64,000 bases of DNA. Origin: Polytrichum commune. Its lineage: Eukaryota; Streptophyta; Polytrichopsida; Polytrichales; Polytrichaceae. The stretch lies in contig OX485804.1 in NCBI GenBank assembly GCA_950295325.1, forward strand, positions 34,782,001 to 34,846,000, given 5' to 3'. The notes under the pieces are model-generated. The model saw only the letters and a list, made by a program, of their open reading frames with translations, was not told the DNA's origin and did no database searches. The position numbers and the translations under genes are program-made. This document shows positions 1-64,000 of this stretch, one piece after another (the stretch's first letter is position 1; the number at the start of each line of letters is the position of its first letter).

Positions 1-150
1 CATCTATTTATGAACATAATCCCCAAAATTTTCATGGTGGGAATTAACCGGACGGAAATTTTGGTGTGATGGGGGCATGAGAGTTTTCTCCATGCAATGC
101 GATGCGATGCGGCAAGCATGATTTGCACCCTTCTTCTATCCTACACACTT

Positions 151-1297
151 GTGGGTTGTTTTCCGATGTGCAAAATGAAAAAACGTTTTAGAGAAGTATG
201 CTAAGAATGTTGCACTCTCTTCGTTTCTTTCAGGTTTCGGTTTTCTCCCATCGTTTGCATGTGCATTCGAGTCTTCATTTGCTCCCATAATCATTTCTAG
301 AGGGCTGTTACAAGATCTTGGGTTGTGGTTGTTGTTTCAGTTGCATAGATTTTGTCATTCAGTTTTTCCCTCTTACAGAGATGGCAACACACAGAACTCA
401 GTCGACTGGAGTGAATCTGATGAGGTTGATTAATCTGTATGCTCCTAGAAGGTTGAGGCGTGAGTCAAAAGGTGAAGGATTTGGCTGGATTCATCTCAAG
501 AGTTGGCCATTCTGTTTTGAGTCCAAAGGAATTCATGCTTTGAATTCTCAGCAGCAGATTGATCATTCTATGAGAATATGGTAACTCAAGATATAGGGCC
601 TGGTGCCACAGGGTGAGGAATTGGTGCAACATTTTTGGATTGAATGTGGATGTCTGGAGGGATTTGCCTCGTGAATTGGTCAGCCTTGAAATTTGTGTCA
701 GTAGATGATGTGGTTGTGGGTTGTTTTCCGATGTGCAAAATGAAAAAAAGTTTTAGAGAAGTATGCTAAGAATGTTGCACTCTCTTCGTTTCTTTCAGGT
801 TTCGGTTTTCTCCCATCGTTTGCATGTGCATTCGAGTCTTCATTTGCTCCCATAATCATTTCTAGAGGGCTGTTACAAGATCTTGGGTTGTGATTGTTGT
901 TTCAGTTGCATAGATTTTGTCATTCAGTTTTTCCCTCTTACAGAGATGGCAACATACACACAGAACTCAGTCTACTGGAGTGAATCTGATGAGGTTGATT
1001 AATCTGTATGCTCCTAGAAGGTTGAGGCGTGAGTCAAAAGGTGAAGGATTTGGCTGGATTCATCTCAAGAGTTGGCCATTACATTCTGTTTTGAGTCCAA
1101 AGGAATTCATGCTTTGAATTCTCAGCAGCAGATTGATCATTCTATATATGAGAATATGATAACTCAAGATATAGGGCCTGGTGCCACAGGGTGAGGAATT
1201 GGTGCAACATTTTTGGATTGAATGTGGATGCATGTCTGGAGGGATTTGCCTCGTGAATTGGTCCGCCTTGGAATTTGTGTCAGTAGATGATGTGGTG
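151..1297. repeat. Tandem duplication, two units of about 565 and 582 bp
   Basis: Unit 1 (151-715) and unit 2 (716-1297) are nearly identical and start at the same motif, GTGGGTTGTTTTCCGATGTG. Unit 2 is longer because of several 4-5 bp insertions that look like local micro-duplications, for example ACAC near 955 and CATG near 1230. A third, strongly degraded partial copy may continue to about 1415, where the GGTGAGGA...TTCGTGCAAC segment recurs. Each unit contains a similar 67-88 codon open frame, but I recognise no protein family and do not call a gene. Confidence 0.85.
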
Positions 1298-2324
1298 GTG
1301 TAATTACTGGGAATTTGATTCTTCCGGGATGGTCAGAATTTGTGATTCCAAAACAAGGTTGGATGCCATGGGGTGAGGAGGAATTCGTGCAACAGGAGGA
1401 GGGATGATGGTTGTGGCGCATCCTTGATCACGGCTCAGGGAGTGCACTATTCATTAAATTAAACCAAGTATCACGTGCGTGCATGCCCCTTATTAAAATA
1501 CCCCTGTATACATTTTATTTTTGCATAAATCAAGCAATGTACTTACAAATCTCATTGCTTCAAAATACATTTCCATACGTACACAAGGGTCCAAAAACAA
1601 ATACAGAAATTGTATATAACATGTGTACAAATGTTTGGAAATGGAAAAATATGGCCCTATTATATGTATACTATCAAATCATGGATTTTTAGTTATAAAG
1701 TCGTTAAAGACTTTTTCATCACTTGGATGGAGTTCGTACGTGTCTGTTTCAGCATCATACGTCAAATTGGCCAAAGCAATAACCGTATCCAATTCTACCA
1801 AGTTATGATCTGTGAGATCATAACTCCAAATAAGGTTGTTACTTAGTGGATGAAAAAACGCATGATTCTTGGTCTAGGTCTAACTTGAACGCGTAAACGC
1901 GTAAACCCGTACTTTACATATATTTTTCTATAGCCTTATCTCCAGCCTCATGTACATCTACTTCCTGCTTAATAGCAATATGTCTCTTGTACACGTGTAC
2001 ATTTTGTACATGCTTGTTCTAAATAATACCCCTTTTGTGCACGCACGTGTATATTTACAGTACTTGAACAGTGCACTCCCTAGGGATTACGGTTGCCCTG
2101 ATGCATGGGTCAACTTCTTGCAACAACAAAGTGGGACAACAAATGGAAATGTGTTGAGCCATTTCTTCTCTCAGAGAATCTTCCATCTGATGTGATTCAA
2201 GTGGAATTGCAGTGAACAAAAGTGGTCATCAGGATGCAGTTTGCACATAAATGGTTCAGAATCAAGGCTCAATAGAGAAAGAGAGCGGGCGGGAATCATG
2301 TGGAGAAATATGTCCATAAGGATG
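1298..2324. other. Intergenic, no recognised gene
   Basis: AT-rich sequence with only short overlapping open frames and no recognisable protein motif, RNA gene or clear terminal inverted repeat. Confidence 0.5.
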
Positions 2325-3170
2325 GTGGTGGTTGCGTACTTACTGCATTGTAGGTTGCAAATATTTAGAGAACCAATAGGTTATTCGAGGCGTTGCCGTA
2401 GTTGCCCGTAATTGTTTATGGATGTCAGGTTATGTAAGTGCTAATGCTTCTCTATGTATATTCCCAGCAAGCCGAGTAAAGTTCGGATACCTAGCAACTG
2501 ATCCTTGGCAACACGGACTCTTCGGTGTCAATTGGACTGTGCATGTTGTCTCGACTGCACAGATACTGTCATTTGCTCTTTTCTCCACCTTTCACTCACT
2601 CTTTCTCCACCAAGAGCCTGGCAACAACCATAATTTTGTCCAGTGGAGTCAATCGGAGTCTTGTAAAGTGGCTGAATGTGCATGCAGTGGGAGGTTAAAG
2701 GCTTTTGAAGCCAAAGAATCTAACCTTTGGGAATCAAGTTGAGAAATATCAACATCGATGGTTGCATACATGCACTTGTTGTTTTGCAGGTTGCAGGTTG
2801 CAATTTTATGACATCCAGTAGGTTTTTTGATGCTTTGCAAGTTATCTATGGCAATATCAAGCCGTCAGTGTTCGTCTCATTTGCATAAATCTTGACAATT
2901 TCCTCCACCGAGAGCAACTACGTAGATTGCACCTTCTACCTCCCAAGAGAAGTGAATCGGAGCCTTTGAGTAACTGATTTAGTATCTGTGATCTTTGAAG
3001 ATGGATGAGTGTGGATCTCTCTACACTACCTGTGCAGTTGCTCATTTGCCGGATGCAATTTTTAGAGATCCAATATGTCATCCGATGCTTTGTTGCTTTG
3101 TAACAGCCCATAATTGTGTATGGATACAGTATCAATAATGAGTTGTTGCTTCTCTATACACATAGGTACA
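2325..3170. repeat. Degenerate tandem repeat, about 280-400 bp units
   Basis: Three diverged copies of the segment GGTTGCAATTTTnAGAGATCC...GATGCTTTG occur near 2350-2460, 2780-2850 and 3045-3150. Between them a CTTTCTCCACC(A/G)AGAG...AATCGGAGYCTTTG block is also repeated (about 2600-2665 and 2905-2970). This is an old local duplication. No coding function is visible. Confidence 0.55.
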
Positions 3171-3480
3171 GTGTGTATTTTTGACAAAGTTTTTGCAAGT
3201 TTTGGACACTTGACATGCAAAAACTTGCACAAAAATACACTGCACGTCAATTGACATGCACAATTTAGATTTTGACATGTAGTGTGACTTGTGAAGAAAA
3301 AAATCCACACGTCAATTGACACTTAAGAAATTGAAATGACACGTACCACTAGGCATGTGACATTTTAGAAGAAAATGTAGATGCCAACTGACATTCATTT
3401 TCGTGTTTGAAAACATCACGTGACACTTTGGATTTGAAGTTGAACGTCAAATGAAATTTGTCAAACACACACACTGCATA
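3171..3480. repeat. Inverted-repeat and short-motif cluster rich in TCAATTGACA
   Basis: GTGTATTTTTG...TTTTTGCAAG near 3172-3202 is followed by its inverted counterpart CAAAAACTTGCACAAAAATACAC near 3218-3241. Beyond it the palindromic core TCAATTGACA and variants such as TGACATG and GTGACA recur every 20-60 bp to about 3480. It is probably a decayed foldback element. No gene seen. Confidence 0.4.
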
Positions 3481-3799
3481 TGTATATTCTTTGGAAGCTT
3501 GAATAAAGTTTCGAACACCTAAAAACCTTGAATTATTGCAATGTCACTGTCTTTGATTTAATCTTATGTTGGGCTCCTGCACTCATTGTCATGGGTCCGC
3601 AGATTTTGAGTAGAACGTTGAAAGTTGTCGTTCCGAATGTTGGCATGCGTCTGAGCAATGTGGTCATTTCAATGTCAACCCAAGGAACCTAATTCACCAT
3701 AAGTGCATTTCAATGTTTGCTATAAGCAATTGTAATATCCTCCATGAAAATCATTCAATCATTCCCGAGCAGGCAACACCCTTTGTTGAAGTGGATATG

Positions 3800-4082
3800 A
3801 AAAAATGTGTGATACAATATTGTCATAGATGATGCAAATTTGGATTGAAAAATCACTTAGTAAGTGACAGTAATTGCAACGCTATAAATCTATAATCCCC
3901 CCCAAAATCTACAAGGAACGACAAATAATGTTGGGTTAAGATTTAGTGTTGGTGACAGTGCACTATGGTTTAGAATGAGGATTGGGCAAGATAATAGAAT
4001 TGGTGACACCAACTATCATATTTAGTGTAGTATCGAACAACAAAAATGGAATTGGTGACACTAAATGCAATTTGTAGTGTAA
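3800..4082. mobile_element. TAGTGT-type MITE, partial copy
   Basis: Shares with the copies at 4547-4949, 9692-10111 and 38301-38706 the blocks TTTGGATnnAAAAATCACTTA, CTTAGTAAGTGACA and ACAAGGAAYGACAAATAA. It ends in the near-palindromic terminus ACACTAAATGCAATTTGTAGTG. The left end is not clear. Non-coding. Confidence 0.6.
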
Positions 4083-4546
4083 GACTATGCATATTCCCAA
4101 AGGCTCGCATACTTACATGCAACAAATAGTCAAACAATGGGGAGCACTATGGCCATCCATAGTGGTAAGGCATTGCATTGATTTTTCAAAAGTATACAAA
4201 ATTTTGGTTGTCCCATTTGATAATCAATAAGAGAGACAAGAGAGACAAGAGAGACAATGTTGGCCTCTAGGGCTGGTGTGAATGAAAGACACTTCACCTT
4301 GATCATAGCCGCGAGATTTTATGCGAACCTAGGACGGGTTTACTAAGAGTAGGGGTTTGGGACAAGTGCTATTGCCTCTTGTCAGAGGTGGCCCCTGTTA
4401 GTTGATGACTAATAACATCATACACTAGGGAATGTTTGATGTGTGGTCCACATTGATTTGAAACCATAAATTTGGTGTGGGTTGAAAATGGACGTGTCCC
4501 ACACTCACTATGATAATTGATGTGGGTTCTAGAGCAGTACTTTGGA

Positions 4547-4949
4547 CTACACTAAATATTGTAATTAGTGTCGTATGGCATTTTATGTCACTTGCAGTAA
4601 CTTTTCTAAAGACACTTGTTATGAATAAGTTCACAAATATTATCATGGATGATAAAAAAATTCGGATGGAATCCATGCCAATTATAGAAACAAAGTTTGG
4701 AAAACTTTGCATCCCAACATTTTGTACTAAATTATCGTGAAGGGTAATTGAAATTTGGATGAAAAATCACTTAACAAGTGACAAGTAAGTGCAACATTGT
4801 AAATCTAAATTGCCCAAGATGGTTTACAAGGAATGACAAATAAATGGTAGGTTCACACTTAGTGTTGGCGACACTACGCGGGCGGTTTACAATTAGTATT
4901 GAGCAAGACCAAATTGATTCGGTAGCACTAAATATTGTATATAGTGTAG
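4547..4949. mobile_element. TAGTGT-type MITE, full copy (403 bp)
   Basis: Begins CTACACTAAATATTGTAATT and ends with the inverted partner GCACTAAATATTGTATATAGTGTAG, giving terminal inverted repeats of about 25 bp that are themselves nearly palindromic. The interior matches the reverse strand of the copies at 9692-10111 and 38301-38706. It ends 331 bp before the start codon of the acyl carrier protein gene. The target duplication is uncertain. Confidence 0.75.
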
Positions 4950-5279
4950 TTAGTGTACTGCGCCTACTTAGTGTGGTCCCCACTAAGTAGTAATCACACA
5001 ATTTAGTGTGTCCACTAGCACATAAGTGTGGAGGGTGGAGGGAGGGGGTTGGCTTTACATGGGATGCAAAGGGAACAACGGCCCAGCGTGAGCTCCAAAC
5101 CCTAAGAACGCCGTTGCCAGGGTCTCCGTGTGGCCACTGTGTTTTGCGCTTCCCTCTGTTTCTGTGTTGCAGCATTCCTCGCAGCTCTCCCGGAGGTCCG
5201 TTAAGCTTACTAACTCACACGCCAAGCCGCTCCCTCCCTCCCAAGAGTGTTGCGGAGGAGTTAGTAAGCAGCAGGCACC

Positions 5280-7376
5280 ATGCAGGCGGTGAAGCCATCT
5301 GCGTTCCGCGCGCTGCACGCCGCTCTGTTGCAGCATTTGCGTGTGCCTGTGGCCGCCCCTCTGTCCAGATGGGGCGCTTTCCGGACCATGTCGGACGGAG
5401 CCCACGCACAAGGGACGTACCTCGATCGGAACGATGTGGTGGACCGCGTCCTCTCCATTGTCAAGAGTAATCAGAAAGTCGATCCCGCTAAGGTATGCTC
5501 CGCGCTGTAGGATTTTATACGTTTTTCTCTGTGTGCTAAGGTGCCTGCGGTCAAAGGCGTTGGGGCATTTGGTGAGTATCTTGACTGCCGCTAGCTGCCA
5601 ATATCGGTGCAAGGTTTATGGCGTAAGAATGGGATGAATGTGGGGCCTTGCTATTTATGAATTCGATAGGATTCGGAATCCAAGTGCATGGTTCTTGAGG
5701 ATCCTGCTGAAATTGATTTGACTACGATCAATCAATGTGTTGGTTATTGTCGAAGTTAATCAGAAAATTCTTCCCGCTAAGGTATTCCTGCTCTCTTAGG
5801 GTCTCATACACTTGGTGCTCTGCGAGCTGGGTGCTAGGGTGCACGAGGTGAAGCGGTGAGAGAGGTTATCAGTGGCATGCATGCACCAGTTTTTGAATCT
5901 GCCATGGTCTTTTCCTCGATGACTTGCGGCTTTATGCGTATGTGTGTGCGGGCGACGGGATAGAAAGATCTTGCAATGGCATTGTGGCCATTTGAGTTTG
6001 GCCTTCGATGAGTACCCTGACGGGCGCTATTTTTAAAATCTTGGCCTAGGTTTATATTGTAGGAATGGAATGATTGTGGCACCGTGGTTTTCAAGAGTTT
6101 GCCAAGTGCCAAGGTACGTAATCGGGGTGCATGCTTCTTGAGAAGACCGTAGGAATTGAATAGACTTACGATCAATTAATGTGTTCTCTATTGTCCAGAC
6201 CAATCAGAAAGTCAATCCCGCCTATATATACCTACCCTTTAGGGTTTTGTGCACATTTGCTGCTGTGTAGCTGTGTGAGCTCTGTGCTGGGGTGTAAGAG
6301 GCGAAGTGGCGAGACAGGTTATCTTTGGCATGTATAAACCAGTTTTCAAAGGTGCCATGGTAAATTTCACCATGATCATATGGTTTTATGCTTGCATGTG
6401 AAAGGATTGAGAGGGATTTTATTGGTGTTGTTGCCATTTGAGTTTGGCATTTGATGAGTATCTTAACGGCACCAGCTTTTAATCGTCGGTGCAAGGTTTA
6501 CGGTGTAGGAACAGGATGAATATGTGGCCGTAGTTTTAAGTATTTGATATGCGTCACAATGTAGGGATGGGGTGATGTGTGGCCCTGCTTTGAAGAATTT
6601 GATAGGCCTTGTGATCTGAGTGCATGGTTCTTGAGGAGTCTGTAGAAATTGATTGGACTATGATCAATCAATGTGCCTTCCATTGTTGAGGCTAATCAGG
6701 AAGTTAATCCTGGTAAGGTGTGCCTGCCCCTCTGGTGTTGGCTAGGGTTTTGCAAATGAATTTGTGGAGCTCTGTGCTAGGGCACGCAAGGAAGGTGGCC
6801 AGAGACGTTTACTGTTGCATGCATGGACCGATTTTTGAAGCTGTCAATGTGTTTTTTGCATTTTTTCCAATGTGGCATTTGTGGATGCGATGGCTTGAAT
6901 GGGTTTGTATTGGTATTGTGGCCAATCGCATTTGCAGTCATCAGTCAAGTTTAGATGACAATGTCCACATTTCTGGTGAATAAGAATTGTTGGTTTCACT
7001 ACTTTCACTCTACTGTTGTTGTCGTTTGTCCTGTTGATCTTATTTATGTCTTTTGCTGACTGTTGGAATTGCACCTCGTATGCAAGTTGGTGTGCTCAGT
7101 TATAGAGAAGCAGATATTTGTGACGAAACACTTGGAAGTAAATTAAGGATGAGTGCTAGATGGACATCAACTGAACTACCTGAGAATTGTCTTGGACAGG
7201 TGACAGACACAGCTAGTTTCCAGAGTGATCTTGGTCTTGACAGCTTGGATGAAGTGGAGCTTGTGATGGCAATTGAGGAGGAATTTGCTGTGGAGATTCC
7301 TGATGCAGATGCTGACAAGATTAAGTCCACATCAGATGCCATTGATTACATTGCATCAAACCCAAGGGCTAAGTAG
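5280..7376 (+). CDS. Mitochondrial acyl carrier protein, two exons, 129 aa
   Basis: Exons are 5280-5492 (71 codons) and 7200-7376 (58 codons plus TAG), joined by a phase-0 intron of 1,707 bp with donor AAG|GTATGC and acceptor GGACAG|GTGACA. The product would carry the growing acyl chain in mitochondrial type II fatty-acid synthesis (lipoate supply) and may double as a complex I subunit; this is family knowledge. Residues 1 to about 40 are rich in Arg and Ala with no acidic residue up to Asp39, as in a mitochondrial presequence. The carrier domain follows, with [20 protein letters not shown] around the phosphopantetheine-accepting Ser86, then [10 protein letters not shown]. Length is normal for plant mtACP. 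The first ATG is used because it opens the targeting peptide. The exon 2 reading frame upstream of 7200 does not resemble the family, which supports the acceptor. The intron is unusual (see repeat at 5440-6960). Confidence 0.93.
5440..6960 (+). repeat. Degenerate tandem copies of exon 1 tail plus intron inside the ACP intron
   Basis: The exon 1 end ATTGTCAAGAGTAATCAGAA..GCTAAG|GT (5457-5494) recurs in diverged form at 5743-5783, 6188-6214 and 6680-6719. Each copy is followed by related intron text: TGCTRGGGTG, GGTTATC..TGGCATG and GAGTATCTTnACGGC, then GGTGCAAGGTTTA and TTCTTGAGGA, leading into GATCAATCAATGTG. Distances between equivalent points are about 289, 430 and 506 bp. Copies 2 and 4 keep a possible GT donor (5782 and 6718). 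All three copies stay open in the exon frame over this stretch. This is direct sequence observation; any splicing role is inference. Confidence 0.8.
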
Positions 7377-9164
7377 GGCAAAGCATCTCAATTCTGGCAT
7401 TCTCATGATGAGGAGAGATGGGAAGTCTTGTAGCTGATAGTCTTGCAACACATCCATTTTATCTCAAGGAATGCTCTCGTTCATAAAGCTTGTGTTGACA
7501 TACTGAATAGAACTGTCTCACTTGATTGATGTTCTCAAGCACAGGTTCATCTCCTACTTGCTGCTTCATGTCACTGCTAAACTGTGTATAAGAGGGTTGT
7601 TGGCCCAAGGTTCTTGTCATCCACTTGTATGCTCACCTGTTACTTGTCATCACGAGGCACTAATTTGTGTCTTTTGAGGAGCTATTGAGGATAGCTTGTT
7701 TATGGTTGGTACTTTGCTGATTTTGGGGTGTTCCAACCTTCAATACATTCAGCACTCTGAAGAATCTGTTGTCCCTTTCCCTGGGTTACAGTTAGTTGTC
7801 TCTATTTGGGGTTGGTTACATGTGTTGTGTAATCTCTGTGTCTTTCATATCTGGAGCAACCATGGTTGTCATCTGCATGTAATTGTGGAAAGTTTATGCT
7901 CAGAAGGTGCATGTGCACGTTGGTGGTAGCTGCCCAGCTCATTGCTGGGTTATTCAATTTCCTTGGATTTTGTCTCAAGAGCAGTGTGCTCTGCGTGTGT
8001 GATATCTCAAGGTTAATACTCATATAGTACATGTTATTCTCGGCTGGCCGAGCAAATGCATCATCACCCCACTGGAACAGTCTCCTTGCTATGAATCCCT
8101 CCAACGTTCACTGAAGGTCCACTAGACATTTTGTGCACTTTTAAGTAACATTGGTAAGCAACTGCAGTAACTGATGCTATATTATTTCCTGCTGCCCTGT
8201 TTTTTCCCTGGGTTTGGGACCTATGACAGAAGGCAGACAAGGTGGTCCCTACACAGATTATTGGATTTAGTGCTGAATGTACATTTGGAGAGATTTGGGG
8301 TGCCCTTTTCAATCCAACTATGGCACCTCACATATTCAATTCTCTGAGTAGTTGACACAGGGAAGTTACATGTATTTTCCTTCCAAACCAATAAGTGTTG
8401 TAGTTTCTGAAAGGTAGGAAATTGGTCTCTTTATTGCTTTGGTCAAGGCCAGTTCTTTCAAGATAAGGAAAAAGTCCCTCTGGGAGTTTTCAGAAATTCA
8501 ACTTAGTGCACAAGAGCGACTCTCTATTGTCTCTGATGGGTGTTGTAGGATTTCCCTGGGAGAGCTTGTATACAGCCTTTTCTCTAGCTTGTAAATGCAT
8601 CTTCAGAATGGCTTAGACATGCAACTTAGATGTATCTGTGTCCTCTTCAACATAAACTGTCAATAGACAGTTTATGTTCTGTCTATTCTGGTCTTTTCTA
8701 TGTCTATATCTGGTCTATATTCTGGTCTATATCTGGTCTTTTCTGCTTCTCTGTGAGTTTTTAAATATTGTCGCTTGGGATTCAGGAAGTATGAATGAGT
8801 CCAGTTCTCCAATTGACTAACCCGTGTCACATGCCGTGTGTTGATTATTCTTTGTTAGTGTTTCTTATTTTTGGTTATTGTATGTACAGGTGGATCTTTG
8901 TGGTTCTGTTTATAAGGTGGGTATGGAAACGTTCGCAGTTCTTCCATTTTGTTTGCAAGGTTGGTGTCAAAGCAATTATGCTTAATGTTCTGTCATCTTT
9001 GTAACCAAGATGTCTGGTTGGGCGATGATAATTCTGTGCCATTTTGCTGCTGGATCTGAATTGAGAAATCTGAAGGCCAAAGTTCATGCTCTTGGCTTTT
9101 CTATCAGGACCCAACAATGGCCTTGTGAGATGTACACAGGATGCAAGCACGGTCTTTGTGGGAT
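7377..9164. other. 3' region of the ACP gene and intergenic, no recognised gene
   Basis: The 3' untranslated region of the acyl carrier protein gene should start here, but no convincing polyadenylation signal was found. The rest holds only short open frames without recognisable motifs, a small hairpin (8651-8676) and a TCTATATCTGG-type short tandem motif at about 8698-8740. Confidence 0.5.
8651..8676. repeat. Perfect 11-bp hairpin
   Basis: CATAAACTGTC and GACAGTTTATG are exact inverted repeats separated by AATA. It is not followed by a T-run. It is adjacent to a tandem TGTCTATATCTGGTC-like stretch. Function unknown. Confidence 0.7.
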
Positions 9165-9172
9165 GTTGTGAC

Positions 9173-9547
9173 TAAGGTATGTGGGTGTTATTTGGTTCAT
9201 TTTCCACCCTCCCCAACCTCTACCGATTAGATTTACACCATGAAACTTGTGTTGCATTAGCAAATTAATGGTGAAGCATCTACAAAAAATTGGAGTGACA
9301 ATCAGACCTCTTGATGTAGTTATGGTTATCGTAAGTGTATGTTTGCTGATTTCTTAACCGAATATATTTAGGCCTCTTCCAATTGTGTTCACTATTGAGT
9401 GTTGAGTAGTCAATAAAATTTGAAGACGTAGTCCAATCTCTTTTAGACATGTGTGTTTATGGTGTTTGTTTCTTTCATACTCAGCAAACCACACACCAAT
9501 CAAATATACGGGTCTGACTAAGAACTGAATAACACCCACATACCTTA
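9173..9547 (-). mobile_element. Family A MITE, complete copy (375 bp)
   Basis: Starts TAAGGTATGTGGGTGTTATT and ends with the exact inverse AATAACACCCACATACCTTA, a perfect 20-bp terminal inverted repeat. Flanks GTTGTGAC (9165-9172) and GTTGTGTT (9548-9555) look like an 8-bp target duplication with two later changes. The interior (TTCACTATTGAGTGTTGAG..., ACATGTGTGTTTATGG, AACCACACACCAAT) matches the dispersed copies at 41,610, 46,330 and 57,340. Non-coding. Confidence 0.75.
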
Positions 9548-9691
9548 GTTGTGTTTCATGTTGGCCGCTTATATGAGAATCACTTCTCCCATTTAATGGA
9601 TCAAGGGGATGTGGCCAGTTTTTGGCCTTGGTTCTTATTGTTTGATAAGTGGGACATTTCAGAGGTTTAGGGTTTCCAAACAATGTGTCTA

Positions 9692-10111
9692 CTACACTAA
9701 ATATGGCATTTAGTGTCAGGAAACTTAATTCTCTTGTTCAATACTAAATGTGAACCTAACATATTTGTCACTGCTTGTAGTTTTTTTCGGGGGGATTATA
9801 GATTTATAGTGTTGCAATTACTGTCACTTACTAAGTGTTTCTGCATCCAAATTTCAATCATCCATGACAATATTTCATCACAGATTTGTTGGGATGCAAA
9901 TTATATCAAGCTTTGTTTCCATGGCATGGATTTCATGCATTATGTGCAACCCAGAGAAGAGTAACCGATAAGATAAGGTAGGGTTTTGACACAATGAATG
10001 AACTCATCCATCATCCATGAAAGTATTTGTTCCCTTATTCATAAGACGTGTCATCAGAAAAGTTACCATGATGACATAAAATACCATATGACATTAATAC
10101 AATATTTAGTG
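9692..10111. mobile_element. TAGTGT-type MITE, full copy (about 420 bp)
   Basis: Begins CTACACTAAATATGGCATTT and ends TTAATACAATATTTAGTG. The interior includes CTTACTAAGTG, CATCCAAATTTCAATCATCC and ATGACATAAAATACCATATG. It is the reverse complement of the copy at 4547-4949. Non-coding. Confidence 0.7.
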
Positions 10112-10802
10112 AACCGGTGAGGTATTTGAGACCTTTTAAAAGAAGACTGTGTTAGAGTGGGAACTTCAAGCCAAATTGGCATGAGAAAAAAAAACAAGTG
10201 CTAAGTATCTGTTAGTAATTTCCTTGGCACATGTATTCATGCTGATTCACATCCTTCTATTAGCAAAATGTGAAAGTTGAGATTAAAAGTATATGACTAG
10301 ATCTTTGAAGCCCATTGCAAGGCATTATGGGATATGGACTCTAACATGCCTAAATTTATAAGGCTTTATCCTGTGTTTTATTCAGCAAAGGTGACAAACT
10401 TGAGAGATACAATACCTATGTATCAATGACCTCTTGACTGTAGGCCTTAACCCTTCAATGCCTGAAGAAGCCGACGATTGACTTAGACTTTTAAGTTATG
10501 AATTCATGTTCACTTTGCACGAGATTTGCATTCTATGTAAATGCATCTATGTCTCATGTTAGGTTCAATTATCTATATGCCTACTTGAGAAGTGGAATTG
10601 ATACAAACATGTGGAAGTCCTATGCAATTTTGTGTCGAAGAATGAGAGAAAACAAATGACTTGAAAACATCTTCCAAAAATGTCATAAATTTAATGTTAC
10701 TTTTGAATATATGTAAGGTCGAGGCATCCATAGTCGACCAAGTCCATTTAACTGCTCATTCTTGTAATGTCAACATGGGTGAAATCCTTTCATAACGTTT
10801 TT

Positions 10803-11358
10803 AAGTAGTGTGCGTTAATTCATGTGGGCCCTGAGAATATAACCATGAGATGCTGCAGCTACACTAAACATACCAATTAGTGAGTGTGGGAAATTAGTGA
10901 AGATGATATTAGATTCCTTTATGCTATGAATTAGTGCCACCAAAAGATCTTAGATCTAAGACTAGGAAGCATTGTTCTTCTTGGAACTATTCACTTAAAA
11001 GTACCGGCACTTGGCATGAAAGTACTAGCACTTGGCACTAATCACTAAATATATCAACACTTGGCATTATTCACTGACATACATGTGGCGTGCACTAATC
11101 ACAAGCACTCACTAATTTTCTTGAAATCTATGGTAAATGAGCATGGTATTTACTGTAGTCATTGATTTAGTGCCACTTAGTAGCAACTTTAACCCGCAGT
11201 AACTTTGAGATTTGGCTAGATTATGTGTGTGACTTGAATTAGTATCAATCTCACTAATTGGTATATTTATTGTAGTGCATATTTAGACTACATTTGCATT
11301 AGTTGTAGCATCTCATGGTTATATTCTTGGGGTCCACATGAATGAACGCACATTGCTT
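10803..11358. mobile_element. MITE with long terminal inverted repeats (556 bp)
   Basis: The outer arms AAGTAGTGTGCGTTAATTCA... (from 10803) and ...TGAATGAACGCACATTGCTT (to 11358) pair over about 50 bp, including AGAATATAACCATGAGATGC. Inner arms CTACACTAAACATACCAATTAGTGAG and CTCACTAATTGGTATATTTATTGTAG continue the pairing. The interior has repeated (A)GCACTTGGCAYT motifs near 11008-11065. Non-coding. Confidence 0.7.
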
Positions 11359-11751
11359 AATAATGTTATGCTATATGCTCCCCCACCAATTATTATTATT
11401 ATTATTTTGTTTTATATTTATATTTTGTTTTAAAAATAAAATTTAACTAAGAAAGCAATACTCTAGATAGTTGTCTTAAGCAAATGAAAATCAGATAGTA
11501 AACATGCACTTGTGCTCCCTCCTACTTGAGAACCCGAGCACAAACTAAAGTAGAGCCCACCTTCCGCAAGATAACCCATAAACCCCATCATGTACCAAGG
11601 CGACTCTTGGACATGATAGGGCCAACAAACTGATATTCATGTGAGTAGAATTATTGATGCTTGTTTTTCTTTTTAGAGATCTAATTTATGGAAGACTAAG
11701 ATAACAAACTTTTGCATACAAATGTGGTGGGAAGACTACCAACATCCAAGC

Positions 11752-12135
11752 CTTAAGATAGATGTGCCTAATTTGGTTACATATCTTAATTGGACACTTA
11801 GGTTTGAGTGGTGTTCAGTTACTTGTGCATCCAAGAACGGACACCCAAAAGACATGTGTTTGAAAAAGGATTGAATTACATGCTGAAAATATGATGACCA
11901 TTTTAGGCCCAATAGTCAACATAGTTGGGGGACCTATATGACCATTTAACGAGCATGAGGATTGTCACCTTGACAATGATGAAGATATTCATATGAGCTT
12001 TGAAAATCATGAGGAAAGCAACTACGGCCTCAACTAGGATTTGCTAACCATTGTGTACTCATTGATCTTGCAACTCATATCCTAGTAGGAGAAGTGGGCT
12101 AGTTGGAAAAAGTAACCATGTAGGACCCATTTTCC
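11752..12135 (+). mobile_element. Family A MITE copy
   Basis: The left end TAAGATAGATGTGCCTAATT and the right-end block AGTAACCATGTAGGACCC resemble the family A termini. The interior GACACCCAAAAGACATGTGT, ATGATGACCATT, GGGGGACCTATATGACC and GAGGAAAGCAACTACGGCC is shared with the copies at 13,830-14,395 and 22,645-22,970. Confidence 0.6.
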
Positions 12136-12259
12136 ATAAACTCTTAACTAGTGTTGCATTTCTAATTCTAGAGGTCGGAGGTGACATTATAATATACATT
12201 TTAATGTTTTTAATGTTTTTAAAATTGAAAATCATTGAAGACATCAAATTGAAAACATT

Positions 12260-12868
12260 GTTGAAAATTTTATGGCAAATCATTGTTGAAATCATTCCCC
12301 TCTTCTAGGATCAGTTCTTCAAGCTCTTCTCCACCCAAGTATTGATCCAAGACTGCACCTGGATCGTCCCTAATGCAAAATTCGTCTTGTTCAACGCCAT
12401 TGTCATCAACGTCACCATCATCATTCTCCATCTCTTGACGCAATTGCTCCTCTTCGCCCAGTTGCCGCTAGCATGGTTGTGTACCAATCCTCGCACTTTG
12501 TGGTCAACACTCGCTTGAGCTGCACCAAGTTGTACAATACATCAATTTGCTTCTCGCATTTGCTTGCTCCAAGACGTACGTGTTGCTTGGAACGGGCTGG
12601 GGATTCGTGGCACTCAAGTAAAATCATCCATCCAAGATATCGTGGATGAAGTGGCTCCAATAAAAAAAAGCCCCCCTATGGGGTTGAGGGCCGATTCATT
12701 CGAATGTGACGTCAGTAGACTAATTCGGGGCCTTTGACTCTATTTCCGGAATCAAATTGCCCAAAAATAGTCATTTAGATGATTCATGTGTTTTTTTCAT
12801 CCGCACGGATGATTTTACTTGAGTGCCATGAATCCCCGGCCCTTGGAACGAGGGCTTAGACACTATCA
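12260..12868 (-). pseudogene. Decayed coding fragment, interrupted by a MITE
   Basis: On the minus strand, codons upstream of about 12,480 encode ASKCEKQIDVLYNLVQLKRV and then LTTKCEDWYTTMLA. A one-base shift leads into an acidic stretch of the EEEQLRQEMENDD type, followed by VDDNGVEQDEF and LGGEELEELILEEGNDF, down to about 12,285. A 247-bp MITE (12,595-12,841) sits upstream of this, so the ancestral reading continued past 12,850. I do not recognise the family. The acidic tail and the repeat-rich setting suggest a transposon-encoded protein. The frameshift and an in-frame stop beyond the insertion indicate a relic. Confidence 0.4.
12595..12841. mobile_element. 247-bp MITE with perfect 9-bp target duplication
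   Basis: Terminal inverted repeats begin GGCTGGGGATTCGTGGCACT (left) and GGCCGGGGATTCATGGCACT (right, inverted) and extend about 38 bp through CAAGTAAAATCATCC. CTTGGAACG flanks both sides (12,586-12,594 and 12,842-12,850). A 9-bp duplication fits Mutator-like elements. Non-coding. Confidence 0.85.
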
Positions 12869-13829
12869 TTGAGTTTGTAGGTACTAATGCTATATGATAA
12901 TATGGAACAATTGGTGAAGTTGCGTGTGTCTATATTCGCCCTACTGGCCTGGATTGATTGTAGTAGTGATTTATAATTAAAAAAACATTAAAAAACACCT
13001 CAAAATTCGCCGAGTATTTTAAAATGCATATTTTAAAATAAATAAATAAACCGATGCACCACTACTCTTAACCCCACCTCCTCAATGCTCATCTCGATGA
13101 CTCCGAAGATGTTCCCTAGAGTGCGTTGACCAATAGAGTTTGACCTCTCAAAGTCCAAGACACTTTTTGCTCATTCAAAGTTGATATATGAAAAGGTGTA
13201 CGAATGTCCTTCCCAAATGGTCCTATTTGACCCAAAACACCGGAGGAATGAAGGTGTTGCTGTAACTTATGGATGATGGATCTTGAATGAAGGATGAGGT
13301 ATTTCTCTAGAAAATCTCAGACCTAAAACTCTTCTATGAAAAATTTAGAAGTAACCAACGTTCTATGAAGTGAGGTAGATGTGCCTAATTTGGTTACATA
13401 TCTTAATTAGTCACCTAGAGTGGCTAGACCTGTTTTTGTTAATTTAAGCAATTATGCATAAGTGTAGTACGTGTGTGATATTGGGGAGATTTCTAACAGG
13501 TTTGGAAATTGATATCACAACGTTAAGATTATTGTAAATTTTCAAAGGCGGGATCTTCTTCCAATCTATACTGTACCCTCGGTCGACCTATTTCCAAGAA
13601 TCGGGAGTCGAAACTTGAGCACAATTATTGCCCTTTTCAAGGAACCAAAATTCGTGCCCTTTTAACTTACTTTTCCATCACGCTGAATGTGATGGCGACA
13701 TGTGATTCTTCATGACCTTTTTCCATCACGTTAGAAAATGATGGCTATGTGTGTGGAACTTCACAACTTTAGGGGATTCTATGTATGAAGACTTGGATGG
13801 GAGGGGGGGGGGGTATCGAAACTGGGTCT

Positions 13830-14395
13830 GTCAACTCTATGTTTGAGTTGTATGTGGTTAGGTGTGGCTCTAGAAATAGATACCAAAAAGACATGTATTC
13901 CAAAAAGATTGGACTACATGTTTCAAATACGATGACCACCGTCCGGGGAGAACTGTCGGTTAGTTACAGATGAACCGGTTGAGTTTGAGAAATAACCGGT
14001 TGAAGTTGGAGGTTTCGTGAAATTTACCGATCATTTTAGAGAAATCTATAAAATGAACCTCAAATGAAAAAAGCAAAACCAGAAGATGTCGTCAACATGT
14101 AACCGGATGGATTTAGAATCACTAAGATCTTGACCGACTATGCCCAAGACCTTCCATGGCAGTGATGATAACCATTCTAAGCTCAATAGTCAATATGATT
14201 GGGGGACCTATATGATCATTCAACACAAAATCCTCACTTTGATAATGAATAAGATATTCACATGAGCTCCAAAAATTATGAGGAAAGCAACTACGGCCTC
14301 GATTTGGATTCGCTAACCATCTTGTACTAGTTTTGTGTTTCATATCCTTAGAGAAGTGGTCTTAGTCAAAAAGAAGTAACCATTTTAAGACCCAA
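13830..14395 (+). mobile_element. Family A MITE copy split by a family G insertion
   Basis: Family A text (GTATGTGGTTAGGTGTGG, AAAAGACATGT, TACGATGACCACC) stops at about 13,938 and resumes at about 14,163 (GATGATAACCATTCTAAGCT, GGGGGACCTATATGATC, GAGGAAAGCAACTACGGCCT). It ends near GTAACCATTTTAAGACCCAA. The intervening 225 bp is a family G copy. A run of 11 G lies just upstream at 13,803-13,813. Confidence 0.6.
13939..14162 (+). mobile_element. Family G element (AACCGGTT type), nested
   Basis: Contains GTTACAGATGAACCGGTTGA and ATAACCGGTTGAAG, then CATTTTAGAGAAATCTATA and AACATGTAACCGG, ending ATCTTGACCGACTATGCCC. Related copies lie at 26,555-26,770, 46,719-46,950, 56,775-57,000 and 57,085-57,295. 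The flanks GATGACCACC and GATGATAACC could be a degraded target duplication. Confidence 0.55.
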
Positions 14396-14639
14396 CTACC
14401 TTTTGTACGTCCAAATGTACTTCTAAGCATTAGCTCAATACCGAAATCACTGAAGTGGTACTTCTTCTCTAAAGCAATTTTGTCTTAGTCATTGGAGTTT
14501 TCTGCACGAACTTGAGACTTGGTTGACCAAATATGCTTAAAATTACTAAACTATGTCTTTTAATTAGGTCCACCTAAATATAAAATCATATAATGGGAAG
14601 CCTGGTTTGTAGTTGTGAAAGGACGTTAAAAACGACGGG

Positions 14640-15265
14640 TGTTACAACAAAACTAGATCATGTGCTCAAAACATAAACACCAATATATTAAGCTCAACAA
14701 TGAACGTCACAATTGTTTGGGTCTATGTGAACATCTAAAAGAGAAAGAGAAAAGAGAATCTTCACTTCAACTTCTTATAAGTTTTATATCTCAGATGTTA
14801 TTTTGACACTTGAAACAATAATATGCATGATTTGTAAGCGCTGACCAGATGCAACAATTCTAGACCTGTTCGGGGGAATTTGATCCAAAGGTCAGTAATC
14901 GTATGTGGATTTGGAAGTGTCCACAATCGAATAACGTACCTTACTTGAAGAACATGAGGTACGATAGAAGATAAGCAACCATGTTTTGGACACTTCCAAC
15001 TTCACGGACAATTTCTATTGTCGGATGGAATCATCCAGCTACAATTATGATTCATGAGTCCACGTATTCAAAAAGCGTTGATCATGTATTAATTCAAGTT
15101 CCAAATGTGAGAGCTCATACGCAAAAGTCATACAAACTTGAGGTGAAGATTCTCTTCCTCTTTAAATGATCACCAATTATTGAACTTAGAACAATGTGTG
15201 TATTTTGAGCACATTGTCCAATCTCATTATGACACTTGGCTTTGGGGGGGGGGGTCTACTAGACT
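14640..15265. mobile_element. Family A-like inverted pair
   Basis: The left part (ATCATGTGCTCAAAACATAA, AGAGAATCTTCACTTCAA) and the right part (GAGGTGAAGATTCTCTTCCT, TTTTGAGCACATTGTCCAAT) are inverted relative to each other, so about 600 bp could fold back. The centre contains GACACTTCCAACTTCACGGA, shared with 25,930-25,975. An 11-G run (15,244-15,254) lies in the right part. No gene. Confidence 0.45.
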
Positions 15266-15867
15266 TACCATAGACTACTTCAATATGAATGTTCGATCAA
15301 GAAGTGTGACCCGATAAGGCCAAATGGTTCAACTTTTATATGTTTGCATCACGATTGAAAATGCAAGCCTCATAAATTGGCCCTAGCGTAAAGCTCAACA
15401 TATTTGGACTTATTTGCACTCTAGCTTATCATATATTGTGCACGCTGCCACATGCATACCCAATTTTTTTCCATTTAGAAAACGTGAATGATAGGAGGAC
15501 AAGCAATGGGCAATGTTGAGGTGGGGCTCAATGTGAAGGGGCGGGCTATCTTTAGTAACACTTAGTTGAGCTTGGTGATGAAGTTGTTGGGACCTTTTGA
15601 GTGTCGAGACTCACCTAGTAATTAATGGGCGTGGCGCATGATGCAATTTAAAAACGATCATGGTGATTCTTCAACCGTGTGCCACCCACCACTCTCATTG
15701 TGAGGAAGAAAAGCGAAGATTGTTCTTGACATTACTCTTTCTTTCAAACTTAGCTAGGGAGGTAGATTCCCCCTCCCTCTCTATGTTAGTATACCCTCGA
15801 AGTTAGCTTTGGAATGTAGCTTTGTGAGGGGTGGAAGTTCATAACATCTAGTAATGAGGGAGAAGGG

Positions 15868-16024
15868 CATAACATTATTCGTATTCATAACAATGTTCTG
15901 TGGGACTGATAGTATTCCACGGAATATTCCCCATATTCAAATTGAATATGGGGAATATCCGAGAATATCCATGGAATATTGTCAGTCCCGCAAAACATTG
16001 TTACGGATCTGAATAATGTTATGG
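15868..16024. mobile_element. Foldback MITE, near-perfect 75-bp arms
   Basis: The arms run CATAACATTATTCGTATTCA...CCCCATATTCAA and ATTGAATATGGGG...TGAATAATGTTATG with almost no loop, so about 156 bp forms one hairpin. It contains AATATTCC/GGAATATT palindromes. GAAGGG lies on both sides (15,862-15,867 and 16,025-16,030), a possible short target duplication. Confidence 0.75.
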
Positions 16025-16583
16025 GAAGGGCGAGCACATTGATTACTATTGTAGTGCATGGGGATTTCCCACTTAAAGTCAAAACGGCGTCAAGATTTTA
16101 AATCAGCCTTGTGAGCTTGAATTGGTATGAATCAACAACCAACTTATAGGAGGCATGTTGTTACTACTACTAGTACTACTACTAGTACTGCCCCCTTGGC
16201 AAGATGTTATGAAACCAAAGCTCTTTGTGAGGTCACATGAGAACACACTTGACATTGGTTTCTAAAAGCGAGTTGATAATCTAGAAATGGGAATTCTCGT
16301 CATTAGATTAGCGCACTTATGAGGTTCAAGATTATTAGCAAAGGTCCACGGGAAGGCGATGGATCTTTTCATGTGAAAACAATAATCAAGATGTTCACAT
16401 GTTGTTTGAGACTTCAATGGCATTCCTAGAGCATGGTATTATATCTAGCAAGAATGTGAATGGTCATGTAGTGGGCCAACATGAAGGGAAGCGGGACGAA
16501 GCAAAAATTGTGGTCATATAGTTCCCCACACTTTGTTTTCCCCGCCTCAAAGTGCAAGGAATTGTTCCCTCTCATGGGAGGGT

Positions 16584-16598
16584 CCCCCCCCCCCCCCC
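16584..16598. repeat. Poly-C tract, 15 nt
   Basis: Uninterrupted run of 15 C in intergenic sequence, one of many G/C runs of 9-19 nt in this window. Confidence 0.95.
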
Positions 16599-16715
16599 TC
16601 CTTGTGATATAATCTTAGGTGAATGGGTATTAAATAAACACACTATTTTGTGCTTGGTGTCCTCCTGTGGTTCGGTCGAGGAAATACAAATCACAATGGG
16701 TTAGCAAATCCCTTA

Positions 16716-17213
16716 GGGCCACTTCACACACGAGACTGAGAGCCCATGACCAATACATTTCAAGCACTCTCATTGGTGGAAAAGGCGGAGCTGGTTCAAG
16801 TTCGCTTCACACTACGCTTGAGGGACCAACGGAGTATGTGAATGCAAGATGGATGTAAAGTCTACACGGACGCCTACATGGCATCGAATGGATCGTGTTT
16901 CATGGTCACTTGGACTATTTTCAACACCACCTCTTGGAGGTAGGCCTAACACAAAACCAGGAGACCATGGCACTCCGAATGTTCACAAGCGTTGATTTAA
17001 TCTATTTTATCATGCGTGAGGACCCGCATGAATAAAAACTCATTGAAACTGCATTTGGTTGAGGACCCAGTCACATATGACTTCACACTACACTTGAGGG
17101 TCCGTGACCACACTACATGATTTTGGAGGTGTCTTGGGATGGCCTTTGGACACTCTCTTTTGGGCTCTCACAATTTCATGGTCGCGGCTCTTGGCTCATG
17201 TGTGAAGTGGCCC
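16716..17213. mobile_element. Tourist/PIF-Harbinger-like MITE, copy 1 (498 bp)
   Basis: Terminal inverted repeats GGGCCACTTCACACACGAG (left) and its inverse CTCATGTGTGAAGTGGCCC (right) are flanked by TTA on both sides (16,713-16,715 and 17,214-17,216). A 3-bp TTA duplication and a terminus starting GGGCC are typical of Tourist-like MITEs of the PIF/Harbinger superfamily. An open frame at 16,667-16,858 overlaps it but is not a gene. A second copy in the opposite orientation lies at 22,987-23,494. Confidence 0.85.
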
Positions 17214-17763
17214 TTAGGGCACGGTAAAACAAAGAAAACATCCCGAACGGATTTAATATGCATTTTCTATGAATTTTTGAAGTGCCTTGGAGCCCGTGTG
17301 GTAAGTGACTTAGTAGTGCCCCCCCCCCCTCCCTTAACTGTTATTTTTTCGCCTCATTGGTGGGTCGATGTGTTCTTTATGTACCGTTGCCTAGAGCCTA
17401 AAATGGTTACCAATAGTCAGGACATTGGCCACATGCGGAGGCATATTAACTGCCCATTTTAGTAGTCAGTCGGTGGGTTTTGTTTACCGCCCCGGAGTAG
17501 GTGTCCATTTTAACGAACTATTCAAATTAGGCACAACTACCTTAGATTGTGATGCATAATGGACATCCGTGACATGCCTTCTTTTAAAAAAACACTTGTT
17601 CCAATAATACATGTGAAATTGTTGTTTCTCAACAAAGTCTAAGCAAGGGAGAGCCAGATGGCTGGGCGTGCAAAAAGCCATAAGTTATGCAGTGTTTCTA
17701 CAATGCACGCCACCCACCCAATGGTTCATTGGCGTGAGGTTTGATGGTCATCTTTGTGTTCCT

Positions 17764-18149
17764 CTATGAGGCACCATGGGCCTTGGCTTGGTGGTTAGGG
17801 CTCATGGCCCCCAATGAGGAGGTTGTGGGTTCTATTCCCCATGCCGGCGTGGTGCTCACCACCTTAGTCCACCCAACTATGGTGGGGGGTCCTTGGACCT
17901 TGTTGTTTGGGTACCTCAAAGCCCTTTGGGGGGATACCATGTCCGGTATCTTCAAGGCACTAGTGGCTAGCTAGGAACTTGTATAGTGTGTCACTATAGT
18001 GCCCATCCTCGAAAGGGGAGAGTAGTATTTGTCCCAATGTCCCCTTGTCCAGTGGGCATCGGGTCATTGGCATTACGAACGGACACTTTATTCACGCCGG
18101 CCCCTTGCTTGAAAGGGGTTGGAGTTTCTATCTATCTTCATCTATGAGG
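17764..18149 (+). mobile_element. tRNA-derived SINE with 9-bp target duplication
   Basis: The body spans 17,772-18,140 between copies of TCTATGAGG (17,763-17,771 and 18,141-18,149). Its head carries a Pol III A box (TGGCTTGGTGG, about 17,784) and, about 35 bp further, a B box (GGGTTCTATTCC, about 17,827), each one mismatch from consensus. The 369-bp length exceeds a tRNA, so this is a SINE rather than a tRNA gene. The 3' end is TTTCTATCTATCTTCA rather than a clear poly(A). Confidence 0.65.
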
Positions 18150-18224
18150 AGGAGGTTACTTGTCTTTGTGCCACCCTATGGCTCATTACAGTAGTCCGTT
18201 GCAGTCATGGTGAGGTTTCCCAAG

Positions 18225-18551
18225 TACACTAAATAGGCAGATTAGTGTTGGAAACACTAATAGTCGACGAAAACGCTAAATGTAAATTGTCTGTATAGTG
18301 TCAACTCTAACACTATTTGTACCAAGTAGTAACTTTAAATGTTTACATGAGCGCATTTAGTGTTAGATGATATTTTGTAAATCTTGGAATGAAGAATTGA
18401 AGGAAGAAGAATATGAGAACCTCGTAAAAGGTATAATTTGTTCAAACCTTATTCAAACACGAATTGTAATATCAGTTGAAAATTAGTGTTTTAGGTAACT
18501 ATTGCATCTAACACTAATCTTCATCTAACACTAATCTACCTATTTAGTGTA
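18225..18551. mobile_element. TAGTGT-type MITE with 25-bp inverted ends
   Basis: Left end TACACTAAATAGGCAGATTA and right end TAATCTACCTATTTAGTGTA are inverted repeats with one mismatch, continuing through GTGTT. The interior has several further AACACTAAT/TTAGTGTT motifs. Its interior differs from the 4547-type copies, so it is a second subfamily. Non-coding. Confidence 0.7.
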
Positions 18552-18559
18552 GTGTTTAG

Positions 18560-20230
18560 CAAAAACGTTGACATGCGTTGAATGTTGTGGTTTATGAGTA
18601 GGAGTAGGAGATAAGTTCATGGCTGGGCAACTTTGTAAATGTCCACTTTGTGGACTAGAGTTTGTATACCATAGAGTGAATGTGTTGTGGCGATGGAGCT
18701 TGGTAGGATATCACGGGGTGTGGCAAATCTATTGGCTCTAGGAGGTCCCGCAACAATGTCCCTTGCACAACAAAGGTATGTTGTGAATCACATGGGCCAT
18801 TTGTGCGCTTCTTGGTTATTGTAGTGTATGTATGTGTTGTAGTCTTGTTTGTACTAGCCCGATATGTTATCTTTAGCTGCGTTTGAGCTAAATATGGAAT
18901 ATGCAGCACATCTGACAAGTGTGTGGCATGTGATTGATGCATGAATGCCCACCCAATGGTTGATTTAATGTCAATTTGTTTAGTGGATTGTAAGTCTCTT
19001 GTTGTGTTTGTAGCTACAAATGCATTTTCTTTGATTTAAATTGTCATGTTTACATGGGATCCGTTGTGCCATTTTGTAACACCCCCCCCCCTCCCCTAGT
19101 ATTTAGAAAGGGCAACAATTTGAGAATAACTAATACCATGAGGTTGTAGATCTCACACTCCCATAGTAATAATAGCACCCATGGAGAAACCAAAGAACCA
19201 TGATCCAAACCGACCTTTAGAAAAACTGTGGGCAACCATTCATCCTCGAGTTGAGGTTGTGGCAAAAGTGGATGATATTGTGATAATGGTCACTTGCACT
19301 ATATGGAATGTTATAGAATGCACCATGTGGGCGAAGGTATGGCATGCATACACATCCTAAATAAACACAAATGGAGGAAACATGCCCCCAAAAAAGGGTC
19401 TTTGGTTTCAAATAGGTAGAGTTCACCTAGTCAGAAAATGAAGGTATTTTTATTGCAAAGTAAAGGCTCTCTATGCAAACACTTGTTGTTACAAATTATG
19501 CATAAAGAACAAGAAATAAATGGTTTTGGTTTGTTATTGTGCCCTACAACCTCACCAAGGGGAAGCTAGTCATAGGCTTTGAAGCCATGAAGAACCTCTT
19601 CCTCCACTTTGAAAGTAAAGAACTCTTCAACAATGCATTACTATGATAACAATGTCTAGCAAATTGGCAAAAATATTAATTGTTACTATAACTTATTTCA
19701 AGAATCTCACAACAAAAATCAAAAGAAAACATCACTTCGTAATGGACACGATGGATGGTCCATTCATCCATATGTAAAAGATATTAGAGCATTGGCTCAT
19801 GGGGCAAATGACGGTGTCATGTCTTCTTTAATAGGTGTGCCTCATCTTAGGGACGGGGTATGTACTAAAGACTTTCATTTCCTTATGATTTTGAGGCTTT
19901 CTAGAAAGTGACCTAACCATACATATAATAGTCAGCTAACATCTCTTGTAGTGTTTAGACACATGATGGTCTCTTGCATATGAGATTCACTATGTGCAAT
20001 GACTACCCTAGTTGGTCACCTCACCATGAGATGACATTCCCTTCCTTTGCTTCCCTCACTAGCAAGTGATATGCAACCTAAGCAACTTGGAGTACATGGT
20101 TTGTTCACATACCATGTCCTCAATTTATGTACCTATGTGTCAATGTCACTAATGTACACCGTCCTTAAACCCCTGTGCAAACAAACCTTGTAGTAGATAA
20201 AATGGTGACGAGCGGGATACAATACAATGA
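18560..20230. other. Intergenic, no firm gene
   Basis: Mostly unrecognised AT-rich sequence with a 10-C run at 19,082-19,091. A short frame at about 19,715-19,857 reads HPYVKDIRALAHGANDGVMS and ends at a possible donor GGG|GTATGT. It faintly resembles the HGANDG segment of CCC1/VIT-like membrane transporters, but no further exon was found. Confidence 0.35.
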
Positions 20231-20539
20231 CACCGGGGCGATCACAAGCTAGATACTTTTGTAAACCACATGCGGCGTGGGGTTAATTAATTATGGGTCA
20301 TTTATCTAGTTTTCTTGAATAATTGGCACCCTATTAGTGGATAAAATGATACTTTGAGGTATTTTTCAGTACCATATAGGTAAATATTATTTACACCATG
20401 AACTTATTGTATAGACTCTATTTTGTTTGGAAATTGTACCATAATTCAAAATACTGGAATTTTGACACAAGTTGACATTAATTCATAATAAATTGAGGAA
20501 ATACATCAATAGTGTATGCAAATGAAATTGAATGTAACA

Positions 20540-22039
20540 CACGGGGAGGTCACTTAGTGCATTTTAAAAACGACGTGCGGCATAATACAGGGAGGATTAA
20601 AATCATTTGACATAAAAATTATAAAAGAATTCCAAATAATGAAGGGTCCATTAAAAGTACATAAGCCCATTACAAGTAAAATAGATAGGTATAAAATATG
20701 GGCCATTCCCTTTTAGTAAAAATAATATAGGGGCTGAAAATAAGGATCTTAGGATGTATGTTTAGTAGAATCAATTTCGTACGCATGCCTCACGAGGGAT
20801 GGATGAAAAATTACTCATCATTCACCCAAAAATGGATGAAATTGGAAGCCTCAGTACAAAGAACCGGAAATTTTTTGCCAACCGTAGAAGTTGATGGGCA
20901 TTCCATTTACAAGTCAACGTTTGTCTCGCAACTCAATGGTAATGTTTTTCTATCCAAAGATAGATTAGCAAGAATTAAACATAGTATTCATTTCAACAAC
21001 CATGATAATTGTCTCCAAGCAAGATCTTCATGTGGATCAAGTTTGTTATCTATAGGATCTGATTGTGGGGTGCATTTTGTCCAACGGAGCACAACAATGC
21101 TATTGTCAACTGTAAAATCAGCTGCCAAACAAAAAAGGGGACGTTCAATGATTGATGTTAAAGCTGGAAATGCTACTAACATATTGAACGGAGTAGATTC
21201 CAGTTCATGGTGGGTGGGTAGGGTGCAGGCTATGCGGTGGCGCAATGGGAAACAATTTGGAGTAGTTAGGCAAGCGGTTGACCTCCTTGCTCGAACGGAG
21301 GAATCAGGGAGGAGAAATCCTAATAATCCCCACATCGAAGTAATGTTGCAATATTATAGAAAATATCCAGGCCGTAACAAATTTAAGTATGATCACACGG
21401 ATAGCAAATGGATTGATGTAGATTGCATTATATCTACGGTAACCATGAGCTACAATTCTACAAATGAGGTGTACACTCTTGATAGGAATGATTCAGAGCA
21501 ACTGTCCAAGTTTGTGACATAACGAACTATATAAGATTCATGACCAAGCTTAAAGTGTTTCACACTATATGGTTTTGGTCTTCACTAGCATGTAAAGTGA
21601 TTTTGAATAAAGGATTTTTATGGAGCGGGTGTTGTGTTTGTGAACACACTCACAATCTTGTTGTGTTTGTAAACACACACTCAATCATGTTGTGTTCCAT
21701 CCTAAGTCTTCTTTTTGTATTTTCACTTTAAGTTTTTGTACTTGGTTTTTGCAATGGTACGTAATTTTTATATTTTTTTGTTGCCATGCTTTTCCCATCA
21801 CTTTTGCATTGCATACATTCTTAAATTCGGTTTTTTTACTCAAAAGGAATTTAGACTACAAAAAATTTCAATGACATGGGCATTATAAGTAATGGTAGGG
21901 TACAAAAAAATAGGCCATTTTAGAATATTATGTAATTATAGGGAGCTTTTAATTCGTGCCTTGGAGGTAAATAGCCCCTAAACAAATACCCCTCAGCCGC
22001 ACGTGGTACACAAAAATCCTATTGAGTGACCTCCCCGTG
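20540..22039 (+). mobile_element. 1500-bp DNA transposon with perfect 8-bp target duplication
   Basis: Begins CACGGGGAGGTCACTTAG and ends with the inverse AGTGACCTCCCCGTG. Subterminal CGACGTGCGGC (left) and GCCGCACGTGG (right) extend the inverted repeats to about 42 bp with gaps. ATGTAACA is duplicated exactly on both sides (20,532-20,539 and 22,040-22,047). Eight-bp duplications occur in hAT, P and Zisupton/KDZ-type elements; the CACGGGG terminus does not settle the choice. It carries the ORF at 20,758-21,522. A 496-bp deletion relative lies inverted at 38,785-39,280. Confidence 0.85.
20758..21522 (+). CDS. Transposon-borne ORF of unknown function, 254 aa
   Basis: The only sizeable open frame inside the 1500-bp element, ending about 515 bp before its right end. 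I do not recognise the family. The N-terminal half has the stretch VEVDGHSIYKSTFVSQLNG followed by LSKDRLARIKHSIHF. The C-terminal third has WWVGRVQAMRWRNGKQFGVV and KFKYDHTDSKWIDVDCIIST, which look like a compact folded domain; a remote resemblance to BAH-like chromatin modules is only an impression. No DDE or RNase H triad, zinc-finger cysteine array, signal peptide or membrane span was seen. It may be the last exon of a larger transposase whose 5' part is deleted, or an accessory protein. The start ATG is the first in frame and lies in sequence retained in the deletion relative. Confidence 0.5.
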   Translation: MFSRINFVRMPHEGWMKNYSSFTQKWMKLEASVQRTGNFLPTVEVDGHSIYKSTFVSQLNGNVFLSKDRLARIKHSIHFNNHDNCLQARSSCGSSLLSIGSDCGVHFVQRSTTMLLSTVKSAAKQKRGRSMIDVKAGNATNILNGVDSSSWWVGRVQAMRWRNGKQFGVVRQAVDLLARTEESGRRNPNNPHIEVMLQYYRKYPGRNKFKYDHTDSKWIDVDCIISTVTMSYNSTNEVYTLDRNDSEQLSKFVT

Positions 22040-22049
22040 ATGTAACATG

Positions 22050-22640
22050 GATGCATCATTGTCTTGAAACAACCCACCACTATCTTGAATCCCTCATTGA
22101 CCACCCCAAGCTTGCCAACATCTCTATTTGATGACTTTAAATTTATTGAGACAACTTCTCATCCAATCCAAAAACATTCATTGAACCTCACAAAAAAACC
22201 TTTGTTCTTCCAAATATAATAGACCCTAATTTATTGATAAAATTATAAACTTCTTATGTTTTTCACTCAACTTATTATTTAGATATAATATTGTATGGGC
22301 CATTTCATCCAAGCTATAGTAATTCCAAAAAAATTGTAGTTTTTTCTCTCTTGAATGAATGAAAAGTACCCTATATTTTTTTCATGTGGTTTAATAAAAT
22401 TTTAACAGTGACCTCCTTGTGACATTGACTCGCTTATGATTCCATAGATTGAAAGTCACCAAACTTCCTATGTTTACGGTTAATGTAGTGGAATCACATA
22501 AGAAATAACAAAGTAAAATGACCATCATGTGTAGATGTGTCAAACTATGTTCATATACAATTGCAAGGTTTGTACACAAAATATAACCACTGCAAAACTC
22601 ACCTAAACTCTTAAAGGTACACACGTGTCTAATTCAAAGA
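22050..22640. other. Intergenic, no recognised gene
   Basis: AT-rich sequence between the 1500-bp transposon and a family A copy. Short open frames only. Confidence 0.5.
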
Positions 22641-22644
22641 CAAC

Positions 22645-22980
22645 AATTATGTTGAACACCTATGTTTGAGTGCTATGTGGTTAGGTGTGGATCTAAGAAT
22701 GGACACTAAAAAGACATGTAATTAAAATGAGGTTGAAATATTTGTTCACAATATGTTAACCATTCTAGGTCTAATAGGCAACATAATTGAAAGGATTTAT
22801 ATGACCATTTAAAGAGCACAAGAATGTTCACTTCAATAATGAATAACACATTCATATATGCTCCAAAAATTATGAGGCAAATGGCTACGGGCACGATTTG
22901 AAAATACTAATCATCTCCCATTGATTGCGTGTTTCATATCTCACTAGATAAGTATCCAAATTAGGCATGTCTACCCTCAG
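22645..22980 (+). mobile_element. Family A MITE copy
   Basis: Shares GTGCTATGTGGTTAGGTGTGG, ACTAAAAAGACATGTAATT, AACCATTCTAGGTCTAATAG, TTTATATGACCATTTAAAGA and CTCCAAAAATTATGAGG with the other copies. It ends AAATTAGGCATGTCTACC, directly before the Tourist-like element at 22,987. Confidence 0.65.
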
Positions 22981-22986
22981 AGGTTA

Positions 22987-23494
22987 GGGCCACTTCACAC
23001 ACGAGCCAAGAGCTGTGACCATGAAATTGTGAGAGTCCAAAAGAAAGTGTCCAAAGGTTGTCCCAGGTCACCTCCAAAATCATGTAGTGTGGTCACAGAT
23101 CCTCAAGGACAGTGTGAAGTCATATGTGACCGGGCCCTCAACCAAATGCCATTTCAATGAATTTCTATTCATGCGGGTCCTCACACATGATAAAATAGAA
23201 TAAACCAATGGTCGTCAACGTTCAGAGTGCCATGGTCTCCCGGTTTTGTGTTAGGCCCACCTCCAAGAGATGGTTTTTGGAAAATAGTCCAAGTGACCAT
23301 GAAACATGATCCATTTGATGCCACGTAGGAATCCATGTAGACTTTACATCCATCTTGCATTCACACACTCCGTTGGTCCCACAAGCGTAGTGTGAAGCGA
23401 ACTTGGACCAGCTCCGCCTTTTCCACCAATGAGAGTGCTTGAACTTTGAAGTGTACTTGGTCACGGGCCCTCAGTCTCGTGTGTGAAGTGGCCC
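22987..23494. mobile_element. Tourist/PIF-Harbinger-like MITE, copy 2 (508 bp)
   Basis: Same terminal repeats as copy 1 (GGGCCACTTCACACACGAG and its inverse) and TTA on both sides (22,984-22,986 and 23,495-23,497). The interior is the reverse complement of copy 1, about 85-90% similar by eye. Open frames here (for example on the minus strand at 23,222-23,464) are shadows of the repeat. Confidence 0.88.
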
Positions 23495-24011
23495 TTAATA
23501 GCTGATTCGCTTATAAGATCACATCTACTTTGACTAGTTTCCTTTACAATAAATTCCATGCAGTAGTGGAAAGAAAATCTTTTGCCTGTCATTGACCGTC
23601 AAGCTCATGATGTCCATGAGAATCACTCGGCTAAGCTTCGACGTCCTTCAAAGTTGGGCACATGCTTAAGCCTCTTTATTATCTCCAGGCGGAAAGAAAA
23701 AGGCCTAGTACCCGACCGAGCACCTTTAGGGTTTCAACCAAAAGTGGTGTCGATCAATAAATAAACAAATAAATACATACATATTACATACATACTATGC
23801 AATTTCTTTAAAAGATCCCATTTCTTTACAAATTCTATTCACTAAAATCCAATGTAATCATTCGGAGCGCCTCACATGATAAACTCGAGGGTACACACTT
23901 AGTGTATTTTGTGGGATGCACACATCCATTAAGAGGGGGTGCATTTATTGAGGGTGCATTTATTATATACATGACTTTGAGTTGAATGCACCTTGTTGTG
24001 ATGGAAATCAT

Positions 24012-24150
24012 TTTTCTTTTTTTCTTTTTCATTGACTTTATCGCTACTTCAATGGTGTAGGATACGTGAATTTCAGGCTCATTATGTTTGTTATAGAAAT
24101 CAAAGTTGGATGTCCATTAAAAAAAGAAAAAAGAAAAAGAAAAAAAAGTA
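24012..24150. repeat. Polypyrimidine/polypurine inverted tract
   Basis: TTTTTCTTTTTTTCTTTTTC (about 24,012-24,031) is followed about 90 bp later by AAAAAAAGAAAAAAGAAAAAG (24,119-24,147). The two tracts could pair. Confidence 0.6.
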
Positions 24151-24239
24151 TACGTGCTTTTATGCAATAGCCTTACGCATAACATGCCTATGTAGAGGAC
24201 ATACACTTCAATCCAAAATGAACAGTATTTTAACTTGAG

Positions 24240-25590
24240 GGTTGTTCACTTTGTAAGGGGTGGGTCACCTGATTTTCTAATAATGCACATTGTAAGCATA
24301 TTAAAAGTAGATGAGAACCACCCTTCACCACCCCAAGCAAGCAACATGAAAATCCCACCAAAAGCAAACATCTAAATTAAACATTCTTGCAACTATATCC
24401 CACTAGAATATATAATTGATCAATTCAGACATGACCACATAAAACACAAAATTTTCATCATGACCTCAAACCATGGTTGGAGGTCATGTGCAATGTGAAG
24501 ATGGATGACGAGGGTTGGTAATTATTTTTCCAACCAAGAACAAGTAGACAATCAATTTGATCCTACATAGATCAAAATATCTTGATCCCCCCCCCTTTGG
24601 TATCCTATACTATTTTAATAGCTAGATATCATAAGGATTAAACACTTACCTATGTTCTGCATATAATTTTTCTTTTCTTTTCAATATGGGACACTATGTT
24701 AATTCTACATGTTTATCGAACATCTTCTTCTTAAGAATAAAGTGGACTCCATGTTTTAACTTAGGTGGTTTCTTAACTTTTTCTAAGGCCCTCTTCACAT
24801 GAGTGGTCAAGGCCTTCAAAACCTAAAGCCCATACACACAAAATTGACTCCAGCCAAGAAGGGAGGAGGCTTTGACACGGCCCCAAGGACGCAAATTGGG
24901 TTTCCATTTTGGTCCATTCCAATTCTCTTCCTGTGGACTGTGTCAATTTTGTCTTTAGTGCATTAAAATATAATTTCGTCTCATGAGCATGTAAAGTTCT
25001 TGGGGTTGATCTAGTGGATTAAACTCCCAGGGGGTGGACACTTCATACCACGTACGAACTAACGTGAGTGTAAGAAGGGGTATTATCTGAGGCATTAGCT
25101 CACATGGTATACACAAGGGAGAGGTATTAATTTGTTAATTTGTTAATTTTTTTTTGGTGGTGTGTACATTTAAAAAGGCTTTTAAGAATGTTGAAGTAAA
25201 GGTAGATGTACAAAAGGGGGCCTTAGGGTTTAGAGTTTTTTTTATATAATAAATGTGTTAGTTTCAGCTAATTCACAATTTCATTCATTGTTGTCATATG
25301 GTAATAGTCCTCAATAACTCCCTTGAGGTCTTCAGAGGTCAAGTTTCTTGGGCAACCTCAAACCCTTAGACAAGAAGTTTGGCCTTTGAAAATCTTCAAC
25401 TTGAGGCTCTTGATTTTATTAAAATAATAATAATATCTCCCCATCTAGTTTGCCATACCAACCATTGCCTCAAACAACCTTGTCTTGAGCTGAAATTCTT
25501 GCGAAACTAGCGCACTTCTTCATTGTGCTCTAAACCCACCCTTAGATAAGGAATTGTCTCTTCAAATTAGCAACTCCGATTAGATTACAA
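24240..25590. other. Intergenic, no recognised gene
   Basis: No open frame with recognisable motifs. A 9-C run is at 24,587-24,595. Confidence 0.5.
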
Positions 25591-25599
25591 ATTTGTCAA

Positions 25600-26385
25600 T
25601 TCACATTTTTAGGAACAAAGTTGAGGAGCAAAACTTATAATGTAACATGAAAGTGAAGATTCTTGCTTGTCTAGATCCATGATTACATGATTCCTCCAAG
25701 TTGGATTTAACTATTGAGCGTAGAATGATGTTTAAGTCTTAAGCACATTGGTCCACTCTCATCATGAGATGCCGGTGTTTTTTCTAGTGTTAGATTGTTA
25801 ACCACAAGCCTTGCCATATACCACTCGAATGTAGGCGCCCAATATTAAAACAATGTAATTGGGTTGTGACTATGCAAACTTGTATGCAAGGCGAACGTAA
25901 GGCCCAAACGTAAGATGTTAGGGCAACCCCTATCGTGGGCACTTCCAACTCCAAAGACAATTTCAGCCGTTGGATTGGACCATGAATGGAGCTCATCCGG
26001 TTAGAAACTGAATAATAAGAGGTCAAAGTAAGAAGAGGTCAAAGTGAAGATCCTCTTTCTCTTTGAATTGAGGATCACATATACCATCACAAACCTCCAA
26101 AAGTAGGAGTGTCGCGCGAAAACAATAAAAGTTCTATCAACATCATAAATTCTTAATCAACGTCGTCAAAATTGCATGATTCTAAAAAGTTCTTCTACTA
26201 TGAATCAAATCGTCAACTAAAAACAAAACATGTATCATAGACAATCAGAGTATACATCTTTTGGGTATAAGTCGAGCGCAATAACTACATTGACACCACT
26301 ATTTGATAGTTTGTGATGACCCTCCCTTTTGTGTTCACTATTGGACCTAGAATGGCATCTAAAATATGAGCACACACAATCCATC
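25600..26385 (-). mobile_element. Family A-related fragments
   Basis: AAGCACATTGGTCCACTCTC, TTAACCACAAGCC and ATATACCACTCGAATGTAGG (25,740-25,850) match the copy at 34,130-34,260. GTGGGCACTTCCAACTCCAA (25,936) matches 14,985. TCACTATTGGACCTAGAATG (26,336-26,355), followed by ATATGAGCACACA, is another family A piece. Non-coding. Confidence 0.45.
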
Positions 26386-26554
26386 CTTTGTTGCAACATA
26401 CACACGCCTTTGGCTGTTTGTTCTTTAACCCGTAAAGGGCTTGGGGGCTAAAATTGAAGTCAAAAGCCGAATCTATTTCGGCCCATTCTTGCATTTTTAG
26501 CCTACCACTTTGAGTCCATTCCTTTCCTATCACTGCCCGGGAATTTTTTTTGGG

Positions 26555-26770
26555 CATATATAGTCGGTCAAGATCCTAGTGATTCTAAATCCAGCCGGTT
26601 ACATGTTAGACATCATCTTCCGGTTTTGCTTTATTCATTTGAGGTATATTCCTCTAGAGATTCCTCTTAAATGATGGGTAATTCTTCCAAAGTCTCCAAC
26701 TTCAACCGGTTATTTCTCACACTCAACCGGTTCATCTATAACCAACCGCCGGTTCTTCCCGAGCATTGTT
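26555..26770 (-). mobile_element. Family G element (AACCGGTT type)
   Basis: Reverse-orientation copy: TATAGTCGGTCAAGATCCTA, CCGGTTACATGTT, TTCAACCGGTTATTTCTCAC, CTCAACCGGTTCATCTATAA and CGGTTCTTCCCGAGCATTG. Confidence 0.6.
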
Positions 26771-26779
26771 TCCTATCCA

Positions 26780-27590
26780 CATCAATGTGATGTTTTTGTT
26801 TTGTTCCCTAAAAGAGTCAATTATTTCAGAGTGAATTTGAAATAAATGTGTATTATAACTTTAGTTTACTTACATGAAATTGGTTTTTATACAGGTTGTT
26901 AACAAGACATGAAGGAATTGATCATAAATATGTTAGAGCATTGTAAATATTCTTAGTGATGAGTTTGATAGAAAAAGAAGAAGAAGAAGAAGTCTAGTTT
27001 AGATCGTTGATTTATGGAGTTTTCGAATAGATTCAATGTTTTTTTAAGAAAAGTGAATCTAAAATGCCATGAAATATACAATGGAGAAAGCTTCAAATGA
27101 CGAGGTGAACTCAAATGCAAAGGAACGGTCCAATTTGTGAGGTGAAAGTGTAGGTTCGGCCAAATCGGTGCATGTAAGGGCCTTTCTTCTTTGTTCCTTT
27201 AGGGGTTAACAACAAGAGTTGCCATGTATGTGTCCAATTAACTCCGAAAGGTGAAGAAAGACCGTTTTGTCCCGGTAGTCACCTTTGACCGACCGTACAC
27301 TAGTGTACACTTTCAATGTTATAACCTTTTGATGGTGGGTGGACACATGAACGGTTGATAGTTTGTGTGGAACAATCCTAACTTTACAAAGATGCCCATC
27401 TTTCACGATCCTATCCATCATTGGATTGAACATTTTCAAACAATTGTGAAGGAATTTCGCTTCAGCATCTAAGGGTTAAAAATAATGACCACATAAGACC
27501 CCCATGTACCTTATAGCTTATAACTAGCTATGCACTGAAACAAACACATCTAAAAGTAAAGTTGAACTAACTCCAAGTCCAAAATTATAT
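26780..27590. other. Intergenic, no recognised gene
   Basis: AT-rich with a short GAA microsatellite at about 26,975-26,991. No gene seen. Confidence 0.5.
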
Positions 27591-27601
27591 CATGTTGAAT
27601 T

Positions 27602-27875
27602 CTATCATAGGATCCTATGATAGGATTATATGGTAAGATCCTTCAATAGACTGTGCAAAGTTTGATAATGATAACATTATAGCAAGCTTTTATTGTACTT
27701 TTATTATTCAACATTTATATATATATATATATACATTTAACATCAACTTATAGATATTTTATTTTATTTATCGTATTTTAATACCATCAAACTCAAGTTA
27801 TCACTAAAGATTCACACGTCTTTCATAAAACTTACGATATCACAAGTGTATCGTAGGATCCTATGATCAAATTGG
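27602..27875. mobile_element. Possible MITE bounded by palindromic ends
   Basis: A perfect 22-bp palindrome, CTATCATAGGATCC and its mirror, spans 27,602-27,623. A diverged copy (TATCGTAGGATCCTATGATC) lies at 27,850-27,869. The 270 bp between is AT-rich with a TA run at 27,717-27,733. The palindromic termini resemble those of small hairpin-ended MITEs. The target duplication was not resolved. Confidence 0.45.
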
Positions 27876-27879
27876 AGCA

Positions 27880-28620
27880 ACCAAAAAGTCCAAATTTTGA
27901 AAACATGTTTAGATTTGTTGAAACACATCATAACAATCTATTCAAACCGAAAACCCATGCAAAACATTACACCACTCCTTGATTGTGATCCGTGGGAACC
28001 ATGTATCACATGAGCATAAATCTCTCTTAAATATGGGATTCTGAGTTTATGGAGAACACTCACGTCGTGTCCTGTGAACTTTTCAACCAACAACTATATA
28101 CTATCAGAGAAATTGAATCATAACCTCTTTCTCCAAAAAAACACCAAAAAAAAACCATCATGTAGTTGCTCAATAATATTATGTGATGCTCCTCCAAAAT
28201 ACTAATGTAGAGGGTTCCCTATTCCGACAAAAAATGATTATCCCCCCCCCCTCAAGTGTTGCCACGTGTCATGCTCACATTTGTTGAGACCCACTTGCAT
28301 CCCATGTGGAAACTACATTCTGGCACATATAAAGATGCAATAAAGAACCCTATGCAGTACATGACACCAAAGTTGTTGTGCCCCTTGTGATGAAACTATG
28401 TTGCATACGTCTACTACGTACCCAATGATGCCTCTTTAAAAAAAAAATGGGCATTGATCGCCCGATATGTACTCTTGCTTTTCGCATGTCAACCATCCGA
28501 ACTTCAAGGATCCCGATCGAGTTCTCGGTGTGTAGATGAGAGGCCCTATAGACTCATAAATGAGTCTTTGCCCAAAGTACTAGGAGGCCTTATAAATGGC
28601 CATTATGGTCAACAAGATAT
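27880..28620. other. Intergenic, no recognised gene
   Basis: No supported gene. A 10-C run lies at 28,242-28,251. The 60-codon frame at 28,454 has no recognisable motif. Confidence 0.5.
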
Positions 28621-28628
28621 TGGCTTTA

Positions 28629-29740
28629 CACCCTAACCTTGATAATGTCACACCCTCCGTTTCACCAAAAAGTGTGATATAAACAAGGTGTGACATACTT
28701 GATAATGTCACATTTTGTGCATAATGTGATATTATCAAAAAAAATGTAGAAAATCAAAATATAATTACAATTTTAAAAAAATTAACAAATACGAGACTTC
28801 AATGTTTTTGAATGTAAAATCTAATTCAAAATTGTGAATAACAACAAGAGCACATCATAATGTGTCATTGAGATCAGGTAAAGACCTCTCACTAGAGACA
28901 AAGAAGCTTCTAATGTCACATTGTTTTGTTGATGTTAAATGTGCAACTCCAATTCTAATGAGTTTGTCATGGATTTTTTCCATTTCTAACAACTCATGAG
29001 TGCTGAAAATCTGAGAACCTTGGCTAGCCATAAAATTCAAAACATCTTTAGCATATTTTTGTGCATCGCTTAGCTTCGCTACTTTAGACTCATCATCACT
29101 GCTATCAACAATCAATGGGTCCACTTCCATGGAATCAAGAACCTGTTCGTCATCTTGCACTAATTGCACAAGCTCCTCAGTAGAAAATTCCACCTCAAAA
29201 TAATCTTCACTCTCCATGTTTATGTACTCCAAAGGACAAAGCTTTTCTACAGGCTTGCCTTCAACATCCAAACCCAAATTTAATGCGGCGATGAGTCTAC
29301 CCAATTCCAAAGTTGCTTCCTCCATTTTGGACTTCATACGTTCATCAAGATTGTTTATATCTGTAGAATTGAGCATTTGGACTCCGAAACACGTACCAAA
29401 TTTGAAATTACACAAGGCATCCCACTATGCCGAAAGCATTGAATGAGAGCTCATTCAATGACCCCCAATATGCTTTGCTTTAGCCCATGCTCACCCATGA
29501 ACAATAATATCGAACCCATGCCCGCCCATTATAATATCGAACCCATGCCCACCCATACAATCCATTCATACTTGATATTATCACATTTACACTACGGATT
29601 TTGAAAAAAAATAGTGACATTATCAAGGGTGATAGGGATAATAACGAGGGAGTTTTACACTATGAAAATCAGTTTCAAACTTTTAGGTGACAATATCAAG
29701 GTGTTCTATTAACAAGGGTGACATTATCAAGGTTAGACTG
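28629..29740 (-). mobile_element. pogo/Tigger-like element with TA duplication (1112 bp)
   Basis: The right terminus, read inward on the minus strand, is CAGTCTAACCTTGATAATGT. The left terminus is CACCCTAACCTTGATAATGT. Both are flanked by TA (28,627-28,628 and 29,741-29,742). A CAGT-type terminus plus TA duplication is typical of pogo/Tigger elements of the Tc1/mariner superfamily. Subterminal GATAATGTCAC motifs are repeated inside both ends. It keeps only the end of the transposase gene (minus strand, 28,855-29,415). A 27-bp tandem repeat (ATATCGAACCCATGCCC...) lies at about 29,481-29,560. Confidence 0.8.
28855..29415 (-). pseudogene. C-terminal remnant of a pogo/Tigger transposase (186 codons)
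   Basis: The translated end matches the pattern of Tigger-type transposase tails: LEYINMESEDYFEVEFSTEE, ELVQLVQDDE, an acidic segment DSSDDES, then SDAQKYAKDVLNFMASQ and a terminal TKQCDIRSFF, which resembles the usual TKQTxIxxFF ending. The DNA-binding domains and the DDD catalytic core of the family (about 450-500 residues) are absent from the element, so it cannot encode an active enzyme. The listed start is simply the first ATG in the open frame. Confidence 0.7.
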
Positions 29741-30187
29741 TAAGGTGGGATGCAAATCATTTTGACCATGAATTCAATCGGACATGTATACACACTCCAT
29801 ACCCACTTCATATGCTAGCTACGTATGTGATATGATATATGACATACATACATACCTCATACAAGCCCTATTCTAATACGTGAAGAAAAGGCCCAACGAT
29901 GAAACTTAAAGAAAATGAAAAAATAAAATAAAAAATAGTGTGTTGTGTTTGTTATGAATAAATTGCCACAATTATCCCAAAATTTTATAAATTTTGGATG
30001 AAATTTTTATTATCATAGATGAATATGTCGGCATTTGGATGCAAAAGACGTAATATCATTCACATGTGAATTCCATCATTCCAATAATATTTTGGCCATT
30101 TCCAAGTTTGGATGAAATTTGGAAACCATAACGAAAAATGAAGGTTGGTATGTATGTACATACCATACAGAGGGTTTCATAAGCCTA

Positions 30188-30750
30188 CACTCTAACCTCC
30201 GTAATATCACGTTCATGGCAACCAAAGTGGACATGACGTTAAGGAGTTTTGTAGTGTTACCATGGATGCATGATAGAAGAGTATCAGTATAGCATGTGAC
30301 ACTATGGAATAACACAAAATCAACATTGCCATAATTACAACGATGAGAACGTGATGCGTGCGAGTGTATGGTTTGTTTTCTTTGGTGCTTTATTTTAGTG
30401 TCAAAACCCGTGATATATAGGAGGGAAACGTGACAATTAAGAGTGAAATTAAAACGGAGAAGATCCGTTCCCTAGGGTTCGGGGATATAAGAGAAGGAGT
30501 TACATTAAGGACGTTGATACTATGGACATTCGAGTGTATTTGTTTCTTGTTGAAAGTGCAACAAATGGCAATTCCCTCAAGACGGTGGCCTCAAAACCCT
30601 CCATGTTGTTTTTTGGCCTCTCTTGTTGTGGCAACACACTCTTTGTGGCCATTCTATTCTCATGCATGCCATCATGATGAGAATGCAAATATTGAATGTG
30701 TTGACTTTTGGGGAACAAAAGTGGAACCTTGGTCATGATGTTTTAGAGTA
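30188..30750. mobile_element. TA-flanked inverted-repeat element, copy 1
   Basis: Left end TA|CACTCTAACCTCCGTAATATCACG. Blocks TTTTGTAGTGTTACCATGGA, GATCCGTTCCCTAGGGTT and GGATATAAGAGAAGGAGTTA are the reverse complement of blocks in the element at 37,307-37,760. The right end (ATGTTTTAGAGTA) is diverged. The TA flank and CAC(T)CTAA(A)CTCC terminus suggest a Tc1/mariner-pogo-type MITE related to the Tigger element nearby. Confidence 0.5.
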
Positions 30751-31057
30751 CATTGTGTTCTAAACACTTATGTAAGGTACTTAATGTCCATGAGTCACCC
30801 ATCAATTCAAACAATCGGGTATTTGGAAAACCATAACATTGATGGTCTCTTTCCCATAGAAAGAGGTTGCAATTAAAAACCTTTGATAATATGCAGCTTG
30901 CTAGTCAAAAAGTTCATAGTACACAACTTGAGTGCTTCTCATGCATACACGGGGAATCCCTAAATTAAAGGAGAAATGTGTTCATGTGAGACTTGTGTCC
31001 CCACATAACGCAACTGAAGAGCCGTGTAATGTTTTGATAACTATTTACTTCCAAAAT

Positions 31058-31739
31058 ATTATACCTATATGGTATTTAGTGTTACCTACGTGATGATGTC
31101 ACTTACCCTATTTTGAGGCGTATGATGTTACATTGATGATTAATGACTTCACCATAAGTGTTACCTCATGACACTTGGCGTTCAAGTGCGCTTACTAATA
31201 CAATCTTGGCAAAGTATGTTCAATAATGTTATGACTTGCATACCTATGTGACACGATAGTGTACAAATTGACTAAAGTGCACACAAATGACACTTGCCAT
31301 TAGTATGCTCAAGAATATCCTCTCCTCGCATGCTAAAACGCAATACTATCATCTAAAGTGTCCCCTTGTGCTACTCCAAATGTCATAATGTTGGTCCGAG
31401 ATGACCTTAAACTACCGGATGATGGTGGAGAGATACCCAAATCTCAAGGAAGAGGTTGGTGGTTAGAATCCCAGTTGTGAAATCTCCTCTCTACTTGACG
31501 GAAAACTTGCCAGGTGGTCAACCGCCTCCTGTGCTTTGGCGTTGGCCTATCGGCCTTCTGTTTCAAAAATAAAATAAAATGTCATAATGTAGATATTTTT
31601 CACTTAACGAAGTTACTTATGTTGACGAATGGAGTCATGTTGACAATAAGCGGGCATGATACTTTGAGACCTCTAGGCCTCTAGTTTAGGCCCTTCGCAA
31701 ATAGTGTACGTGACACTAAATATCATGAATGATGTAGTA
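31058..31739. mobile_element. TAGTGT-type MITE carrying a SINE insertion
   Basis: Left end ATACCTATATGGTATTTAGTGTTACCTACGTGA is paired with right end TACGTGACACTAAATATCAT...GATGTAGTA, with the same type of ends as 36,468-36,686. Without the 199 bp SINE plus duplication, the element would be about 480 bp. Confidence 0.6.
31392..31576 (+). mobile_element. tRNA-derived SINE with perfect 14-bp target duplication (185 bp)
   Basis: AAATGTCATAATGT occurs exactly on both sides (31,378-31,391 and 31,577-31,590). The body has a B box GGTTAGAATCC (31,461-31,471, one mismatch), a weak A box near 31,420, a pyrimidine-rich middle, and ends in an A-rich tail CAAAAATAAAATA. These are hallmarks of target-primed SINE insertion. 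It sits inside the MITE at 31,058-31,739, so it is the younger insertion. Confidence 0.85.
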
Positions 31740-31744
31740 CCCGA

Positions 31745-32596
31745 ATTTTTGAGGGTACATGTTCACAACACCTACCATTGGGGATGGTAAAAATGGTGAC
31801 CCTTATGTAGAGCCCATAGATTACATTCTTTAGAAAATTGAACACATGAATGTGAATCAAAGACCCTGAACTAGTCTACCAAGGTTTACTTCAATATGAG
31901 TCAACTATAAACCTATAGTGGACAAATACTTACTGCACCCCCAAACAACATCCAATTCCATGAGGATTCTGCTCTTTCAATTCTCGAAGTAAGAAAGCAA
32001 GAACCCACCCGGCCAAATATCCTCAGTTCTTAGTGTCTAACAATCGATGCTCAAAATGGTTATCGTCACATGCACCAAAATACCATAGGCTGATAGTAGG
32101 TTGGGAGGAAAATTCTTTAAAATGATTAAGCCTAATTTTTTTGAAAATGATTGCACTAGATGGCCTATACGAAAGAAATAATAATAATCTTAATGCCTGA
32201 ATTTTAGGAAATTCGGTGCGTTGGAATGCCTAATCCAAAGCCATGAATCAATGAAAAATAAAACAAAATACATGAACTTTTATGTAGAAGATGCTCTGTG
32301 CCTAAATGAATAAATATACACATACATATTTGCCTAATTTTTTATAATTTTTTTAACAGACTGCCTAAGCACATATTTTAGTTAATTGATTATTGGACAA
32401 AATCTACCCAACTAGCTATCAACCTACGGTGTCGTGATGAAGATATAACTATAAAAGTTGCAAGGAATTTGTTTGTCTTTTAAAAAATAGGGTTGGTCCA
32501 AACACAAGTAGCCAAACTTCGGAGCAGGGTATGCATTTGGACCCTTCTGCCAAACCTAAGTTGTGACGGTGAATCCTCATACACACTACACTGCTA
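31745..32596. other. Intergenic, no recognised gene
   Basis: AT-rich. No supported gene or element ends. Confidence 0.5.
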
Positions 32597-32615
32597 CCCC
32601 CCCCCCCCCCCCCCC
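32597..32615. repeat. Poly-C tract, 19 nt
   Basis: The longest homopolymeric C run in the window. The open frames on both strands across it are not genes. Confidence 0.95.
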
Positions 32616-33257
32616 TTTGTCGTTTTCATAATAAATTTGCTGAAACTTACATGGAAAAAGAAAAAGAAAATAAAAAAATGTAACAAAATGACGTCTAAGA
32701 TCTTATGTCCCGGCCCTTTTGTTATGGCTGCCCTTACTATACATATCATAGTGACACGTGAATGGGGAACCCCTTCATGGCTTAGGATTCTTGGCAACCA
32801 TATTCAAGGATCTAGTAAAACAAAGTCTTCCATAGATTTTTGGTTGATTCATCCCAACTTAATCAAACTAGATAAATCTTTCACATTTTTGATGTCATTT
32901 CTCATGTCAAATTTGCTAAAAACAAGAAAATTTCTGAGCTATGTAGAAATCAAAGAAGGTCCCTAACGTTTTTACCTTCAACGTAGGGCCAGTGGACACG
33001 GGGTGCCAAGTCCCAAGTCTCAAGTTCCACTCATGTTAGCAAGTTCCAACATGGAGGCAAAGTCTCAACTCTTGAACCTTAGAAAACCATGACAATATGC
33101 CTAACTTATCATTAAAGTCGGATCTTGCATATTTTACCCAAAAAGACTCGTGGGACTTGTGTCGAGGGTTAGGTCGAACGAAAAGCCAAACCCAACTCTC
33201 AACACAAGCCCCAAGCCTTACATCCAAAAAGTGGTGCCACGTAGACATCTATGTCAT

Positions 33258-33652
33258 ACTTGGGACTTGGGACTCCCATGTGCAGTGGCAAGTCCTAACT
33301 TCCATGCTCTCAACGGCTCAGCTTGCACAAATTGACCTCAAGTGACTTGGGACTTGGGACCCCCAATGTGCAGTGGCAAGTCCCAACTTCCATCCTCTCA
33401 ACAGCTCAAATTGCACGGATCGACCTCAAGTGACTTGGGACTTGGGACTTGGGACCCCCCATATGCAATGGCAAGTCCCAACTTCCATGCTCTCAATGGC
33501 TCAGATTGCACGGATCGACCTCAAGTGACTTGGGACTTGGGACTTGGGACTTGGGACCCCCAATGTGCAATGGCAAGTCCCAACTTCCATGATCTCAACG
33601 GCTCAAATTGCACGGATTGACCTCAAGTGACTTGGGACATGGGACCCCATAT
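33258..33652. repeat. Minisatellite with stepwise heptamer growth
   Basis: Four complete units at 33,258-33,344 (87 bp), 33,345-33,432 (88), 33,433-33,527 (95) and 33,528-33,629 (102), then a partial fifth. Each starts with consecutive ACTTGGG heptamers, 2, 2, 3 and 4 copies, followed by a constant block (GACCCCC, GCAATGGCAAGTCCCAACTT, ACGGATCGACCTCAAGTG). Length steps of 7 bp match the added heptamers. Open frames here are by-products of the repeat. Confidence 0.92.
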
Positions 33653-33897
33653 GAACCGGCCCTTAGATGAGGGCCACAAATCCCTTCCCTTCCCTTGTGT
33701 ATCACTTGTACCCATGTCCCAACGATTTGGCGCCTGATTTGTTCCCTACCATTTATTTTGGGCTTCACTCCTTGTACATATACCATAAATATGGATGAAA
33801 TCCCAAATAAATGCCACCTAGGACCATGCCATGGGACGGCCTTCACCATGATGGCATGGTCACGTGTTTGTAAGGTGGGGGTAGATATACCTAATAA

Positions 33898-33922
33898 GGA
33901 TATATATATATATATATATATA
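33898..33922. repeat. TA microsatellite
   Basis: About 12 TA units; another short TA run is at 34,043-34,055. Confidence 0.9.
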
Positions 33923-34029
33923 TTCTCTCTCTTTGCGTCCACGTCTAGTAAGATATGGAACACGAAAATTAGGATGCGAGGTGATTAAGTTAGCAAATCC
34001 AAATCGTGCTTGTAGCCATTCGCCTCATA

Positions 34030-34800
34030 AATGGTGAGTTCATATATATATATATGACAATCTTCATTCATTGTTCAAATGAAGATTCTCTTGTTCATCA
34101 AGTGGTCAAATAGCTCCTCCCGATCATGTTGATTGTTGAACCTAGACTAGTTAGCATATTTTTGAGCACATTGACCAATCTCGTTTATGTCGACACATGG
34201 AAATGTATGCTCTTAGATCCACAACTAACCATATATCACTCAAATGTAGGGGTCCAAGTTTTTGCTTTGTTGGGAGTGAGGCACACCTACCTTATGTGGG
34301 CCAATTTGGGGCACTTTGAACCCTAGAAAAGTTTATGGAGGTTGGATTGATAATCGTCTTACCCAGTTAGTAATCGTGAATCACAAAGATTTTATGTTCA
34401 TGTTTTAGGGTTGAAGTTGAGACGCAAAACAAATTAAGAGGTGAAAGTGGAGATATTCACTCTCTTGTTAAATGATCACATGGTAGGCCCTCCCAAATAT
34501 GCTAGCTATTAAACTTAGTATGATTTCTCCAATTTGAGAACATGACCCCCCCCCCTCTCATTGTGACACATATTCTTTTGATGTCCATTCTTAACCACAA
34601 GGGGACTACAAATCTTGTCATATTCCAATTTCCACTACAATGTAGGTGCCATATTAAAAGGAGTGATCGCATGAGGTCCACATACCTTGAGACTAACAAT
34701 ATGCATAATTGTCATACATTTGAGCCCACAATGGTACGACTAGGGCACACACATTTAGTTTTTGGTATTCGTACCTTGGATGAACATTTAGTTTGGGGTT
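34030..34800 (-). mobile_element. Two family A-related fragments
   Basis: First piece (34,060-34,265): GAAGATTCTCTTGTTCATCA, TTGTTGAACCTAGACTAG, TTTGAGCACATTGACCAATC and TATATCACTCAAATGTAGGG. Second piece (34,450-34,640): TCACTCTCTTGTTAAATGAT, TGTCCATTCTTAACCACAAG, with a 10-C run at 34,546-34,555. Non-coding. Confidence 0.5.
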
Positions 34801-34805
34801 TCTAA

Positions 34806-35769
34806 TGTCTATGTAAATATCATCCAATGTGAAAACAAGTCCCTTACAGGTTGAGGGTGAAATAAATAACCTAATTCAAGGTATGTGATGCCATTTCTAA
34901 GTTGTATAGTCATGTTCGCTATAGTTTTCACCTTCCTAGTGGATAAGTTTACACAAATACCACAAACTCCTACCCTAAACAAGGGAAGAGGGTCACACGT
35001 TTGAGAAACCAACCACTTAATTTCAAAGTGAGTTCAATGGAACAAGTTTGAAGCCCTTTGACCCAAGTTTAGAGATTCATTTGGCTCTACAATATCAATA
35101 AACAATGTTTTCACACTCCCCTCCTTTTTCAGTAAGTAGGTGTTGTGAACATTCCTCCATGAAGTTAGGAATGAAGAGAGGGAATTCTCGTATACGAAGG
35201 CACCTCTCATTCATCCACCCAAAAACCCTAAAATAGTACCCAACCTGGAGGAGGTTATTACTTTACTTTATTTGACACCGGAATTAGCTTTCAAGATCCC
35301 GAATTCGTCACCTTGAGGTCACTTGAAATGAACCGGCAACAAACCTCTAGGGGACCTCAAGTTTTTTCTTATGTTGGATGGATGAAACAATTCCTGCTCT
35401 CCGTTAGGAAACACACTAACAACAATGTCGGTGTGGTAATTAATTAAAGGTAACGTATATAAGGCCAACGTTGGTTTCGAAAAGCACCCGAATCCGCTTG
35501 TTTCGAAAAAGAACTTGACTCCTAGGGCAAACCCATGCCATAGTTTTGACTTTTGGAACCGACCGACACACTCTTTAATAAGATACCATTGAAATTTTCA
35601 ATCAAATGAGATAACACTATGTTTCCAAATTTAGAGTGAGGTGCACATTACGAGGCCGATCCAGCTTTAATATTGTGGAGCTGAGCTGGATTATTTGGGA
35701 AAATGGGGGAATTAGGAAACCGACCACTATCTGTGTAGTGGCCTAGTAGGAAAGGTTGTTACTATGCTA
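34806..35769. other. Intergenic, no recognised gene
   Basis: No supported gene. CCTCTCATTCATCC...TGGAGGAGGTTA near 35,200-35,270 recurs in the same orientation near 36,270-36,335. Confidence 0.5.
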
Positions 35770-36190
35770 TTTGTCACTATGAGTTGAGCCCTGGGCTAGA
35801 TCACATCTTCATTTGGTTGGGTTGGGCCTTGCCCTGCATGCCCCTCTCATTTCATGCCTCTTTCATTGTCTGGTCTTCTTGCCTGCACTTGCGTGGGAAC
35901 TCTTCCCTGTTGGGAACCAATGTGACAATAGCCGGTCACTTAAGTCATTAAGCTCTGTTGGCATGTGAAGGAACTCCATCGATTAACTTGGGAATGATGA
36001 AAGTGGTGTCAACTCGAGTATCTGTAATTTTGACCGGGTATTGGTTCCCAATGAGGAAGGGTTCCCACGCAGGTGCGGGCAGGAGGACCGGGTAGTGAAG
36101 GAGGCGTGGGAGGGGCAGGGCAGGGCAAGGCCCAACCCAGCCGAATGAAGATGTGATCTAGCCCGGGGCATGAGTTGATATCCAAATAAA
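35770..36190. repeat. Large imperfect inverted repeat, about 160-bp arms
   Basis: The left arm (35,770-35,930) contains GGGCTAGATCACATCTTCAT, GGGTTGGGCCTTGCCCTGC and GGGAACTCTTCCCTGTTGGG. The right arm (36,020-36,185) contains their reverse complements CAACCCAGCCGAATGAAGAT, GGGCAAGGCCCAACCC and CCCAATGAGGAAGGGTTCCC. About 90 bp separate them. The open frames on the minus strand at 35,983-36,403 fall in this structure and have no recognisable motif. Confidence 0.7.
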
Positions 36191-36467
36191 TCAACATGTA
36201 AATGTGAAAATAATAAAACACCACCTTGTCGCGTACGGAGAGAGAAAGAGAAGGAAGTATCGTGTATGAACATACCTCTCATTCATCCAAGATAAAAGCC
36301 TTGAAGTAGTATGCAACTTGGAGGAGGTTACTTTTTGGAGTTGATTTTGACCATACTGCTTTTGTATATGTGTGTATTTGGGATGGGGGCTTAGCCAACA
36401 CAAGGTTCATGGCCAATGGGGGAAAGAGGTGGGGGATGTGCGAGTTGAGATTTGACTGAGGGATGCA

Positions 36468-36686
36468 CTACACCATTTATGGTATTTAGTGTCACTTACT
36501 ATGCGGAGTTACGTAGTGCTATAGTTATTTATCAAGAATGTAATATTCTACCAAGCAAAGTCATTTATGTTCTATAATGTCCAAACAACCTATTCAACCT
36601 TTGTTAGTAAAAACTGAACTCATGAGTAAGAAGTTATTGCATCGCATGATTCCAAATAAGTGACACTAAATATCATAAACGGTCTA
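36468..36686. mobile_element. TAGTGT-type MITE (about 219 bp)
   Basis: CTACACCATTTATGGTATTT at the left and AAATATCATAAACGGTCTAT at the right are inverted, continuing through AGTGTCACTTA/TAAGTGACACT. Same termini as the element at 31,058-31,739. Confidence 0.7.
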
Positions 36687-36689
36687 TTC

Positions 36690-37305
36690 TAAACCTCAAG
36701 GACCCCTTTTGCACACATCTACCTTTATTTCAAAATTCCATATATCCTTTTAAAATGTACACAATAGAAAAGAAAAGACAAAATTACCTCTTCCTTATGT
36801 ATACTATGTACGGTAATATGTATTACGAAGAGCCCACCTCCAGGGGCTATGCCATATTCTCTTTCTTAACAAGTTTGGCTTCAAGCTTAACTTGCCAACA
36901 CCACAAGTCTTGTTGGGTCAAGATGTTGGGAAACCCAAAAAACAAAAATTTAATAACAAGAAAACAAAAGCCAAAATCAAATGGCACCACATAATCCTTG
37001 ACTTTTGGATCGGCCTAGCTCTAATTCTATGGTACTTGTCTATATATGGAGTCATGCAGTGTCGACTTGTAGTGCAAGTTGTGTACCAAGTTGTAGGTTC
37101 AAGTTTGTGGACAAGCTTAATTAAACGAGTCTAATAAAGTCTAGTGACTCTAGTGTGAGTCACATGAGTCCTTTGGAGAGAGAGTGTTGTAGTGTGGTTA
37201 GGTAAAGCCACTTATTAAGTGGTTGTTGCTCCCGGGAGCTACTCTTAAGTTGTGTACCTCTTTAGTTGTCCACTTGCTCAACAAGGTTGGCGGTATGTTG
37301 CCAAT
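36690..37305. other. Intergenic, no recognised gene
   Basis: Only short open frames, none with recognisable motifs. Confidence 0.45.
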
Positions 37306-37306
37306 A

Positions 37307-37760
37307 CACCTTAAACTCTGTAATATTAATCTCCATAATGTCACACACTCTCTAATATCCCAAAACCCTAGGGAACGGATGTTCGTAGTTCAAAGCTCAC
37401 TCCTTATTGTCACATTTCTCTCCCTTATATCACAAAATTTGTCATTAATGCAAACCACCAAAGAAGTCAACCCACACCCTCGCATTGCGTCATGTGTCAA
37501 CATGTGGAGTGTCATCTTCTTCTTGAATGTTGGTGCATGCGTCCGCCACATCGCCTGGGAAGGCCAAGTGGAGTGGACCACACTAGCGTAGGTGATGGGA
37601 GAACGAATTCAAATTGTCCTCACATCTCTTTTGTGTCATTCCATAATGTCACATGCTACACTAGTTCTGTAGTATCATGCATCCATGTTAACACTACAAA
37701 ACTCCATAATATCACGTGCACTTTGGTTGCCACACGTGTGATACTATGGAGTTTAGAGTG
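37307..37760. mobile_element. TA-flanked inverted-repeat element, copy 2 (454 bp)
   Basis: TA|CACCTTAAACTCTGTAATAT at the left, ATACTATGGAGTTTAGAGTG|TA at the right. Internal AACCCTAGGGAACGGAT and CACTACAAAACTCCATAATA are inverted relative to copy 1 at 30,188-30,750. Tc1/mariner-type TA duplication. Open frames here are shadows. Confidence 0.65.
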
Positions 37761-37764
37761 TATC

Positions 37765-38300
37765 ATGTGGCAACTCTTTGCCAAAAGAGGGAACCTTGGT
37801 CAAAGAAAATCCTTTTTCATGATGCAATGCCTTTTTGACCAACTTTTGTGTAAGACACTGTGACGTTTCAACCGCACCTGGTTTTTCTTGAGGAGTGGTC
37901 TTTTGTGGGTCATTTGTTGCCAACGGAATAATTTGGTGTTTAATGCGCTGCAATGGCCCATCGAGAAAACATGTCAAGTCATCTGGGACGCCTTGCAGGG
38001 TTGAGTGGCAACGGACCCTCACGGATTTGGAAAAAGCCCTGGACGTCGCCTACCAAGATGTGCTTAACGGATTTGATTCGATTTGGGGGGGGGGGGGGGT
38101 GGAGGCCTTATTGTGACTCGGAGTAACTTAGTGGTCGCGTGGAAGGTTACGCCCTAGATGGGTATTGTTTCTTGATTTCCCCTCGATTTCGCGTTGGTTC
38201 TCATGAGGTGGTTGTATTTTTAGTTATGTTTCTTGTAAATGATTTTTTCGATCCTCACCCCCCCAAAAAAAAGGTGGACAACACTAAATATTGTTATACA
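37765..38300. other. Intergenic with 15-G tract
   Basis: No supported gene. A run of 15 G spans 38,085-38,099 and a C7-A8 run lies near 38,260-38,274. Confidence 0.5.
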
Positions 38301-38706
38301 CTACAGTAAATATTATATGTAGTGTCACCAAATTTATTTGTCTTGTTCAATATTAATTGTAAACTGCCCGTGTAGTGTCGCCAACACTAAATGTAGACCT
38401 AACATTATTTGCCATTATGTGCAAGAACATTTGGGCATTATAGGTTTACAATGTTGTAAAAACAATGTCACTTAGTAAGTGCTCTTCATCCAAATTTCAA
38501 TCCTCCATAACTCTATTTCATTACAAAAATGTAAGGTTGTAGAATACACCAAACTTTGTTTCAATAATTGGCATTTGGATGAACTAAAAGTAAGTTGGGA
38601 TGACAATATTTGTAAACTCAATCATAAGAAGTGTCACTAATTTCTTTTTTTAATATCACAATGACATAAAATACCATATGTCACTAAATACAATGTAGAC
38701 TGTACT
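38301..38706. mobile_element. TAGTGT-type MITE (about 405 bp)
   Basis: Starts CTACAGTAAATATTATATGT; interior TTGTTCAATATTAATTGTAA, CACTTAGTAAGTGC, CATCCAAATTTCAATCCTCC and ATGACATAAAATACCATATG; ends ACTAAATACAATGTAG. Same orientation as 9692-10111. Confidence 0.65.
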
Positions 38707-38784
38707 ACTTAGAGTGGATGTACATCGGGGTCCAAGACCAAAGAAACTCCAAAGTTGAGTGATCTTATGATCTACTGGTCGAGA

Positions 38785-39280
38785 CACGGGTAGATCACTC
38801 TAAGGCATTTTTGTGCACCACGTGCGGCTGGGTTTTTGTTTTGTTTTGGGGCTATTTACCTTCAAGGGCTGAATTAAAGCCTCCCTATAATTACTTAAAT
38901 TTAAAAAATGGCCCATTTGTTTGCACCCTTCCATTACTTATATTGTCCAAGTCACTGCAATTTTTTGTACTCTATATTCCTTTTAAGTAATTTTGGACAG
39001 ACATAAATCCCAATTATCATCCATCCCGTGAGTCCTAAACCCATTTACATACCATACTAAACATACCTTCTAGGATCCTTATCTTCAGCCCCTATATTGA
39101 TTTTACAAAAAATAATGGCCCACGTTTTATGTCCATCTAACTTACTTATAATGGGATTGTCTACATTTAATGGCCCCTTCATTATTTGGAATTCCTTTAT
39201 AATTTTTATTTCAATGATTTTAATCCTCTCTATATTATGCCGCACGTTGTTTTTAAAATGCACTAAGTGATCTACCCGTG
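38785..39280 (-). mobile_element. 496-bp deletion relative of the 1500-bp transposon, 8-bp target duplication
   Basis: Begins CACGGGTAGATCACT and ends AGTGATCTACCCGTG. GGTCGAGA is exactly duplicated at 38,777-38,784 and 39,281-39,288. The reverse complement aligns to both ends of 20,540-22,039: GCATTTTAAAAAC, CGGCATAATA, ATATAGGGGCTGAA(A/G)ATAAGGATC and ATGTTTAGTA on one side, AGTAATGG(T/A)AGGGT and GGTAAATAGCCCC on the other. Nearly all of the ORF is missing. This is an internally deleted, non-autonomous derivative. Confidence 0.88.
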
Positions 39281-39289
39281 GGTCGAGAG

Positions 39290-41600
39290 CCAAGCTTTGG
39301 ACCCAAGGAGGTAGATTAGGGTCCGGGTTTATTGAGGAACCATAAACCGATGACATCTCCAAGTAGTATGATGGATATCCTATGGGGGCATGTATACGTT
39401 AAAACACTTTTGCAAAAAAAATTATACCATGGTATCTTAGAAATAATATGAACTTAATTTCATGGAATTTATGATAACCTACATTATTTTGAAACCATCA
39501 ATTTCTTTAAAACCATCAATAAAAAAACCTTATCTTTGGCCATGTGCAATTTCCAAATTTTGGGAATTGTCAGCACCAGGGGTCCAATTTATACACAATG
39601 GAGCTCGTGATGGTGGTCTATGAACGATGAAAACATCCCATAGCTTTCTATAGGAAAAGGGTCTCATGCCATAATTTCTTCCCCCAAACAACTATGTGAC
39701 AAAAGAAAGAGGATATAAATACAAATAGGTGGGGGACTACAAGTGCAAACTGGGGGAGACTAGGGGGAGGTGGCAGGCATGGACCTAAGCTAACGACATG
39801 GCATGGGCAAACCAAGGTGACTCATTAGGGGGGTTTGTATGCCATGTGTGACCGAGGGGCATTTTGAGGTGGAGGAGATATTAAATAAACAATTGCATTA
39901 CCTAATGTTATGATCATTGATGATCTAAAATACCACACCATTACTTACCATTACTTAGAATTGAGGGAGGATGATACTTCTTTATACCATTCCTTTGTTA
40001 TAATAAAAATAGCTTTGCATGCATCAATTATCACAAGTATAACCCTACAAAAACTACCAAATATCACAAGTGACAGAGTTAACTTCACCCAAATGAAAGA
40101 GAAATGTCATGGAGGGGAAAGGTTCCACAACATGTATTCACATAGAATCCAATTTTCATCCATCCATATAGGGTGCACTACAAGGTGCATAGTACATTCT
40201 TCATCACAAAGCATAAATAAGATCTGAAACAATAGAATTGGCCATATTATGCATAACAATCCATTTAATTATAAATTGCAATACCCTATATTTTGGACAA
40301 CAGTTTACCTCCAAGAATTTTCAAGTTTCTTGGCCCAATGAGTAATGCAGGCAATACCTTCGGCTGCATGTTGTTTGACAATGTTTGATAAGTGATCCCC
40401 GTGGGCATGGGCATTAGGACAAAATAGAATATTTTAATCAATAAGGAGACAAAACTTAAATTTTCTTTTTAAAGTGCTCTATGGGGGCATGGTGACAGGT
40501 TATGTGGGGCTTATGAACTTGGACATACATGCATATGGCGGGTATGCATAGCCATAGACATATGCTTGCATGGGTGCATGGTGTGTGGGGTTGGGTTCAT
40601 CTGAGATATCAATTCATGTCCATGGGTGTAACATGTTGGGATGACATGGGTCCAAGCTAGTGAGATAACAATGAGATTGGACTATGTGCTTAGAATATAT
40701 CAACCATTCTAGGTTCAACTGTTGACATAATTGAAAAACCTTGTGGGATTTACTTTGATGAAGAGGCCCTGCCAAATAAGCAATGAGCATGATAAAAAGT
40801 AGACTAAACAAGTAGTCACACAGTGAGTTCATTTATGAACATCTCTAAAATGATACAAAAGTGGATCCAAAATACCTTCAACTTGCTTTTTTCCTTCTTT
40901 TTTTTATAATAAATATTCTTTTTAACACATCGTTGATTCGCTTTCTTGAACATCATATCAGTTAGCTATAGATTTTGAGAGGTAAAAAAAAACTACAAAT
41001 TCTAGACATGTGCAAGAAATATAACTCGAAAACCTATTTCCTTATGTAATCGTTTCTTTTGGAATTTCCAAATTTAAAGAGATTTTGACAACTTTGTGGA
41101 GGCCCAGCTCAAAGAGCAAGACATTTGGAAGGCATGCCGGCCTATGTGGTCATTCTTTTTTAATTGGACATCAAATACATTTGAATGATATATGACAAGG
41201 TTTGCACAGAAAAACATACCTTGCTATTGGAAACACAACAAAACAACACTCTTTCATATATGGCAAGATTTATACTTATGGCTGGACACCAAAAAGACAT
41301 GTGTTACATTGAGTTTAAACTATGTGCTCACAATCTAACAACCAATCTAAAAAACAATTGTTAGTGCTATTATGAGGGCCTATTGTAAAAAAAAAGCAAG
41401 ATGGATGCCAACGGTAGTAACTATTTATGTGGAATGTTATCAAACCTCCACATATGATCATGAAACTCAAAAAGTGTCCATGATAATATATAGGTGCACC
41501 AACCTGAACCCTTGGCTGGTTATTAAAAGGGATGGTTCTTATCAAAGTGCAGAGTCTTATGCTCGAATGACCATATGAGTCCCCCAGTGTGTAAATTGCA
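39290..41600. other. Intergenic, family A fragments only
   Basis: No supported gene. Pieces of family A occur at about 40,665-40,760 (CTATGTGCTTAGAATATATC, CATTCTAGGTTCAACTG) and 41,280-41,345 (GGACACCAAAAAGACATGTG). Confidence 0.45.
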
Positions 41601-41604
41601 TACT

Positions 41605-41785
41605 GTACCTACAATGGTTATCTACAATAATATTTTGAGCATGTAGGTCCAATCTCTCTTTTAACACATGTCTTTTTGGTATCCGTTTCCTTGGAGCCAC
41701 ACCCAATCACATATAACACTCGTAAATAGGTGTCCGATTAAGATCAGATCCGTAACCGAATTAGGCACGTCTAGCTTAGACACGG
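41605..41785 (-). mobile_element. Family A MITE, partial copy
   Basis: GGTCCAATCTCTCTTTTAAC, ACATGTCTTTTTGGTATCCG, TCACATATAACACTCG, and an end CCGAATTAGGCACGTCTAGC corresponding to the family terminus. Confidence 0.55.
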
Positions 41786-42039
41786 TATATGTATAGCCTG
41801 CGCCCGCCAGGCCCTACCTATTAACTTCACCATCGTTGGCCGAAGCTCTGCTCTCCTCTGGCGGGCCACCAGGGCTTGGTAAGTGCTGTAGCGATTGCAT
41901 GGGATGTCGAGCCATGGCACAGAACCTCGAGGATTGAGTACGTTAAATCCTGCTGCAGCTGCTGTTGTTGCTAAAATTCCGGCTTAATGTTGCTTCTGCA
42001 CAAGATTGCTGTCAGAAATGCCGTAACTAAAGCATCTAG

Positions 42040-43165
42040 TTTACTTCTCGGCCTGCAGTGGAAGCAGAAGCGATGACTTGTTCGTTGCAGTGAGGTCTCT
42101 GTGATACGATGTGAGGGAGCTGGAAAGGAGGTTGACCATCGCAATAAAAACAAGCGGTTGTGGAGCTCGATTCATCTTACTGATGAGCAGGGGTTATTAC
42201 CATGCCCTGGAGTCCATCGGGCGCTGCTACAGTTGTCAGCCCGGTTCATGTGTTGCGTAGATGCTCGCTCCACTCTGCGGCTGGCTGCTGCTGCTGCTCA
42301 GAAATAACTAAGCAACTTTACTCTCGGCCTGCAGTAGAAGCAGAAGCAGAAGCAATGACTTGTTCGTTTTGAGGTTTCTTTCCTACGGTGTGAGGGAGGG
42401 AGGGAGGGAGGACTGTCACCGTAAAAAGAAGAGGTGACGGAGTTGAATTTACCTCACTGAGCGGGGCTTAACTACGTGCCTTCGATGAGGCTTTAATTTG
42501 CTACTTACAGACCTCGAGTTCATATGGTGTAAATGCTCGCTCCACTCTTTCCGGCTATAGCTTGGCTGCAGCTGCTTAGAATAACTAAGCAACACTTTAC
42601 TCTCGGCCTGCAATAGAAGCGAAGCAATGACTTCTTCGTGGCAGTGAGGTTTCTGTGCTACGATGTGATGAGGGAAGGAGGAACGGAGGGAGGAAGGGAG
42701 GCAGGTTGATCGTCGCAGTAAAAAGAAGCTATTGCGGAGCTGAATTTATGTCACTGACCAGAGTTTATTAGCGTGCCTTCGTGGAGCTCTGTCACAGTCA
42801 TCTGGTTTGTGTTGCGTAGATGCTTACTCGAGTTCTGTCTGGCTATAGTTTGGTGCTCTGCTTGTGTTCATGGCCTGAGGAGGAGTGACGATGTTTGCTG
42901 TTTATGTTCTGCACAAGATGGCGGTCAGAAATGACTAAGCAACTTCACTCTCGGCTCGCAGTAGAAGCGGTGACTTCGTTTTCAGGTCGAGTTTGAGGCG
43001 AGGGAGGTTGACCGGCGCAGTAAAAACGGTTGCGAGGCTGAATTGATCAGCTCAAGCGGGGACTATTAGTGTGCTGTCGACGGAGCTCTGCTACAGTTCT
43101 CTTCTGGTGTCGCGTAGATGCTACACTCTGTGTGACTACAGTTTGGCTGCTGCTCGTGTTCGTTG
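42040..43165. repeat. Tandem array of about 280-bp units (four copies)
   Basis: The anchor CTCTCGGCCTGCAGTAGAAG occurs, with variation, at about 42,043, 42,320, 42,600 and 42,946. Each is followed by GCAATGACTTGTTCG, a GAGGGAGG stretch, AGTAAAAAGAAG, TGCGGAGCTGAATT, TGGAGCTCTG and GCGTAGATGCTYRCTC. Spacings are about 278, 279 and 347 bp. The array lies about 0.8 kb upstream of the membrane protein gene and may belong to its promoter or leader. Confidence 0.8.
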
Positions 43166-43974
43166 CTGTTCTTTTTCACGCAGTTAGGTAGGCTGGTGAT
43201 GGTTTGAGCGCCTGCTGGGCGTCCTGCCTCCCGGGGGAGATTGATTGCTTCCAATTTGCCTACATATTGCCTCGCTGAGCGCGCCAGCAGCCATATGCAG
43301 CGTCGCGCGACGCTAAAGAGGGAGAGCCTTGAGAGGCGCTTGATGGTACCTACAGTACTTCTGATTTGACTTATAATTTTAGTGAAGAGTTTATCCTTGC
43401 GGTCGAGCTGGTTGAGTTGTGGCCCGGTCAATCAATTGCAGTGGTTGCGATCCTATAGAGTATCAGTCACTGAGCGTTGGAGCACTACTTGCTGTATTTG
43501 TAGCTGCAAAGTCAGCTGCCACATGCTGGCTTTGTGATTTCCCGGTGATTGCAGGCGAGAGTATTCGCGCATTGTGGCTCTGTTTCGTACAATCTCTATG
43601 GCTGTGAGCCGAGTCCCCTTGTATTCCGCGAGCAGATGCAACGAGCGAGTACTTAAAATGACTTCCACTACTTCCGTTCGTCGCCTAGTGTGACTATTTT
43701 CCTCGCACCAGGCGTTACAAACTTTGGAGACTGAAGTTTTGTTGCACTTGGTTTTAGAAGATCTTAAACTGTATTCCCGTGCAGTGTAGTTTGTCCACTT
43801 CCACCGCGCTCAGAGATACTGGCGACTGTTCTAATTAGTTCACGCACTAATTTCAGGTAGTTTACAGAGGTGGCTATATATCTCTCGCTCATGTTTGCTG
43901 ATTGTCGTTGTCACGAGGACTTGATTCCTAGCTGAATACTCCGTAGAATCTCGACTTGGGGTGCGCATTTGAAG

Positions 43975-44893
43975 ATGTCGAGATGGCTGGTTGCCGGCGC
44001 AAATGGAGTTACATCGGTGCAGGCTCTTGTAGCGATTTTGTCGATGATTATCTTCTTTTCCGTTTGTGTGACGATGTTGCTTGCCTTATGCGCTGCCCAT
44101 GGGAGTCCACAAGTTCTAGACAGAGAGTCAGAACCCGAAGTCGAATCCCCTGAGTGCAAGAAGGAAAGCCAGGGCTTCAGCAACAACCTTCAAGTCAAAC
44201 TCAGCTCCTTCAGGAGAGACAACCTTCAAATAAAGCTCGGCTCTTTCAGGCTGTCATCTTTCAGGAGGATCGACTGCAAACAGGTAGGCTAGTCTCCAAA
44301 CTATACAGTGCAATTATTGGAAGGAAGGGCAATTTTTCTAGTGCTTTCACTGCTACATTTACTGGTCTTAATACTTTTATGCGAGCAGCACGCTCACAGC
44401 AGACATAGATCAGGCGAGGCGAGTTTTAAGCAAGGACCTTCTTTCAATATTTTTTTTCGCTGCCAAACTTTTATCATGGTTTACATGTGGTTGCGGCGGA
44501 TGATGTGTACTTGATATCCATGGCCGCTTTGGCAAATGATGGCAGTATTTGCTTTACGTGTTTCTCTTTATTTCAATAATGTGATGTCTTTGACTGCCGT
44601 TTTTATCCTGGAAACCAAGACGCCGCTTAAACGCTGCTCATTGTCTGAGTTTTCTTCGGTGTTCGCTTTTTTGGACGCAGGTGGATGTGGTAGATGCTCT
44701 TCAAAGTCATCAAGTTGTGGAAGAAGATGGAGCCGCCGTGTGGCAAAGAGCGATTCTGCGAGGCGAGCGTTGTGCGCCGCTCGTTTTCTCAGGCCTCATC
44801 CTGTACGATGAGAAAGGCAATCCTCTCCCTCTGCGAAACAAGTCTGACGATTACAGAAGTAATCAGCAGCATCGGACAACAGACAGTATTTAA
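43975..44893 (+). CDS. Plant-type small membrane protein, two exons, 173 aa
   Basis: Exons 43,975-44,283 (103 codons) and 44,681-44,893 (70 codons plus TAA) join in phase 0 (CAG|GTAGGC and GACGCAG|GTGGAT). Residues about 17-42 form one hydrophobic helix (ALVAILSMIIFFSVCVTMLL), followed by an acidic then Lys/Arg-rich linker. The C-terminal motif VWQRAILRGERCAPLVFSG, then LILYDEKGN (residues 123-150), resembles the VWQ-x3-ILMG-x-KC-x2-P-x-FSG-(V/L)-I-x-YD motif of a family of small plant proteins of unknown function. I infer single-pass topology with a soluble C-terminal motif. The short length, the conserved motif falling exactly in exon 2, and the shared phase support the model. The first ATG of the frame is used. 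The tandem array upstream may be part of its promoter or leader. Confidence 0.72.
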
Positions 44894-45097
44894 TATTAGT
44901 ACCTGGAAATATACTCCCGTTTCTCTTCGGCGCCATGAGAGTGTAATTACGTTGCATCGAAAGCGGTTTGCATTTCTAGCACATTGAATGCACTCTACCT
45001 CATCTTCATTGTACACTAGATAATACTTTACCTCATCTTTACAAGGAATGTGTCGCAGAGGATCTGTGAATGCGACGCGCCGATCTCAATTCACTGA

Positions 45098-45138
45098 TAT
45101 CTCTCTCTCTCTCTCTCGCTCTCTCTCTCACTCTCATA
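45098..45138. repeat. CT microsatellite
   Basis: TCTCTCTCTCTC interrupted by single CG and CA steps. It lies downstream of the membrane protein gene; frames on both strands across it encode only LS or RE repeats. Confidence 0.9.
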
Positions 45139-45139
45139 G

Positions 45140-46325
45140 TTGCTGTCGTACTTGCTCGCACAACTGATATTTATCAGCATCGAGTTGCTGACTTGCTCAC
45201 GCCCTTTGCAAGTTCTTATAAGTACCTGTTGTTTTGGAGTTCCAATCAACTTGCTTCGTTCATGTGTACATCGCGGGGTCGTCACCAGTAGCAGCCAGCG
45301 CACAGCAACAACAGCTTTCAGAGGACGAGAACCAGGACGGTTGACCTTCTGCTAGAGTGTCACATACAAGGTACATACTGCACATATGTAAGGAATTCAA
45401 AGTACATATTCGGCTTCCAATAAGTCAGGGTTGCTAAACATTTTGAGAATGCAGTCAGGAATTCGATATCGCTTGTACTGGAACTTGCATTTTGGCTTGT
45501 CCACCATGTGCTACTGGGGAAATGGCACAGTATCTATTGTGTAACTGTTTCTGAGATATCTACTTAATTAGTCATATGTGCTCCAAGGGAAATTTATTGC
45601 ACTGCCCAATTGGAACTTGTAGTTTGAACACGTGAATGGGGAAATTTCTTATCCTTTCCGTCTCAGAACATCCTTTTGACTATATTTGAAGTTCACGAAC
45701 ATTTGCGCTCCACAAGTGTGCTGTAAAGATGCCTCAAAGTTCTCAATTACTCCACAGTTCTCTGAGCTGAGCAGGAAACTTAATTATGTAGAAACTTCTT
45801 CCAAGTTCATCAATCTCGTTGAGTTGGCAGTGGGCCGAGCCTCTGTTCGATGAACTCAATTCGGGGAATAAATTCTAGATAGCATTCCCTAATCTTGAAT
45901 ATCCTGAGAGGCTGAGGACTTTCAACCAAGATGTCGGCCTTCTGTTGCGGCCCTCTACATGTCCACAATTGATAACCCATTTCTTCCTATCCAAGAAGGA
46001 ATTTAGATCTCCATAGAACTTCACCATTACCAGCAACTACGGCTCAACTGAATATTCTCATGTTCTAAATACTCATTCTACACCAAAGTCGTTTCAAAGC
46101 TCAATGATTCCACAACTGGGTCGCAGTTTGGTGGTCCGCTCAAACTCCACGACTTCGGAGGGAACAAATTAGGTTACGTGGGGCCTTAGGTGGTCCCTGT
46201 TCTTAAGCGGACACCTAAATTTTGAGTGGTCTATTTTATATGTACCAAGGACAAACGCTTTTAAAATGGCACGCACCACTATGAGATTGGACTACCGTAG
46301 ATGGAACTTAATTGGCAACATTTTT
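45140..46325. other. Intergenic, no recognised gene
   Basis: No supported gene, RNA or element ends seen. Confidence 0.5.
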
Positions 46326-46329
46326 TTCC

Positions 46330-46690
46330 CAAATAGCCCACTTCTCATATGATATGAAACACATGATTAGTACAAGATGGTTAGCGAATCCAAATTGTGT
46401 CTGTAGCCATTTGCTTCATATGTGTTGGAGCTCATATGAATATCTCATTTATTATCAATGTGAAGATTCTTGTGCTCATGAAATGGTCATATACATCCCC
46501 CCCAATTACGTTGACAATTGAACCTAGAATGGTTATCATATTTTGAGCACACAACCTCTTTCAACCATGTGTCATTTTGATATCTGCTCCACTCTTGGAA
46601 CCACAGCAAACCACATACGACTAAAACATTAATCGTCCGATTGAGATCAAAAGTAACCGAATTAAACACATTCAGGGTAGCTTAGGCCAC
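46330..46690 (-). mobile_element. Family A MITE copy
   Basis: ATATGATATGAAACACATGA, TAGTACAAGATGGTTAGCGA, GTTGGAGCTCATATGAATAT, ATTGAACCTAGAATGGTTAT, TTTTGAGCACACAACCTC and AACCGAATTAAACACATTCA. About 360 bp, close to the complete length. Confidence 0.65.
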
Positions 46691-46691
46691 A

Positions 46692-46718
46692 CCCAATTCC
46701 ATGGAACATGGAATTGGG
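46692..46718. repeat. 12-bp hairpin
   Basis: CCCAATTCCATG and CATGGAATTGGG with a GAA loop, between a family A and a family G copy. Confidence 0.8.
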
Positions 46719-46950
46719 ATGTCAACAATGTGGACATATTGGTACAATCATCCAAAATCCTAGTGTTTCAAAGTGCAACTGGTTACATGTTGTGATCTTT
46801 CAGTTTTTCTTCATTAATTTGAGGTATATTCTATGAATTCCTCTAAGATGATCGGCAATTATCCTGAAGCCTTACTCTTCATCCAGGTATTTCTCAAATT
46901 CAACCAGTTCATCTGTAACTAGCGGTTGGTACTCCCCGTTCATTGATTAT
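46719..46950 (-). mobile_element. Family G element
   Basis: CCAAAATCCTAGTGTTTCAA, AACTGGTTACATGTTGTGAT, ATTCAACCAGTTCATCTGTA and a terminus like ACTCCCCGTTCATTG. Diverged AACCGGTT motifs. Confidence 0.6.
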
Positions 46951-47114
46951 GGGAATCGAGCATTCTCACTATTGTAACCAATTGATGGTCAATGTCACAA
47001 GTATAGATGGAAGAGATATCCACTTAAATTTTTTTTGTAATAATTTGGAAGTTGCAAAAAACTTTCTGAAAAATATGAGTATTTATTTGACAAACTAATG
47101 AACCAATGTTCTTT

Positions 47115-47640
47115 GTGGAGTTGGAAGTGCCCATAACAGAGTCACATTCTTTCACATATAACTCACTGCGCCAGAATCTCCAGCTCTGCTTTCCATGATG
47201 GTATTGTATATAATTAAAAAAAAAAACCAGGTTGACAAACAGAGAAGACACTCTTTGGAATGAAGGGCCGTTTCTAGAGAATTGCATTCTCTGGCCATGC
47301 AAATACCAGAACAATCTCATCATGAAGTTGGCAACCTCCATTATTCATCGCACTTGCCAACCGGATGAGACAATTTCCGGTCTGATGTAGTGGCCAAAAT
47401 TGTCTGTGGAGTTGGAAGTGCCACATGTACCTTTTTCACATACCATCCATCATGCTGGAAAACCAATCTCCAGCACTACTCTGCGTGATTGTATTATACA
47501 AACAAGCAGGGTTGACAAACAGAGAAGACAAAACTCTCTGGAATGAAGGACTGTTTCTAGAGGATCATATACTCTGGCTATGCAATTGTCAGAACAATCT
47601 CATCAAGAAGGCGCCACTTCCTGCTGCTGCTGGCACTCGT
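47115..47640. repeat. Tandem duplication, 291-bp period
   Basis: GTGGAGTTGGAAGTGCC at 47,115 and 47,406; both copies continue with TTGACAAACAGAGAAGAC, TGGAATGAAGG, TTTCTAGAG, CTCTGGC and CAGAACAATCTCATCA. It lies just beyond the 3' end of the xylanase gene. Confidence 0.85.
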
Positions 47641-47930
47641 AGCTCCTGATTCCAGAACTTGTCATGTGCGCTCGAAACCTTGAGCAGAGCATGTCATAAT
47701 TATCTATTGATTGAACTTTATTCCGACTCATAACCATTTTGTGCATAAGGTGGCGATCTGGGATTGGGGAAGAGGATGAGCATAACCTTCGCCCTCCCCC
47801 TGCCCTCAATCTAGGCCATCGATCTCCATGGTTGGAGCCCAGTGGGAAGGGTGCTAAAATGATTGTGTCTTGTAACCCCACTCGGGCCTCCTAGACCTCA
47901 GGTGTTCATTACCACCTAGTTGGTGATGGT

Positions 47931-50900
47931 TCAGTCCAGATGGAACTCCAAGAATAAGGGGCCATCACCTTTTGTGACCTCAAAGTCCAGAGGTTTCTCA
48001 CCTTGTCCGAAGTCTACAAAAGCCTTGTAACCGCCGTGGAAACCCCGGAATGCAAACTGGCTGAATTCTTCGGTTGCCCCCGCAAGTCGAGTAGTCCATT
48101 CCTCTCGCAATGCAATTAGGCGCTGGCCGGCAGCATTGACACGTTTGTCCGAGTCCACGAGTTGGCCGTTCTCCCTTGAACAGGCTCCCTCCCAGAAGCC
48201 CCACAGCATAATCCCTTCAATGCTAGGATGTGCAAAAGACTCCCGCAACATTACCTGCAATAGATCCATTGTAGTGGGGAAAGTGAGGTTGAAATGGACT
48301 CCTTTAGCTCTGCACCCATTTCACCAAGGATACTAACCACGCGTTTTGTCCAGTATGATTAGCAAATGCAAATTGAGACTGCAGTCATTTTCCTTATAAT
48401 TTTTGGAGCAGATATGAATATCTTAGTGATTTCCAAAGTGGATATAAGTACATATATATATATATATATATATATACACGTATGGGTACGTTATAGGTGC
48501 TTCTACCTTATGCTAGTTACACACAGCTGCCCACTTCAGGAAAGAAATCAATAGCTATCAGAATCAGGTTATAAATGAAATCAGGCGTTTCTACCGTAGT
48601 CAATGTATGTTATCAATAGTGGAGTCATGCTGCAAACCTAAACATTTTCTCAATGTTCAAAAACTTTGCAAAAGAGGTATGAAGCAGTGACATTTGAGTT
48701 ACCTCAAGGTCGTCTGCCCGGAGATACTCATTGGCTGCTCCAACATCAACTTCAGTCATCCATATGGGTAAGCCCAATGTAGCCAATACATCTAATGAAC
48801 TGGCGATGATCGGACCAATAGGAGTGTCCACATGACCCTGTACACCAATGCCTCCCACAGGAGCACCTGCATTCAGTAACCATTCAACTTGCGCTCGATA
48901 CTTCTCAGGTGAAGAGTTACCATCTTCTCCATCTTCGACATGGTAGTCATTCACAAAGAGAACTGGCTCTGGGTCGAGTTCGTGAGCCAATTTGAACATG
49001 TAGGGCTGAATGTCTGGATTCAACCGTTCTCGATAGAAGCATCCATGAAGCATCTCATTGTTGACATCATAATGGCGAAATTTCCCTTTATATCTCGTTA
49101 GAAGGTCAACTGCCCGTTTTCTTATAGCTGCTGCCAATTCTTTGGGACCAAGTGCTTTTATCCAATCCTGGCAACTATGTTCTACTTCCCAGTAGATGCA
49201 GTGGCCTCGCATGGGTATCCGGTTCTGTAAACAAAACTCCATACATTCGTCTGCATCCTTGTAATTGTACTGTCCAGAAAAAACAACAAAGCAGAGTGAG
49301 GATCATAGTTGTGTATGGTTCCCAAAAGAACCCAAGACATACAATGCTGCAATGTGCAGGGATGTAATCGATGTCACACAATGCCCATCACCCAAAGCCA
49401 CGAGGTACTTATATTTACCGTGCCTTGTTGAGGCTCTGTCCAGCCCCACTTAATCTCATTCTCAAAGACTGCCCAGTTAAAATTTTCGAGGAAGAACTTC
49501 TTGTAGCTGCTATTGTCAAGACTCCATCTGTTAATGCAGGAGCCGAGTGGAAAACTCCTGCTTATTTGTTCAATTCTCACATTAATGCCAGATGGCATAG
49601 GTTGCTTGCCCTGGGTTGAAAACTGGAGGACAACATCTCTCTGACGTATCTGTAAATACATCACCAACAGTTCCATCAGTACAATATAAGTCAGAATTTG
49701 ATTCTCCTTGTAGGATCAAGGGCCATCCTATATGCCTAAGGTGGTATATGTGTACACAGTGGTGTTCTTAGTTTCAAAAATGTGAAAAAAAATTTGAAAA
49801 GAAGAAAAAGAAAAAGAAAAAACTACCAACATATTAGGTACTGACTCACCTTCTCGGCCTGAGCCTTCAATATTGGCACCCGTGCACTTCGATCCACTGC
49901 AAAAATCTGCAATCCTGGCAGGGTTTTCCCAAGTCGACAACAAGTGCTTAGGCCTCAAATGAAACCCTTTTGATACCACTAGCATAGCTTTAGGCCACTA
50001 AAAGATTAATCACCTCATGGTCTGCTGATTAGTAGACAACTCACAAGGCTTTCTGTGACATGGTTGTAGTGCTTGTACTTTAGATCTGAAGACTTTCACA
50101 GCTTTCCTACTGGATGTGGAACCCTGGAAAAAGTGTGTTCATAATATACTCGAGTTTGGCTAGGGGAGTCTTCAGGGCATGTGAGGATGAATATACCTGA
50201 AATCAAAAGATCCACCCCAGGTTTTGGTCCCTGGGCGTACACCAGTACATTCTTTGGCTTTTTCTCCAAACGAAATGAACCCATTGTCTCCTTCCATGTG
50301 TGAGCATCAACTTCCACTTCACCTCCAGTGACCCATTTTCCATCGATACCTAAACAAACGTTGACTTTCTGTGGCCCTGTCTGACCATGATGTTTCCCTA
50401 TGCGCACCCATGCTGAGACTTGATAGACAACGAAGAGTTCAAGTTTGTCAGTAATTGTCTGCGCAGGGCCTTCCCACCATTGTGTCCTATTCGAAGCAAT
50501 AAGATAGTTCCCACTGTAGTAAGGAGGAGGGTAATGGAGAGAGAGAGCAGCAGCTGGTGGGGGAAAATTTGGTGCCCCAGAAGCAACTGAAAGGCGTGCA
50601 GAACCTTGACCACACCAATGTTTTGTACCATGTAAAAAATTGCAGTTCTCCACGATATTGACACCATATTTCGGATCCTGTCAAAATTTTACTAACCACC
50701 GTGTTAGATAGTATTTCACTAAACCTATCTTCAGTAAGTTGCTTGATGCTTGTTTGTTGTAAGTTACTGATACAAGGATCCTCCAAACATCACTGTGAAA
50801 AAACTATTATGTGAAAATATTGTTCAAAAGCTCTTGAATCAAGTGATACTAGATATTTTACCAATTGAACGAGTCCTTGTAAAAAAAATCAACAACATGA

Positions 50901-53900
50901 ATCTATAAATTGCCATGATTTTTTCTAGATTTAGCTACTTTTATGATTGTAACAAATTTCTACAGATAGTTGATCCTAAGGAAAGTCACCAAGGACGAAC
51001 GACAAGAGTTTGTAATGAGGCTGTACTAACCGTAATGACAGGGGGTTTAGCTGGCTCTGGTTTTGTCGCAGGATATATGGAGAAACTATCAACAAGGAGA
51101 TCTGTTCCTGGTGGTGGACCTTCTAGGTAAACTGAAGCTCTCCTCGGTGCCTTGAGTAATATTAACCTGCCCTCCAGCCGTTTCCACTCGGTACTGCTGG
51201 CCTCCACACTGCATCAGCCTTAAGTTGTTTAACTAACAGGCCCACCGCTGAATGCAACATAAACACCTATTGATAAACTAACTATTTTTATGAGAAGTAA
51301 TTAATTCGATGTACATATTATATATGCTTGTTCAAGTCTGACTTCAACTTCGTACATCATACAAATATGCACAACTACACATGCAGGAGGACTCGCCTTA
51401 TCACCTTTTGCAATAGCTTCATTAACATACGCTCAATTCCCCTGGACAGAAGCGGGAATGGAAGTTACATGACGACATAGCTCAAGCATAAAAATTAACC
51501 AGGAGATGATAAGTAGAAAAGTGGACCACAAACCTTCCCATGGTGATATACCGCTCATTGTTGTCTGCTTCTAGAATGTTGAGAGTAGCTCGAACATCCA
51601 CTTTTGCACAAGGGCCACATGTGCGAACATAAGCCACAACGTCATACATAGTCTCAAGGTCTATTCGATCTGTAATAACTTGCTCAATACCTGACCAGTA
51701 GTCTGTACGATTAGACATCACAGCAAAGGACTTTCCTTCACACGGGAGGACTTGTGGATTCGGTAAGCAGTCACATACAGAACCTCTGCACCCTTTGAGA
51801 TTCCAATCTTGTAGTCCATTAGCGAAAGTGGCATTGTGTAAGACATTGCCAAGACCTCTGGTATGTCCACTGCCTGCTTCTATCTTCAAACACAACACAA
51901 ACCAGTAATGCTAGTCATGCCCTTGCTTGTGATGCAATGTGATGTGTAACAACCTTAAGATTAAGATTGAGATCGTGCAACCTTGACTAGAAGAAGCTTT
52001 CCTCGTCACCATTATGGAAACACAGACAAAGAATATACAACTCAGAAGAGAAGTATGTACAAATGTTCACAGGATGGCGTAGGCGCCACATTCTAGTTGA
52101 GTCTTTTTGCAATACTTCAGAATAAACCAGATGTGACAATACTGGATGTAGTCTTACCTGTCTCTTGGGAGAAGATCCGTCAGAGTGACCAGAATCCATC
52201 AGCTTGATGACCACAGTAGAAACTAGCAATTCCACACCCCCGGGAGGTCCCTCCAGGTAGAAGGCTGCCTTTTGTGGGCATGACTCCAGGCGGAGTTTTC
52301 CTTCAAGAATAATCCATTCTGTACTTGATGCCTTCACCCTGTGAACGTTTCATACCAGGATTTCTTAAAATCACTTTCATCAAACAACTACCAATAGTGA
52401 TTTCAATTCTTGAAATTCCATTCTGTGCCATACCCAAAATATCAGCTATTTGTGTCTGGTGAGGACAACCTGTCATCACACCTTGAATTCATAAGCTCCA
52501 AACAGTAAACACGGATGATAGAGTATGGAAGACAAGAATAACCTTGACTAAACGCCATCCTAATTGATTGATCTAGGTACTATACAGAACTTAAAATAAC
52601 ACAACCGGTATTCCAGCCACTAAAACTTAGTTGAGAGAAATGAGAAGATTCCACCACCTAGCTGAGACACAAGTCCATAAACATGTCCCCCTAAACCATA
52701 CTGATGACACATCCTACACTTTCAGACTAAAACAAGGAACTGCAGAAAAAGAAAAAGAAAACTCCAGACAACATTCGACTTAAGCATGATAATACTGTTT
52801 TTGAAGTAATATAGATGCCAATACCTTCCAATAGGCTGATAACATGTGTCTGAACCTGCGTGTTCCAATCGCACTGTGGCCAGAACATTGGCTCCTTCAT
52901 GAGGTTGCCCTGCTGTGCGGACCACAGCTCTCACAAGGTAAGTTTCATATGGCTGCACTGAAGTTGTAATGTCTTGTTCGATACCCTGCCAGCCTTCTGT
53001 TCTCTCCAAAGCTATGGCAAATGATTTCCCCCTAGGCCCAGTGACGCCCTTCCATCCATGTGAGCCTGAGTGCAAGATCCTGCAGCAAATACCCCTCCAG
53101 CTTTCTAATCCATTATCAAAATTTGGGTTTACCAGAACATTGCCCTCAAGGTCTTCTTCTCCTAGTTCTTTTGACGAGCACACCTGCAAGGTTGACACCA
53201 TGAAGTACTTTTGCAAATCAATTGATGATGCCAAGTCAAAATATAAAACTCGTTCAAAAATGCCAATCATCAGTTTCACTAGACAGCACCACTACAGTCC
53301 AGTAGCTTATAAGCTTATGTTTTCAGATTCTCAAAGAGATATATGAGTTTCCTTACCAAGTCCAGCAGCAGCACATGATAATTACCAACATGTTTGACCT
53401 GATTTATAGCAACCATGTCAAACCACTCTTCAAGCACAGAAACTGCAGTCAGTGAACCAATGTATCCCCAGGACGAAAATTACTACACAGGTGTCAGGGA
53501 AGCACAATTCTTACAGGCTCGGGCTTCAAAGGTGCAATAGAGAAGGAACTCGCAAGCAGGTCCACTCCTGCTGGTGGGCCTTCTAAGTATACCATGGCCT
53601 TGTCAAAGACAGTACTCACTTCCATCTTCCCCTTTAACAATGCCCACTCACGCTTTGAAACTGGACCACTGGAACCAAAAAGAACAATTGAACAATAAAC
53701 AAATAAGAGAGGTCCAACGACTGGGATATAGGTCAACAAGTCACAATGAATCTAATAAGAGTCAACAGAGCCAATAAACATTCAAAATGTACTAACAGAG
53801 CGCCTTCCCTGATCTATTTGCAGTTCCATCAATTGACCTTGACCTGGCAGACCTCATTACCTGAACAGCACTATTATCGCTAGAGCATTATGCCATCTTC

Positions 53901-55207
53901 TTCACAATGAGTAGTTAGATTTGGCAAAAGAGGGCACAAATACCTGGCAAGTGTGATATAATTGACATTCCCCCCTGCATTTTCAAGCTTCAATGTTGCC
54001 CGCACATCTGCTAGCTCAACAGAGCCCGCAATGGATACGCAAGCTTCTACTTTGTATTCCACGCCTGCCTAGACAAAGATTTGTAAGGTGATAAGTTGTT
54101 ATGAGACAACTACCACAAGCATCTAAGTCAAGAAATTAAAGTGCAGATTCATGAACAAGGTGACGTTAAGGGTACCTTGTTCATGAGCCGACTCATAATC
54201 TAAATAACTACAGAAAACTGCAAAAAGATAAGAACACAAGTATGGAATGAAAAAGAGGACCAAGTTCGACCACTCTAGTGATAATGGGTAAAAGTATCGT
54301 AAAGTGGCCACCAAGGTACTGATACACAAACTTCAGTGCCCCTTGAGTACCTCCTGAAGGGATCACAAAGGATTGATATGGGATGGCAATTAAATGTCTT
54401 TAAAGCTACTTTGACAATAACAATAGTGGATCATCTTCAAAGGCGAGCCAATACAGTACACGTGAATATATAGGTACGCATTGACTTCCAAAATTTGAAA
54501 TGGAATCCCAGAACATCTGATAAATGCAACGAAGTAGTAGTAGATGGCTACGTCAAGAGAAGAAATGTGAAGCTAAAAATAGCACCTACAAAGGCCTTTT
54601 CACAAATTCTTATTCATGAATGCAAGATCTGAAGAATAATGACTTGGACTCCATGTGGTTCAAAACAAATTGGGAAAACAAGAATCATGTGACCAATTAA
54701 ACACAAGAGCATATGTTATAAAGAGGAGCTGACTTAAAATGGATGTTCCGTGAGCACTGGCTTGCAGGGAACATTAAGAGATAGATACTTTCACAAACTT
54801 TACTTGAATTCAAGGCAAGGCTTTCTTACATTAAAACCAAAGGGCCGGAGGATAGCAAAAGCCCCTTTGGAGAAGGTAATAAACAAGACGGACTAGATGA
54901 CTATGATGAAAGAAGATATAACTTTGACACGAACCTTCAACCAGTGTGTGATATCTTGTGCAATGCCCTGCCATGTTTGTGTTCGACTGTGGGCAACACA
55001 ATAGAATGGATGACCACTTGGTGGTCCCCCACACTGAGGAGGATTGTCACTAATGGAAATTGAGCAGCAAAGGGGTTGCCAGCCATGATCTGAGCCCCAT
55101 ATAAATGTAGGATTGGTGAGTTGGTTTTGAGAGACAGCCATGACGCTTGGTTTGCAGAACGTTTTCTTGATATTCTTGAGCAACTTTCCAACGGTTAACT
55201 TAGGCAT
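47931..55207 (-). CDS. GH10 endo-1,4-beta-xylanase with four CBM22-like modules, 12 exons, 1,095 aa
   Basis: Exons (minus strand, 5' to 3'): 55207-54935, 54068-53944, 53668-53515, 53183-52825, 52338-52158, 51883-51534, 51208-51031, 50677-50197, 49914-49850, 49649-49419, 49269-48703, 48254-47931. All junctions are GT/AG and keep frame. Residues 1-184, 185-364, 365-540 and about 541-720 are CBM22-like modules; each ends with YLEGPPxGV-(D/E)-LL or, in the last, YAQGPKPGVDLL. The GH10 barrel follows (about 735-1,080): FPLGSCI, ENFNWAVFENEIKW, MRGHCIYWEVEH, HYDVNNEMLHG with acid/base Glu871, and PIWMTEVDVG with nucleophile Glu972, then MLWGFWE. It should cleave xylan backbones, the modules binding xylan in the wall. 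ATG 55,207 follows an in-frame stop. No clear signal peptide is seen, so a missed upstream exon is possible. Three CBM modules are more usual in plant relatives. Confidence 0.93.
48345..48490 (-). mobile_element. Family A fragment and TA microsatellite inside xylanase intron 11
   Basis: GTATGATTAGCAAATGCAAA, TTTCCTTATAATTTTTGGAG and ATATGAATATCTTAGTGAT match the family A interior. It is followed by a TA run at 48,452-48,476. It lies between exons 12 and 11 of the xylanase gene, away from the splice sites. Confidence 0.55.
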
Positions 55208-55272
55208 GAACTTCTGGGTTGGAAGACACTGAGTGCAGTTCCGCCCTGAGAAGGTTTTTCTTTTTGAGGTTC

Positions 55273-56000
55273 AGAAGCTCTGGATAATTCCCGGTTCCTC
55301 CTGTTTGAAGGACCAACAATAACAGGTTTAGCTCCAACAAATGCATAGAAGCACTACATGCAAGATCGCTTCCTTGAGCTGCATGTCTATACAGAATTTT
55401 TTTTTAACAGTGGAATTGGTGCATAGTTTATCGACTTACAACAACCATGTCTGTGCACTAAGACCAGAGCAAATTGGTTTTAAGGTAACTATCATCTATT
55501 ACTCCTCAATAAAGTTTGCCTCAGAAATGTCAACGCAGTCTTAGGAGCGAAAAGAATTCACATATACGAGTGTACCTCATGCAGAGCATTGAATATCGAT
55601 CCGGCTTCATACTAACAAACCACTTAAGAGTTGAAAGCCAGAAAAAAAAGTTGTAGGTGCACGACTGTTATTTGTTCTACTTGGAACTCATGAGTAAATT
55701 CGCTAGTAGCCTGGCTGGTTGGATAATTTCCCTATTAGAACCAGAAACATTCATGGCATTCAGAATTCTAGTTAGTTAGGAACTTAATGTCCTCCTCGAA
55801 TGCGAGTGCTAATTACTTCTAAATGTCGAAGTACCTGAAATTTAAGCACAACGGCGTCTCCAGACAACCTAAGATTCCAGCAGATCCGTCTCCACCTTCC
55901 CCTTCATCGCTACCGGGACGTCATAATTCAGGATCACCTGACAGTACCTACATCACACGAATACTTCAAGTCGGTATCTCCGCGAGTGCAATGTGAAGAC
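55273..56000. other. Upstream region of the xylanase gene
   Basis: Probably holds the 5' leader and promoter of the minus-strand xylanase gene. No TATA box, leader exon or other gene could be fixed by eye. Confidence 0.4.
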
Positions 56001-56425
56001 AAACACAGGTAGTCAAATTGCAACATAAATCTAACAACAACGGGTTCAGTATATGCAAATCGTCACAGACTCCTTTAGGCTGTAGCGACCTGCTCAAAGT
56101 ACTTGGACGAACTTGAGATGGACAGAGGAGCGCAACGAATGGCAAATCCATAATTGCAATGCGGAAACAAAACACAGGTAGTCAAATTGTAACATAAATA
56201 CAACAACAGCGGGTTCCTTACATTGCAAATCGTCACAAACTGTTCAGGAAGTGGTGAGCGGGCCGTAGCAACCTGCTCAAAGCAATTCAGGCACTTGAAA
56301 TTCCAACGATCGACAATTCCAAGTGCGCAATAAGGAAATAAAACACAGGTTGTCGAATTGCAACACAAATCTAACAACAGCGGGTTCCCTGAATTGAATA
56401 GCGAGCCGTAGCGACCTGCTCAAAG
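56001..56425. repeat. Tandem repeat, about 170-bp units (2.5 copies)
   Basis: Units start AAACACAGGTAGTCAAATTG at 56,001, 56,170 and 56,341 (spacings 169 and 171 bp) and share ACAACAGCGGGTTCC, TGCAAATCGTCACA, and GTAGCGACCTGCTCAAAG. Located 0.8-1.2 kb upstream of the xylanase start codon. Confidence 0.85.
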
Positions 56426-56774
56426 CAATTGGAACAGAGGAGCACGACTATCGACAATCTCGTCTTGCTCCGAGTGCAGGTAATACTGAGGAAGAGACTG
56501 AGGTCGAGGCGATCCTGTGAGCTGGCTTAGACCTAGTTTTTGAGGGCCTGCGGTGGACCATTTGGCAACAACGATCGCACTGTGCGATCCACCGACCCGA
56601 CCCTTCCCCGCACAGGCTCTGCACTGCCTTCGAGCATTCAAACGGGGCTCCACATCCATACCCGGCTCGGAAAAGTTCAAGCCCGGCTACTTTTAGGTCA
56701 TAACCGGAAGAACGGATATCAGGGCCGGTCGTCTTTTTGTAACCTACCTAACAACGACACTCTCGCATGCGGGC

Positions 56775-57000
56775 CCCGCTGGAGACAGCTAGTTACAGAT
56801 GAACCGGTTGAGTTTGAGAAATACCCGATTCGATACCCGGAGAAGTCAGGAAACTTACCCGTCATTTTAGAGGAATCTATAGAATATGCCTCAAATTCAT
56901 GAAGAAAAACCGAAAGATCACAACATGTAACCGGTTGGACTTGGAAACACTTGGATTTTGACCGATTATGTCAAAAATCTCTCTGGACATTGATTCACGG
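56775..57000 (+). mobile_element. Family G element, left of a convergent pair
   Basis: CTAGTTACAGATGAACCGGT, CATTTTAGAGGAATCTATAG, AACATGTAACCGGTTGGACT and TTTTGACCGATTATGTC. It is inverted relative to the next copy, with about 85 bp between; the facing ends also pair (AAAAATCTCTC with GGGAGATTTTT). Confidence 0.65.
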
Positions 57001-57084
57001 GATGGCAAACGGGGGCTACCAGGGTGAATAAGGTAAGGTACTCATGTTGCATTAGCAAGTCTACAATGAAACCAATATCTAGGG

Positions 57085-57295
57085 AGATTTTTGAGTATAA
57101 TCGGGAAAAATCCTAGTGTTTCCAAGTCCAACCAGTCACATGTTGTGATCTTTTGGTTTTTCTTTATTAATTGGAGGTGTATTTTTAGAGATTTCTCTAA
57201 AACAAAATGTAATTTTCTTGAACATGGACGGGTTATTGCTCGAACTCAACCGGTTCATCTATAAACAATAGTCGGTTCTCCCCGTTCATTGGATG
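57085..57295 (-). mobile_element. Family G element, right of a convergent pair
   Basis: AAAATCCTAGTGTTTCCAAG, ACATGTTGTGATCTTTTGGT, ACTCAACCGGTTCATCTATA and GTCGGTTCTCCCCGTTCATT. Reverse orientation relative to 56,775-57,000. Confidence 0.65.
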
Positions 57296-57339
57296 AAACA
57301 TTTGCAAAATTTGAATTGAAAATCGGACCTTTCCTTGTT

Positions 57340-57600
57340 TAGTTATAGTTATTGGAAGTACATGTATGTTGATTTCTTTAACGGGATACAGAAGTCCTTC
57401 CAATTGTGTTCACTATTGAGTGTAGAACAATTATTGATATTGAAGATGTAATCCAATGTCTTTTAAACATGTGTCTTTATAATGTTTTGCTCTGTGATCT
57501 TCACCGAACCACATACCAATTACAAGGATCCGATTAAGAAAATGAGCCACTTAAGACCCATCTACCTTGGGTAGACCAAGGGAGATGGTGCTATACCAAC
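57340..57600 (-). mobile_element. Family A MITE copy
   Basis: CTTCCAATTGTGTTCACTAT, TTTTAAACATGTGTCTTTAT and GAACCACATACCAATTACAA align with 9,390-9,515. It ends AAGACCCATCTACCTTGGG, close to the family terminus. Confidence 0.65.
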
Positions 57601-57641
57601 ACCCTAAAATTGTGTGCATTAACGGCATCCGCCAATTGGGC

Positions 57642-57975
57642 TCGGGGGGAGCAGTGTGTTAAAAAGTTAAGGATATAGGTGCGAACAACCAGTATTTTAG
57701 AGGGGGGTATTTCTTTCAATTCTCTTATTTTTTTCACATGCTATCATTATGTAAATTTCTACTTTGGGTTAATAGAAAAATGGCTTGCATTACTTATAAT
57801 TCCAAATTACTTATTATTCCATACCCTATAGTACTTTAAAGATGTCCAGTGCCATTTTTGATACCCTATATTTCTCTTAAGTCCATGTATAATTTTTAGC
57901 CCCCATGTTTTTAAAATACCTTATCATTTGTTCGCACGTATATTGCTACTCCAACCAATGACTACCCCTCCCGAA
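57642..57975. mobile_element. 334-bp MITE with 9-bp target duplication
   Basis: TCGGGGGGAGCAGTG at the left and CTACCCCTCCCGAA at the right are imperfect inverted ends, with inner GGTGCGAACAA and TTGTTCGCAC. CAATTGGGC is duplicated at 57,633-57,641 and 57,976-57,984. The interior is AT-rich and non-coding. Confidence 0.65.
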
Positions 57976-57989
57976 CAATTGGGCCCATA

Positions 57990-58526
57990 TATGGGGTTGG
58001 GTTTAGGCTTTTAGATTTGAGCCACCGTGCCTTGTATGTGTAAGGTGGGTTTGTTTGTACTTGTGTTGTGATATGGGTTACATTCCAGGGTGGATAGAGT
58101 GAGGTTGGTTATTTGAAAGGGGAGTCTTATGTATCGGGTAAATGCACATTGATTATGAGTTATGAGAATCCATGTGTAGAACCCGCTCAACTAAGGTAGA
58201 GGCTCATATTTCCGAGCGGGTTGTAATTCCGACCCCTACGAACAGTGTCAGCTGACGAGAAGGTGACTTGGGGGGAGCGCAAAAGCGACCACAGAGGTGC
58301 TTTTAGGCGTCATGGTCAGTTATAGGTCCTTCCTTAGTTGGGGTGGGGGGTCTCTGTGGATGAAAAATGCAGGGTCGTTGAGCGGAAACCGGATCCTAGG
58401 CAGTTGAAGTTAATTCCTTGCGGCTCATAAATTGAACATATTGGGGGGTGATTTTTGAATAAAGATGATCATTTTTGGGAACCACAACGTGGGCTTAGAG
58501 TGATGGTTTGCTCTTAATTAAAAGCC
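57990..58526. other. Region upstream of the pogo-like transposase frame
   Basis: No supported gene. The 5' inverted repeat of the pogo-like element should lie here or further upstream but was not identified. Confidence 0.4.
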
Positions 58527-60907
58527 ATGGGGAACAATTGTGCCTATAAGTTTGGTTGGTTGTGTGAGCAAAGGAGGCAGTTTTGGAGGGTTAGGAAGGA
58601 GCGGACTAAGGTTATTAGAGGAGGAGTTCTAGATGCATCAGGAGTGGAGCAAATGGAGAGGATGGAGGGGTTTGAGAGTAGCCAGGATTTTGTGCAAGAA
58701 ACACAGTTTGATGCACAAGAGTTATGTTATGGCCAGAGTCCAGAGGATAGTCTAGGCTTTGAGGACTACATGGCAAGAACTCAGCATGGAGCAAGAGCTA
58801 GATATAGAAATTCTCAACCAACCTTGCATTTCAATTCCAATGGCCATGAGGGTCTGCATAGAGGTCACAACAATGCAGTCGGAGAGAGTGGAGGAGACAG
58901 GAGGTATAACCTGAGAAGTGGTACATCCACTTGGACACCAGGCATACAAGGCACTTCTAGGATCAGGGAAGAAGGGGAGAACATCAATATGGGGACCCAC
59001 GAAGGAGGGGATGGTGTGCCACAAAGTTAGCAGGAGGAGCAAGGCATTCAATCAAGGGCTCCAATCAAGAAGACAAGAAATTGGACAAGTGCACAACTTC
59101 AACAAGCATTAGATGTAATCACAGATGAAGGCATGAAAATACGGATAACATCTCGCAAGTTTGGTATTCCCCCAACCTATCTTAGAGATCATTTGTTTGG
59201 CACAGTTTTGGGAAGGAAGAGAGGGCCAAAAACTATCCTAAATGAAAGTGAGGAAAAAAAATTGATAGACTATTGTTTTAAGATGCAGGAATTGGGCCAC
59301 CCTTTAACTCCACTGCAACTGAAGTTGAAGGTGGCACAAGCTACTCAGACTAGGGATACCCCCTGGAGTGACATTGGAGTCCCAGGAAAGTCATGGCTGA
59401 AGTCCTTTAGACAAAGGCATCCTGAACTAGTTGCTAGGAAGAGCCAACCCTTAGAACTTGGTAGGGCTAGGGGTTTGTGCCCAAATACTGTGGCAACTCT
59501 ATACTGCAATCTAAAATACTTGTACAATACCTTCAAGTACCCTGCTGGACACATTTGGAACTGTGATGAATTTGGTGTACAAGCTGGGAGGAGTGGAGGG
59601 GCCACAGTGCTTGCAAAATTGGGCTCCAAATCGGTACACGCCATTGAGCCAGATCAGAGGGAACACCTATCAGTTCTATCATGCATCAATGTTGAAGGGG
59701 GCAAAATTCCTAACTTCTACATCTTGAAGGGTACATATTTCTTGAAGGACTATGTTGGGAAGTGTGAGCCAGATTCAGTGATGGCTATGCAGCCCAATGC
59801 CTGGATGACGAAATGGCTCTTCCAATCATGAATTTCACATTTCATAGGGACTTTGACCAAAACAGTGGGAATTAGTGCAGAAAACATATATTTACTTGTG
59901 TTGGATGGCCATAATTCACATGTAACTCTAGAAGTCGTGACATTGGCCATGAATTCAGGGTTAGACATCATTTCACTACCATCCCATACTTCCCATGCCT
60001 TACAACCTCTGGATGTCTCATGTTTCAAGCCATTTAAGACTGCCTTCAGACAAATTAGAGACTCTTGGACCCTGCTCAACAAAGGCAAGAGGGTGGAAAA
60101 AACAGATCTATGTGAGTGGACATCCCAAGCACTTGAAAAATCACTCACAGCAAAGAACATAAAGTCTGGATTCAGAAAAACTGGGATATGGCCATTTAAT
60201 GAACATGCAGTTCTAGGAAGCATGCAGCCAAGCAGAGGATTCGAAGAGGGGCAGGAGGGCTATGTCCCCTCTGTGATTGATGAATCAAAGGGGGAGGAAT
60301 CTGGAGGAGGCGAGGAATGTGTGCGTGGCGAGGAATCTGGGGGTGGCGGGAATTCTGTTGGGGGGTTGGTTTTAGGTGACCAGGGCGACCACGAACAAGA
60401 TGAAGACCATGACGATGACGATGACGATCAGAGCGGGTATAGAGCCTCTGCAGGGGGCTGCAGAGGGGTGCAACACATTGGAACCAGAATCGAGGAACCT
60501 GCAGCCATAGGAGCAGCCAATGTCAGTCGGCATTTCTATGTTGACGTCCAAAATCCAGAAGAGAGCAACTATGACAGAGCAGAGCAACACATTGCAATAG
60601 ATCCGGGATTCTTAACAGAGGTTCAGACATCAAACGATAATAACATACTGCAGTTCTTGTCATTGCCTGAGCTAATCCCTGCCAAAAAACGAAAGAGATA
60701 GCAGCCTCTGCTGGACTTCACACATAGCATCATTCTAACATCCAAAGATTACAGCAAGGGTCTAGAGGAGATTTTGGCTCAAAAAGAAGCAACTGCGGCT
60801 GCTGCACTAAAAAGGAAGGAGGAGAAGGAGGCCACAAAGGAGCAGCGCAAGGCACAGAAAGAGCAGCAGCAAAAGGAGAAAGATGATCGGACGAAAGCAA
60901 GGGCTGG
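58527..60907 (+). pseudogene. pogo-like DD35D transposase with three in-frame stops
   Basis: One continuous frame runs from 58,527 to the poly-A at 60,908, broken only by TAG (59,028-59,030), TGA (59,829-59,831) and TAG (60,699-60,701). An acidic, Gln/Gly-rich leader precedes a psq-type helix-turn-helix (about 59,080-59,200; RITSRKFGIPPTYLRDHLFG). A CENP-B-like DNA-binding segment has GKSWLKSFRQRHPEL. The DDE_1 core has WNCDEFG (first Asp, 59,565), VLDGHNSH (second Asp, 59,904) and LPSHTSHALQPLDVS (third Asp, 60,012). Exactly 35 residues separate the last two, the mariner/pogo DD35D spacing. FRKTGIWPFN follows, then an acidic tail, and after the third stop a Lys/Glu-rich coiled tail (LDFTHSIILTSKDY). 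Transposition by cut and paste is the family role. The intact triad with three nonsense codons indicates a recently inactivated copy; an unrecognised intron at the first stop is possible. Confidence 0.82.
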
Positions 60908-60908
60908 G

Positions 60909-60936
<28 letters not shown>
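60908..60936. repeat. Poly-A run, 29 nt
   Basis: Continues the Lys-rich end of the transposase frame (AAGGGCTGGG then A29). It could be an expanded lysine-codon tract. Confidence 0.9.
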
Positions 60937-60939
<3 letters not shown>

Positions 60940-61680
60940 GAAGCTCAAGCTAGAAGGGGCGTACCTGCAGCGCACGCCCGAAGGGGTCGAGGAAACTCGG
61001 CTGATGCAAGCGCCGCAGTCCACTCAACCCGCAGCTGGCAGGGGGTCGCTGGGCTCGGAAGATCTCGGTGTAGTCGCCACAGGGGCTGGGGGCGTCGAGG
61101 GTTGGGCAACAGGTGCTGCGGAGACTGTGTGGACACAAGGCTGGCGACAGGGGGAGGCTGGCTACTACGCCGCACCAGATCAGCAGATTCTGGCGCCGCG
61201 CAGTGAACTCCGCCCCCCCCCCCCCCCGCGACCTGCACCGATTCGGGCACCTCTGCTGCATCCACCCATCACACCTCCGAGTTTCTCAAACACACATGCA
61301 GGCGCAATGGATCCGTGGACCATGCAGCGCCTCCACCAGCACCTCCACCAGCGCCACTATACCCCAGGTGTTCCTCACCCCTTCAATCCACCGCATCCTC
61401 GCACAGTGGAAGCGGCAGCAGCGAGCAACTATGCTAGAGCGCCCTGAGAAAGTCCGCAGAGCGAGCAACTATGCTGGAGCGCCCTCAGAACCAAAGGCGG
61501 AGGTGTGAGGGCAGGAGGGCAGGAATGATAGGCAAAGTTGGAGGAGGCACCAGCGGTTCTGAAGCTGAAGCTGAAGGGTAAAGCAGCAACAACAGCAGCA
61601 AAGGGTAAAACAACAACAACAACAGCAAAGCAGCAACAGCAACAGCAACTGCAGAAGGCAGGCTCTCGTCTTTCACACTG
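60940..61680. repeat. GC-rich low-complexity segment
   Basis: GC-rich block with overlapping frames on both strands but no recognised domain. It contains a 15-C run (61,213-61,227), a 40-bp-period direct duplication (GCGAGCAACTATGCT...GAGCGCCCT at 61,421 and 61,461), and CAG/CAA/GAAGCT repeats at 61,557-61,655. It may be the distal part of the transposon or low-complexity host sequence. Confidence 0.5.
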
Positions 61681-63055
61681 CTAAGTTAGTCCAGTGCTCT
61701 GAAGCATGTCATTCTTATATACTACACTCATGTAAGGGCCGGGACACCAAAAGTATAAATATTATTCCAATACTATTCCAACAATGGTTCGTACATGTAT
61801 TTCTCAGCTTTGGCAAACCAAGTACCTACCCGCAATCAGACTCGCAATCAGACTGTCTTTTTCTTTAAGCTACTATCTAGAAAATGGATGCTTGTAATTA
61901 TACAGTTTTTAGTTTTTTAGAATTTTTAGAATAGTGCAGACTACAAGTTTTCATCATTCCAACAATTTTTTTCAAATTCTGGTGCTAAGTAACTTTTAAA
62001 CAAGTGACTTCAAATCTCTAACCTCAAAACTGTAAACACAATCTGATGGGCTGTTAAGTCTAGAAAACAGGCCACACAGGCAACTCAATAGAATAGGACA
62101 TCTGCACAATATAATGTAAGAATGAAGAAACAAAGGCCATTTCTTCAGCATTATCTTTGATCCACCACAGTAAAACTTTTGGTCTGCTGACCTTGTATAA
62201 ATCTTTCAGGCATAATACCATAGAAATCACCAGCTTTTCTACACTAGTTTTTTCTCAGAGCTTTCAACTTCACAGGTGTTTCCTTCCTTCCTACCTTGTT
62301 AAAATTGTTGTTCAATCGAAGTCAACATCAGATCAACCAGATCAAAATTACACATGAGATCAAATCAGATCAATCAGATCAGAATTGCTGCAGGAAGTAT
62401 TCTTCACCGTCCGATGAGCGCCGATCTACGATAGACTTCAACTTCAGGGAATAATCAAACTTATTTCTCTAGCTTCCCTCTAAGTAGGTTTCACTAAGTG
62501 TGCAGACAAAAGAAACATTCTAATAAGAGATTATTCTGCTATACTTGGAGTAGATTACTGTACAGGTGCACAGACTCTCATAACGGAATTTTGAAGACAG
62601 ACAAACAAACGCACAAACAATTTTGTGCACAAACAAACGTGGCTCGCTGAACGTGTTTTGAAGTTGATTGATAAAGATACCTGCACACCAACACAAACAC
62701 TCCAATTAGAAAAACATGTTCGTTTGTTCGCTTGTCCTGGACAAAAAATTCAGCCAAACCATGGCCCATCTAAATAAATAACCAGGGCACTTAAAAGAAA
62801 ACAAGTGCACCTTTCAAGCAAAAGAGAAGGCTCTCATGCCAATGCCACTGGCTTGTCATAGGGCCATGAGATCAAACATTCACAAAGCACCGACCCACTA
62901 ATCCTATATTAATCTCCAACTTTAGAGCGGTCACAACTGTAGTATGAAGACAGGTCCAGCGACGGAGAACTACCAAGTCAAACACAACCTTGAAGTAATC
63001 CTTCAAGCACAAGAGAAGACAAAAACAAAAAGAAGGTGACAGCAAGAAGGTGACA
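61681..63055. other. Intergenic, no recognised gene
   Basis: AT-rich. A short GATCAAATCAGATCAATCAG repeat is at 62,325-62,385 and AACAAAC-type repeats at 62,600-62,640. No gene supported. Confidence 0.5.
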
Positions 63056-63060
63056 AAGGC

Positions 63061-63232
63061 AAATGGTGGCGAGAAGAGAAGGCGAGAAGAGAAGGCGAGC
63101 GGAGAAGGAGTCGTTGGGATGGAGTCGTTGGTGGGGTGGGCGGGAATGGGTGGCGGGGAAAGCACCTTGTGGGGGGGGAGTGGGCGGGAATGGGGGGCGG
63201 GGAAAGCACCTTGTGGGGGGAGTGGGGGGGCC
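63061..63232. repeat. G-rich tandem duplications
   Basis: GAGAAGAGAAGGC repeated near 63,070-63,100, GGATGGAGTCGTTG repeated near 63,117-63,131, and a block of about 44 bp with GTGGGCGGGAATGGG and GCGGGGAAAGCACCTTGTGG repeated at about 63,137-63,224. All long open frames on both strands here are products of these repeats. Confidence 0.8.
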
Positions 63233-64000
63233 ACTGCTGGGTATCCAGCTCATATATGGACGGAAATGCAATCCTTGCCGCCATCAGCAAGGTCACTTTA
63301 GGGAGGAGAATCTGACACCATCCGCAATTTTTTTTAGCCTTGCAGGTTTAGGCTTAAGTCACCTGCGCTTAGTTTCAGGGTGCCCACTTCTCTAAACAGT
63401 ACCCACTCTATGTGTATCAGATGGTCACTCTAGTGCCATTGTTTTGAAAATTCATAGGTAATTACAGACTTATTGAAAAATAAATTTTTTTGGGGGAAGG
63501 CCTTCTTCATACTTTGCGGAGCACTGAAATTTTATAAATATTTTGTCCTGTCATTCTTACTATCCAAACCCGAAATTCAGTCGGGAATTGGGTCCTCTAC
63601 CTTAGTTTTCACTACTAACTCAACATATGGTGGGGGAATCATTGGGCGAGGTGGGGGGGGCTTTGCTTCCTTGATTATCTTGCACACAACATTTAAAAAG
63701 CTTGCCAATCACTTGTGCAAAACCAAATTTGTTACAATAAAATTAATTTCAAAATTTTCTAAACCAACAAAGTTACACACTCAAGCAAGATTTATGTGGA
63801 AATTTCCAAACATGCTCCTTGGCCCACTTGTTGCCCACCTCCGCCTTCTTCATTCCATGCATGTCAATCATGCAATGAGTCCCAGTTAGGGTATAGAACA
63901 AAGGTCATGCTAGATTGCCCCTATCGTGATTGGCCAAGGCTAGCCTCCCACCTATTGGTTGAATCCCCTTATCTCTCCCTATGGGGAAGCAAACCCCAAA
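63233..64000. other. Intergenic to window end, no recognised gene
   Basis: A 138-codon frame at 63,473-63,889 has no recognisable motif and a composition like its surroundings, so it is not called. The window ends without a further feature. Confidence 0.45.

Follow-up and report, generated by a model that had tools for sequence, protein, structure and literature searches.

What transposon gave rise to a 1500-bp unit in Polytrichum commune, and what is the 254-codon ORF that it carries? The unit lies in the window (the whole 64,000-nt stretch of contig OX485804.1 analyzed here). The original prediction described it as a transposed unit, recognizable from its clean inverted ends and its exact duplication of 8 bp, whose ORF could be a captured host segment or the end of an undescribed transposase. 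Longer copies with the same ends were to be sought, and these could have turned out to encode an ordinary hAT or another transposase already known. We examined the boundaries of the unit, its copies across the genome, its longer relatives, and the protein that they encode.

Boundaries of the element and its flanking DNA

The unit, its inverted ends, its duplication, and its ORF were all confirmed at the positions given in Table 1. Given the base composition, the probability of an exact 8-mer match between two given flanks is ~2.6e-5, so the duplication is not due to chance. When the two flanks were joined and searched against the genome, 40 of 118 candidates were scored. Two of these were the window's own flanks, and the other 38 places matched at 71-80% identity, all spanning the junction, with a length excess over the matched query stretch of at most 28 bp. 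Since these matches run uninterrupted over the junction, the flanking DNA (~20420-20539 and 22040-22159) is a diverged, dispersed repeat with related empty sites. A lone end-like sequence, CACAAGGAGGTCACT, was seen at 22407-22421 on the minus strand, 368 bp to the right of the element and with 2 mismatches; it is possibly a relic of another copy.

Table 1. Features of the 1500-bp element and of a second member of its end family, with positions in the window.
Feature	Position	Strand	Basis or detail
Non-autonomous element, 1500 bp, internal-deletion derivative	20540-22039	+	Ends and long-copy comparison
Left terminal inverted repeat, 15 bp, CACGGGGAGGTCACT	20540-20554	+	15/15 complementary to right
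Right terminal inverted repeat, 15 bp, CACGGGGAGGTCACT	22025-22039	-	15/15 complementary to left
Left subterminal inverted block, 12 nt	20570-20581	+	92% complementary to 21996-22007 block
Right subterminal inverted block, 12 nt	21996-22007	-	Pairs with 20570-20581 block
Target-site duplication ATGTAACA, left copy, 8 bp	20532-20539		Exact
Target-site duplication ATGTAACA, right copy, 8 bp	22040-22047		Exact
254-codon ATG ORF	20758-21522	+	31 codons of former 5' non-coding DNA and C-terminal part of long frame
In-frame C-terminal end of long transposase (predicted), 223 codons from codon 32	20851-21519	+	Includes WWVGRVQAM... and KFKYDHTDSKWIDVDCIIST
Deletion junction, 3-bp microhomology CCT	20849-20851	+	6,996 bp of long copy C absent
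Second end-family member, 496-bp MITE, ends CACGGGTAGATCACT	38785-39280		Exact GGTCGAGA flanks
GGTCGAGA duplication of 496-bp MITE	38777-38784 and 39281-39288		Exact

Copy number and the end family

The assembly searched comprises 408 Mb in 64 contigs, with seven contigs of 42-78 Mb making up ~406 Mb. It holds matches to the C-terminal part of LEAFY at three places, as suits a streptophyte plant. The nucleotide search scored 40 of 1,957 candidates. We found that 39 of them were short-form places, one being that of the window and the rest matching at 96-99%; the remaining candidate was a long copy, copy C. With two short copies obtained by protein search (L004 and L007), the short form is present in at least 41 copies. 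Thirteen distinct short copies were read (L001-L012 and L016; L013-L015 were dropped as repeats of L001, L002, and L008), and each was flanked by an exact 8-bp duplication different from all others. Their mean pairwise difference was 2.1% (range 1.0-3.2%, n = 13), and 90 of the 157 distinct changes among them were G to A or C to T, which fits methylated plant DNA.

Genome-wide, the end pattern CACGGGKAGRTCACT was counted 4,771 times, 2,390 in forward and 2,381 in reverse orientation, and the reversed control gave 0. Many of the first-listed pairs were ~400-560 bp apart and are MITEs; the window itself holds a second member of this end family (Table 1). Exact 8-bp duplications, all different, were found in 22/22 units with both ends (13 short, 7 long, and 2 MITEs). 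Terminal inverted repeats and a duplication of fixed length, by which a cut-and-paste DNA transposon is recognized, were thus found together. No relative was confirmed among 79 pattern stretches in viral contigs and 85 in prokaryote genome contigs.

The deletion junction and the parent copies

At 8496 bp, copy C (C5:40490851-40499346) shares its ends with the element and is flanked by an exact duplication, AAAGGTGC. It matched the element in two blocks, bases 1-312 at 98.4% and bases 310-1500 at 97.5%, which overlap by CCT. Since copy C matches in two blocks and the two forms differ by 6,996 bp in length, the short form is one internal deletion away, and the 1500-bp element is an internal-deletion derivative of a long transposon, related to the long copies as Ds is to Ac. 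Copy A (C3:23844933-23854635, 9703 bp, exact duplication CATAGACT) has a single open frame of 1491 aa. The frame of copy B (8621 bp, exact duplication ATTGTGAC) is cut by a deletion of ~1.1 kb, and that of copy C is interrupted, leaving frames of 342 and 1086 aa. A copy like copy C would have lost its internal DNA through end joining at the 3-bp microhomology. Both ends would have survived the deletion, and the final 223 transposase codons would by chance have stayed in frame behind an upstream ATG.

In a protein search of the genome, the fragment from ~residue 31 on matched the terminal part of frames as long as 1,549 aa. Codons 1-31 of the ORF are former 5' non-coding DNA joined by the deletion, and not transposase. 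The longer copies with the same ends therefore exist, and in them the ORF is the C-terminus of a ~1,490-aa frame; as far as the libraries searched reach, the end of an undescribed transposase was the correct one of the two alternatives.

Copies A and C have ~3.5-4.1 kb without a long ORF 5' of the transposase ATG, and these regions share no blastn similarity past the first 229 bp. In L020 the 5' region before the transposase ATG is only ~620 bp. The long 5' region of copies A and C is possibly a 5' intron, regulatory DNA, or nested insertions.

The long family and selection on its frames

A search with the core of the long protein listed at least 92 matches, with 85 of 292 candidates scored. 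Nine of the 92 listed were free of internal stops and had a stop-to-stop frame of 1,493 aa or more, and one of the nine (L026) had 1,333 aa when counted from its ATG. Full ATG frames of 1490-1509 aa were present in six loci (L018 and L020-L024), which together with two partial proteins formed alignment A1. Of the 14 long loci read, 7 had both ends together with exact 8-bp duplications, namely copies A, B, and C, L020 (AATCTAGA), L021 (AAAGAAAC), L025 (ATTTCAAC), and L031 (CTCGTTAC). The ends of L021, L025, and L031 were placed by eye, aided by the matching duplication, and L025 has another end-like sequence at 252 which does not pair. In the stretches fetched for L022, L023, L024, L026, L030, L032, and L033, both ends were not found. 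Open frames lie within ends and exact duplications in copy A, L020 (1493 aa), and L021 (1490 aa), and the ~1,490-aa protein so encoded is presumably the transposase.

The long copies span 5.8-9.7 kb (8.5-9.7 kb for copies A, B, and C), and the ends found start with CNCGGGG (CACGGGT in A and B). Core identity was 34% for L031 and 35% for its near-copy L030 (28% over a longer alignment). Since L031 has the same duplication length and end motif at 34% identity, both features hold over large divergence. The long frames evolve under purifying selection. For L018/L017, dN/dS was 0.10 across 1,086 codons, with 0.16 for the C-terminal part, and L020/L021 had a pN of 0.16 and a pS of 0.83; very close pairs with few changes gave 1.1 (L024/L026) and 0.41 (L018/L019).

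An upstream frame of 353-363 aa with two Cys-rich repeats was seen in the most distant lineage, at L031 (5705-6796, minus strand) and L030 (96-1157). The N-terminal frame of L031 had a weak match to ZF-HD_dimer, the dimerization region of plant ZF-HD proteins (E 0.012, below cut-off), which weakly suggests a different DNA-binding N-terminus next to the same core.

The predicted transposase

Ten long proteins, with a lowest identity of 28%, were aligned (A2). Residues D696, D815, D817, D862, H865, D911, D916, D1022, C1027, H1028, and E1057 were invariant in 10/10. The core string runs ...VPVILAEDET...ARVxxVNPLHxxLPRLVL...(helix)...GPxxGHASDGDSRRR...QDxxHxGKKLxNP...GSDxCExFFS..., which, read by eye, would represent the D of strand 1, strands 2 and 3, a helix, the D of strand 4, DxxH, an insertion, and the E of a helix. 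The distance from D696 to D815 is 119 residues and that from D815 to E1057 is 242; the latter stretch would hold an insertion domain. From this arrangement, D815 (or D817) is the probable second catalytic D, and D696, D815/D817, and E1057 are the predicted DDE acids of an RNase-H-like core. Upstream of the core, alignment A1 revealed the Cys/His patterns CxxC...HxxxxxH (twice, the second CxxC being lost in some rows) and HxxC...CxxC (once). By eye, these patterns in the N-terminal third look zinc-finger-like and may serve in DNA binding.

On the basis of the core string and the Cys/His patterns, the protein is a predicted DDE cut-and-paste transposase which would consist of a zinc-finger-like N-terminal third, an RNase-H-like DDE core, and a conserved C-terminal domain. 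Its staggered cuts would produce the 8-bp duplications, and the ~1,490-aa transposase of the long copies would have mobilized and amplified the short form in trans. Taken together, we read the 1500-bp element as a deletion derivative, non-autonomous, whose parent is a cut-and-paste DDE transposon that appears to belong to an unclassified P-like superfamily in a plant, with a probability of roughly 0.85. The short element itself is ordinary; more interesting is the parent family, which combines 8-bp duplications with a very large unrecognized transposase and has thousands of ends in this one plant genome.

Searches against known families

Two full-length proteins (L018 and L020) had no match in Pfam-A up to E 10 and none in NCBIfam. 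L018 had no match among PDB sequences, and profiles A1 and A2 had none in PDB. The eight members of A1 gave only chance-level Pfam matches (Thioredoxin_4, Cas_Cas1, and Polysacc_deac_2, E 0.038-0.28). In five partial proteins from distant lineages, every match stayed below threshold: ZF-HD_dimer in L031 was the best, and Angiomotin_C, AT_hook, and Sushi (E 0.078-0.4) were taken as chance. Across the 13 full or partial long proteins scanned, no Pfam-A transposase model was matched, hAT, P, KDZ, and MULE included. The standard hAT or other known transposase that full-length relatives could have revealed was thus not seen among the 13 proteins scanned with Pfam and the two scanned with NCBIfam.

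The hAT dimerization region (PF05699), Transposase_21 of CACTA/EnSpm (PF02992), and the MULE domain (PF10551) had no match in the scanned long proteins; the genome held at least 150 matches elsewhere for each of the first two and 142 for the third. The motif here is DxxH, whereas CACTA/EnSpm has C(2)C. The KDZ model (PF18758) matched none of the scanned long proteins and nothing in the genome, where its controls gave no match either, and the P model (PF21788) likewise matched nothing in the genome and none of its controls. No THAP or P model appeared among the Pfam matches of the scanned long proteins up to E = 10, and an early-diverged P member could lack a detectable match to either.

Three hAT proteins of the same genome were recognized by the Pfam scan. 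Because they had been picked with the same hAT model, this positive control shows only that the scan works. Profile-profile comparison (hhalign) with the hAT, MULE, and CACTA sets of the same genome gave ~0.1% probability, and since the hAT-versus-MULE control also gave 0.1%, this comparison cannot separate superfamilies. In the titles and opening lines of abstracts searched, a range outside Repbase and most subscription papers, we recognized no existing description of this family.

Relation to P, hAT, and other superfamilies

Mutator-like elements, a common source of plant MITEs, share the C/DxxH group. Their duplications are 9-11 bp, as against 8 bp here, and the scanned long proteins had no PF10551 match. 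The hAT elements (Ac/Ds) share 8-bp duplications, short inverted ends, deletion derivatives, and the C/DxxH group, but no hAT dimerization region or other hAT model was matched in the scanned long proteins, and hAT elements are typically under 5 kb (PMC10741241), compared with 5.8-9.7 kb here. Zisupton/KDZ elements share the 8-bp duplications (PMC12730594), but PF18758 found nothing in the scanned long proteins.

In motif order, spacing, and duplication length, the predicted transposase resembles those of P elements. P and THAP9 share 8-bp duplications and internally deleted relatives with the family here (PMC7776569 and PMC8230255). According to the same sources, the P acids are D230, D303, and E531; D339 forms part of a D(2)H motif, and an insertion domain extends over 339-528. 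In P, the D(2)H thus follows the second acid of the triad and the insertion precedes its final E, with 73 and 228 residues between the acids; the family here has D862-x-x-H865 in 10/10 proteins and spacings of 119 and 242. The two differ in that no THAP domain was found here, the N-terminus is zinc-finger-like, a further conserved domain follows at the C-terminus, and the host is a plant. The likeness was drawn from published P features, and no sequence match was detectable. P transposase is about half the size of the ~1,490-aa protein.

Two placements of the long copies were considered. One is that they are a divergent hAT or P member which the profile libraries missed through divergence, their size being merely lineage-specific; we rate this a little short of an even chance. 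The 8-bp duplications and short ends suit both hAT and P, C/DxxH is common to P, hAT, and the family here, and D(2)H, the insertion domain, and the acid spacing suit P. Against this, 0/13 scanned long proteins matched the Pfam hAT, P, KDZ, or MULE models. The hAT target consensus, nTnnnnAn, fits 5/22 duplications (by our own estimate, ~2 are expected from base composition). The other placement follows from the finding that neither P nor another named superfamily showed sequence homology to the family, which makes it a candidate separate superfamily. Tentatively, and at somewhat under even odds, the long copies may represent an undescribed plant superfamily characterized by a ~1,490-aa predicted DDE transposase with a zinc-finger-like N-terminus, a P-like string, and a private C-terminal domain, by CNCGGGG ends, and by 8-bp duplications; it would be the plant counterpart of animal P elements.

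If the family is separate or P-related, the plant transposon inventory changes, and plants gain a relative of animal P elements. Since the transposase matches no family in the libraries searched, numerous transposons of this genome may belong to an undescribed class. Thousands of short derivatives would then pass as hAT or Mutator MITEs under end-based annotation. Ends and duplication length are the common basis for assigning plant MITEs to five superfamilies (PMC12550479), and such sorting would probably file this 8-bp-duplication family under hAT. The long copies with open frames permit direct transposition tests.

The 254-codon ORF

Besides the 254-codon ORF, the longest of the ORFs listed in 20300-22300 was an antisense one of 115 aa. 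A weak Pfam match of the 254-aa fragment (Chordopox_G3, E 0.19) and its weak matches among PDB sequences (CutA, E 0.051; vav, E 1.3) were taken as chance. Folded alone, the fragment had a mean pLDDT of 30.8, which is too low to inform on its fold.

We consider it unlikely that the ORF is itself functional, for instance as a repressor of the kind represented by KP, which is made by P-element deletion derivatives. The frame was stop-free in 6/13 short copies (gaps ignored), and other places in the genome retain only C-terminal stretches (residues 80-254), both of which could speak for a function. However, stops were present in 7/13 copies, and open frames are expected anyway at a mean pairwise difference of only 2.1%. 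The ORF changes across the 13 copies comprised 44 non-synonymous, 21 synonymous, and 3 stop changes. The protein-altering share was 47/68 (69%) against 74% expected (p = 0.33), which fits neutrality, and purifying selection left no sign in these 13 copies, in a test of limited power.

A captured host segment, the other alternative of the original prediction, was rejected, since the same ends enclose a long frame to which the ORF belongs. It is most improbable that the element took up a host C-terminal domain and that the ~1,500-aa protein represents a host gene family rather than a transposase. Its large size, the purifying selection on it, and the lack of a match to recognized transposase models would fit such a family, but in 7 long copies the long frame, open or broken, is enclosed by inverted ends with exact duplications. 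Moreover, the at least 92 core matches listed are scattered and divergent, and many are decaying, as is typical of a gene that moves itself.

Residues 80-254 alone were matched, at 80-84%, in at least a dozen other places, mostly as frames of 199 aa. These may represent another group of short derivatives, of independent origin, in which the C-terminus is kept.
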